From assembly GCA_903876885.1 (NCBI GenBank), contig CAIRBP010000049.1:64025-99207 (forward strand): 35,183 nt of DNA. Direction: 5' to 3'. The notes below the pieces were generated by a model. That model worked only from the letters and a program-made list of their open reading frames with translations. It did no database searches and was not told where the DNA came from. Each line of letters starts with the position of its first letter. The first letter of the stretch is position 1. Both the position numbers and the translations under genes were made by a program. Source of the stretch: an uncultured Burkholderiales bacterium. GTDB taxonomy: Bacteria > Pseudomonadota > Gammaproteobacteria > Burkholderiales > Burkholderiaceae_C. This document shows, one piece after another, positions 1 through 35,183 of the stretch.

Positions 1-1776
1 CCCCTGTCTGAGGTTCTCCCCTCTGTCACAGTAATTACAAAGGAGGAGATTCAAAGATCCCAGGCAAGATCAATCATCGATCTATTACAAGGTGAGCCAG
101 GAATTGAGGTTGGTTCTAATGGTGGATTAGGCTCAGTATCTTCGTATTTTCTTAGAGGGCAATCCAGCCGTAGCGTAGCTATTTTTGTAGACGGCGTAAG
201 GGTACAACCTGACGGCATCGGCAGTCTTAGCAATACAAGCCTACCGACACCACAGGCTATTGACCGAGTTGAAATACTTAGGGGCAACAGTAGCTCACTT
301 TACGGCGAAGCAGCAATTGGAGGTGTAATAAATATTTTTACCAATGCAGGATTAAATGGATCACCCAAAGCGTTTGGAACAGTGACCTACGGATCCAACA
401 AAACTTTTGATACCAGTGTTGGGGAGTCGGGACGGGTAAATGACACCAAATTTAATATTACTGTAAACGGCACAAATAGCGCAGGATTTATGCCGATTGA
501 TCATTCAATCTACCAGACCTCCGTGACAAATACTGGAATGAATAAAGGAGAAGGTATAAATTTTGGTATCAGTCAAATTCTTAATCAAAATGTAGAGGTA
601 GGTTTTAGAGAGAAGTTTCAGGACAACACAAATCTTTACAACGGAATAAACGTTCAAAAGTATGACACAGCAGTTCTAATGAGAACTATAAGTAACGATA
701 CAACTGTTTTTGCTAAAGCGGTTGTCTCTGATGCTTGGCTCTCTACGATTGATTTGACTAAGTCTAAATTAGATTATCAATTCACTCCTTTCGTGCCGTT
801 AACTTACGACACAAACGCAGACACAAACTCTCTTAACTGGACTAACACTTATGAATTGAGCAAATACCAAAAGGCATCATTCGGAGCAAGCCTTTCAAAT
901 CTAAGTTTTAATGACGGACTTGGTGATTTGATGTACAAAAAGTCCTACGGATTCTTTGTGGGTGATACTTTAAAATGGAACCGATTTGATTTTCAAATCA
1001 ACGCTCGACGCGACAATATAAAAGCCAATCAGCCTGACGCCGTGATCCAGTCAATTACTCCAAACACAACAAGCTCAAATTTTGGAGCAACCACAGGTTT
1101 ATTTGGAGTAGGTTACCATTTGACTGAAAACCTCAGGCTTACATCAGCCGTTTCCTCCGGATTTAGGGCTCCTGCAATTCAAGAATTTTTCAACCCCTAT
1201 GGGGGCTTCAATCCTAACCTGACACCTGAATTACACCATACTGTCGAATCGGGTATTGAATTCAAGAACTCATACACCAATACCAGACTTGTTTACTTCA
1301 ACACTAATACTAAAAATGCAATAACGCCAGATCCTAACTCTCCATATGCCAACATTAACATTCCTACAGTTACCAATCACGGCTGGGAATTTTCTGAAAG
1401 AGGTTCTTGGAATGGTTATAGGTTGATTGCGTCGTTTACAAGTCAAAATCCAAATGACCAATCTAACGGACAAGATCCTATACTTCGTCGAGCCAAACAG
1501 TTTGGCTCAATCGATTTGGCGAAATCTATAGATGTGTATGATTTTGGAGGAAAAATCCTGTCCTCTAGTAGTCGTTACGATTACGATCAGCTTGGTAATA
1601 TAACTACCCTGAGCCCATATCACATTTGGTCCTTTTATACTGGCTATAAATTAACTGAAGAGGTTTCTTTCAGACTACGTATAGAAAATGCATTGAATGA
1701 AAAGTATCAACTAGCATATGGTTATAACACTCCAGGGCGATCTGCCTGGTTGACAATGTATTATCAACAAAGATAA
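1..1776 (+). CDS. btuB: TonB-dependent vitamin B12 receptor BtuB, 3' part
   Basis: Outer-membrane gated barrel that imports cobalamin using TonB energy. The frame is open from base 1, so the signal peptide and TonB box lie outside the window; 591 codons remain. The first ~120 residues are a plug domain: VTVITKEEIQRS, then LLQGEPGIEV, then RVEILRGNSSSLYG (nt 265-306) and GGVINIFT. The rest reads as alternating beta strands. It ends in YGYNTPGRSAWLTMYYQQR, like the last strand of BtuB-type receptors, although the final residue is Arg rather than the usual aromatic. The assignment to B12 rather than iron siderophores rests mainly on the downstream btuFCD-cobO genes. A cobalamin riboswitch, if there is one, would lie upstream of the window. 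Confidence 0.88.
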   Translation, partial: PLSEVLPSVTVITKEEIQRSQARSIIDLLQGEPGIEVGSNGGLGSVSSYFLRGQSSRSVAIFVDGVRVQPDGIGSLSNTSLPTPQAIDRVEILRGNSSSLYGEAAIGGVINIFTNAGLNGSPKAFGTVTYGSNKTFDTSVGESGRVNDTKFNITVNGTNSAGFMPIDHSIYQTSVTNTGMNKGEGINFGISQILNQNVEVGFREKFQDNTNLYNGINVQKYDTAVLMRTISNDTTVFAKAVVSDAWLSTIDLTKSKLDYQFTPFVPLTYDTNADTNSLNWTNTYELSKYQKASFGASLSNLSFNDGLGDLMYKKSYGFFVGDTLKWNRFDFQINARRDNIKANQPDAVIQSITPNTTSSNFGATTGLFGVGYHLTENLRLTSAVSSGFRAPAIQEFFNPYGGFNPNLTPELHHTVESGIEFKNSYTNTRLVYFNTNTKNAITPDPNSPYANINIPTVTNHGWEFSERGSWNGYRLIASFTSQNPNDQSNGQDPILRRAKQFGSIDLAKSIDVYDFGGKILSSSSRYDYDQLGNITTLSPYHIWSFYTGYKLTEEVSFRLRIENALNEKYQLAYGYNTPGRSAWLTMYYQQR

Positions 1777-1875
1777 ATATAGATCATAAAATTTTTCTTT
1801 GCCTCCAACCCGTCGTAAGAGATTAAAGCTCTCTAATCTTAAGTTATTACTTGAGATTACTATGAAAATAAAATT

Positions 1876-2745
1876 GTGAAACATTTTTTTTACCTTCTAT
1901 CACTCTTACTCTTTTTGCCTACTTTTAATAATGCTATGGCAGCAGAGATCATGGACGACCGAGGTGTAAAAATCGCTCTCTCCTCTGCGCCAACTCGCTT
2001 AGTGAGCCTATTGCCCTCAATAACCGAGTCATTGTGCGCAGTTGGTCGTTGTGATTTGATTGTGGGAGTTGACGAATATTCAAACTACCCATCTCGTGTT
2101 AAATCTATTGCCCGGGTGGGAAGTGCTTTATCTCCTAATTTGGAGTTGATTATTTCTTTAAAACCAGATTTAGTTCTAATGTCGAGTAATTCTCGACTTT
2201 CTCAGAGGTTAGAACATTTAGGAATAAAAGTTATCGTAATCAACACGGTTCACTCCAGCGATGTACGTGAATCTTTGAGCAAGTTAGATCTTATTTTTAG
2301 ATCTAACTTAGGGCAAGCACTTTGGAAATCTATTGATTCAAAAATTACTGAAGCGTCTCAAACCCTTCCAAATAAATCCAAGAATTTGAGAGTCTACTTT
2401 GAGGTATCCCCTGGACCTTACGCGGCTGATCCAAAATCCTTTATTGGCGAGACCTTAACACGCCTTGGAGTTAGCAATATCGTCCCGTCTGATATTGGGG
2501 ACTTTCCCAAACTAAATCCTGAATTTATAGTTAAAGAAAATCCAGATTTAATAATAATCAGCGATAACAATTATTCTGATTTAATCAAACGCCCCGGTTG
2601 GGGAGAGATGACTGCTATTCGCAAGAACCGTGTATGCGCTCTGACTAAAGAGCAATCCGATATTGTGGTCCGTCCTGGACCCAGAATGGGCGAAGGTGCA
2701 AAAATAATTGCTCAGTGTATTTTGAGTAAAGGACTTAATTCTTGA
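1876..2745 (+). CDS. btuF: Periplasmic cobalamin-binding protein BtuF
   Basis: Periplasmic binding protein that takes B12 from BtuB and delivers it to BtuCD. The N-terminus is a signal peptide with likely cleavage after Ala22 (AMA/AE). The mature part begins with the class III (helical backbone) pattern: IMDDRGVKIAL, then RLVSLLPSITESLCAVG and VGVDEYSNYPSRV, typical of BtuF. Length 289 aa is slightly above the usual ~265. The start is GTG: the in-frame region upstream is full of stops, and the nearby ATG at 1862 is in another frame and hits a stop after five codons. The gene lies 99 bp after btuB, and its stop overlaps the btuC start. Confidence 0.9.
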   Translation: MKHFFYLLSLLLFLPTFNNAMAAEIMDDRGVKIALSSAPTRLVSLLPSITESLCAVGRCDLIVGVDEYSNYPSRVKSIARVGSALSPNLELIISLKPDLVLMSSNSRLSQRLEHLGIKVIVINTVHSSDVRESLSKLDLIFRSNLGQALWKSIDSKITEASQTLPNKSKNLRVYFEVSPGPYAADPKSFIGETLTRLGVSNIVPSDIGDFPKLNPEFIVKENPDLIIISDNNYSDLIKRPGWGEMTAIRKNRVCALTKEQSDIVVRPGPRMGEGAKIIAQCILSKGLNS

Positions 2746-3791
2746 CCCCCTTACATCCCTTTAACGCGAATGCTAGTGGTTCTTCCCAAAGTGCGGACAA
2801 ACGCAAACACGCACTTGTGGTTGCGGTTATATTGCTTTCATTTTTTTCAATAGTTTTAGGAATAGCAATTGGGAGCACTGGACTTGAGAGCTTGATGCAG
2901 GCAGTGAATGATCCTGTTGCTCTAAAAATTATTTTAGATATTCGTCTCCCCCGAACTCTAGGGGCTTGGCTTGCGGGCGCATTACTTGGTTTGGCCGGCG
3001 CCCTAGCACAAGGCCTATTTAGGAATCCTCTTGCCGATCCTTATTTGTTAGGTAGCGCGTCGGGGGCTTCACTAGGAGTCGCACTGGTTTTAATGTTCTA
3101 TGGATATAGCACTGAAGCATCGAGTTGGGCATTTAAACTTGGCCTAAGCGGCGCAGCTTTTTTAGGGGCTCTCGCCTCTGTTGGTTTGACCCTAATATTA
3201 TCCCGGGGAGTTCAGCACACTTTTAGACTTTTGCTAGCAGGAATCATTGTGGGGGTTGTGCTAGGTGCATTAACTTCACTAACCACCCTCTTTGATCCAT
3301 CAATTATTCAAAGCATGCAATCCTTTTTACTGGGAACAACTAGTTTCATCAATTGGGGTTCGGTAAGGATCATGCTCGTCGCACTTATGATTTGCTTGAC
3401 TTTAACTTGGACGCTCAGTAAAGCGCTTGACGCTTTAAGTTTAGGTGAATCTACAGCAAGTAGTTTGGGAATTAATTTATCAACACTACGAATTGCGTTA
3501 ATCGCTGCGCTCGCTCTAGCTACTGGTGTTGCTGTCGCTGAAACGGGCTTAATTGCATTTGTTGGTTTAGCCGCTCCTCATTTGGTTAGATCCCTAGTCA
3601 AAGTTACCCACAACTGGCTGGTTCTTCTCTCAAGCCTCATGGGGGGACTATTATTGCTGAGTGCAGATCTAGTGGCAAGAATACTGACAGCACCTGGCGA
3701 ATTGCCGGTCGGCCTATTTACTGCAGTAATCGGAGGTATTTACCTACTGCGTCTTATGCATGGTCAAAACACGAGGCACGAAGGGAAATGA
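2742..3791 (+). CDS. btuC: Cobalamin ABC transporter permease BtuC
   Basis: Inner-membrane permease of the FecCD/BtuC family, which forms the B12 channel as a dimer. 349 aa with about ten hydrophobic segments. Family signatures are visible: DIRLPRTLGAWLAGALLGLAG, FRNPLADPYLLG, GLIAFVGLAAPHLVRS (the cytoplasmic loop that docks the ATPase) and ELPVGLFTAVIGGIYLL at the C-terminus. The start codon is TTG, inside the overlap TTGA that also holds the btuF stop, so translation is probably coupled. The stop overlaps the btuD ATG in the same way. The family also includes iron and heme permeases; BtuC is chosen from the neighbours. Confidence 0.9.
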   Translation: MTPLHPFNANASGSSQSADKRKHALVVAVILLSFFSIVLGIAIGSTGLESLMQAVNDPVALKIILDIRLPRTLGAWLAGALLGLAGALAQGLFRNPLADPYLLGSASGASLGVALVLMFYGYSTEASSWAFKLGLSGAAFLGALASVGLTLILSRGVQHTFRLLLAGIIVGVVLGALTSLTTLFDPSIIQSMQSFLLGTTSFINWGSVRIMLVALMICLTLTWTLSKALDALSLGESTASSLGINLSTLRIALIAALALATGVAVAETGLIAFVGLAAPHLVRSLVKVTHNWLVLLSSLMGGLLLLSADLVARILTAPGELPVGLFTAVIGGIYLLRLMHGQNTRHEGK

Positions 3792-4567
3792 CGCATACTG
3801 CGGCAATTCTTGAAAATGTCAACGTATCACTTGGCAATAGACCAGTCTTGCATGGTATCAATATTGAGTTTAAAAGCGCTAAGTGGACAAATATTATTGG
3901 CCCTAACGGTGCTGGGAAATCAACATTGCTGGGAGCGCTAGCCGGATTAATTCCTATGACAGGAAAAGTGATGTACCCAGCCCTACTTCAGTCACAACCA
4001 AACTCTAAAGAAAAAGCTCGGCATCTCGCTTGGCTAGGTCAAAATCAACTGGGTGCAGATGACTTAAGTGTCTACGATATTGTGATGCTCGGAAGAATTC
4101 CTCACCAAGGTTGGCTAAGTTCTCCTAGCGCTGAGGACCAACTAGCGGTAGAACAATCGCTGAAACGCACCCATGCATGGGAATGGAGGACGCGTTCTTT
4201 AAAAGAGTTATCTGGCGGGGAGCGTCAGCGCGCGCTACTTGCTCGGGCGTTGGCTGTCAATGCCGATATTTTATTAATGGATGAGCCCCTAACTAGTCTG
4301 GATCCTCCTCATCAAGTGGATTGGTTAGAAGTGGTCAAGTCGCTTCTAGCTGAGCAGAAAACAGTAATTACGGTTTTACACGAACTGACTATTTCCCTAC
4401 TTGCCGATGAGATAGTGGTCTTGAAGTGTGGTCAAATTGAACACCAAGGTAGCAGCTCTAGCCCGGTAACACACCGAGCTATAGAACAAGTTTTTGAAAA
4501 CAAAGTCCAAATATTGAAATTGAATGATCGTTGGATTTCAGTACCCAAAATAACTGCGGAAAATTAA
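3788..4567 (+). CDS. btuD: Cobalamin ABC transporter ATP-binding protein BtuD
   Basis: ATPase that powers BtuC. Visible motifs are Walker A GPNGAGKST (38-46), a Q-loop near GQNQ (84-87), the signature LSGGERQ (141-147), Walker B ILLMDEP (161-167) and the switch His198 in VLHEL. At 259 aa it is a single ABC domain of normal length. The ATG lies in the sequence AAATGA, overlapping the btuC stop by four bases. Only one base separates it from cobO, so btuF, btuC, btuD and cobO look like one translationally coupled unit. Related siderophore ATPases share all these motifs, so the substrate comes from context. Confidence 0.9.
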   Translation: MTHTAAILENVNVSLGNRPVLHGINIEFKSAKWTNIIGPNGAGKSTLLGALAGLIPMTGKVMYPALLQSQPNSKEKARHLAWLGQNQLGADDLSVYDIVMLGRIPHQGWLSSPSAEDQLAVEQSLKRTHAWEWRTRSLKELSGGERQRALLARALAVNADILLMDEPLTSLDPPHQVDWLEVVKSLLAEQKTVITVLHELTISLLADEIVVLKCGQIEHQGSSSSPVTHRAIEQVFENKVQILKLNDRWISVPKITAEN

Positions 4568-4568
4568 A

Positions 4569-5138
4569 ATGGAAATTAAAGCACCTCCTACGGAAAAACC
4601 ATACGAACCGTCCACCGGCGAGCGCAGAGGTCTGCTTATTGTTAATACAGGTGACGGTAAAGGCAAAAGCACCGCCGCCTTTGGTCTTGCGATAAGAGCT
4701 CACGGACGAGGCAAGGCTGTCAAAATTTATCAGTTCATGAAAGTTCCAAGTTCGCGCTTTGGTGAACATAGAACATTTGAAAAATTAGGCATACCAATTG
4801 AGGGACTTGGAGACGGATTTAGCTGGCAGAGCCAAGATTTAGAACGCTCTGCTCAGCTCGCTAGGGATGGTTGGCAAAAAGCCAAAGCGGCGATTCTTAG
4901 CAATGAGTTTTTCCTGGTTGTACTTGATGAAATAACTTACCCTTTGATATTCGGATGGCTAGATTTAGCTGAGGTCTTGAACACTCTGAACACCCGGCCC
5001 AAAGAAGTTCATGTAGTCCTAACAGGGAGAAATTGTCCTGCTGAGATAATCGAAATTGCAGATACTGTTACTGAGATGAAAATGATCAAGCACGCTTTTG
5101 AAGCAGGAATTCCAGCACAACGGGGCATTGAGGATTGA
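4569..5138 (+). CDS. cobO: Corrinoid adenosyltransferase (CobO/BtuR type)
   Basis: Transfers the adenosyl group of ATP to cob(I)alamin or cobyrinic acid a,c-diamide to give the coenzyme form. 189 aa, the usual size of this family. The P-loop GDGKGKST is at 28-35, VVLDE at 117-121, TGRNCP at 152-157, TEMKMIKHAF near 168-177, and the tail GIPAQRGIED is typical. It directly follows btuD. No corrin ring synthesis genes occur in the window, so here it most likely activates imported cobalamin. No clear terminator is seen in the 163 bp after the stop. Confidence 0.93.
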   Translation: MEIKAPPTEKPYEPSTGERRGLLIVNTGDGKGKSTAAFGLAIRAHGRGKAVKIYQFMKVPSSRFGEHRTFEKLGIPIEGLGDGFSWQSQDLERSAQLARDGWQKAKAAILSNEFFLVVLDEITYPLIFGWLDLAEVLNTLNTRPKEVHVVLTGRNCPAEIIEIADTVTEMKMIKHAFEAGIPAQRGIED

Positions 5139-5301
5139 ATTTAGTCGTGCTCATGAAGGAGTATTTAATTAAGTACGCAATAATATTTTTCAAAATTTTA
5201 CAAATATCACCTAACAACTCGCTTCAGATACGATGAGACAACAGTACTTAGACTACCAAATGTGGGCGTATTATTTAGACATTGTTAATTTTTGAACAAT
5301 A

Positions 5302-5997
5302 TTAATTTTTAGTAAAGTTATTGATACGACGACATCGTTGAATATCACAAGCAGTTGGCAAAGAAGATCTGTATTCAATGACTTTACCAAATTCAGAGCG
5401 GTCTCTGATATTGCAAAGATCTCCCGCATTGCTTTTGTAATAAGACAAAACATCCACACATCGCCGAGAGTGAGCGCCAAGCCCATAAAAGTGACCCATC
5501 TCGTGCGCAAGGGTCATTTGCAGGGTGTAGCTACCGTCATAAGTTGGACGGACGTCCTTTAGCGTCTTAAATACACCTGGTGAGAGATAGAGTCTTCGTT
5601 GTGAGATCTCAGAAGCACCAATATTACCTTGACTCCTAGAATCGCTCCATTGAATAACGATTTCGTTATTTATCATGTAATGGGGCTGATCTCCAACACT
5701 GACCTGAGCAACGATTCCGCACTCTGACCAAACACTAGCAGCTCGCTGGATCAAATCTAATACTACTTTCTCGTTAAACCAAGGAGGGGCACCGTTTGGG
5801 ATATAAAGAAAACTGATGTTGGAGTATGGGACTGCCTTATCGACACCGTCACCCCAAGTAACTATCTCCCCTGGGACACACTCCTTTATCTCACTATTTC
5901 TAGTGGAATCAATTGCATAGGCATTTGAGGAGTTTAGCAAAGCAGTGGATACGGCAAGAGCGCACCAACCGGATAAAACTCGTAAGAAGTACAACAA
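5302..5997 (-). CDS. Secreted metzincin-like zinc metalloprotease, atypical motif
   Basis: Predicted exported zinc peptidase of the matrixin/metzincin type. The N-terminus is a signal peptide ending near NAYA. The zinc motif reads HEMGHFYGLGAHS (codons at 5505 downward). His-Glu-x-x-His and the Gly at position 8 fit the metzincin HExxHxxGxxH, but the third His is one residue late. The Met-turn expected downstream reads VLSYY, with Leu where Met is usual. The C-terminal 50 residues hold five Cys, suggesting disulfides. Start: no ATG is available. A TTG at 6012 has no ribosome site, whereas TTG 5997 has GGAG nine bases before it (6010-6007), so I prefer 5997. It is convergent with cobO, and activity is uncertain. 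Confidence 0.72.
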   Translation of the reverse strand: MLYFLRVLSGWCALAVSTALLNSSNAYAIDSTRNSEIKECVPGEIVTWGDGVDKAVPYSNISFLYIPNGAPPWFNEKVVLDLIQRAASVWSECGIVAQVSVGDQPHYMINNEIVIQWSDSRSQGNIGASEISQRRLYLSPGVFKTLKDVRPTYDGSYTLQMTLAHEMGHFYGLGAHSRRCVDVLSYYKSNAGDLCNIRDRSEFGKVIEYRSSLPTACDIQRCRRINNFTKN

Positions 5998-6189
5998 GTC
6001 AGACTGCTCCAAGTGTAAGTGGCATTGGGACTATTATATTGATGATATGCACTGACCTATAAGTTAAGCTTTTAAGCCAAGTTCTCATATTTCAATAGAA
6101 AACCATATGCGGCTGTAAGAATATGATTGTTTATTCTGGTTGTAATTTAAAGACAACTCTACACAATTAAATTCGTAACGCTTTAAAGT

Positions 6190-6203
6190 TTGATTTGAAT
6201 CAA
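6190..6203 (+). promoter_or_regulatory. FNR/ANR-type box upstream of ompW
   Basis: TTGATTTGAATCAA is an exact match to the FNR consensus TTGAT-N4-ATCAA, centred 64 bp before the ompW ATG. FNR control of ompW is known in enterobacteria, so the placement makes biological sense. The distance to a -10 element is not clear enough to say whether it activates or represses. Confidence 0.75.
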
Positions 6204-6260
6204 TGCTGCTCTTATCCTTTAGATCAACAATTACTTATCGAAAACAAAAAGGAGAAAGAA

Positions 6261-6881
6261 ATGATTGCCTCAAAAACCATCTTTAAAAATGCGGTCTCAA
6301 TTGCCCTGTGCTTAACAGGCCTGAGCAGTGCGTATGCACAAGTGTCTAGTAACCCTTGGATGGTGCGTGCTCGTGCGGTTGAGCTAAACTGGGCAAACAC
6401 TCAAAACAACGGGTTAGACACAACCAACGTAACAGCTAAGAACTTAGCAATTCCTGAAGCTGATGTTTCTTATTTCTTTACGAAGAATATAGCTACAGAA
6501 CTCGTGCTCACATATCCACAGCAAGTTACTATGAATGTGGGCGGATCAAACTCTGGCAACTTAAAGGCATTACCTCCCTCATTGTTGGCCCAATATCACT
6601 TTACAGACTTTGGTCCTTTCAAACCCTACGTCGGTCTTGGTTTAAATTACACCTCCTTTACTTCGGTTAATGTTGCCGGCGGTGCAGCAAGCGTAAAGAG
6701 TAACAGCGTTGGCGGAGCGGCTCAACTCGGTTTGGATTACATGCTAGATAAAAACTGGGGAGTCAATTTTGATCTTAAGTACATTCAAATCAAAACGGAT
6801 GTATACGTAAGTAGCGCCTACAAAGGTCAGTTGGCTTTAAATCCAACCGCAGCGGCGGTAGGCGTAACATACCGCTTCTAA
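6261..6881 (+). CDS. ompW: OmpW-family outer membrane protein
   Basis: Small eight-stranded outer-membrane barrel. OmpW proteins are thought to form a hydrophobic channel and often respond to oxygen and stress. 206 aa: signal peptide cleaved after Ala26 (AYA/Q), then WMVRARAVELNW, PEADVSYFFTKNIATELVL, LPPSLLAQYHF and FKPYVGLGLNYT, all characteristic of the family. The C-terminal YRF ends in the aromatic residue needed for barrel insertion. Start: a longer reading frame begins at TTG 6195, inside the FNR box, but ATG 6261 has AAGGAG six bases before it (6249-6254) and gives a proper signal peptide. A strong bidirectional terminator follows at 6985-7022. Confidence 0.92.
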   Translation: MIASKTIFKNAVSIALCLTGLSSAYAQVSSNPWMVRARAVELNWANTQNNGLDTTNVTAKNLAIPEADVSYFFTKNIATELVLTYPQQVTMNVGGSNSGNLKALPPSLLAQYHFTDFGPFKPYVGLGLNYTSFTSVNVAGGAASVKSNSVGGAAQLGLDYMLDKNWGVNFDLKYIQIKTDVYVSSAYKGQLALNPTAAAVGVTYRF

Positions 6882-6984
6882 AAATTTGAGTGAAACTGAA
6901 TTGATCTGAACTTGGCCTGAAATTTGTATCAAATAGAAGAAATTCAGTTAACACGGTCAGATTAATGCTTTGAATTAAGAAAAA

Positions 6985-7022
6985 AAAACGGTTTGCAGGA
7001 ATTTAATCTTGCAAACCGTTTT
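6985..7022. terminator. Bidirectional intrinsic terminator between ompW and the HiPIP gene
   Basis: A perfect 13-bp inverted repeat, AAAACGGTTTGCA (6985-6997) and TGCAAACCGTTTT (7010-7022), with a 12-nt loop. The A run on one side and T run on the other allow it to work for ompW (+) and for the convergent HiPIP gene (-). Confidence 0.88.
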
Positions 7023-7115
7023 GTTAATTTGAGTCTAATTCATGCAGGGCATGTAAAAAAACTCAAACTCGCCTTTACAAACAACGGAAGTTGTTTTAGG
7101 TGAAGTACAGCGAAA

Positions 7116-7448
7116 TTAACCTTTTTTCGCGTAAGCGGAGCACCAACCTTTAGCAGAAACTTGTTTACCTGCGTACAAAGGACAGCCACCAGCTGTTGCG
7201 TTTGCAGCTCCTTGGAACAACGCACAATTAGAACAAGCTTGACCAGCTGCGAATTTAGGGAACTTTGCTTTGTCAACTTTAGAAGCATCTGCTTTGTATC
7301 CGAGAGCTGATGCTTGTGGGTCGTTCTCTGCAACCATAGCCTGAGCTTGTGCACCGGCGGCAGCAGCAACTGCTGCAGTAGCAACCACAGACTGGAGCAT
7401 AAATACGCGACGATTTGATTTTTGTGATGTTAAGTTGTTTAAGTTCAT
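7116..7448 (-). CDS. hip: High-potential iron-sulfur protein (HiPIP), Tat-exported
   Basis: Small periplasmic electron carrier with one [4Fe-4S](3+/2+) cluster, which can donate electrons to terminal oxidases or reaction centres. 110 aa. The N-terminus has a twin-arginine signal, SNRRVFML, followed by an Ala-rich hydrophobic stretch and an AQA cleavage region near 37. The mature part has the four cluster Cys in HiPIP spacing: C72-x2-C75, C89 in GGCPL and C103 in GWCSAY. Tat export fits a cofactor folded in the cytoplasm. No good ribosome site precedes the ATG. An inverted repeat AGTTG-N4-CAACT at 7505-7518 lies about 60 bp upstream. Confidence 0.92.
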   Translation of the reverse strand: MNLNNLTSQKSNRRVFMLQSVVATAAVAAAAGAQAQAMVAENDPQASALGYKADASKVDKAKFPKFAAGQACSNCALFQGAANATAGGCPLYAGKQVSAKGWCSAYAKKG

Positions 7449-7504
7449 AGTGAAAGTGAAAAATGGATGAAGAGAAAATTAAACCAACTTAAATTCTACC
7501 CCCT

Positions 7505-7518
7505 AGTTGGCGTCAACT
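7505..7518. promoter_or_regulatory. Inverted repeat upstream of the HiPIP gene
   Basis: AGTTG-GCGT-CAACT is a perfect 5-bp dyad with a 4-bp spacer, the same geometry as CRP/FNR-family sites but a different sequence. It may be an operator for the HiPIP gene; no protein can be named. Confidence 0.35.
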
Positions 7519-7601
7519 GAAATTTTAGATCTAATCAACCCCAAATCCATCCCTTAATACCTAGGTACTAGATTACAGAAACCTAGGAATATAGTCGGAT
7601 A

Positions 7602-8333
7602 TCACTCGTTAGTTACACCCCAAACGGAGGAAACATCAGCACCCAGGGCCCACCCTTCAGGTTGTGCACAGTAGTTCAAAAGATTAAAGTAAAGACGGTC
7701 AGCAACAGACGTGTCAAGCATCTTTTGAAGGTATGCGCGCACCAAAACTTGCTCCGATGCACGTTCACAGTCGATGCCAATGCCTTTGGTTTTATTGGAA
7801 GCGAAGATAACCAAACCGGTATTTTGAATTTTTCTAAGTTTGCCGCCCAAAAAGGCCATTGCGCAAGCCCCTTTACAAATCTGGCCCTGGGTGACTAAGG
7901 TTTCAATATTGTATTTTCTGAATAAATCCCCGAGCGCGTATCCTTCCCTCAAGTCACCACTGGAAGAGTTTAAATAGACAAAGGGGTAAAGAGTCCTTCC
8001 CTTACGGGTCTTACAACCCTGGGCTTCAAGCAAAATAGTCTGAAATGCCTCTACGGCGTCCTTGTTTACGGCGCCATCAAATTCTACGTAATCAATGTTA
8101 CCTGAGGCGCACTCGTCAAATTTAAGTGTAAAGAGTTTTACATGAAAAGCCGCCCTCTCTGTCTCAGTTTGAAGGGTTAGTTTGTAATTGGGAAATCCGA
8201 AGTCAGAGCCCATTATGGGGTGCTTTGGGACTGGCACTTCGACAGCGCAACCCAAACCGATAAGTAACCAAACTGCCGCCAAAAGAGATCGATACAGGCG
8301 CTGCCCAATTCTGCCGAGGAGATAGGTTTGCAT
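7602..8333 (-). CDS. Periplasmic ClpP-fold-like protein (COG3904-like), nucleophile missing
   Basis: 243 aa with an N-terminal hydrophobic segment (~16-30), so exported or membrane-anchored. Cys29 is not in a good lipobox. The central part resembles the COG3904 periplasmic proteins, which have a ClpP/crotonase-like fold: FVYLNSSSGDLREGYALG (118-135), then KYNIETLV and ICKGACAMAFLGG (152-164). In that family the second motif usually reads C-x-SAC-A with Ser as the presumed nucleophile; here it is Gly155. The remaining Cys pairs (153/157 and others) suggest disulfides. The family assignment is from memory of the motif pattern. The gene stands alone between the HiPIP gene and the divergent xdhA. 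Confidence 0.72.
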   Translation of the reverse strand: MQTYLLGRIGQRLYRSLLAAVWLLIGLGCAVEVPVPKHPIMGSDFGFPNYKLTLQTETERAAFHVKLFTLKFDECASGNIDYVEFDGAVNKDAVEAFQTILLEAQGCKTRKGRTLYPFVYLNSSSGDLREGYALGDLFRKYNIETLVTQGQICKGACAMAFLGGKLRKIQNTGLVIFASNKTKGIGIDCERASEQVLVRAYLQKMLDTSVADRLYFNLLNYCAQPEGWALGADVSSVWGVTNE

Positions 8334-8535
8334 AAAATTAAATAATGATAATAAAGATTAAGGGGCTACCTAGCATAAATTTCTTTGATCCTGCCTAACT
8401 GGGTTCAGACCGTTAATGAACAGTGTATACGCAAGTAAAAACTTTAGCTGAATTTTACAAGACCTGACCGAAATGAATTCCAAAACAATATACTGGAGGG
8501 GCAAATACTAAAAAATCAACTTAATTTTTACAAAA

Positions 8536-10131
8536 ATGCCGCACAGCCCCCCAAACCCAGTCAGTCCACTAAGATTTTGGCGGAACAATAAACTCCTAAC
8601 TATCGATCAAGTTCCCCCATCCAGGACTTTACTTCAACTCATTCGCGAAGATTTAAGATGTACAGGCACTAAGGAAGGTTGTGCGGAGGGTGACTGCGGT
8701 GCTTGCACTGTTGTTGTTGCAGAAATCGAAAACAACGAACTCAAATTCAGGGCAATAAATAGTTGTATTCGATTAGCAAACTCAATAAACTCCCTTGCGA
8801 TCTGGAGTGTTGAGGATCTAATAACAGAGGACGGCTCTCTGCATCCAGTGCAGACTGCAATGCTTCATGCGCATGCATCTCAGTGTGGTTTTTGTACGCC
8901 GGGTTTTGTGATGAGTCTCTTTGCAATGTACCAAAACTACACTGCAAAGGGCAATATCATTGATCGACATACTGCCCAAACAGAGCTGGCCGGCAACCTT
9001 TGCAGATGCACAGGATACAGACCTATCCTTGATGCAGCCATGTCTTTATCCAACTTCGAGTGCCCACCATCTCTTAAGATCGACCAAAAATTACTTAAAC
9101 AACAACTCGAGTCTCTGAGCTTACTCAGAACACAAGAACAAAAATTTATTCATCAACGTTCACTAAGAAATTCAAAAAATGAGTCTTATCATCTGCCCAA
9201 AACGCTTAGAGAACTTTTAGATCTGAAGAAAAGTAAACCTACTGCTCAACTTATAGCAGGAGCAACTGACGCGGGGCTTTGGATAACCAAACAATTCAAA
9301 AAATTTGATCAAATAATTGATCTAACCCAAGTTCAAGATTTACGACGTATCGAAGAGTATCCACATCACATAGCAATTGGAGCAGGCGTAAAAATCGAGC
9401 AAGCTTTTGATGCTTTACTAAAAGATAGACCGCAACTCAAAAACTTCACAGATCGGTTTGCAGGATTGCCCATAAGAAACTCAGCAACTCTCGGCGGAAA
9501 TATTGGTAACGGCTCTCCGATTGGAGACAGTATGCCCGCTCTTATCGCGCTGGGATCAAGCATTGTTTTAATGAGAGCCGAAAAAGGTCAAATCCGCCAT
9601 AGAGAGATTCTTTTAGAAGATTTTTATACTGGGTATAGAACTAACATACTTAAACCAACGGAGGTTATATGCTGGATCAAAGTACCTAAGCCTCAAAGTA
9701 ATGAAGTTTTTAGAGCATACAAGATATCAAAACGTTTTGATGATGATATCTCTGCCGTGTGTTTATGCATAAATTTATCTATATCTAATGGGTCAATCGC
9801 TTTCGCTAGTATTGGAGCAGGTGGCGTTGCTGCTACTCCTTCAAAAGCACGGTTAACTGAAAGCTCTCTCTTAGGTCAGCCTTTTAATATAAGCACCTTC
9901 AAAAAGGCCCAAAATGTCTTAGCAGGAGAATTCAAGCCATTAACGGATATGAGAGCAAGCGCTGCTTACAGAAAACACTTACTAAAGAGCTTGCTCGCAC
10001 GTTTTGCGATGGAGACCTTGGATTTAAATGCACCAGGAACTGATACTCAATCTAAGAATGAAGAAACGCCTTTTTGGGTAGATTTATCTTGTAACCGTAT
10101 CAGTAGTTTCAATTTCTCCTCAAATTCTTGA
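8536..10131 (+). CDS. xdhA: Xanthine dehydrogenase small subunit (2Fe-2S and FAD)
   Basis: Electron-transfer subunit of a molybdenum hydroxylase. It takes electrons from the Mo site through two [2Fe-2S] clusters to FAD and NAD+. N-terminal ferredoxin domain: C49, C54, C57 in GCAEGDCGACTVVV plus C77. Second cluster: C117 and C120 in QCGFCTPGF, C156 and C158 in GNLCRCTGYRP. FAD domain: LIAGATDAG (239-247) and RNSATLGGNIGNGSPIGD (314-331), then a CO-dehydrogenase flavoprotein C-terminal domain. 531 aa, slightly long for XdhA. The only plausible start is ATG 8536: the next upstream in-frame codons hit TAA at 8509. It has no close ribosome site; a GGAGGGG sits about 35 nt upstream. xdhB follows after 84 bp. 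Confidence 0.92.
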   Translation: MPHSPPNPVSPLRFWRNNKLLTIDQVPPSRTLLQLIREDLRCTGTKEGCAEGDCGACTVVVAEIENNELKFRAINSCIRLANSINSLAIWSVEDLITEDGSLHPVQTAMLHAHASQCGFCTPGFVMSLFAMYQNYTAKGNIIDRHTAQTELAGNLCRCTGYRPILDAAMSLSNFECPPSLKIDQKLLKQQLESLSLLRTQEQKFIHQRSLRNSKNESYHLPKTLRELLDLKKSKPTAQLIAGATDAGLWITKQFKKFDQIIDLTQVQDLRRIEEYPHHIAIGAGVKIEQAFDALLKDRPQLKNFTDRFAGLPIRNSATLGGNIGNGSPIGDSMPALIALGSSIVLMRAEKGQIRHREILLEDFYTGYRTNILKPTEVICWIKVPKPQSNEVFRAYKISKRFDDDISAVCLCINLSISNGSIAFASIGAGGVAATPSKARLTESSLLGQPFNISTFKKAQNVLAGEFKPLTDMRASAAYRKHLLKSLLARFAMETLDLNAPGTDTQSKNEETPFWVDLSCNRISSFNFSSNS

Positions 10132-10215
10132 TTAGCGCTTACTCTGTGTAATTACATCCCATCACATCATATTTGACTCAACTCTTGATATTTGCAAGCC
10201 TGACGATTAATACTC

Positions 10216-12558
10216 ATGCATAACCACTCTCAAAGTCCTACGCAGCTTAGTCCCTCAAAAAAAGGGGCTATGGGTAAACCTCATTTCCACGAAAGTGCTA
10301 AAGCGCAGGTCAGTGGTAGTGCAATTTATATCGATGATATTTCCGAGATAAAGGGGACTTTGTACGCAGCCCCCATTATGAGCAAAGTAGCTCATGGTCG
10401 TATAAAAAGTATTAACACCCAAATTGCTCTTAATCAAACCGGCGTTAAGGGATTCGTTTTCGCCTCAGATATCAAGGGCGATAAATACCTCGCCAACTTT
10501 GCCCATGATGAGCCTGTTTTTGCATTGGATCATGTCCACCATGTTGGCCAAGTTATCGGACTTGTCGTTGCCGATTCTGTCACTCAGGCAAGAAGTGCAG
10601 CCAGACTTGTTGAATGCAATATCGAGCCTCTCCCACATATTTTAAGTATCCAAGATGCGTTGAAAGCAAATAGTTTTGTACTACCACCGGTTCACGTTAA
10701 ACGCGGAGATGCATCTAACGCTATCAAAAATTCTGAACATAGTTTTAGTGGCAAACTCGAAATTGGTGGACAAGAACACTTTTACTTAGAGAGTCAAATT
10801 GCATACGCCCTGCCCCTTGAGCAGTCTCAGTGGTTGATTCATTCAAGCACGCAGCATCCAGGCGAAGTTCAACACTGGGTCGCGCATGCGCTGAACATTG
10901 ATTTGAACGCAGTACGAGTAGAGTGCAAAAGAATGGGGGGAGGCTTTGGTGGCAAAGAAACCCAAGGGGGACATCTTGCAGTCTGGGCCAGTTTAGCTGC
11001 ATTTAAATTCCAGTGTCCAATCAAAATGAGACTTGATCGGGACGAGGACTTTCTTATCACAGGCAAACGTCACCCTTTTTACTACGAATATAAAGTTGGA
11101 TTTCGATCAGACGGACGTCTAAGCGGTTTGGAATTAATGCTCGCCTCAAACTGCGGCTTTAGTGCTGACTTATCAGGGCCTGTAGCAGATCGGGCAGTTT
11201 TTCACGCTGACAATGCCTATTTTCTTGAAGATGTAAAAATATCCTCATACAGATGCAAAACCAATACACAAAGCCACACAGCATTTAGGGGGTTTGGGGG
11301 TCCGCAGGGGATGATTGTGATTGAGCATATCATGGGAGAGATCGCAAGGGAGCTTGACCTGGATCCACTAGAAGTTAGACGGATAAACATGTACCAACCT
11401 AGCAGCTCAGGCGAGCGTTGCATCACGCACTATAAGATGGAAGTTGAGGACAATATCCTGGAACCCCTTGTCAACACCCTAGTTAAGAGCTCTAATTACA
11501 GCGAACGCAGAAAAGAGATAGCCCAGTGGAATAGTAAAAACACACTGATCAAACGTGGAATCGCTATTATTCCAGTTAAATTTGGCATTTCCTTTACAGC
11601 GACCCTTTTCAATCAGGCAGGAGCATTGGTTAACGTCTACACCGATGGCAGCGTCCAAGTCAATCACGGAGGAACCGAGATGGGACAAGGTCTGCATACA
11701 AAGGTTGCTCAAATTGTTGCCGGTGAGCTCGGTATTGATTTGGAAGAGATAAGAGTTACTGCAACAGACACCAGCAAAATTCCCAACGCCTCTGCAACGG
11801 CGGCTTCCTCTGGGTTTGATTTAAATGGGCGGGCAGCTCAATACGCTGCAAGACAAGTTAAAAACAATATTGCCGCTTTTGTAAGTGGCCTGGACGGATG
11901 CGGAGCAGGTGCTGTAGTATTTGAAGACTCGTTCATTTCATCACCTCACGCGCGCAGAACTTTCAAAGATGTCGTGAAATTGGCCTACGCTAACCGCATT
12001 CAATTGTGGAGTGACGGTTTTTATAGAACACCAAAGATTCACTACGACAAAACTACACTAACCGGTCGTCCCTTTTACTACTTTACCTACGGTGCCGCCT
12101 GCACAGAGGTGGCAGTGGACACGCTCACCGGCGAAAGCCGCGTTATGGCAGTTGATATTTTGCAAGATGTGGGTAAAAGCATTAACCCCGCTATAGACTT
12201 AGGACAGATCGAGGGCGGTTTCATACAAGGGATGGGGTGGTTAACCAATGAAGAATTAGTCTGGAACGCTCAAGGCTTACTTACAACGCATGCACCTAGC
12301 ACCTATAAGATTCCTACTGCAGGCGATACACCCCAGCATTTTGTGGTAAATCTTTGGCAAGAGCCCAATCAGGAAGATAACGTATTTGGAAGTAAGGCAG
12401 TAGGTGAGCCGCCCTTCATGCTTTCAATCAGCGTCTTTGAAGCCATCAAAGAAGCAGTAAGCGCGGGACTAGAAGACAGAGTTATGCCGAGTAAGAGAAT
12501 TGAGCTTGTTGCCCCCGCAACACCAGAGCGTATTCTGCGGGCAATGCACATTATTTAA
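10216..12558 (+). CDS. xdhB: Xanthine dehydrogenase large, molybdopterin-binding subunit
   Basis: Catalytic subunit that hydroxylates hypoxanthine and xanthine at the Mo centre, feeding purine breakdown. 780 aa, normal for XdhB. Visible are the N-terminal aldehyde/xanthine-oxidase hammerhead domain (HFHESAKAQVSGSAIYIDD), GGGFGGKE (about 240-247), AFRGFGGPQG (356-365), GGTEMGQGLHTKV, and the region VFGSKAVGEPPFML with the presumed catalytic Glu731. Exact substrate choice among purines and other N-heterocycles cannot be proven from motifs, but the two-gene split with FAD in the small subunit is the XdhA/XdhB arrangement. The expected chaperone gene xdhC, which inserts sulfurated Mo cofactor, does not follow; the next gene is a hemerythrin. 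Confidence 0.92.
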   Translation: MHNHSQSPTQLSPSKKGAMGKPHFHESAKAQVSGSAIYIDDISEIKGTLYAAPIMSKVAHGRIKSINTQIALNQTGVKGFVFASDIKGDKYLANFAHDEPVFALDHVHHVGQVIGLVVADSVTQARSAARLVECNIEPLPHILSIQDALKANSFVLPPVHVKRGDASNAIKNSEHSFSGKLEIGGQEHFYLESQIAYALPLEQSQWLIHSSTQHPGEVQHWVAHALNIDLNAVRVECKRMGGGFGGKETQGGHLAVWASLAAFKFQCPIKMRLDRDEDFLITGKRHPFYYEYKVGFRSDGRLSGLELMLASNCGFSADLSGPVADRAVFHADNAYFLEDVKISSYRCKTNTQSHTAFRGFGGPQGMIVIEHIMGEIARELDLDPLEVRRINMYQPSSSGERCITHYKMEVEDNILEPLVNTLVKSSNYSERRKEIAQWNSKNTLIKRGIAIIPVKFGISFTATLFNQAGALVNVYTDGSVQVNHGGTEMGQGLHTKVAQIVAGELGIDLEEIRVTATDTSKIPNASATAASSGFDLNGRAAQYAARQVKNNIAAFVSGLDGCGAGAVVFEDSFISSPHARRTFKDVVKLAYANRIQLWSDGFYRTPKIHYDKTTLTGRPFYYFTYGAACTEVAVDTLTGESRVMAVDILQDVGKSINPAIDLGQIEGGFIQGMGWLTNEELVWNAQGLLTTHAPSTYKIPTAGDTPQHFVVNLWQEPNQEDNVFGSKAVGEPPFMLSISVFEAIKEAVSAGLEDRVMPSKRIELVAPATPERILRAMHII

Positions 12559-12593
12559 ATAATCTATCGTTATTTTAAGAAACTTCTAAGCTA

Positions 12594-12607
12594 TTGACTT
12601 AGATCAA
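12594..12607 (+). promoter_or_regulatory. FNR-like box upstream of the hemerythrin gene
   Basis: TTGACTTAGATCAA matches TTGAT-N4-ATCAA at nine of ten positions and is centred about 86 bp before ATG 12687. A possible -10, TATCTT, begins at 12640. That puts the box roughly one helical turn further upstream than the standard -41.5 position, so the mode of action is open. Confidence 0.6.
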
Positions 12608-12686
12608 TTCTAATCAACAAGAGAGCAGTAGAGTCAGCTTATCTTAGTCGATTACAAAGGGATCCCTCCCTCCCGGAGATATGCAA

Positions 12687-13268
12687 ATGCACAAATCTAT
12701 ACAAATTATTAAAGAAGAGCACGCCTCGTTATCAGCTATGCTGCAGTCCATGGGTTTAATGATAAAGCGAGGTCCTGAGCATAATAAGGAATTATTTTTT
12801 AAAGTTTTAAGAGCTATGCTATTTTATATTGATGAATTTCCTGAGAAAAAGCATCACCCAAAGGAGTCAACCTTATTATTTCCATTTATTCGAGAGCGCT
12901 CCTCTCATGTTAAGGATCTAATTGATAAGTTAGAAATAGATCATAAATACGGTGAATACAAAATTAGAGAGCTCGAACATTTGCTAATTGGCTGGGAAAT
13001 GCTCGGTGATAAAAAGAAAGTTGAGTTTGAACACTTTTCAAATCAATATATCAACTTTTACATGCAGCATATGCAGTTAGAGGAGAGCCTAGTCATTCCT
13101 GAAGCATTAAAAGTTCTAACCCAAGCAGAGTGGGATACTTTAGACAAAGAGTTCGCCCTCAACTTAGATCCTCTGAATCCCTCTTCTCCTAGGCAGTCTG
13201 AATATGATCATTTGTTTAGTCAAATCACTCAACTAACTCCTGCTCCAATAGGATTTGGTGATTCTTAA
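12687..13268 (+). CDS. Hemerythrin HHE-domain protein
   Basis: Predicted cytosolic four-helix bundle with a non-heme di-iron site, of the kind used for O2 or NO sensing or binding, or for iron-sulfur repair. 193 aa. Candidate iron ligands follow the HHE pattern: H12, H56 or H57 and E60 (KKHHPKE), H86 (EIDHKYGEY), H128 and E132 (QHMQLEE). The C-terminal ~45 residues are a loose Pro/Ser-rich tail. Start: ATG 12681 would leave only two bases after GGAG (12675-12678), while ATG 12687 leaves eight, so the latter is chosen. An FNR-like box lies upstream, and a low-oxygen or nitrosative role is an inference from that. The family also includes RIC/YtfE, which is longer and has an N-terminal ScdA domain absent here. 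Confidence 0.85.
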   Translation: MHKSIQIIKEEHASLSAMLQSMGLMIKRGPEHNKELFFKVLRAMLFYIDEFPEKKHHPKESTLLFPFIRERSSHVKDLIDKLEIDHKYGEYKIRELEHLLIGWEMLGDKKKVEFEHFSNQYINFYMQHMQLEESLVIPEALKVLTQAEWDTLDKEFALNLDPLNPSSPRQSEYDHLFSQITQLTPAPIGFGDS

Positions 13269-13329
13269 GAAAATTATATTATTTATAAATATTAACAGTT
13301 TGAATGTATACATTTCTTAATCGATTTTC

Positions 13330-13530
13330 ATGAGAACTCAAAACCAATATCTTTTTTGCAATGAAGTTTCAAAACCTGTCAACACCTCCCAGACCCTAGA
13401 GGAATGCATTATTATGGAGTCATGCATTGGGGAGAGATATTGCCCAAATAAGCATCAGTTTTTACCTATTAACCGTGTCTACACAGATAATCTTCGATTT
13501 CTAGTAGAAAGAATAAACAAATTACCATAA
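13330..13530 (+). CDS. Small Cys-rich hypothetical protein
   Basis: 66 aa, no family recognised. It has four Cys, three at regular spacing: C26-x5-C32-x5-C38, followed by x3-His42, with C10 further upstream. This could hold a metal or cluster or form disulfides; there is no signal peptide or membrane segment. It lies 61 bp after the hemerythrin gene and 57 bp before a tautomerase-like gene, all on the + strand, so a shared FNR-controlled transcript is possible. No clear ribosome site precedes the ATG, which keeps the call tentative. Confidence 0.5.
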   Translation: MRTQNQYLFCNEVSKPVNTSQTLEECIIMESCIGERYCPNKHQFLPINRVYTDNLRFLVERINKLP

Positions 13531-13587
13531 AAATATAAGAACTATTCCATACAATAGAAGCATTCTTAGTTTCACGAAAGCGAAATC

Positions 13588-13947
13588 ATGACCACCTTCA
13601 ATGTAAAAATTAGTGGAAAAGAATCATCAGCTACAACATCTTCAATCTCCAAGATATTACGTTCCTTGGATGCCAAATATCTGCTTGGAGACCCCGAATC
13701 ATCGCTGATATTGGTTGAATACATTGATCGCAGCGATTGGGTGACAAAGGGAACACTACTTAGCGATCAATCAAGTAGTTGTATGCTGTTGAGTGTGTTT
13801 ATTTCCGATACAGTGAGTGAAGAAAATAAATCATCATTTATCAAAGAAACTTTTTTAAAGTTTAATCAACTCTTTGGTGATTTACACAAAAACAGCTACA
13901 TTACTATTCAACACTACAACGCAAGTTCTTACGGTAGTAATAGCTAA
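13588..13947 (+). CDS. Tautomerase-like protein lacking the N-terminal proline
   Basis: 119 aa. The pattern resembles the 4-oxalocrotonate tautomerase superfamily in its long, fused form: SSLILVEYIDRSDWVTKG is like the first beta-strand and Gly turn, and FIKETFLKFNQLFGDLHKN followed by ITIQHYNASSYG is like the helix and last strand of the second half. The catalytic Pro1 of that superfamily is missing: the protein begins Met-Thr-Thr. It may therefore be a non-catalytic relative, or the resemblance may be superficial. The start ATG is preceded by AAGCG only. It is convergent with acetate kinase, 19 bp away. Confidence 0.62.
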   Translation: MTTFNVKISGKESSATTSSISKILRSLDAKYLLGDPESSLILVEYIDRSDWVTKGTLLSDQSSSCMLLSVFISDTVSEENKSSFIKETFLKFNQLFGDLHKNSYITIQHYNASSYGSNS

Positions 13948-13960
13948 GTACCCAGTCATC

Positions 13961-13978
13961 TCTCCATTAACGTGGAGA
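13961..13978. terminator. Possible hairpin between the tautomerase-like gene and ackA
   Basis: TCTCCA (13961-13966) and TGGAGA (13973-13978) form a 6-bp stem whose loop holds the ackA stop codon. There is no T run on either side, so termination would be weak. Confidence 0.3.
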
Positions 13979-15220
13979 CTGAGTTAGTCTTACCGCCTCC
14001 TGAGCTGCAACTCGCCCCTCGTCTGTTGGTACTACCCAGACCTGTACACGACTCTCCTTGTGACTTATCATCATTGATCTATCTACGTTTGCGCTTTGAT
14101 TAAGTTCATTATCAAGATCTATCCCCAACCATGCCAAGTGTTTGCAGACTGCTGCTCTTAAAACGCTATCATGCTCCCCTATCCCACCCGAAAAACAAAT
14201 CAAGTCTACGCCGCCTAAAACTGCAGTAAGTGCACCCATTTCTTTAATAATACGGTGTGTAAAGAGCTCGAGTGCGAATACCGCTCTTTCTTCTTTTGAC
14301 TCCCTCAGAGTTCTGACATCCGCGCTTAAACCTGAGACCCCAAAAAGCCCACTCTTTTTATAAAGCGAAGTCTCTATTTCTTTTGCGTTCCAACCCTCGC
14401 CCAACAAATACAAGAGCACACCTGGGTCAATGGACCCGCTTCGGGTTCCCATCATTAGTCCGTCTAGGGCTGAAAAACCCATTGTTGTTGCAACGCTTTT
14501 ATGTTCGCGCGTTGCACAAAGACTCGCTCCATTGCCAAGATGAGCTAAGATTGCTTTACCCTGGGAGCGTTGCGTCAGCTCTGCGAGCTGTTGGCTAATG
14601 TATTGATAAGAAAGTCCGTGAAAGCCGTAACGCTTTATTCCAGAGTCGGTTAATTTTTTCTCAATCGCAAAATTAGTTTCCAAATCACTCAAGCTTGTAT
14701 GAAAGCTGGTATCAAAACAAGCAACTTGTATGGTGCTGGGGAATGAGCGGATAAAGGACTCTATACCCGCAATGTTATGAGGTTGGTGAAGCGGTGCAAG
14801 TGAGTTTAACGAGGCAAGTTGGGTGAGAACATCGCGGGTTACGATGATACTTGCTTTGTACAAGGATCCACCGTGTACGACTCGGTGGGTAATCGCGCTC
14901 AAAGACCTATTAGAACCGCCTGATTGGCTAAGACACTCGTCAATCAAAATTTTAAGCCTTTTGATGGCTGCGTCAAATGGATCTTCATTAAGAGATAGTG
15001 GTATCTCAAGCGTCATTTGACTTTTGCCCAAAAAGTTGTACTTTAAACTGGCAACTCTTGACTGTGTAGGCTTAGTCGTTGATACAGAAATGGACGCATC
15101 AAAAGCCTCAAGTCTTTCGAATTGACCAACCAACAAGGGTAACCCCAAGACCTTGGTATCAAGTGGGTACAAAGCAAACTTAAGGCTTGAAGAGCCTGCG
15201 TTAACAGATAAAACAGCCAT
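13967..15220 (-). CDS. ackA: Acetate kinase
   Basis: Converts acetyl phosphate and ADP to acetate and ATP, or the reverse, in the cytosol. 417 aa, typical length is ~400. Signature motifs are all present in order: VNAGSSSLKFALYPL at the N-terminus, ITHRVVHGG, FDTSFH, RYGFHGLSY, AHLGNGASLCA, GLMMGTRSGSIDPG and CFSGGIGEHD near the C-terminus. It sits 27 bp downstream of the MaoC-phosphotransacetylase fusion, so the two form the acetyl-CoA/acetyl-P/acetate pathway and are surely cotranscribed. Acting on propionate or butyrate as well cannot be excluded given the partner enzyme. Overflow or low-oxygen ATP formation fits the FNR-like box in the divergent promoter. Confidence 0.95.
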   Translation of the reverse strand: MAVLSVNAGSSSLKFALYPLDTKVLGLPLLVGQFERLEAFDASISVSTTKPTQSRVASLKYNFLGKSQMTLEIPLSLNEDPFDAAIKRLKILIDECLSQSGGSNRSLSAITHRVVHGGSLYKASIIVTRDVLTQLASLNSLAPLHQPHNIAGIESFIRSFPSTIQVACFDTSFHTSLSDLETNFAIEKKLTDSGIKRYGFHGLSYQYISQQLAELTQRSQGKAILAHLGNGASLCATREHKSVATTMGFSALDGLMMGTRSGSIDPGVLLYLLGEGWNAKEIETSLYKKSGLFGVSGLSADVRTLRESKEERAVFALELFTHRIIKEMGALTAVLGGVDLICFSGGIGEHDSVLRAAVCKHLAWLGIDLDNELNQSANVDRSMMISHKESRVQVWVVPTDEGRVAAQEAVRLTQSPR

Positions 15221-15247
15221 GAATTTAAGAAAAAGAGTTAAAGCGGA

Positions 15248-16663
15248 TCATAGCGGGTAATTGCGGTAATGGTGAGCACAAAGCTTAGCCAGTAATGCTG
15301 ATGCGGCACGCGTATTCGCACTGTCCGCTCGGCTTGTTAGTGCTATTGGCACACGAGCTCCAAGGACAATACCGCAGGCAGTTGCTCCGCCTAGGTACTC
15401 TAGTTGCTTGGCCATCATATTGCCTGACTCCAAATCGGGAGCAACTAATATATCGGCTTGTCCCGCAACTGAGGACTGAATGTGCTTGATTTGAAGTGCG
15501 TGTGGCGACACCGCATTATCAAAAGCCAAAGGACCATCCAATACGCCGCCAGTAATTTGCCCTCTATCAGCCATTTTACAAAGCGCTGCTGCATCAAGGG
15601 TAGATGGCATATTCATGTTAACTGTCTCCACAGCAGCTAATATTGCAACCCGGGGCAGTGTTCCACCTAATATTTCACAAAGAGAAATCGCATTTTGAAT
15701 AATATCTCTTTTCTCCATCAAATTAGGATTGATGTTGAGGGCAGCATCCGTAATGAATAATGGTTTGGAATACATAGGCACATCAAAACGAAATATATGA
15801 GACATTCGTCTAGATGTGCGCAGTCTACTTTGGCCTAATACAGCGTGAATCAACTCATCAGTGTGCAGACTCCCTTTCATCAAGCATTCGACCTGGGCGC
15901 TTGCTGCCATCTCTGCTGCCAATGCAGCTGAGGCATGGCTGTGAGGCGTGTCCTTAATCTCAACGCCTTCCAACTTTATTTCGAATTGATCGGCGAGCGC
16001 TCTAATCTTTTTTTCAGGCCCCACAATAATTGCCTTAATTAACCCACCTTGATGTGATTGAATAGCCCCGCGAAGGGAGTCCTCATCACAGGGATGTACA
16101 ACTGCGCAATTGACAGGGTCTAGTTTTGCGCCTAGATTGAGCAAATCTTGTTGTCTAGCTTCTGGATTAAAAAGTGTAATGTTTGAGGGCTTAACCCTTG
16201 GCATTTTGAGCGCCTGAGTTGGCGCCAATACTTTGGCAATTCCAGACATTACTTTGGCACCATCTTGATTAACAATAAGGCAATCCAGCTCCAATATTTT
16301 TTTCTCATCATCCTTAATACGACAAGAAACACTAACACTCACTGTATCCCCTATCCTAATGGGTCGAGAGAAATGCAATTGCTGATCAAGGTAAATGGTG
16401 CCTGGCCCTGGAAAAGTTGTTCCCAGCACACTAGATATTAACGCCCCCCCCCACATTCCGTGCGCTATCACACCATGAAAAATGGATGCACCAGCAAAAG
16501 TCGGATCTAAGTGGGCTGGATTGGTATCTCCCGAGACTGCGGCAAAGGCTTGAATGTCCTCCAAGGTCAATGTACGTACAACTTTGGCTGTATCCCCAAT
16601 ACTAATCTGATCGTAGGTAAAACTAGTCATCCAAAGAGGATCGATAGGTATCAAATTTTGCAT
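15248..16663 (-). CDS. MaoC-like hydratase fused to phosphate acetyl/butyryltransferase
   Basis: Two-domain enzyme of 471 aa. Residues ~12-150 are a hot-dog MaoC/R-hydratase domain with the catalytic Asp46 and His51 in VSGDTNPAHLD and the loop HGVIAHGMWGGALIS. Residues ~170-471 are a phosphotransacetylase/phosphotransbutyrylase domain, with the ending containing ALTSRADSANTRAASALLA, which exchanges CoA for phosphate. Such fusions are known in proteobacteria as bifunctional enoyl-CoA hydratase/phosphate acetyltransferase. With ackA downstream it should give acetyl-P or acyl-P and then ATP. An unusual run of nine G (C on the + strand, 16444-16452) encodes Trp71-Gly-Gly-Ala74 and is prone to slippage. 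Confidence 0.92.
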   Translation of the reverse strand: MQNLIPIDPLWMTSFTYDQISIGDTAKVVRTLTLEDIQAFAAVSGDTNPAHLDPTFAGASIFHGVIAHGMWGGALISSVLGTTFPGPGTIYLDQQLHFSRPIRIGDTVSVSVSCRIKDDEKKILELDCLIVNQDGAKVMSGIAKVLAPTQALKMPRVKPSNITLFNPEARQQDLLNLGAKLDPVNCAVVHPCDEDSLRGAIQSHQGGLIKAIIVGPEKKIRALADQFEIKLEGVEIKDTPHSHASAALAAEMAASAQVECLMKGSLHTDELIHAVLGQSRLRTSRRMSHIFRFDVPMYSKPLFITDAALNINPNLMEKRDIIQNAISLCEILGGTLPRVAILAAVETVNMNMPSTLDAAALCKMADRGQITGGVLDGPLAFDNAVSPHALQIKHIQSSVAGQADILVAPDLESGNMMAKQLEYLGGATACGIVLGARVPIALTSRADSANTRAASALLAKLCAHHYRNYPL

Positions 16664-16709
16664 TTGTTATTTGCTTTTGTTAATAAGAATTGAATATTGG
16701 GACATAGTT

Positions 16710-16723
16710 AGTCAAGATTGACT
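16710..16723. promoter_or_regulatory. Inverted repeat in the pta promoter region
   Basis: AGTCAA-GA-TTGACT is a perfect 6-bp dyad 47-60 bp before the MaoC-Pta start codon. Read on the - strand, the TTGACT arm nearer the gene also resembles a -35 element, so a bound protein would probably block or modulate that promoter. The arms are inside-out relative to an FNR box. Confidence 0.4.
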
Positions 16724-16791
16724 TGCCTGGCATATTGTCTTAATTTTAGTCTGGTGTTTATTCATAAATGAATAAATCGATTTATATTGAG

Positions 16792-16805
16792 TTGATTCAG
16801 GTCAA
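16792..16805 (+). promoter_or_regulatory. FNR-like box in the pta-ack / DUF427 divergent promoter
   Basis: TTGATTCAGGTCAA matches TTGAT-N4-ATCAA at nine of ten positions. A -10-like TTATAT lies at 16828-16833, about 30 bp past the centre of the box. This is the geometry of an FNR class II promoter (site at about -41.5) for the + strand DUF427 gene. It could also affect pta-ack on the other strand. Confidence 0.62.
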
Positions 16806-16893
16806 AAAATTCAATACTAGAGTACAGTTATATCCTTTGCCCAATTTAATTGGAAATATTTCAAATTTTTGACCAAATTAAGAGGAATCTAAA

Positions 16894-17178
16894 ATGCAAG
16901 CCATATGGAGGGATATAGTCGTTGCACAAAGTGAAAAAACCATACTGGTTGAGGGGAACCATTACTTTCCGCCTGAATCATTAAAAGACGAATTCTTTAC
17001 ATTCAGCAACCACAAATCGACTTGTCCTTGGAAAGGGTTAGCCAGCTATAAATCACTTTGCATCAACGGAGAATTGCTTTCAGACGCTGCCTGGTACTAC
17101 CCGGATCCAAAACCCGAGGCGGAGCAAATTAAGGGGTATTTCGCTTTCTGGAAAGAAGTCAAAATTAAAGAGAATTAA
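16894..17178 (+). CDS. DUF427 family protein
   Basis: 94 aa, the single-domain size of DUF427, a small beta-rich family of unknown biochemical role. Conserved features are VVAQSEKTILVEGNHYFPPES near residues 9-29 and TCPWKGLASY, followed by DAAWYYPDPKPEAEQI. AGAGGAATCT before the ATG offers a reasonable ribosome site. Transcription probably starts near 16840 from the FNR-type promoter described separately, which would make this gene oxygen-regulated. The gene is followed by a ParA-like gene after 105 bp. That gap contains a C7 run and a weak hairpin around 17229-17252. Confidence 0.85.
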   Translation: MQAIWRDIVVAQSEKTILVEGNHYFPPESLKDEFFTFSNHKSTCPWKGLASYKSLCINGELLSDAAWYYPDPKPEAEQIKGYFAFWKEVKIKEN

Positions 17179-17283
17179 GTTGGTGTCGAAACTGATGTGA
17201 TGGCCTCAAAATCTTCTAAAATTGGTCCCCCCCGCTCAGTTGTTGAGACGGGATTTACATGCGAATAAGAAATAAGTACTTTC

Positions 17284-17907
17284 ATGAAATCAGTTGTAGT
17301 AATGAATCCCAAAGGAGGTGTAGGCAAATCCACTTTGTCCACCAACATTGCAGGATATTTTGCAACGCGACATCATAAAGTATTACTAGGTGATACAGAT
17401 ATTCAACAGTCCTCGAGGAAATGGTTGTCCAATCGTCCGCCAACCTTGCCCACCATTCAAACATGGGATTACCCGGCTGATTTGGTAATTACTGCAAAAC
17501 CACCGGCCAATACCACGCATGTCGTAATAGATACCGCCGCCAGTGTGTCAGGCTGGAGATTAGACAAGTTAATAGAACGCGCTGACAAAATCGTTGTGCC
17601 TTTACAGCCTAATTTCTTTGACATACAGGCCACCTATGAATTCATTCAGTTTCTTAAGAACAAAGAGCCCAAAGATCAAGAAAAGGTGCAAGTCATAGCA
17701 ATGCGTGTCAATCCAAGAACCAAGGCTTGGCACCAACTGATGGACTTTGCAGAGAAAATGAACATCTTCCTTTTGACCTACATTAGAGATACTCAAAACT
17801 ACAGTCGCTTCTCCAGTCAGGGAACTACTCTATTTGACGTTGAGGCCTCTGCATTTCCAAGTGACTATGAGCAATGGGGCCCGCTTTGCGAATGGCTAGA
17901 CAACTAA
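17284..17907 (+). CDS. Orphan ParA/MinD-family ATPase
   Basis: 207 aa, a short ParA-type ATPase that would position cargo by ATP-dependent dimerisation on DNA or membrane. It has the deviant Walker A KGGVGKST (10-17) with the signature Lys10, the D-rich GDTDIQQSS (36-44) replacing the usual DxDxQ, and HVVIDTAAS for Walker B. No N-terminal HTH and no C-terminal amphipathic helix are apparent. No parB or parS-like repeats are adjacent, so it is not a standard chromosome or plasmid partition locus. Such lone ParAs occur in many proteobacterial chromosomes, and the cargo here cannot be named. Confidence 0.85.
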   Translation: MKSVVVMNPKGGVGKSTLSTNIAGYFATRHHKVLLGDTDIQQSSRKWLSNRPPTLPTIQTWDYPADLVITAKPPANTTHVVIDTAASVSGWRLDKLIERADKIVVPLQPNFFDIQATYEFIQFLKNKEPKDQEKVQVIAMRVNPRTKAWHQLMDFAEKMNIFLLTYIRDTQNYSRFSSQGTTLFDVEASAFPSDYEQWGPLCEWLDN

Positions 17908-18124
17908 ATTAACATTTAGAACAATCGCGCTTTAAGTCGGCTTAATTAAACCAATTAAAAATTAAACCATTTAACTCTTCTTAATGTTAGATCTTTGACG
18001 GCTCGGGCAATTCTAAATATTCAACACCATTTCAATATTGCTAGAATAACGGCATTCACGAACCCTGGCTATCCCACGGGCATCATTCCCATTAACTAGC
18101 AATCTCAAGTAAACAACTCTTTTT

Positions 18125-18472
18125 ATGAAAATTAGTACTACAGCAATTTTTAAAATTATCTCTGGTCTTGCAACAGTCATAGCCATTGCAGGCGGAGTGG
18201 GAACGTACTACTCATACCGTCAAGCCCTGCAAGCTCAAGCAACACTTACTCAGCAAACCGAGGAACTCGATAGCGCCGGGGCCAAAATTAAAGAGCTAGA
18301 GGGAAAAGTTAAAGAACTACAAACTAAGAACGAAGAGGCTAATGCAACGATCGAGAAGTTCTCTCAATCAAATAAAGAGCTTTCAACGCAACTTGAGGAA
18401 TTAAATAAGGAAGTTGCTAATTATGAAGCACTCACTAAAAAGTCTAAGGCTAAAGCAAAACCCAAGACCTAA
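18125..18472 (+). CDS. Membrane-anchored coiled-coil protein
   Basis: 115 aa. One N-terminal membrane segment (about 8-29, IFKIISGLATVIAIAGGVGTYY) is followed by a long predicted coiled coil (about 33-105) rich in Glu, Lys, Leu and Gln with heptads such as KIKELEGKVKELQ, and a Lys-rich tail (KKSKAKAKPKT). The single segment with a positive start could be an uncleaved anchor. No family recognised. It lies 217 bp after the ParA gene, same strand; a scaffold link between the two is only a guess. No good ribosome site is seen. Confidence 0.65.
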   Translation: MKISTTAIFKIISGLATVIAIAGGVGTYYSYRQALQAQATLTQQTEELDSAGAKIKELEGKVKELQTKNEEANATIEKFSQSNKELSTQLEELNKEVANYEALTKKSKAKAKPKT

Positions 18473-18524
18473 TTACGAACAATAGTCTGCTTCGTATCGG
18501 TCTTAAACACCCCTAATCCTTGGA

Positions 18525-18833
18525 CTACCAAGTCATTTTCAGAGAATTTAGACGAAACTCTGTTTTCTCAGGGCGCCAGCCTTTTGATACCATGCATGCC
18601 TCAAAGGGGCTTACATACTTTAAATCTTTTGGGGTATTGAGCTCATTAGGTTTGTCTGTGTCCCCACTTTTGCCTACAGTTGCTAAATCCTCCTCTTTGC
18701 ACTGCAAACTATCAGTCTGATAATCTCCACCATCCTTTACAAAGTTAGTGCGAGTTGCGCACCCAATAATGTTTAGTGTCAGTCCAAGAAAAAATAATGT
18801 CGTCAAAAGAAATTTAGGAGATTTAATGGGCAT
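18525..18833 (-). CDS. Small putative lipoprotein
   Basis: 102 aa from ATG 18833. A TTG at 18851 would add six residues without improving the signal. The N-terminus is positively charged and then hydrophobic, ending in LNIIGC, an acceptable lipobox with Cys at 25. The mature part has two more Cys (SLQCKEED and EACMVSKGWR), which could form a disulfide. The pattern of a lipidated N-terminus followed by C...C and MxxKGW resembles small lipoproteins common in Burkholderiales, often described only as hypothetical. It is convergent with the coiled-coil gene, 52 bp away. Confidence 0.65.
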   Translation of the reverse strand: MPIKSPKFLLTTLFFLGLTLNIIGCATRTNFVKDGGDYQTDSLQCKEEDLATVGKSGDTDKPNELNTPKDLKYVSPFEACMVSKGWRPEKTEFRLNSLKMTW

Positions 18834-18976
18834 GATGTATGGACTTGTCAAAGCAAAGAAAGTATAAAAAGAACCTTCTAAAGTATATACCCAAGAGAAG
18901 AACTGTCTAAGTGGATTTATATTTTTATGAGTACAAAAAACCTCATTTTGTAATCATCTGCTCCCCTTACAAGGAA

Positions 18977-19005
18977 ATTCGGCGAGGTCTTAGACCTCGC
19001 CGAAT
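18977..19005 (-). terminator. Hairpin terminator after the ABC substrate-binding protein gene
   Basis: Perfect 13-bp stem ATTCGGCGAGGTC / GACCTCGCCGAAT with a TTA loop. It lies about 50 bp past the stop of the - strand gene at 19056. On that strand it is followed by TTCCTTGT, only a weak T tract, so it is probably a terminator or an RNA 3'-end stabiliser. Confidence 0.65.
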
Positions 19006-19055
19006 CATATAAAAACCCTTAAACCAGAGTCTGAGTAATTTACAGGTTTAAAAAT

Positions 19056-20264
19056 TTACTTCCACAATGCGCACTTAGTCTCAGCCTTTGTTGTAAAGAC
19101 CTCCTCACCGGGCATCTTTTTGACGATTTTAAAATAATCCCACGGCTTAACTGAATCCGCCGGTGCCTTAACTTGAACGAGATACATGTCATGAATGTAA
19201 GAACCGTCTGCTCTGATTTGGCCAGATGCATACATATCTTTCATCTTCATACCCTTCCAAGTTGCCATAACCTTATCTGCATCGACAGTTTTAGCAGCCT
19301 GAACAGCTTTCAAATAGTTCATAGTTGCTGAGTAATCGGCTGCTTGAATAGCGGTTGGCATTCTTTTGGTTTTCTCAAAAAAGCGGGCTGCAAATTTACG
19401 CGTATCGTCATTGAGGTCCCAATACCAACTCACTGTCATAAGCATTCCTTGAGTACTTTTCAGACCCAGTGCATGAATATCAGTAATAAAAGCAAGCAAT
19501 CCAGCGACCTTCATGGTCTTGTTGAGACCAAACTCCTGAGCAGCCTTAACAGCGTTCATAGTGTCGGTACTTGCGTTTGCCAGTCCTAAGACTTGAGCTT
19601 TTGAGCTTTGCGCCTGAAGCAAGAATGAAGAAAAATCTGATGCATTTAGAGGATGTCTTACGCTGCCTAGCACTGTTCCGCCCTTAGCCTTAACCACTGC
19701 AGTGGTATCTGCTTCCAAAGCCTGGCCGAAAGCATAATCCGCAGTCAAGAAGTACCAACTCTTACCGCCTCCATCAACAACCGCAGAGGCAGTACCCTTT
19801 GCCTGTGCCACTGTATCGTAAGCATAATGAACGGTATAGGGTGAGCACTGGGCATTTGTTAGTACGGATGAGCCAGCCCCGCTATTTATGTGAACGCGTT
19901 TTTTCTCCGTAGCCACCGTTGCAGCTGCTAAGGCGGTTGCAGAATTTGTTCCACTAAAAACAAGTTGAATCCCGTCAGTATCAATCCACTCACGCACTTT
20001 TGCAGAGGTTACATCGGGCTTGTTTTGATGATCTGCTGTTAATAGCTCAATTGGCATACCTAATACTTTTCCGCCAAAATCATCAATGGCCATTTGCATT
20101 GCTATTGCTGCATTCTTTCCTTCTACGTCTGCGTAAAGACCTGACATGTCTGTGATGAATCCAATTTTGAGCTTATCCTCAGCATTTGCTGCTAAATGTC
20201 CACTCAAACACAGGCCTAAAAGTGTTGAAAGTGCCAGTGGAATAGGTTTTAAATTCTTAATCAT
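19056..20264 (-). CDS. ABC transporter substrate-binding protein, branched-chain amino acid type
   Basis: Periplasmic type I binding protein of the LivK/Peripla_BP_6 family. 402 aa with a signal peptide cleaved near ANA/ED (28). Family features: LKIGFITDMSGLYADVEGKN, then AIAMQMAIDDFGGKVLGMPIE, HQNKPDVTSAKVREW, SGTNSATALA and KSWYFLTADYAFGQALE. Start: TTG 20267 precedes ATG 20264, but GGAG at 20276-20273 lies eight bases before the ATG. No permease or ATPase gene is near. Related proteins bind amino acids, amides, urea or aromatic acids, so the ligand is unknown. A perfect hairpin follows the gene. Confidence 0.88.
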   Translation of the reverse strand: MIKNLKPIPLALSTLLGLCLSGHLAANAEDKLKIGFITDMSGLYADVEGKNAAIAMQMAIDDFGGKVLGMPIELLTADHQNKPDVTSAKVREWIDTDGIQLVFSGTNSATALAAATVATEKKRVHINSGAGSSVLTNAQCSPYTVHYAYDTVAQAKGTASAVVDGGGKSWYFLTADYAFGQALEADTTAVVKAKGGTVLGSVRHPLNASDFSSFLLQAQSSKAQVLGLANASTDTMNAVKAAQEFGLNKTMKVAGLLAFITDIHALGLKSTQGMLMTVSWYWDLNDDTRKFAARFFEKTKRMPTAIQAADYSATMNYLKAVQAAKTVDADKVMATWKGMKMKDMYASGQIRADGSYIHDMYLVQVKAPADSVKPWDYFKIVKKMPGEEVFTTKAETKCALWK

Positions 20265-20459
20265 CAAAAAATCTCCGGTAAAAAAATAGTACTGAGAGTA
20301 AAGCTAACATGCCTAACCCGCCAACCCCTAACTATCTCTGATCCATTTAAGTTGTCAATGGGGTTTAATCACAGTCAACACCCCAATAGTCAGTAGGATA
20401 AACCCCAAAGAAGTTTAATTAGAAACTGGTGTAGCCATTTTTTAACGGCAAAGCAAATT

Positions 20460-20690
20460 TTAGAATCTACTAGGGTCAGGATCCTGTGCACGGGCTAAAG
20501 CTGCGCGAATGCGTTCAATGGTTTCCGCCATCGGCGCAGCAGTTGATACCTCTAATCCAAGACTACGTCCAATCGCATTCACTCTTGCAGCATTTAAAGG
20601 AATTCCACCACGGTCAATTGCTTCTAACAAGGACCTAGCGCGCTCAAGGTCAGTGGGTACTTGCTTTTTCTTAAAGAAAATCTTAAACAA
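20460..20690 (-). CDS. Small conserved-looking hypothetical protein
   Basis: 76 aa with a basic N-terminus (FKIFFKKKQ), then two amphipathic helical stretches: LERARSLLEAIDRGGIPL and ETIERIRAALARAQD. No family name can be given; the helix pattern resembles short proteins of unknown function seen in Burkholderiales. Start is TTG, supported by AGAGG seven bases upstream (20702-20698). The codon use is richer in G+C than most of the surrounding genes. It stands alone between the binding-protein gene and a divergent Bug gene. Confidence 0.7.
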   Translation of the reverse strand: MFKIFFKKKQVPTDLERARSLLEAIDRGGIPLNAARVNAIGRSLGLEVSTAAPMAETIERIRAALARAQDPDPSRF

Positions 20691-20850
20691 AAGATAACCT
20701 CTTAGACTTGCATTTAAGTTACTTAGATTAAAGTAATCATCGAATTATGCGGGAAATTTAAAAAAAGACAACTGAAACTATTAATTACCGATAGTAGCAA
20801 AAAAATAGTAAGAAACAACCAACACCAACGCCTTGTAGGGGACTTTGTCT

Positions 20851-20873
20851 ATTGACTCAAGCGGTGAGTTAAT
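20851..20873. promoter_or_regulatory. Dyad upstream of the first Bug gene
   Basis: ATTGACTCA-AGCGG-TGAGTTAAT: 9-bp arms with one mismatch, 60-80 bp before the Bug start. It is a plausible operator for the gene at 20933. The arm TGAGTTA recurs in the dyad at 34866-34880. Confidence 0.35.
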
Positions 20874-20932
20874 TTAGCCTTCTAATAAATGTTTATTTTA
20901 TTAATTAACTTATTAAAAAAATTTGTGTAATC

Positions 20933-21985
20933 ATGACAAACAATAAAAATTCAGTATTGAAATCAAAAACCATGACGATTTTCAAGAAAATGGGGTGTGC
21001 GTGGAACTTATACGTAACTAGCATAATTTTCGCACTTTCAACCCCTCTCTTGTCATCCGCTCAAGGCATTTCAAGCGCAGTATCTTCATGGCCTAGTAAG
21101 CCCATTCGCTGGATCATCCCTTATACCCCAGGCGGCATTACGGATAGTGCTACGCGTATGGTCTTACAAAAAGTACAAAGCGATACCGGATGGAACTTTA
21201 TCATCGACAACAAACCCGGGGCTAACTCGATATTAGGCGCTGATTTAGCGGCTAGAGCTGCCCCAGATGGCTACACATTCCTTACTGTCATAGGTGCACA
21301 TGCTGCAAACGCAACACTCTATGCGGGACGACTACCCTACGATCCAGTTAAGAGTTTTACTCCAATTTCCCTAGCGGGAATTACACCTTTGCTCATGACT
21401 GCTAACGTAAATCTTCCAGCCAAGAATGTAAGGGAGTTGATTTCTTTTGCTAAAGCAAATCCTAATAAAATTTCCTTTGGATCCTCGGGCGTCGGCTCTG
21501 CTTCCCAATTAACCTTCGAGTTGCTCAAACAAGTCGGTGGATTTGAAGCAACTCATGTTCCTTACAAAGGAACAACTCCCGCCCTGGCAGATCTGATGGG
21601 TGGAAATATTCAAATCATGACCGATACCCCAAGCGCATTGATGCCCTTTGTGAAAAGTGGAAAAATAAAGGCAATGGCCGTTTTCTCTCAGAAAAAAATC
21701 AAAGGCCTTGAAGATATTCCAACAATTCAAGAGGCCGGCGGACCACCCATAGAGGGATCGACTTGGGTCTTATTTCTTGGACCAAATGGAGTACCTAAAG
21801 AAATTGTAAGTCGCTTATCTAATGAGATATCCAAAGCAATTCGGTCTAATGAGATTACACAACGCTTTGAAGAGTTAGCTATTGAGCCAATTGGTAACTC
21901 CCCCACCGATGCAGGAAAATTTTTGGATGAAGAGATCTTGAAGTGGTCAAAAGTTATTAATGCAGCTGGTGTCAAGGCCGAGTAA
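20933..21985 (+). CDS. Bug/TctC-type solute-binding protein
   Basis: Periplasmic binding protein of the tripartite tricarboxylate transporter family, which binds small carboxylic acids or similar solutes. 350 aa; signal segment about 24-45 (ending LLSSAQG). The Bug core follows: WPSKPIRWIIPYTPGGITD, then VDN-like IIDNKPGANSILGAD, APDGYTFL, THVPYKGTTPALADLMGGN and the C-terminal GNSPTDAGKFLDEE. The N-terminus before the signal is long (about 20 residues), so ATG 20972 or 20990 may be the true start; none has a good ribosome site. No TctA/TctB permease genes occur in the window, a common state for Bug genes in Burkholderiales. Confidence 0.87.
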   Translation: MTNNKNSVLKSKTMTIFKKMGCAWNLYVTSIIFALSTPLLSSAQGISSAVSSWPSKPIRWIIPYTPGGITDSATRMVLQKVQSDTGWNFIIDNKPGANSILGADLAARAAPDGYTFLTVIGAHAANATLYAGRLPYDPVKSFTPISLAGITPLLMTANVNLPAKNVRELISFAKANPNKISFGSSGVGSASQLTFELLKQVGGFEATHVPYKGTTPALADLMGGNIQIMTDTPSALMPFVKSGKIKAMAVFSQKKIKGLEDIPTIQEAGGPPIEGSTWVLFLGPNGVPKEIVSRLSNEISKAIRSNEITQRFEELAIEPIGNSPTDAGKFLDEEILKWSKVINAAGVKAE

Positions 21986-22036
21986 TTGTGTTAGTTTTCA
22001 GGTTCTTGACACCCAGTAACTTATGGTGAAACTCAT

Positions 22037-22501
22037 TTAAGCTTTACCGTCTCTTTTGGAAAAAATAACCCATCCCTGCATTGAAGTAGCGACTTCATTA
22101 TTTTGATTCAAGCACTCCCAAAACATTTTGACAAGCCCAAGATGGGGTTTACTATTCATGATTCGAGTCTCAACTATAGTGCTACGAACTCTCAGACAAT
22201 CTCCTGGTTTAACCGGTTTATTCCATTTCACAAAATCCAGCCCCGGCGAACCTTGGCTTGAAGAATCTAATAAGTAATCATCACAAATCATGCGCATCAT
22301 TAGTGCGCATGTTTGCCAACCACTTGCTACAAGTCCCTTAAAAATTGTTTGTTTTGCAGCCTCTTTATCAACGTGAAAAGACTGAGGGTCATATTCTTTT
22401 GCAAAAGCCATAATATCGTCTTCAGATACCACTCTTGCACCAAACTCTCTAACTTGTCCAACAATAAAATCTTCCCAGCAGTATTTAAATGTCGAGCTCA
22501 C
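22037..22501 (-). CDS. MaoC-like dehydratase
   Basis: 154-aa single hot-dog domain protein that would hydrate or dehydrate an enoyl- or hydroxyacyl-CoA or a related thioester. The catalytic region YDPQSFHVDKEAA (37-49) holds Asp38 and His43 in the MaoC/NodN arrangement, and the later FKGLVASGWQTCALMMRM fits the second family block. Start is GTG at 22501, with AAGGA eight bases upstream. It is divergent from the SDR gene at 22773, so the two may share control from the 271-bp intergenic region and act in the same pathway. Confidence 0.87.
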   Translation of the reverse strand: MSSTFKYCWEDFIVGQVREFGARVVSEDDIMAFAKEYDPQSFHVDKEAAKQTIFKGLVASGWQTCALMMRMICDDYLLDSSSQGSPGLDFVKWNKPVKPGDCLRVRSTIVETRIMNSKPHLGLVKMFWECLNQNNEVATSMQGWVIFSKRDGKA

Positions 22502-22772
22502 AATGAGATTCCTTTTTATTTATTAGAAATATTAAACTACTTTTTCACAAACATGAATAATAGAGCAACTGTAAACTTTAATCTTTAGGTAAAAAATTAA
22601 ATTAATTAAGAGTTTAATTATTCTCCCGGTTTTTACCTAATCATCAAATATTGGATTATCCTCAAAACACGCAAAACAGCAAAGCATAAATGAGGCAGTT
22701 CTTCTGTTGTCTATAGGCACTAGCTAACAATTTTAAAAAAATGATCACTCTCACTCAATCAAAGGATTAATT

Positions 22773-23546
22773 ATGAGCGTAAAGAAATTATTTGATTTAA
22801 ACGGTAAAAATGCTATCGTAACAGGAGGATCAAGAGGTCTCGGACTTCAGATTGCTGAGGCGCTTGGGGAGATGGGAGCTAACATTTTTTTAATTGCCAG
22901 AAAAAAAATAGAGCTCGATCAAGCCCGAAAACACTTAACTGACAAGGGTATTCAAGCTTTCGCATTCGACGCTGATCTTCAACAAGATCAAGCTGTGAAG
23001 GATGTTGTACAAAGTGCGCTTGAACAGTTTAAATCAATTGATATCCTAGTCAATAACGCAGGTGCAACTTGGGGTGCGCCCGCTGAGGACTATCCAAGAG
23101 AGGCTTGGTACAAGCTCATGAATTTAAATATTAATGCTATGTTCTTTATGAGCCAAGAGGTTGCTAAAAGATCAATGATTCAGCAAAAATACGGGAAGAT
23201 AATTAATATTGCTTCAGTTGCTGGACTTCGTGGTAATAATCCTATGATGCAAACTATTGGATACAACACCTCCAAAGGCGCAGCTGTTAATCACACTCGA
23301 GCGTTAGCCGCAGAATGGGGCAAATACAACATCAATGTCAATGCGATTTGTCCAGGTTTTTTTCCATCAAAAATGACTGATGGTTTACTAAGCACTATGC
23401 GTGAAACTGTTATCAGCAAAACTCCTCTTGCTCGGCTCGGCGGCGAGGAAGATCTTAAAGGTACTGCAGTATTTTTAGCTAGTGAGGCATCTAGGCACAT
23501 AACTGGTCAGTACATAGCAGTCGATGGAGGATCATCGATTTGTTAA
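22773..23546 (+). CDS. Short-chain dehydrogenase/reductase
   Basis: 257 aa, classical SDR length. It has the NAD(P)-binding TGGSRGLG (17-24), NNAG (94-97), catalytic Ser148, Tyr164 and Lys168 (YNTSK), and the C-terminal HITGQYIAVDGGSS. It resembles gluconate 5-dehydrogenase and 3-oxoacyl-ACP reductase-like SDRs, whose substrates cannot be told apart by motif. Asp38-type NAD selectivity is absent: an Ala-Arg-Lys follows beta-2 (LIARKK), which favours NADP(H). AAAGGA precedes the ATG. The MaoC gene is divergent upstream; a hydroxyacyl or keto-acid step in the local catabolic region is an inference. Confidence 0.9.
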   Translation: MSVKKLFDLNGKNAIVTGGSRGLGLQIAEALGEMGANIFLIARKKIELDQARKHLTDKGIQAFAFDADLQQDQAVKDVVQSALEQFKSIDILVNNAGATWGAPAEDYPREAWYKLMNLNINAMFFMSQEVAKRSMIQQKYGKIINIASVAGLRGNNPMMQTIGYNTSKGAAVNHTRALAAEWGKYNINVNAICPGFFPSKMTDGLLSTMRETVISKTPLARLGGEEDLKGTAVFLASEASRHITGQYIAVDGGSSIC

Positions 23547-23923
23547 ATTAAAATAACTAGAAGAATTTCACACTACCTAGTTCATCATGAATTAACAAAT
23601 CATCTTTCATAGTTAGCTCACTTGTTGGCTTAAAATGAGTAACCTTGAATCTAAAAAATTCTCCCCATTTGTACTACCTTTAAATAGCGAGGAGTTGATA
23701 GAAAATTGCTTCATATCAATTTCTCTCTGCATGAGGGTGTGACTCTTTGTGGTCAAATCCTGCGCGAAGAGTAGAGAAATTAAGAGATTTACGGTAGATG
23801 CTTGCACCGGTTAATTAATTAAATCTGAAATAACTAATTTGATGCTGTGGATACTATTTTTAACTACACTCCCCAGGTTTTTCACTATAAATCAAAAATC
23901 CACAAACTAATTTTAAGGAAAAT
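23547..23923. other. Intergenic region without a supported gene
   Basis: 377 bp between the SDR gene and the ModA-like gene. The longest sensible + frame (23635-23742, 35 codons) has no ribosome site and no recognisable pattern. A 64-codon - strand frame (23807-23613) is equally unconvincing. The last ~60 bp are very AT-rich and probably hold the promoter of the downstream gene. I see no RNA gene or repeat. Confidence 0.5.
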
Positions 23924-24682
23924 ATGAAACGCATCTTCTTATTGATTGTTTTAGCACTAATTAGTAACACCTCTTTTGCCCAACTTACAGTGATGATGTC
24001 TGGAGGTTTTACAAATCCTTATAAGCAACTTTTACCAGAATTCGAGAAAACTACTGGTATTTCCGTTACAACACTCTCCGGTGCGTCTCAAGGCAGTGGC
24101 CCTCAAACAATTAAAGCTCAACTTGAGAGAGGTGCTCGTGTTGATGTAGTTATCCTATCTAGGGAAGGGCTGGCAGAACTGATGGAATCAGGAAGGATTG
24201 CGAACGGCACTGACCGAGACCTTGGAATTGCCCCACTTGCAGCCGCAGTTGCAACGGGAGCGCCAAAACCAGACATAACGAGTATTGAAAAACTAAAAGT
24301 TGCATTACTCAACACCAAATTGATCTCGGTACCTGGTAGCACAAGTGGAATTTTTTTAGTTAATGAAGTATTTCCAAGAATGGGTATTTCAAATCAAATA
24401 TCAGTTGTTAAATCGGAAAGAGGCAGTCAGGCAGTAGAAATGCTCGCATCCAAAAAGGCTGACTTTGCGATATTACCTACAAGCGAGCTGATGTTTGCGC
24501 CTGGAGTGGATATCATTGGACGTCTACCCTCAGAGGTTCAGTTACTGCAGATTTTTGCAGCAGCAGCCGTTAAAGATTCAGATCAAATGTCTAATGCAAT
24601 GAAGCTCATTACTTTTCTGAGCTCCAAGGACGCATCAGCAGCCATTCAAAAAGGCGGAATGGATCTTATACCTGGCCGTTAA
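23924..24682 (+). CDS. ModA-like extracellular solute-binding protein
   Basis: 252 aa with a clear signal peptide cleaved after Ala19 (SFA/Q). The mature protein follows the SBP_bac_11/ModA fold: LTVMMSGGFTNPYKQLLPEFEKTTG, then SQGSGPQTIKAQLERGARVDVVILS, then LISVPGSTSGIFLVNEVF. Molybdate-binding ModA usually has Ser and Tyr ligands in AASL and related motifs; these are not evident here, so the ligand is probably an organic acid or unknown. AAGGA precedes the ATG by four to five bases. No modB or modC nearby. The adjacent xdhAB needs molybdenum, but it lies more than 11 kb away and a link is not supported. Confidence 0.82.
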   Translation: MKRIFLLIVLALISNTSFAQLTVMMSGGFTNPYKQLLPEFEKTTGISVTTLSGASQGSGPQTIKAQLERGARVDVVILSREGLAELMESGRIANGTDRDLGIAPLAAAVATGAPKPDITSIEKLKVALLNTKLISVPGSTSGIFLVNEVFPRMGISNQISVVKSERGSQAVEMLASKKADFAILPTSELMFAPGVDIIGRLPSEVQLLQIFAAAAVKDSDQMSNAMKLITFLSSKDASAAIQKGGMDLIPGR

Positions 24683-24885
24683 CAAGTCGATAATAGAGCT
24701 CAAAACAGTTAGAGTCAAAATATAGATCTTGACCTACAGGTGCAAGAGTTAATTTTATTCAAATACGATTAAAATAATTACTTTAAAACAGTATTGTGCA
24801 AACGTGTACTGCTCATTCAAGACATAAGTTACTCCCGACTCTTCTTTTCCTTTCCGCAATAATGCGGCCGAATATTTAATTACAA

Positions 24886-25872
24886 ATGATTTCAAAAATA
24901 AAAAAAACGATTCAAACGCAATGGTTTCTTGTTGCAATGTTTGTCCTAATTTTCTTAGCCTCAATTAATCCAGAAATCGGCAAAACAGACGGATTACTTC
25001 AAATCAACAAAGTATCGAACATCGGCATTGCTTTGGTTTTTTTCTTGCATGGATTAGGGCTTTCATTTCATAAACTTAAACAAGGAATGACGAGCTGGCG
25101 TATTCACATACTGGTTCAACTAACTACCTTTATCATATTCCCACTTATATTTTTCGTGTGTAACTATATGTTTGGTCAATATTTAGATAAAGGCCTGCTT
25201 CTTGGACTTTGCTATCTGTGCGCACTCCCCTCAACCGTTTCCTCCTCAGTTGCGATGACAGCTATTGGCAAAGGAAATATTCCCGCAGCGATCTTTAATG
25301 CAACAATATCAGGACTGATCGGAATTGTTGCAACGCCCTTTTTAATTGCGCTTTTCGTTGGCTTTAGTGGTAGCGGAGTTTCGTTTGAAGATGCAGTTAT
25401 AGGAATTGCTAAACTACTACTCTTACCACTTGTAGTTGGTCAACTTACTAGGCCATTTTTAGAAAGTCTTCACAACCGCTACAAATCTATCACTAGCAAT
25501 ACTGACAGAATCGTTATATTAATGTTAATCTTCTCAGCTTTCAGTGATTCAGTAAGCTCAGGACTATGGCGGGATAACGGGCTTGAGATGATCGCAGTAG
25601 TTCTTATTGGTGTATCTGCTTTACTCTACGTTGTTTTGGTGCTAACGACTTGGATGGCAAGAAGGCTCAAATTTAATACTGAGGACGAAATTGCTACAGT
25701 ATTTTGCGGTTCGAAAAAAACTCTTGCCTCAGGAATTCCCATGGCAAAGTTGATATTTGGTAATCATCCTGCTCTGGGCCTCATTATGCTACCCATCATT
25801 TTGTATCACCAAGTTCAACTAATTATTTGCTCTATCCTGGCAAGTAAGTACGCTAAGCGCTTTCCGCACTAA
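24886..25872 (+). CDS. BASS-family (bile acid:sodium symporter-like, YfeH type) transporter
   Basis: Inner-membrane transporter with about ten hydrophobic segments over 328 aa. Two conserved loops of the SBF-like family stand out: LCALPSTVSSSVAMTAIGKGN (about 112-132), the discontinuous helix region, and FCGSKKTLASGIPMAKLIFG (about 269-288). These place it with YfeH-like proteins rather than classical bile-acid carriers. The likely cargo is an organic anion with sodium. A short CCGCA-ATAA-TGCGG hairpin (24854-24867) lies 18 bp before the ATG. It is convergent with the E1-beta gene, 23 bp apart, and may import the substrate of the operon opposite. Confidence 0.87.
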   Translation: MISKIKKTIQTQWFLVAMFVLIFLASINPEIGKTDGLLQINKVSNIGIALVFFLHGLGLSFHKLKQGMTSWRIHILVQLTTFIIFPLIFFVCNYMFGQYLDKGLLLGLCYLCALPSTVSSSVAMTAIGKGNIPAAIFNATISGLIGIVATPFLIALFVGFSGSGVSFEDAVIGIAKLLLLPLVVGQLTRPFLESLHNRYKSITSNTDRIVILMLIFSAFSDSVSSGLWRDNGLEMIAVVLIGVSALLYVVLVLTTWMARRLKFNTEDEIATVFCGSKKTLASGIPMAKLIFGNHPALGLIMLPIILYHQVQLIICSILASKYAKRFPH

Positions 25873-25895
25873 AAACTAGTGTGAATTAAGCTGTC

Positions 25896-26930
25896 TTAGG
25901 TTACTTCAACCATCTCCTTCACCGCTAGGACTATCTTATTTACCGAGACCCTACATAAGTCTTCAAGCGGCTTAGAGTACGGGACAGGTATTCTAGGGCT
26001 TCCTAAGCGCTTTGGAGCGGCCTTTAATTTATCCCAAAAAGCTTGGCTAATCTCTGCAAGTAACTCTCCTCCGAACCCGCCTACTTCTGTTGATTCGTGA
26101 GCAATCAAAACTCTATTTGTTTTTTGAATCGACTGCCAAACTAATTTCTTATCCCAAGGCCACAAAGTCCTCAGATCAATCACCTCTGCACTGATACCTT
26201 GCTGAGCTAATTCCTCAGCGGCAATTACGCATTCGTTGGCAGTCTTAGACCAACTGACCAAAGTGATATCATTTCCTGGACATCTAACCTTGCCCACTCC
26301 TAATGGAATAGGCGGCATGTCTGTATCGACCTGCGCTGTTTCTAGCCACAACTCCTTATGCTCCATATAAACCACTGGATCGTTACTTTTTATACTGGAC
26401 CTCAGTAATCCGTAATTATCTTGTGGGGTTGATGGCGCAACAACTACCAGCCCGGCGGTCCCTACCCAAAGATTTTCGTTACTTTGAGAGTGTTGAGCTG
26501 CCATTCCCCAGCGCATGCCCATGGGTTGTCGAATTACGATGGGTATTCGTACCTGCCCGCCTAGCATGTAACGCATTTTTGCTGCCTGGTTAATGATCTC
26601 ATCGGCTGCACATAGCGCAAAATCTGCATACCTAAGCTCGGCAACGGGTCTCATCCCGAGTAATGAAGATCCAATAGCCGCAGCCATAATCATCGACTCA
26701 GAAATTGGAGTGTCTACGATTCGCTCCTTGCCGTATTTGACTTGTAAATCTTTATACTGCCCTGCAACACCCCCGTCGGGCCCTACGTCCTCGCCTAAAG
26801 CCCAGACGAGAGGATCTAACTCCATCTCACGGTCCAAGGCGAGACAGCCCGCTTGAGAATAAGTCATTGAACGAATCGATCCACTCAATTCACTGATTTC
26901 TTTAACATTATCTTTTGTGGCTAGAGACAT
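25896..26930 (-). CDS. 2-oxoacid/acetoin dehydrogenase-type E1 component, beta subunit
   Basis: 344-aa transketolase-like beta subunit that pairs with the alpha subunit to bind thiamine diphosphate. Visible: WALGEDVG (43-50), DTPISES (73-79) with the Glu that activates the cofactor, IRQPMGMRWGMAAQHSQSNE, VVVAPSTPQDNYGLL and the C-terminal WPWDKKLVWQSIQKTNR. The length and motifs match AcoB/PdhB-type proteins (~325-345 aa). Start two bases after the alpha stop, so the two are translated together. No E2 lipoyl-acyltransferase or E3 gene is present, so the electron and acyl acceptor is unknown. It is the last gene of the - strand operon. Confidence 0.9.
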   Translation of the reverse strand: MSLATKDNVKEISELSGSIRSMTYSQAGCLALDREMELDPLVWALGEDVGPDGGVAGQYKDLQVKYGKERIVDTPISESMIMAAAIGSSLLGMRPVAELRYADFALCAADEIINQAAKMRYMLGGQVRIPIVIRQPMGMRWGMAAQHSQSNENLWVGTAGLVVVAPSTPQDNYGLLRSSIKSNDPVVYMEHKELWLETAQVDTDMPPIPLGVGKVRCPGNDITLVSWSKTANECVIAAEELAQQGISAEVIDLRTLWPWDKKLVWQSIQKTNRVLIAHESTEVGGFGGELLAEISQAFWDKLKAAPKRLGSPRIPVPYSKPLEDLCRVSVNKIVLAVKEMVEVT

Positions 26931-26932
26931 AA

Positions 26933-27967
26933 TTACTCCACAACTTGCAGTTTTAAGTCGTGTTTAAAGTCACTAGCCGTTTGTTCAACCAAGTCCTGTA
27001 CGTCCTCGTAGGCAGAGCCAGCCGAGGGTAATGGAGATTGACGCGCTACTAAAACCGATTGAGCAATCACGAGTGCAGCTTTTTGCTGGGTCTCACTGAT
27101 AATGTTTGAGGCTACCCCATTTGACTCAAGCCAATTACTGGCGTGTTTGATACAGTCGTCCTTTTGTGCTTTTGCAACCTCTATAGGGTCTCTATAAAGC
27201 CCTTTATCGTGAGCCAAGTGGCCATACCAGCGGTATGTCTTTGCTCGCATAAACTGGGGACCTGCCCCAGATCTTACTTTTTCAATCAACTCTTTTGCGC
27301 AGGTACTAACCTGGACCACATCGTTTCCATTGGTCTGAAAACAGGGTATTCCAAACGCTTGAACTCTCTCTATTGGATCCGGTCCACCAGTAACTGTTTG
27401 GGTCTTAAGTGTCACGGAGTAAGAATTATCCTCACAGACAAAAAGTATGGGGAGCTTAAATAAAACGGCCCAATTAAAAGCCTCAAAAAGAGGACCTCGA
27501 TTCAAAGCACCATCACCAAAGAAAGCAACCACGATCTCACTTCTTTTTTGCATCTTGATAGCATGTGCTGCACCAACAGCGATAGTTACACCATCAGGTA
27601 CCACACCATTTGCACCCAACATACCGCAGGAGAAGTCCGCTATGTGCATAGATCCTCCCTTCCCATGTGATGTGCCTCCGAGCTTTCCAAAGAGTTCACA
27701 CATCATTTTGTCAGGCGACACACCCTTGGCTATTGCATGTCCATGACCTCTATGATTGCTAGAAACGAAATCTGATTTGTTTAGATGAAAACACACACCA
27801 GTTGCTATTGCCTCTTGACCACTATATTGATGTACAGAGCCTCTGACCTCGCCGGCAAATAAAGACTGAGCAGCAACCTCCTCAAACTCTCTAATGAGTG
27901 CCATGGTGTGCACCATACTCAGAACATCGTTTACGGATGGCGAATAATTCACAGAATGAGGAGTCAT
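26933..27967 (-). CDS. 2-oxoacid/acetoin dehydrogenase-type E1 component, alpha subunit
   Basis: 344 aa. It carries the thiamine diphosphate motif GDGALNRGPLFEAFNWA (151-167) ending with Asn181 in CEDNSYS, where most family members have NN. Other conserved blocks: SGQEAIATGV (49-58), SNHRGHGHAIAKG (70-82), GKGGSMHIAD (102-111) and the phosphorylation-loop-like YRWYGHLAHDKGLYRDP. This is the AcoA/PdhA E1-alpha family; decarboxylation of a 2-oxo acid or cleavage of a ketol such as acetoin are the usual reactions. The 20 bp between it and the upstream Bug gene and the 2-bp gap to E1-beta mark an operon. Confidence 0.9.
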   Translation of the reverse strand: MTPHSVNYSPSVNDVLSMVHTMALIREFEEVAAQSLFAGEVRGSVHQYSGQEAIATGVCFHLNKSDFVSSNHRGHGHAIAKGVSPDKMMCELFGKLGGTSHGKGGSMHIADFSCGMLGANGVVPDGVTIAVGAAHAIKMQKRSEIVVAFFGDGALNRGPLFEAFNWAVLFKLPILFVCEDNSYSVTLKTQTVTGGPDPIERVQAFGIPCFQTNGNDVVQVSTCAKELIEKVRSGAGPQFMRAKTYRWYGHLAHDKGLYRDPIEVAKAQKDDCIKHASNWLESNGVASNIISETQQKAALVIAQSVLVARQSPLPSAGSAYEDVQDLVEQTASDFKHDLKLQVVE

Positions 27968-27987
27968 ATATATTTCAAGACAATAAC

Positions 27988-28995
27988 TTACTCAACTTTT
28001 ATGTCTAAATCACGAACCAATTGGCCCCAAAATGCATAATCCGCGCTCATAGCACTTGCCAATACAGCAGCCGGCGTGCCTGTTGGAGTTAATCCCAATG
28101 AGCGCATACGCTCTTGAACGTCAGGCATTTTTACAATCTTTACAATCTCAGTGTTAAGCTTGGTTATGACTGCGTCAGGCGTAGATGCTGGCGCAAAAAT
28201 ACCGTGCCACGAATTACCAATATTCCCATTCACATCTAAGGTATTACCGTATTCAGTCACTGTAGGCACGTCTGGTAAAGAGTCAATGCGACTACTACCT
28301 GAGATAGCAATACCTTTAATTTTGCCGGCTTTAATGGATGGGATGGCGGTCGTTGAAGCTTCAAGCGAGAGACTTACGACACCACTCATAACATCTGCAG
28401 CAGGATTAGATTTGTAAGGTATATGAGTGAGTTTGATGCCTAATCTTTGTGCCCATGCCTCCATAGCTATGTGAGGCTGTGAGCCTACACCCAGAGATGC
28501 ATAATCAATTTTTCCAGGATTTTTCTTCGCATACTCAACCAACTCTTTAAGGTTGTTGTAGGGTACGTTAGGTGCGGCTGTGATTACGTGAGGTACGGTT
28601 AAAACCTGGCAGATAGACTTAAAGTCTTTTAAAGGATTATATTTTGCAGTTGTGTAAACGTGCGGCGCAATGGCCATGACTGATTTAACAGCAAAGAAAA
28701 TGTTATAGCCATCACCAGGTGTTTGAGCCGCAGCTTCAGCGCCAATCATGCCTCCTGCGCCTGGCTTATTATCAACAATCACCGCTTGACCAAGGGACTG
28801 AGATAGGCGATCGCTAATTAAACGAGCGATAACGTCTGGGGAGATACCTGCAGGAAAGGGAACAATAAATTTAATCGGGCGATTGGGATAAGGGCCTGAA
28901 TTAGTTTGGGCACTAGCACCCGAAATACCAAGACTAGATAAGCTACCTAGAGCAGCTACTTGTCCTGCTGCGGTTAACAATGATCGACGATCCAT
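27988..28995 (-). CDS. Bug/TctC-type solute-binding protein in the BKACE operon
   Basis: 335 aa. The N-terminus MDRRSLLTAAG looks like a twin-arginine signal, and export ends near ASAQ (30). The Bug core is clear: YPNRPIKFIVPFPAGISPD, then VIVDNKPGAGGMIGAE, GDGYNIFF, LTHIPYKSNPAADVMSG and the C-terminal ALASAMSADYAFW. AGGAG seven bases before the ATG supports the start. It should capture the carboxylate that feeds the operon in the periplasm. No TctAB partner is present, so uptake must use a permease encoded elsewhere, or the BASS protein on the opposite strand. Confidence 0.9.
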   Translation of the reverse strand: MDRRSLLTAAGQVAALGSLSSLGISGASAQTNSGPYPNRPIKFIVPFPAGISPDVIARLISDRLSQSLGQAVIVDNKPGAGGMIGAEAAAQTPGDGYNIFFAVKSVMAIAPHVYTTAKYNPLKDFKSICQVLTVPHVITAAPNVPYNNLKELVEYAKKNPGKIDYASLGVGSQPHIAMEAWAQRLGIKLTHIPYKSNPAADVMSGVVSLSLEASTTAIPSIKAGKIKGIAISGSSRIDSLPDVPTVTEYGNTLDVNGNIGNSWHGIFAPASTPDAVITKLNTEIVKIVKMPDVQERMRSLGLTPTGTPAAVLASAMSADYAFWGQLVRDLDIKVE

Positions 28996-29195
28996 TTAAG
29001 ACTCCTAATTGAGGGACGGGATAGTTGAGGAATGAGGTTTGAATGTATGAGTATCACTAAAAGCAAATGTCTTTAAAACCGTATTTGCCCTTAAATCAAA
29101 AAATACTTTCACAATTTATTTCAAATTAATCAGTTTCAGGGGGAGTAAGTCATTGAAGACAAAAAATAATGAATGATTAAATTTACAAACTAAAT

Positions 29196-30122
29196 TTAAA
29201 AATTAACGTTATTACCGCCTTTTAACTTCAAAATCTCCCTGGCCTCCGCAGGCGTTGCCACCTCTAATGAGAGCCCCTCAATGATTTGCCTCATACGAGT
29301 CACCTGCGCAGCGTTAGTTTTAGCCAAATTACCAGGACCGTCCCATAATGAATCCTCCAAACCAACACGAACATTTCCGCCCATGGCGGCTGACATTGAA
29401 GCTATTGGAATTTGATTCTTCCCTGCCCCGAGAACAGACCAAACGTAGGCATCACCAAATAATCGATCAGCTGTACGCTTCATATGGATCACATCCTCTG
29501 GATGAGGACCAATCCCACCTAGTAGGCCAAATACGGATTGAATTAAAAACGGAGCTTTGATTAGTCCACGATCAATAAAGTGTGCAGCGGTATACAAATG
29601 TCCAATGTCGTAGCATTCAATTTCAAATCTAGTTTGGTTATCGCTACAAGATTCAAGAATATACGCAATATCTTTAAATGTATTTTTAAAGACCCTGTCA
29701 TCACTTCCTAACAGATAAGGCTTCTCCCAATCATATTTGAAAGTTTTATACCTTTTAACCATCTCATAGAGTCCAAAGTTCATTGAGCCCATGTTGAGAG
29801 ATGCAACCTCTGGCTTGAAGTAATGAGCAGGCTTAAGTCTCTCCTCAATAGGCATTGTGGGTGCGCCACCAGTTGTAAGGTTAATAACGACATCACTAGC
29901 CGCTTTAATTTGAGGGAGAAATTCTTTAAATAAGGCAGGTTCTTGAGAGGGTTTACCGTTTGCATGTTCGCGCGCGTGCAAGTGCACAATGGACGCGCCC
30001 GCCTTTGCAGCACCTAGCGCAGCATCAGTAATCTCTTTTGCTGTGATGGGCAAAAATTCCGACATCGTCGGTGTATGAATAGCACCAGTAACTGCGCAGG
30101 TGATGATGACTTTACGCGGCAT
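29196..30122 (-). CDS. BKACE: beta-keto acid cleavage enzyme (DUF849)
   Basis: 308 aa TIM-barrel enzyme. Family reaction: beta-keto acid plus acetyl-CoA gives acetoacetate plus a CoA thioester. Zinc ligands can be seen: His47 and His49 in IVHLHAR and Glu256 in VRVGLEDSLW. Also typical are ITCAVTGAIHTPTM (7-20), INLTTGGAP (80-88) and GIGPHPEDVIHM. Known substrates in the family include 3-keto-5-aminohexanoate, dehydrocarnitine and several beta-keto acids, so the exact one is open. The preceding gene encodes a 3-hydroxyacid dehydrogenase, which would make the beta-keto acid. 62 bp separate the two genes, and 200 bp follow before the Bug gene. Confidence 0.92.
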   Translation of the reverse strand: MPRKVIITCAVTGAIHTPTMSEFLPITAKEITDAALGAAKAGASIVHLHAREHANGKPSQEPALFKEFLPQIKAASDVVINLTTGGAPTMPIEERLKPAHYFKPEVASLNMGSMNFGLYEMVKRYKTFKYDWEKPYLLGSDDRVFKNTFKDIAYILESCSDNQTRFEIECYDIGHLYTAAHFIDRGLIKAPFLIQSVFGLLGGIGPHPEDVIHMKRTADRLFGDAYVWSVLGAGKNQIPIASMSAAMGGNVRVGLEDSLWDGPGNLAKTNAAQVTRMRQIIEGLSLEVATPAEAREILKLKGGNNVNF

Positions 30123-30184
30123 TTTTAGAAGTCCTTTTAAAGTGGAAGGTATAAAATTATTAAGATTTCTTTTGCTAAATAAAA

Positions 30185-31129
30185 TTATTTAGGTTGGTCT
30201 TGCTGATGCTTTCTCAAATTCATCAATCGGTTATCTCGCCACCTTGAGCGTGTTTCTAGTTCCTCTTTCTTTAGGATTGATCTTCTCTCGCTTTCAATTT
30301 CAGCAATAACTTGTGCGTCCCAGTTGTTATTCTTTTGGGTCTTTGAGACGTTGGCATAGGTTTGCCCGTACCTCTCAGCGTAGTCAACCACACCGTCTGG
30401 CGCATTTAAATCAATTGTTTCAAATGGCCCCATAAACGACCATCTAAGCCCTAGACCGAACTTCATCACTTTATCCAGATCTGTAGAGCTCGCATAACCT
30501 TCCTCGTATAAATTCAACATCTCATTAAGTACAGCCCCTTGTACCCTATTGAGTAAAAATCCATGAATTTCCTTTTTAACTAACACAGGCTCTTGTTCAA
30601 CAGCAGCGTAGAACTTAATCGCCCTATCAATAGTCTGAGGGTCGGTCCACGGTGCTGGACTTACCTCAACCAAAGGAATCAGATACGGGGGGTTTGTAGG
30701 GTGACCTACTAAGCAGCGTGACCGCCCAGGCAATCTCTCCGTAAAAAGAGAGGTTGGTAACCATGAGGTCGAACTAGCCAACACCGCAGTGCTTGGGGTT
30801 AAGCGGTCAAGCTCTACAAAAATTTCTAATTTCGCTTCAACTGTTTCGCGAATATTTTCTTGGACGAAGAAAACTTCCGAGCAAGCACTCTCTAGTGTCT
30901 CAGCAAGATGTATTCTTGAGAGGATGACACTTACTGACTCTTTTAATAAGCCGGCTTTTTGTGCATCCTCAAGCAACGACTGAGTCAAACCTAGACAATC
31001 GTTTAATGCAGTTTTGCTTTGATCATAAATATTAACTTGAAGGCCCGCTCGTGCAAAGACTATGGCCCAGGCTCTGCCAATTAGTCCAGACCCTATGACG
31101 GCAACTTTTTTATTCTTGATGTCTAACAT
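30185..31129 (-). CDS. 3-hydroxyacid/3-hydroxyacyl-CoA dehydrogenase (lambda-crystallin/carnitine dehydrogenase type)
   Basis: 314 aa NAD-dependent dehydrogenase. N-terminal Rossmann motif VAVIGSGLIGRAW (9-21), acidic Asp after beta-2 (IYDQS), SSTSWLPTSLF and GHPTNPPYLIPLVEV in the active-site region, and the C-terminal helical dimer domain with LGLRWSFMGPFETIDLN. This pattern belongs to L-gulonate 3-dehydrogenase, lambda-crystallin and L-carnitine dehydrogenase rather than to FadB-type enzymes. The latter pair with BKACE in carnitine catabolism, and such a pairing is visible here. There is no fused thioesterase and no carnitine transporter, so a different beta-hydroxy acid is possible. First gene of the - operon, divergent from gntR. 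Confidence 0.9.
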   Translation of the reverse strand: MLDIKNKKVAVIGSGLIGRAWAIVFARAGLQVNIYDQSKTALNDCLGLTQSLLEDAQKAGLLKESVSVILSRIHLAETLESACSEVFFVQENIRETVEAKLEIFVELDRLTPSTAVLASSTSWLPTSLFTERLPGRSRCLVGHPTNPPYLIPLVEVSPAPWTDPQTIDRAIKFYAAVEQEPVLVKKEIHGFLLNRVQGAVLNEMLNLYEEGYASSTDLDKVMKFGLGLRWSFMGPFETIDLNAPDGVVDYAERYGQTYANVSKTQKNNNWDAQVIAEIESERRSILKKEELETRSRWRDNRLMNLRKHQQDQPK

Positions 31130-31168
31130 TACATTTTTTAAAATTATTGACTTTTAAATATTATGATC

Positions 31169-31178
31169 TTTGATCAAA
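31169..31178. promoter_or_regulatory. Palindrome in the gntR / operon divergent promoter
   Basis: TTTGATCAAA is a perfect 10-bp palindrome between the two divergent start codons, with an imperfect second TGATC just to its left at 31164-31168. It is the obvious candidate operator for the GntR regulator, although known FCD-subfamily sites differ. Confidence 0.4.
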
Positions 31179-31233
31179 TATATTTCTATGCAACAATTAA
31201 GTCAATCTAATATCGGCGGTGTTTACCCTAATA

Positions 31234-31920
31234 ATGAATAGTTTTATTTCCATCCAAAAAATTGAGCATGAAACCATGTCTCAGCGGGTATACAAAGATC
31301 TAAAAGAATTAATTATGGGTGGACGAGTCGAGCCCGGCCAAAAGCTCACACTAAAGTCTCTCGCTGATGCGCTGGGAACCAGTCAAATGCCGGTTAGGGA
31401 GGCACTCAGAGTTCTTGCCGCAGAAGGAGCACTTGAATTTTTACCTAATAAATCGGTACGAGTTCCTTTAATGACAAAAGCTAAATTCTTAGAGTTACTA
31501 AGCATTAGACAAGCCTTAGAAGGGTTGGCCGTTGAGGAGGCAGCTAAGGTGATAACCCAAGAGGAGCTAATGGAGCTGGAAATGCAACATGCTATTTACT
31601 CGAAAGAAATTTTGAAAAAAAAGCCCGATGCAAGTGTTGCCATTGAGGCCAATATGAGATTGCATTTTGCAACATATAGGGCTGCAAAATTACCTAGCCT
31701 TTTAAATATTATTGAAAGCCTGTGGCTGCAAATCGGGCCAGTACTCAATTTAGATTTAAGAGCTGAGCCGCATCGATTAACTTCTGGCCCAGCGAGGTCA
31801 CATCATGCTGAAATGATTCAAGCATTAAGATCAAAAAACTCAAGTAAAGCACGAAAAGCTTTAATAAATGATCTTAACGCTACAGCTGCTTATATTGTTG
31901 CCTCCAATCGACTCAAATAA
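31234..31920 (+). CDS. GntR-family regulator, FCD (FadR/VanR) subfamily
   Basis: 228 aa from ATG 31234; GTG 31219 would add five residues. N-terminal winged HTH: VYKDLKELIMGGRVEPGQKL, then SLADALGTSQMPVREALRVLAAEG, then FLPNKSVRVP. The C-terminal all-helical FCD domain (about 85-225) binds an organic acid and usually a metal: EANMRLHFATYRAA carries the first ligands and GPARSHHAEMIQALRS the later His ligands. Divergent position next to the five-gene operon makes it the likely repressor of that operon, released by the substrate or an intermediate. It also probably controls itself. Confidence 0.92.
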   Translation: MNSFISIQKIEHETMSQRVYKDLKELIMGGRVEPGQKLTLKSLADALGTSQMPVREALRVLAAEGALEFLPNKSVRVPLMTKAKFLELLSIRQALEGLAVEEAAKVITQEELMELEMQHAIYSKEILKKKPDASVAIEANMRLHFATYRAAKLPSLLNIIESLWLQIGPVLNLDLRAEPHRLTSGPARSHHAEMIQALRSKNSSKARKALINDLNATAAYIVASNRLK

Positions 31921-32011
31921 ATCAAAACATATAGCCCTTGAGAGAGTTAAATAAGTGGTTTCATGTTTTGTGTCTATTTTTTAAATTTTGTTGAATATCG
32001 ACGCAAGGATG

Positions 32012-34384
32012 TTAGTTTATTTTAAAGATACTAACTGAGGCATTAACGTTTGCTTGGGTCCCGCCTATTACGCTTGCCAAACCCACTGCTGCTGCAGAAC
32101 TGAAGTTAACCAGACTCAAAGTGTCGCCCGCATTAAGCGATAAAACAATTTGTCCGTTATTTTGTTGAGTTCCTGCTCCAGACCCATAAATTGATCCGGG
32201 AGCAACTACCCCATTGACAAAGAGTCCAAACTGACTTGGTTCTGTTCCCGAAAGCGAAAAAAATACACTGTAAATGCCGCCACTATCTACTGTAATACCG
32301 GCTCCTCCTGGGGTGTGTTTTATACCCAATAAAACCCCATTGCTATCAAATAGCACCGATCCTTGAATTGCAATAGTTTGCGGAACAAGGTTATAGATAT
32401 AAGCGTAAGCGGATAGTCCTGCGCCACTTGCTCCTGGTGTACCCGGGGCACCTGTAGCACCTGTGGCGCCTGCACATATGTAAGTCGTTGAAGTTATCTC
32501 AGTGGACTCAAGGATATTGTTTGAATTTAAATCAAGACCAGAGGTTGCCTTTGAGCCACCAAAATTGCAATTTAAACCACTAGGCTCAACACTCAGATTT
32601 AAAAGTGTACTTAATCCATTGGTGCCGTTGTTTCCATTAGCGCCATTTAATCCATTACTACCATTACACACGTAACTAGTTGTGGTCACCTCTGAGGGGT
32701 CAAGTACTGCGTTTCTATTTGCATCAAGACCTGATGTCGATTTAGCTCCACCAAAGGTGCAATTAACTCCCGCAAACTCTGCAACGGTGGCAACTAGATC
32801 GTTAAAACCGTTTGAACCGCCCGCGCCAGTAATACCGTTACAAACATAGATTGTCGATGTCACCTCAAGTGGTTCGAGAATGCCATTTGAGTTCGTATCA
32901 AGGCCAGTATTGGTTTTGACTCCACCAAATGCGCAGTTACTACTGACTGGCTCGCTAACGAGGGAGACGAGCGTATTAAGTCCATTTATACCGTTACAGA
33001 CATAGGTTTCTGTAGTTACCTCCGATACATCAAGTAACCCGTTCATATTATTATCTAAACCTGACGTAGCTTTCGAACCACCGTTGGCACATTTCGCCCC
33101 TGCAGGCTCGACTGATAAAGCAATGAGTGACTTAGCTCCGTTAATAGCGTTGATTCCGTTACAAACATACGTAGTACTGTTTATTTCACTAATGTCTAAT
33201 AATCCATTTTTATTGATATCTAAACCTGAGAGAGTCTTTGACCCTCCATTGCCACAGTTTGACCCATTAGGTTCAACACTCATATTGACTAGTGTGTTAA
33301 GTCCGTTTGCGCCATTTGTACCGTTTGCTCCATCCATACCGTTTGAACCATTAAAACCATTAGTTCCGTTACATATGTAACTAGTTGACGTGACTTCTAT
33401 GGGGTCCAATACAGAGTTTCCGTTACTATCAGGACCTTGTGTTAATTTGATCCCTCCATTTGTACAGTGTGTACCCACAGGCTCGGATACGCTAAGAGCC
33501 AAAGTGTTGAGACCATTGGTACCCTGTGTACCATTAAATCCATTACAAACGTAAGCGGTACTATTGATCTCGGATGACTCCAGAATACCATCAGAATTAC
33601 TGTCTAAGCCTGCTGTAGTCTTTGTTCCACCGAAGAGGCAGTTGCCACCGCTGGCCTCTGATGCGACGACTAGGAGCGTGTTTATTCCATTCAGTCCATT
33701 TAGTCCATTCAACCCGTTCGTTGCGGTATTTCCGTTATTACCATTGCTACCGTTACAGACATAAGTTGTAGACACGACTTCATTGGTATCAAGCACTAAG
33801 TTGACGTTTACATCCAAACCGGATGTAATCTTTATTCCACCGTTGGGACAGTTTAACCCCGAAACCTCTGCGATACTCTTTGACAAAGTAGTTAATCCAT
33901 TTGCGCCATTTGCACCACTTGGACCAGTGAGTCCATTTGTTTTACTGGGGTCATTGATACCGTTGCAAATGTAGTTAAATGAGGTGACCTCTGATTGATC
34001 CAAAACCCCGTTTCCGTTTTGGTCTAGCCCTACACTAACCCGGCCTCCTCCATTAATACAATTAATTCCGGCAGGTTCACTGGCAACAGAAAGAAGATCA
34101 TTTTTAGCGTTTACACCATTTGCACCGCTACACACGAACTGCGTACTAGTTACCTGAGATAGACTTAGAACGGGGCTTCCTTTGGCAGTGATACCGGCCA
34201 TAATGGTTATCCCCCCGTTGGAGCAAATCGTAGAAGGTGCTGTATTTGATATTGAAATTCCAATCGAGGGATTTGCAACTGCAGCTATCCCTAGGATTTC
34301 TACTGAACTTCCACCACATGAAGATAGCAATGCGCTCGAGATCAATGTGCAAGCAAAAATAAAATTTTCTTTTCTAATATTCAT
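32012..34384 (-). CDS. Repeat-rich surface lipoprotein with calcium-loop repeats, collagen-like linkers and a BclA/C1q-like cap
   Basis: 790 aa. Lipobox LSSC puts lipidated Cys23 after a normal signal. Ten repeats follow from about residue 41, each of the form EPxGxNC-x-x-GG ... GLDxNxNGxLDxSEV ... YVCNG, so each has two Cys, probably a disulfide. Nine have an EF-hand-like calcium loop D-x-N-x-N/D-x-x-L-D/E-x-x-E. Linkers are collagen-like or Asn-Gly-rich (GLTGPSGANGANG, GATGATGAPGTPGASGAG). The last 135 residues (656-790) strongly resemble the C-terminal C1q-like domain of Bacillus BclA: SAYAYIYNL, FVNGVVAPGSIYGSGAG, NVNASVSIFKI. The middle repeats look like DUF7151. No ribosome site is seen before the ATG. 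Function is probably surface display or adhesion; the partner is unknown. Confidence 0.88.
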   Translation of the reverse strand: MNIRKENFIFACTLISSALLSSCGGSSVEILGIAAVANPSIGISISNTAPSTICSNGGITIMAGITAKGSPVLSLSQVTSTQFVCSGANGVNAKNDLLSVASEPAGINCINGGGRVSVGLDQNGNGVLDQSEVTSFNYICNGINDPSKTNGLTGPSGANGANGLTTLSKSIAEVSGLNCPNGGIKITSGLDVNVNLVLDTNEVVSTTYVCNGSNGNNGNTATNGLNGLNGLNGINTLLVVASEASGGNCLFGGTKTTAGLDSNSDGILESSEINSTAYVCNGFNGTQGTNGLNTLALSVSEPVGTHCTNGGIKLTQGPDSNGNSVLDPIEVTSTSYICNGTNGFNGSNGMDGANGTNGANGLNTLVNMSVEPNGSNCGNGGSKTLSGLDINKNGLLDISEINSTTYVCNGINAINGAKSLIALSVEPAGAKCANGGSKATSGLDNNMNGLLDVSEVTTETYVCNGINGLNTLVSLVSEPVSSNCAFGGVKTNTGLDTNSNGILEPLEVTSTIYVCNGITGAGGSNGFNDLVATVAEFAGVNCTFGGAKSTSGLDANRNAVLDPSEVTTTSYVCNGSNGLNGANGNNGTNGLSTLLNLSVEPSGLNCNFGGSKATSGLDLNSNNILESTEITSTTYICAGATGATGAPGTPGASGAGLSAYAYIYNLVPQTIAIQGSVLFDSNGVLLGIKHTPGGAGITVDSGGIYSVFFSLSGTEPSQFGLFVNGVVAPGSIYGSGAGTQQNNGQIVLSLNAGDTLSLVNFSSAAAVGLASVIGGTQANVNASVSIFKIN
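32420..34264 (-). repeat. Ten tandem 50-70-codon repeats in the surface lipoprotein gene
   Basis: The repeat block covers residues ~41-655. Units are 50-70 codons with a constant core (two Cys, a GG, a calcium-loop pattern) and linkers of changing length, from ITGAG-like spacers to stretches of N-G triplets. The first unit is the most diverged and lacks the calcium loop. DNA identity between units is partial, so they look old rather than freshly duplicated, but the similar cores could still recombine. Confidence 0.85.
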
Positions 34385-34503
34385 AAAGGGAAATTTAAAT
34401 GTTAATAAAGCCCTTTTATCAATGAATAAAAATTTACAGACGCCCTATAGATAACATCTTAGATACTATTAACAGGGAATCTAGCTCTAACTAACTAGTC
34501 CTT

Positions 34504-34832
34504 TTAAGCTTGAGCCAGAGGGGCGGGCTTTTTTTCTTGATGAGGTTTGATGTCAATAACCGCTCCATTCGGTGTAGTAATCGAGCTGGCAAATATCAGA
34601 TTAACTTTTGGAGATTTAACACCTTTAATTGAAACTGAGTCTCCAATCTTGATGCGTTTTATCATTTCTTCACCTTCATGAGGCGGCACATGAACTTGTT
34701 GGATATTGTCTAAAAGTAACCCATCAGCATCACTATGAGCATTAAATAAAAAATGGGTTGCTTTACCTTTTATGTGGGCGCCATGACATCGGTTGAAATA
34801 GGTAAAACTTTTTTGTTTGCTTTAATAATCAT
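34504..34832 (-). pseudogene. Small OB-fold-like hypothetical gene, broken by a one-base deletion
   Basis: Reading from ATG 34832 (AGGAAATAAAT just upstream as ribosome site) gives KKVLPISTDVMAPT and then TAA at 34772-34770. One frame away the protein continues smoothly from HIKGKATHFLFNAHSDADG (from 34776) through QVHVPPHEGEEMIKRI and GDSVSIKGVKSPKVNLIFAS to the stop at 34504. Adding one C to the C run at 34776-34778 (G on the + strand) would join them as VMAPHIKGKATHF, about 109 aa. The HFL-NxHxDxDGLLLD then VPPH pattern matches a small proteobacterial family of unknown role. The 61-codon reading from GTG 34689 alone would miss the conserved half. Confidence 0.72.
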
Positions 34833-35183
34833 ATTTATTTCCTAGGTAAAGTAGAAGGCGGTCAATAACTCAATGAGTTAAAGGCAGTAATGTGCTATCT
34901 GCATATTGTGAATATCTCAAGAGCAGACGTCTGTTCTGTATCGCACGTTGATTATTAAACTGAGACGCAGGATTAAAAATCTTAAAAATTCGAACAATAA
35001 AAGAAAGCCATTTATAGCAAATACAATGATATTTGTGCCCTAGTACTAGAAATAGCTCCTATCAGACTGGCTCAGAAAACACCAAAGAGCATCAATAAAT
35101 TTATTGGGTTTTTATCAAATAAAACAAATAAGGCATTAACCATTGATGAGATAAATAATGCAACCCAAAAAGCTTGGTCAAAG
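34833..35183. other. Right-edge region: dyads and an open frame without a start
   Basis: 351 bp. A perfect dyad TAACTCA-A-TGAGTTA (34866-34880) and the palindrome CAGACGTCTG (34924-34933) suggest regulatory sites for the - strand gene or for what follows. A + frame is open from 35001 to the window end with coding character in the last part (FIGFLSNKTNKALTIDEINN), weakly like the tail of AbrB-type antitoxins. It has no ATG, GTG or TTG, so it cannot be called as a normal gene here. Confidence 0.4.

Follow-up and report, generated by a model that had tools for sequence, protein, structure and literature searches.

The window, by which we mean the whole stretch of 35,183 nucleotides that was analysed, contains on its minus strand an open frame starting at an ATG that codes for a predicted lipoprotein of 790 amino acids. 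Behind a signal peptide this protein consists of ten DUF7151 repeats separated by short Gly-rich linkers, a last collagen-like stretch and a C-terminal head. The parts of the gene are the following (basis in parentheses).

32012..34384, minus: whole gene of the predicted lipoprotein, 790 aa (open frame with ATG start; full-length relative, 70% identical, in genome G026, with many synonymous changes)
34316..34384, minus: signal peptide and lipobox L-S-S-C23, followed by G-G (sequence and pattern rule)
34130..34261, minus: DUF7151 repeat 1, Cys pair present, EF-type loop lost (profile and motif positions)
33965..34096, minus: DUF7151 repeat 2, loop DQNGNGVLDQSE (profile and motif positions)
33755..33886, minus: DUF7151 repeat 3, loop DVNVNLVLDTNE (profile and motif positions)
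33545..33676, minus: DUF7151 repeat 4, loop DSNSDGILESSE (profile and motif positions)
33371..33502, minus: DUF7151 repeat 5, loop DSNGNSVLDPIE (profile and motif positions)
33161..33292, minus: DUF7151 repeat 6, loop DINKNGLLDISE (profile and motif positions)
32996..33127, minus: DUF7151 repeat 7, loop DNNMNGLLDVSE, at the core of the model of one repeat (profile, motif positions, AlphaFold2 model)
32840..32971, minus: DUF7151 repeat 8, loop DTNSNGILEPLE, modelled as a tandem together with repeat 7 (profile and motif positions)
32666..32797, minus: DUF7151 repeat 9, loop DANRNAVLDPSE (profile and motif positions)
32474..32605, minus: DUF7151 repeat 10, loop DLNSNNILESTE (profile and motif positions)
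32606..34129, minus: span with the nine linkers that separate the repeats, each made of 2-8 triplets, 46 triplets in total, 41 of them Gly-first (Cys-to-Cys gaps, triplet count)
32420..32473, minus: last collagen-like stretch, one Ala and then GAT GAT GAP GTP GAS GAG (GATGATGAPGTPGASGAG) (sequence)
32015..32419, minus: C-terminal BclA_C/C1q-type head (PF18573, PDB 9h38 and phrog_30509 matches)

The lipobox LSSC23 agrees with what is expected of a bacterial lipoprotein, a signal peptide with Cys at +1, according to a pattern rule rather than a trained predictor. This lipobox and the analogy with other systems suggest that the protein may be placed on the outer surface of the cell. The type II secretion secretin GspD was not found in the source genome, which is 68% complete.

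A Pfam search of the 790-aa protein recognized DUF7151 (PF23657) in ten stretches with an E value of 1.5e-146, the family that the sequence-only reading had named for a profile search, and in a profile search of the source genome all ten repeats scored above the family cut-off. That reading had also described two Cys per repeat, and the pairs are indeed present in all ten (54/85, 109/140, 179/210, 249/280, 307/338, 377/408, 432/463, 484/515, 542/573 and 606/637), always with a spacing of 31. The motif positions equally confirmed a loop in nine of the ten repeats, in which D-x-N-x-[ND]-x-x-L-[DE]-x-x-E starts at residues 121, 191, 261, 319, 389, 444, 496, 554 and 618. These loops follow the consensus of the 12-residue EF-hand loop, for which the available text of Rigden et al. 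2011 (PMC3123361) gives ligands at 1, 3, 5, 9 and 12, a hydrophobic residue at 8 and usually Gly at 6. The strict pattern was never matched in 5000 shuffles of the protein, against the nine matches observed. Calmodulin has a stronger ligand set than these loops, in which position 5 is mostly Asn and Gly is found at position 6 in only five of the nine, the number given in the earlier description. The loop of repeat 1 is missing in G026 too, but the first repeat of a shorter relative in genome G007 reads DVNANQILELTE.

The fold of repeat 7 was predicted by AlphaFold2 from an alignment of 112 relatives, taken from a diverse set of 168 rows out of 227, with a pLDDT of 93 and a pTM of 0.65. The model has strands at residues 2-8, 18-24 and 38-45, the EF-type loop sits between predicted strands 2 and 3, and a three-residue helical turn closes it. 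A model of repeats 7 and 8 together had a pLDDT of 84.6 and a pTM of 0.49, so that the relative orientation of the repeats in it is unreliable. The helices that lie on either side of the loop in an EF-hand were not seen, strands being predicted in their place, and the EF-hand Pfam models reached at best an E value of 0.036 with the 790-aa protein, below their cut-off. Dockerins have a helix after the loop; here a strand follows it and no dockerin model was among the nine Pfam matches at E<=1. The predicted flanking strands thus indicate that the DUF7151 repeat has neither the EF-hand nor the dockerin fold. With a profile of 22 repeats, into which no EF-hand sequence had entered, all PDB sequences were searched; there were 27 matches at E up to 10, the best with a whole-sequence E of 0.0042. 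Judging from their names we take them to be 25 EF-hand proteins, one engineered calcium-binding Z domain (Z-Ca) and one invariant surface glycoprotein. The alignments cover the loop, and they are short and pass mostly as whole-sequence sums and not as single stretches. Fold searches gave support neither for nor against. Of the EF-hand or dockerin-type loop proposed from the sequence, the loop stands, being conserved and picking out EF-hand loops by profile, and the fold does not, given the predicted flanking strands. Most likely the DUF7151 loop works like that of an EF-hand even though the domain is not one.

The loop could be followed in the whole family. Loci were gathered by profile (E <= 0.001) from the source genome and its relatives, with matches in 3 of 61 genomes of the genus and order, 17 of 369 of the class and 15 of 398 of the phylum, the source genome being included in each of these counts; 3, 14 and 14 of these genomes, respectively, were above the family cut-off. 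To these were added one plasmid record, two of eight phage records, five of the seven pattern loci in viral contigs and, among the matches listed, 115 of 120 pattern loci in named genomes, those that yielded a repeat by profile. Of the five named-genome loci that dropped out, L109 and L124 lie on contigs equal in length to those of L039 and L037, which were already in the set, and the profile did not match L092, L099 or L150. The result was 575 repeat matches in at least 186 open frames, or 164 frames after removal of redundancy, and 423 distinct repeats, of which 33 incomplete ones were set aside. By their records the family members come from proteobacteria, Myxococcota, Bacteroidota, Nitrospirota, Campylobacterota, Poseidoniales archaea and phages. 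Among the 390 complete distinct repeats, all of them recruited by profiles that know the loop positions, which leaves a residual bias, D1, [DN]3, [DNS]5 and E12 occur together in 372 and both Cys in 387. Because the pattern used in the DNA scan holds part of the loop (L8, E12 and the second Cys lie wholly outside it), the 194 distinct repeats outside the scan pattern were checked separately, and they have D1 in 98%, N/D3 in 93%, N/D/S5 in 98%, L8 in 93% and E12 in 97%. Going by its residues, the EF-type loop is a trait of the DUF7151 family, which we would describe by two Cys some 31 residues apart around a loop D-x-N-x-N-G-x-L-D-x-x-E; lack of conservation at these positions, which would have spoken against the proposal, was not what we found. 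The calcium reading of the loop is, by this conservation, well supported, though short of proof. The comparison with G026, a genome of the same genus whose protein also has ten repeats, gave a similar picture at close range: in the nine looped repeats positions 1, 3, 5, 8 and 12 are identical in 45/45 cases, position 9 in 6/9, and positions 2, 4, 6, 7, 10 and 11 in 28/54. Three distinct phage repeats are the mirror image of repeat 1 of the window, with both Cys lost and the calcium loop kept (residues 105-140 and 168-206 of the L073 frame and 105-140 of the L074 frame).

The linkers between the repeats had been described as flexible and collagen-like. They are collagen-like, with Gly first in 47 of the 52 triplets of this protein, and simply flexible they are not, since the triplet register is kept throughout: the Cys-to-Cys gaps between repeats measure 24, 39, 39, 27, 39, 24, 21, 27 and 33 residues, all nine being multiples of three, as are all nine in G026. 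Even the five exceptional triplets (AKN, DPS, KTN, ATN and AIN) keep the register. The Collagen model PF01391 reached 24.7 bits with the 790-aa protein, below its cut-off of 27.2, and an independent triple helix is doubtful, given how short the linkers are and that they are almost without Pro. Of 47 linker Gly compared between the window and G026, 45 are kept, 26 of them although their codon differs; of the other linker residues 49 of 94 are kept. The six indels between both proteins have 3, 3, 3, 3, 3 and 9 residues, and the BLASTP alignment puts all of them in linkers or in the last collagen-like stretch; a separate labelling of regions placed two of them on the borders of a repeat and the head. 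In the family, leaving out repeats without the Cys pair and gaps above 90 residues, 152 of 221 gaps are divisible by three (134 of 203 when the window and G026 are excluded) and 69 are not. Collagen-like linkers, with at least four consecutive Gly-X-X, follow the rule in 83 of 98 gaps and the other linkers in 69 of 123. Among the 49 proteins with at least two measured gaps, 21 are in register throughout and 28 have at least one gap off register, so that the triplet rule holds well in collagen-like linkers and poorly in the others. At least five consecutive Gly-X-X triplets were found in 111 of the 164 family proteins, against a shuffle mean of 4.45.

The earlier description did not include the C-terminal head, which has to be added to it. 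This part belongs to PF18573 (BclA_C; E 7.3e-11, 42.5 bits versus a cut-off of 38), and residues 655-789 match PDB 9h38 with an E value of 4.8e-16. The latter is the crystallised C-terminal head of F-BclA, the collagen-like tip fibre of the F-ENA of Bacillus thuringiensis, and BclA-C is placed in the TNF/C1q superfamily in the part of that work available to us (PMC11952670). As a molecule name the 9h38 entry has "Flagellar hook-length control protein FliK", at odds with the depositing paper, in which it is F-BclA. The homology to 9h38 and the C1q/TNF placing suggest that the head would assemble as a trimer of the C1q/TNF type. Within the genus this head was found in 4 of 84 genomes and all four proteins carry DUF7151 repeats, ten in the window, ten in G026, two in G007 and at least three in G819, where the protein is cut by a contig edge and the profile recognises two complete repeats and a piece of a third. 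A constant head with a variable number of repeats fits a stalk of variable length. A mobile origin was also considered; the ten neighbours scanned are ordinary metabolic, transport and regulatory genes (3-hydroxyacyl-CoA dehydrogenase, BKACE, TctC receptors, a GntR regulator and others), and tblastn with the head found nothing in phages or plasmids at 1e-5. By profile, residues 628-789, i.e. the last collagen-like stretch and the head (window 32015-32500), match phrog_30509, annotated as "collagen like minor tail", with an E value of 9e-38.

In the rest of the family the C-terminal parts are diverse. After setting aside 26 of the 164 proteins, with tails shorter than 80 aa, 99 of the remaining 138 tails were scanned and 39 left out, and ten whole proteins were scanned as well. 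Among the best 25 of 55 tail families the Pfam matches include 8 collagen, 7 receptor L domain, 5 phytase-like, 5 sortilin/BNR, 4 RCC1-type, 3 BclA_C, 2 alkaline phosphatase and 2 lactonase tails. With such variable C-terminal parts, DUF7151 together with Gly-X-X has the look of a stalk module in general use near a putative lipid anchor. Many heads of the family are propellers or enzymes, which are not known to us as trimers, and it is only with a head of the BclA/C1q kind, such as the present one, that the argument for a trimer is strong. The pattern rule for the lipobox fits 99 of the 164 family proteins and does not fit 53, several of which look like near misses, while in 12 the N-terminus is cut. 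Many members of the class of the source organism have an acidic C-x-G-D-D-G stretch directly after the predicted lipidated Cys (L030, L031, L046, L052, L058, L059, L102, L155, L156, L164, L192 and L197), which might be a sorting or surface-export signal.

The reading that we favour, with moderate confidence, is that the gene codes for a trimeric, lipid-anchored and collagen-like stalk with a disulfide and a calcium loop in each repeat, presenting a C1q-type head. The lipid anchor at the observed lipobox would hold the stalk to the membrane, and three chains would probably join via the C-terminal head, presumably trimeric by homology, and the Gly-X-X linkers. The ten DUF7151 mini-domains observed in each chain would stand at a fixed phase between the linkers, each one a predicted three-stranded sheet closed by one disulfide between the conserved Cys. 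In nine of the ten, Ca2+ would be bound in the 12-residue EF-type loop, whose residues are conserved, between predicted strands 2 and 3. The disulfide and the calcium would hold these thin domains in their fold, so that the stalk would stay extended outside the cell, where the head would make contact, possibly in adhesion. By a rough estimate such a stalk would be about 70 nm long, with about 44 nm for the 52 triplets at the 2.8 A per residue used in PMC11952670 and an assumed 3 nm for each of the ten domains.

The most serious competitor keeps the calcium and gives up the trimer. It takes the protein as a monomeric, calcium-stabilised spacer, a rod of one chain on the pattern of the SdrD B repeats (a precedent described in the accessible text of PMC3775735), with the Gly-X-N linkers acting as hinges or polyglycine-II-like strands and no trimer except perhaps at the heads. 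Linkers of only 2-8 triplets that are almost Pro-free, a Collagen model below cut-off and the phytase-like, lactonase, propeller, RCC1 and phosphatase heads of the family would all suit such a rod. Against it, the triplet register is kept in 9/9 linkers, in all six G026 indels and in 83 of the 98 collagen-like family linkers; moreover the head of this very protein is of the BclA/C1q kind. We consider the monomeric rod rather unlikely.

Two other alternatives concern the calcium. The loops might be a structural relic or ion-free here, with the disulfides alone holding the repeats and the acidic loop a mere turn, as could be thought from repeat 1, loop-less yet with its Cys kept both here and in G026, and from the 18 of 390 complete repeats without the strict ligand set. 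Against it, precisely positions 1, 3, 5, 8 and 12 are unchanged with respect to G026 while the intervening ones vary (45/45 versus 28/54), and the 3 distinct phage repeats that lack both Cys still keep the loop, making the ion-free reading improbable in our opinion. Alternatively, calcium could be a signal or a glue in place of a stiffener, if the loops bridged neighbouring fibres or the fibre retracted when calcium drops. The conservation of the loop in the family and with respect to G026 would be expected under this idea too, as would 2 to 10 repeats under the same head within one genus. Nevertheless, each loop appears to have its own full EF-type ligand set and bridging would then be unneeded, and we give this last alternative very little credit. 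Returning to the trimeric calcium-loop stalk, a wider form of it can be put forward only tentatively and is, in our view, possible but doubtful. Here DUF7151 would be a new context for the EF-type loop, a 45-residue "rivet" of three strands, one disulfide and one calcium that interrupts collagen-like triple helices at a fixed phase with the register unbroken, and a standard stalk of surface lipoproteins in bacteria, archaea and some phages. The three rivets at each break would form a calcium-dependent joint, and the stiffness of the fibre would track external calcium.

Several known systems share part of this design. All ten repeats are members of DUF7151, whose Cys pair and loop are common to the family; Pfam assigns it no function, and no paper was found for it by name in the open-access literature. 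The head of F-BclA (PDB 9h38) is homologous and likewise follows a Gly-X-Y stretch, but in the available part of PMC11952670 it belongs to the collagen-like tip of spore appendages, whereas the protein of the window is from Gammaproteobacteria, lipid-anchored as far as its sequence indicates, and has a stalk punctuated by DUF7151. In Staphylococcus aureus the B repeats of SdrD and SdrE stand in tandem on the surface and every one has an EF-hand loop, and SdrE was stabilised by calcium in the melting assay of the authors; these repeats differ, in the text of PMC3775735 accessible to us, in having 110-113 residues and in occurring with CnaB domains in Gram-positive wall proteins. No CnaB-type family was among the Pfam matches of the 790-aa protein at E up to 1. 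The Bucl proteins of Burkholderia are Gram-negative, have Gly-X-Y regions and include some predicted lipoproteins, as here, and the word "calcium" is absent from the accessible text of their description (PMC4565658). With regard to the loop itself, strand-loop-strand contexts of the EF-type loop are listed by Rigden et al. 2011, and the Dx[DN]xDG calcium loops found outside EF-hands have the loop rule in common with DUF7151, which differs in its mostly Asn position 5 and is absent from the contexts in the available portion of that paper (PMC3123361). The sequence-only reading had known of no characterised rod with this make-up. The SdrD B repeats (PMC3775735, as far as its accessible text goes) are a precedent for surface repeats with EF loops that bind calcium, and the principle as such is not new. 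Neither its combination with a collagen register nor such a role for DUF7151 was found in print in searches of the open-access literature, one of which was covered by title and abstract start for the first 20 of 244 papers.

A small, widespread and unstudied domain thus gets a concrete and cheap question, whether it binds calcium. If it were so, many unannotated lipoproteins would gain a mechanism, collagen-like fibres a calcium-dependent building block, and the known contexts of the EF-type loop another strand-loop-strand case.

Two groups of family records deserve mention on their own. The Maribacter phages Colly_1 and Molly_1 code for a "tail fiber protein" with six DUF7151 repeats (L073:6001-8007 and L074:6001-8016) that, read from an upstream Met, has a lipobox-type start (MKKISLFYCLLMVLTLVGC) and is next to a gene of the OmpA family. 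Instead of a tail fibre, this protein may be a surface lipoprotein encoded by the phage; in the accessible text of the paper on these phages "tail fiber" does not appear and the single "lipoprotein" concerns another protein. Finally, DUF7151 together with Gly-X-X is also found in archaeal records labelled Poseidoniales, Thermoplasmatota, Thalassarchaeaceae and Euryarchaeota (L095, L114, L118, L119, L128, L145, L181, L190 and L193).
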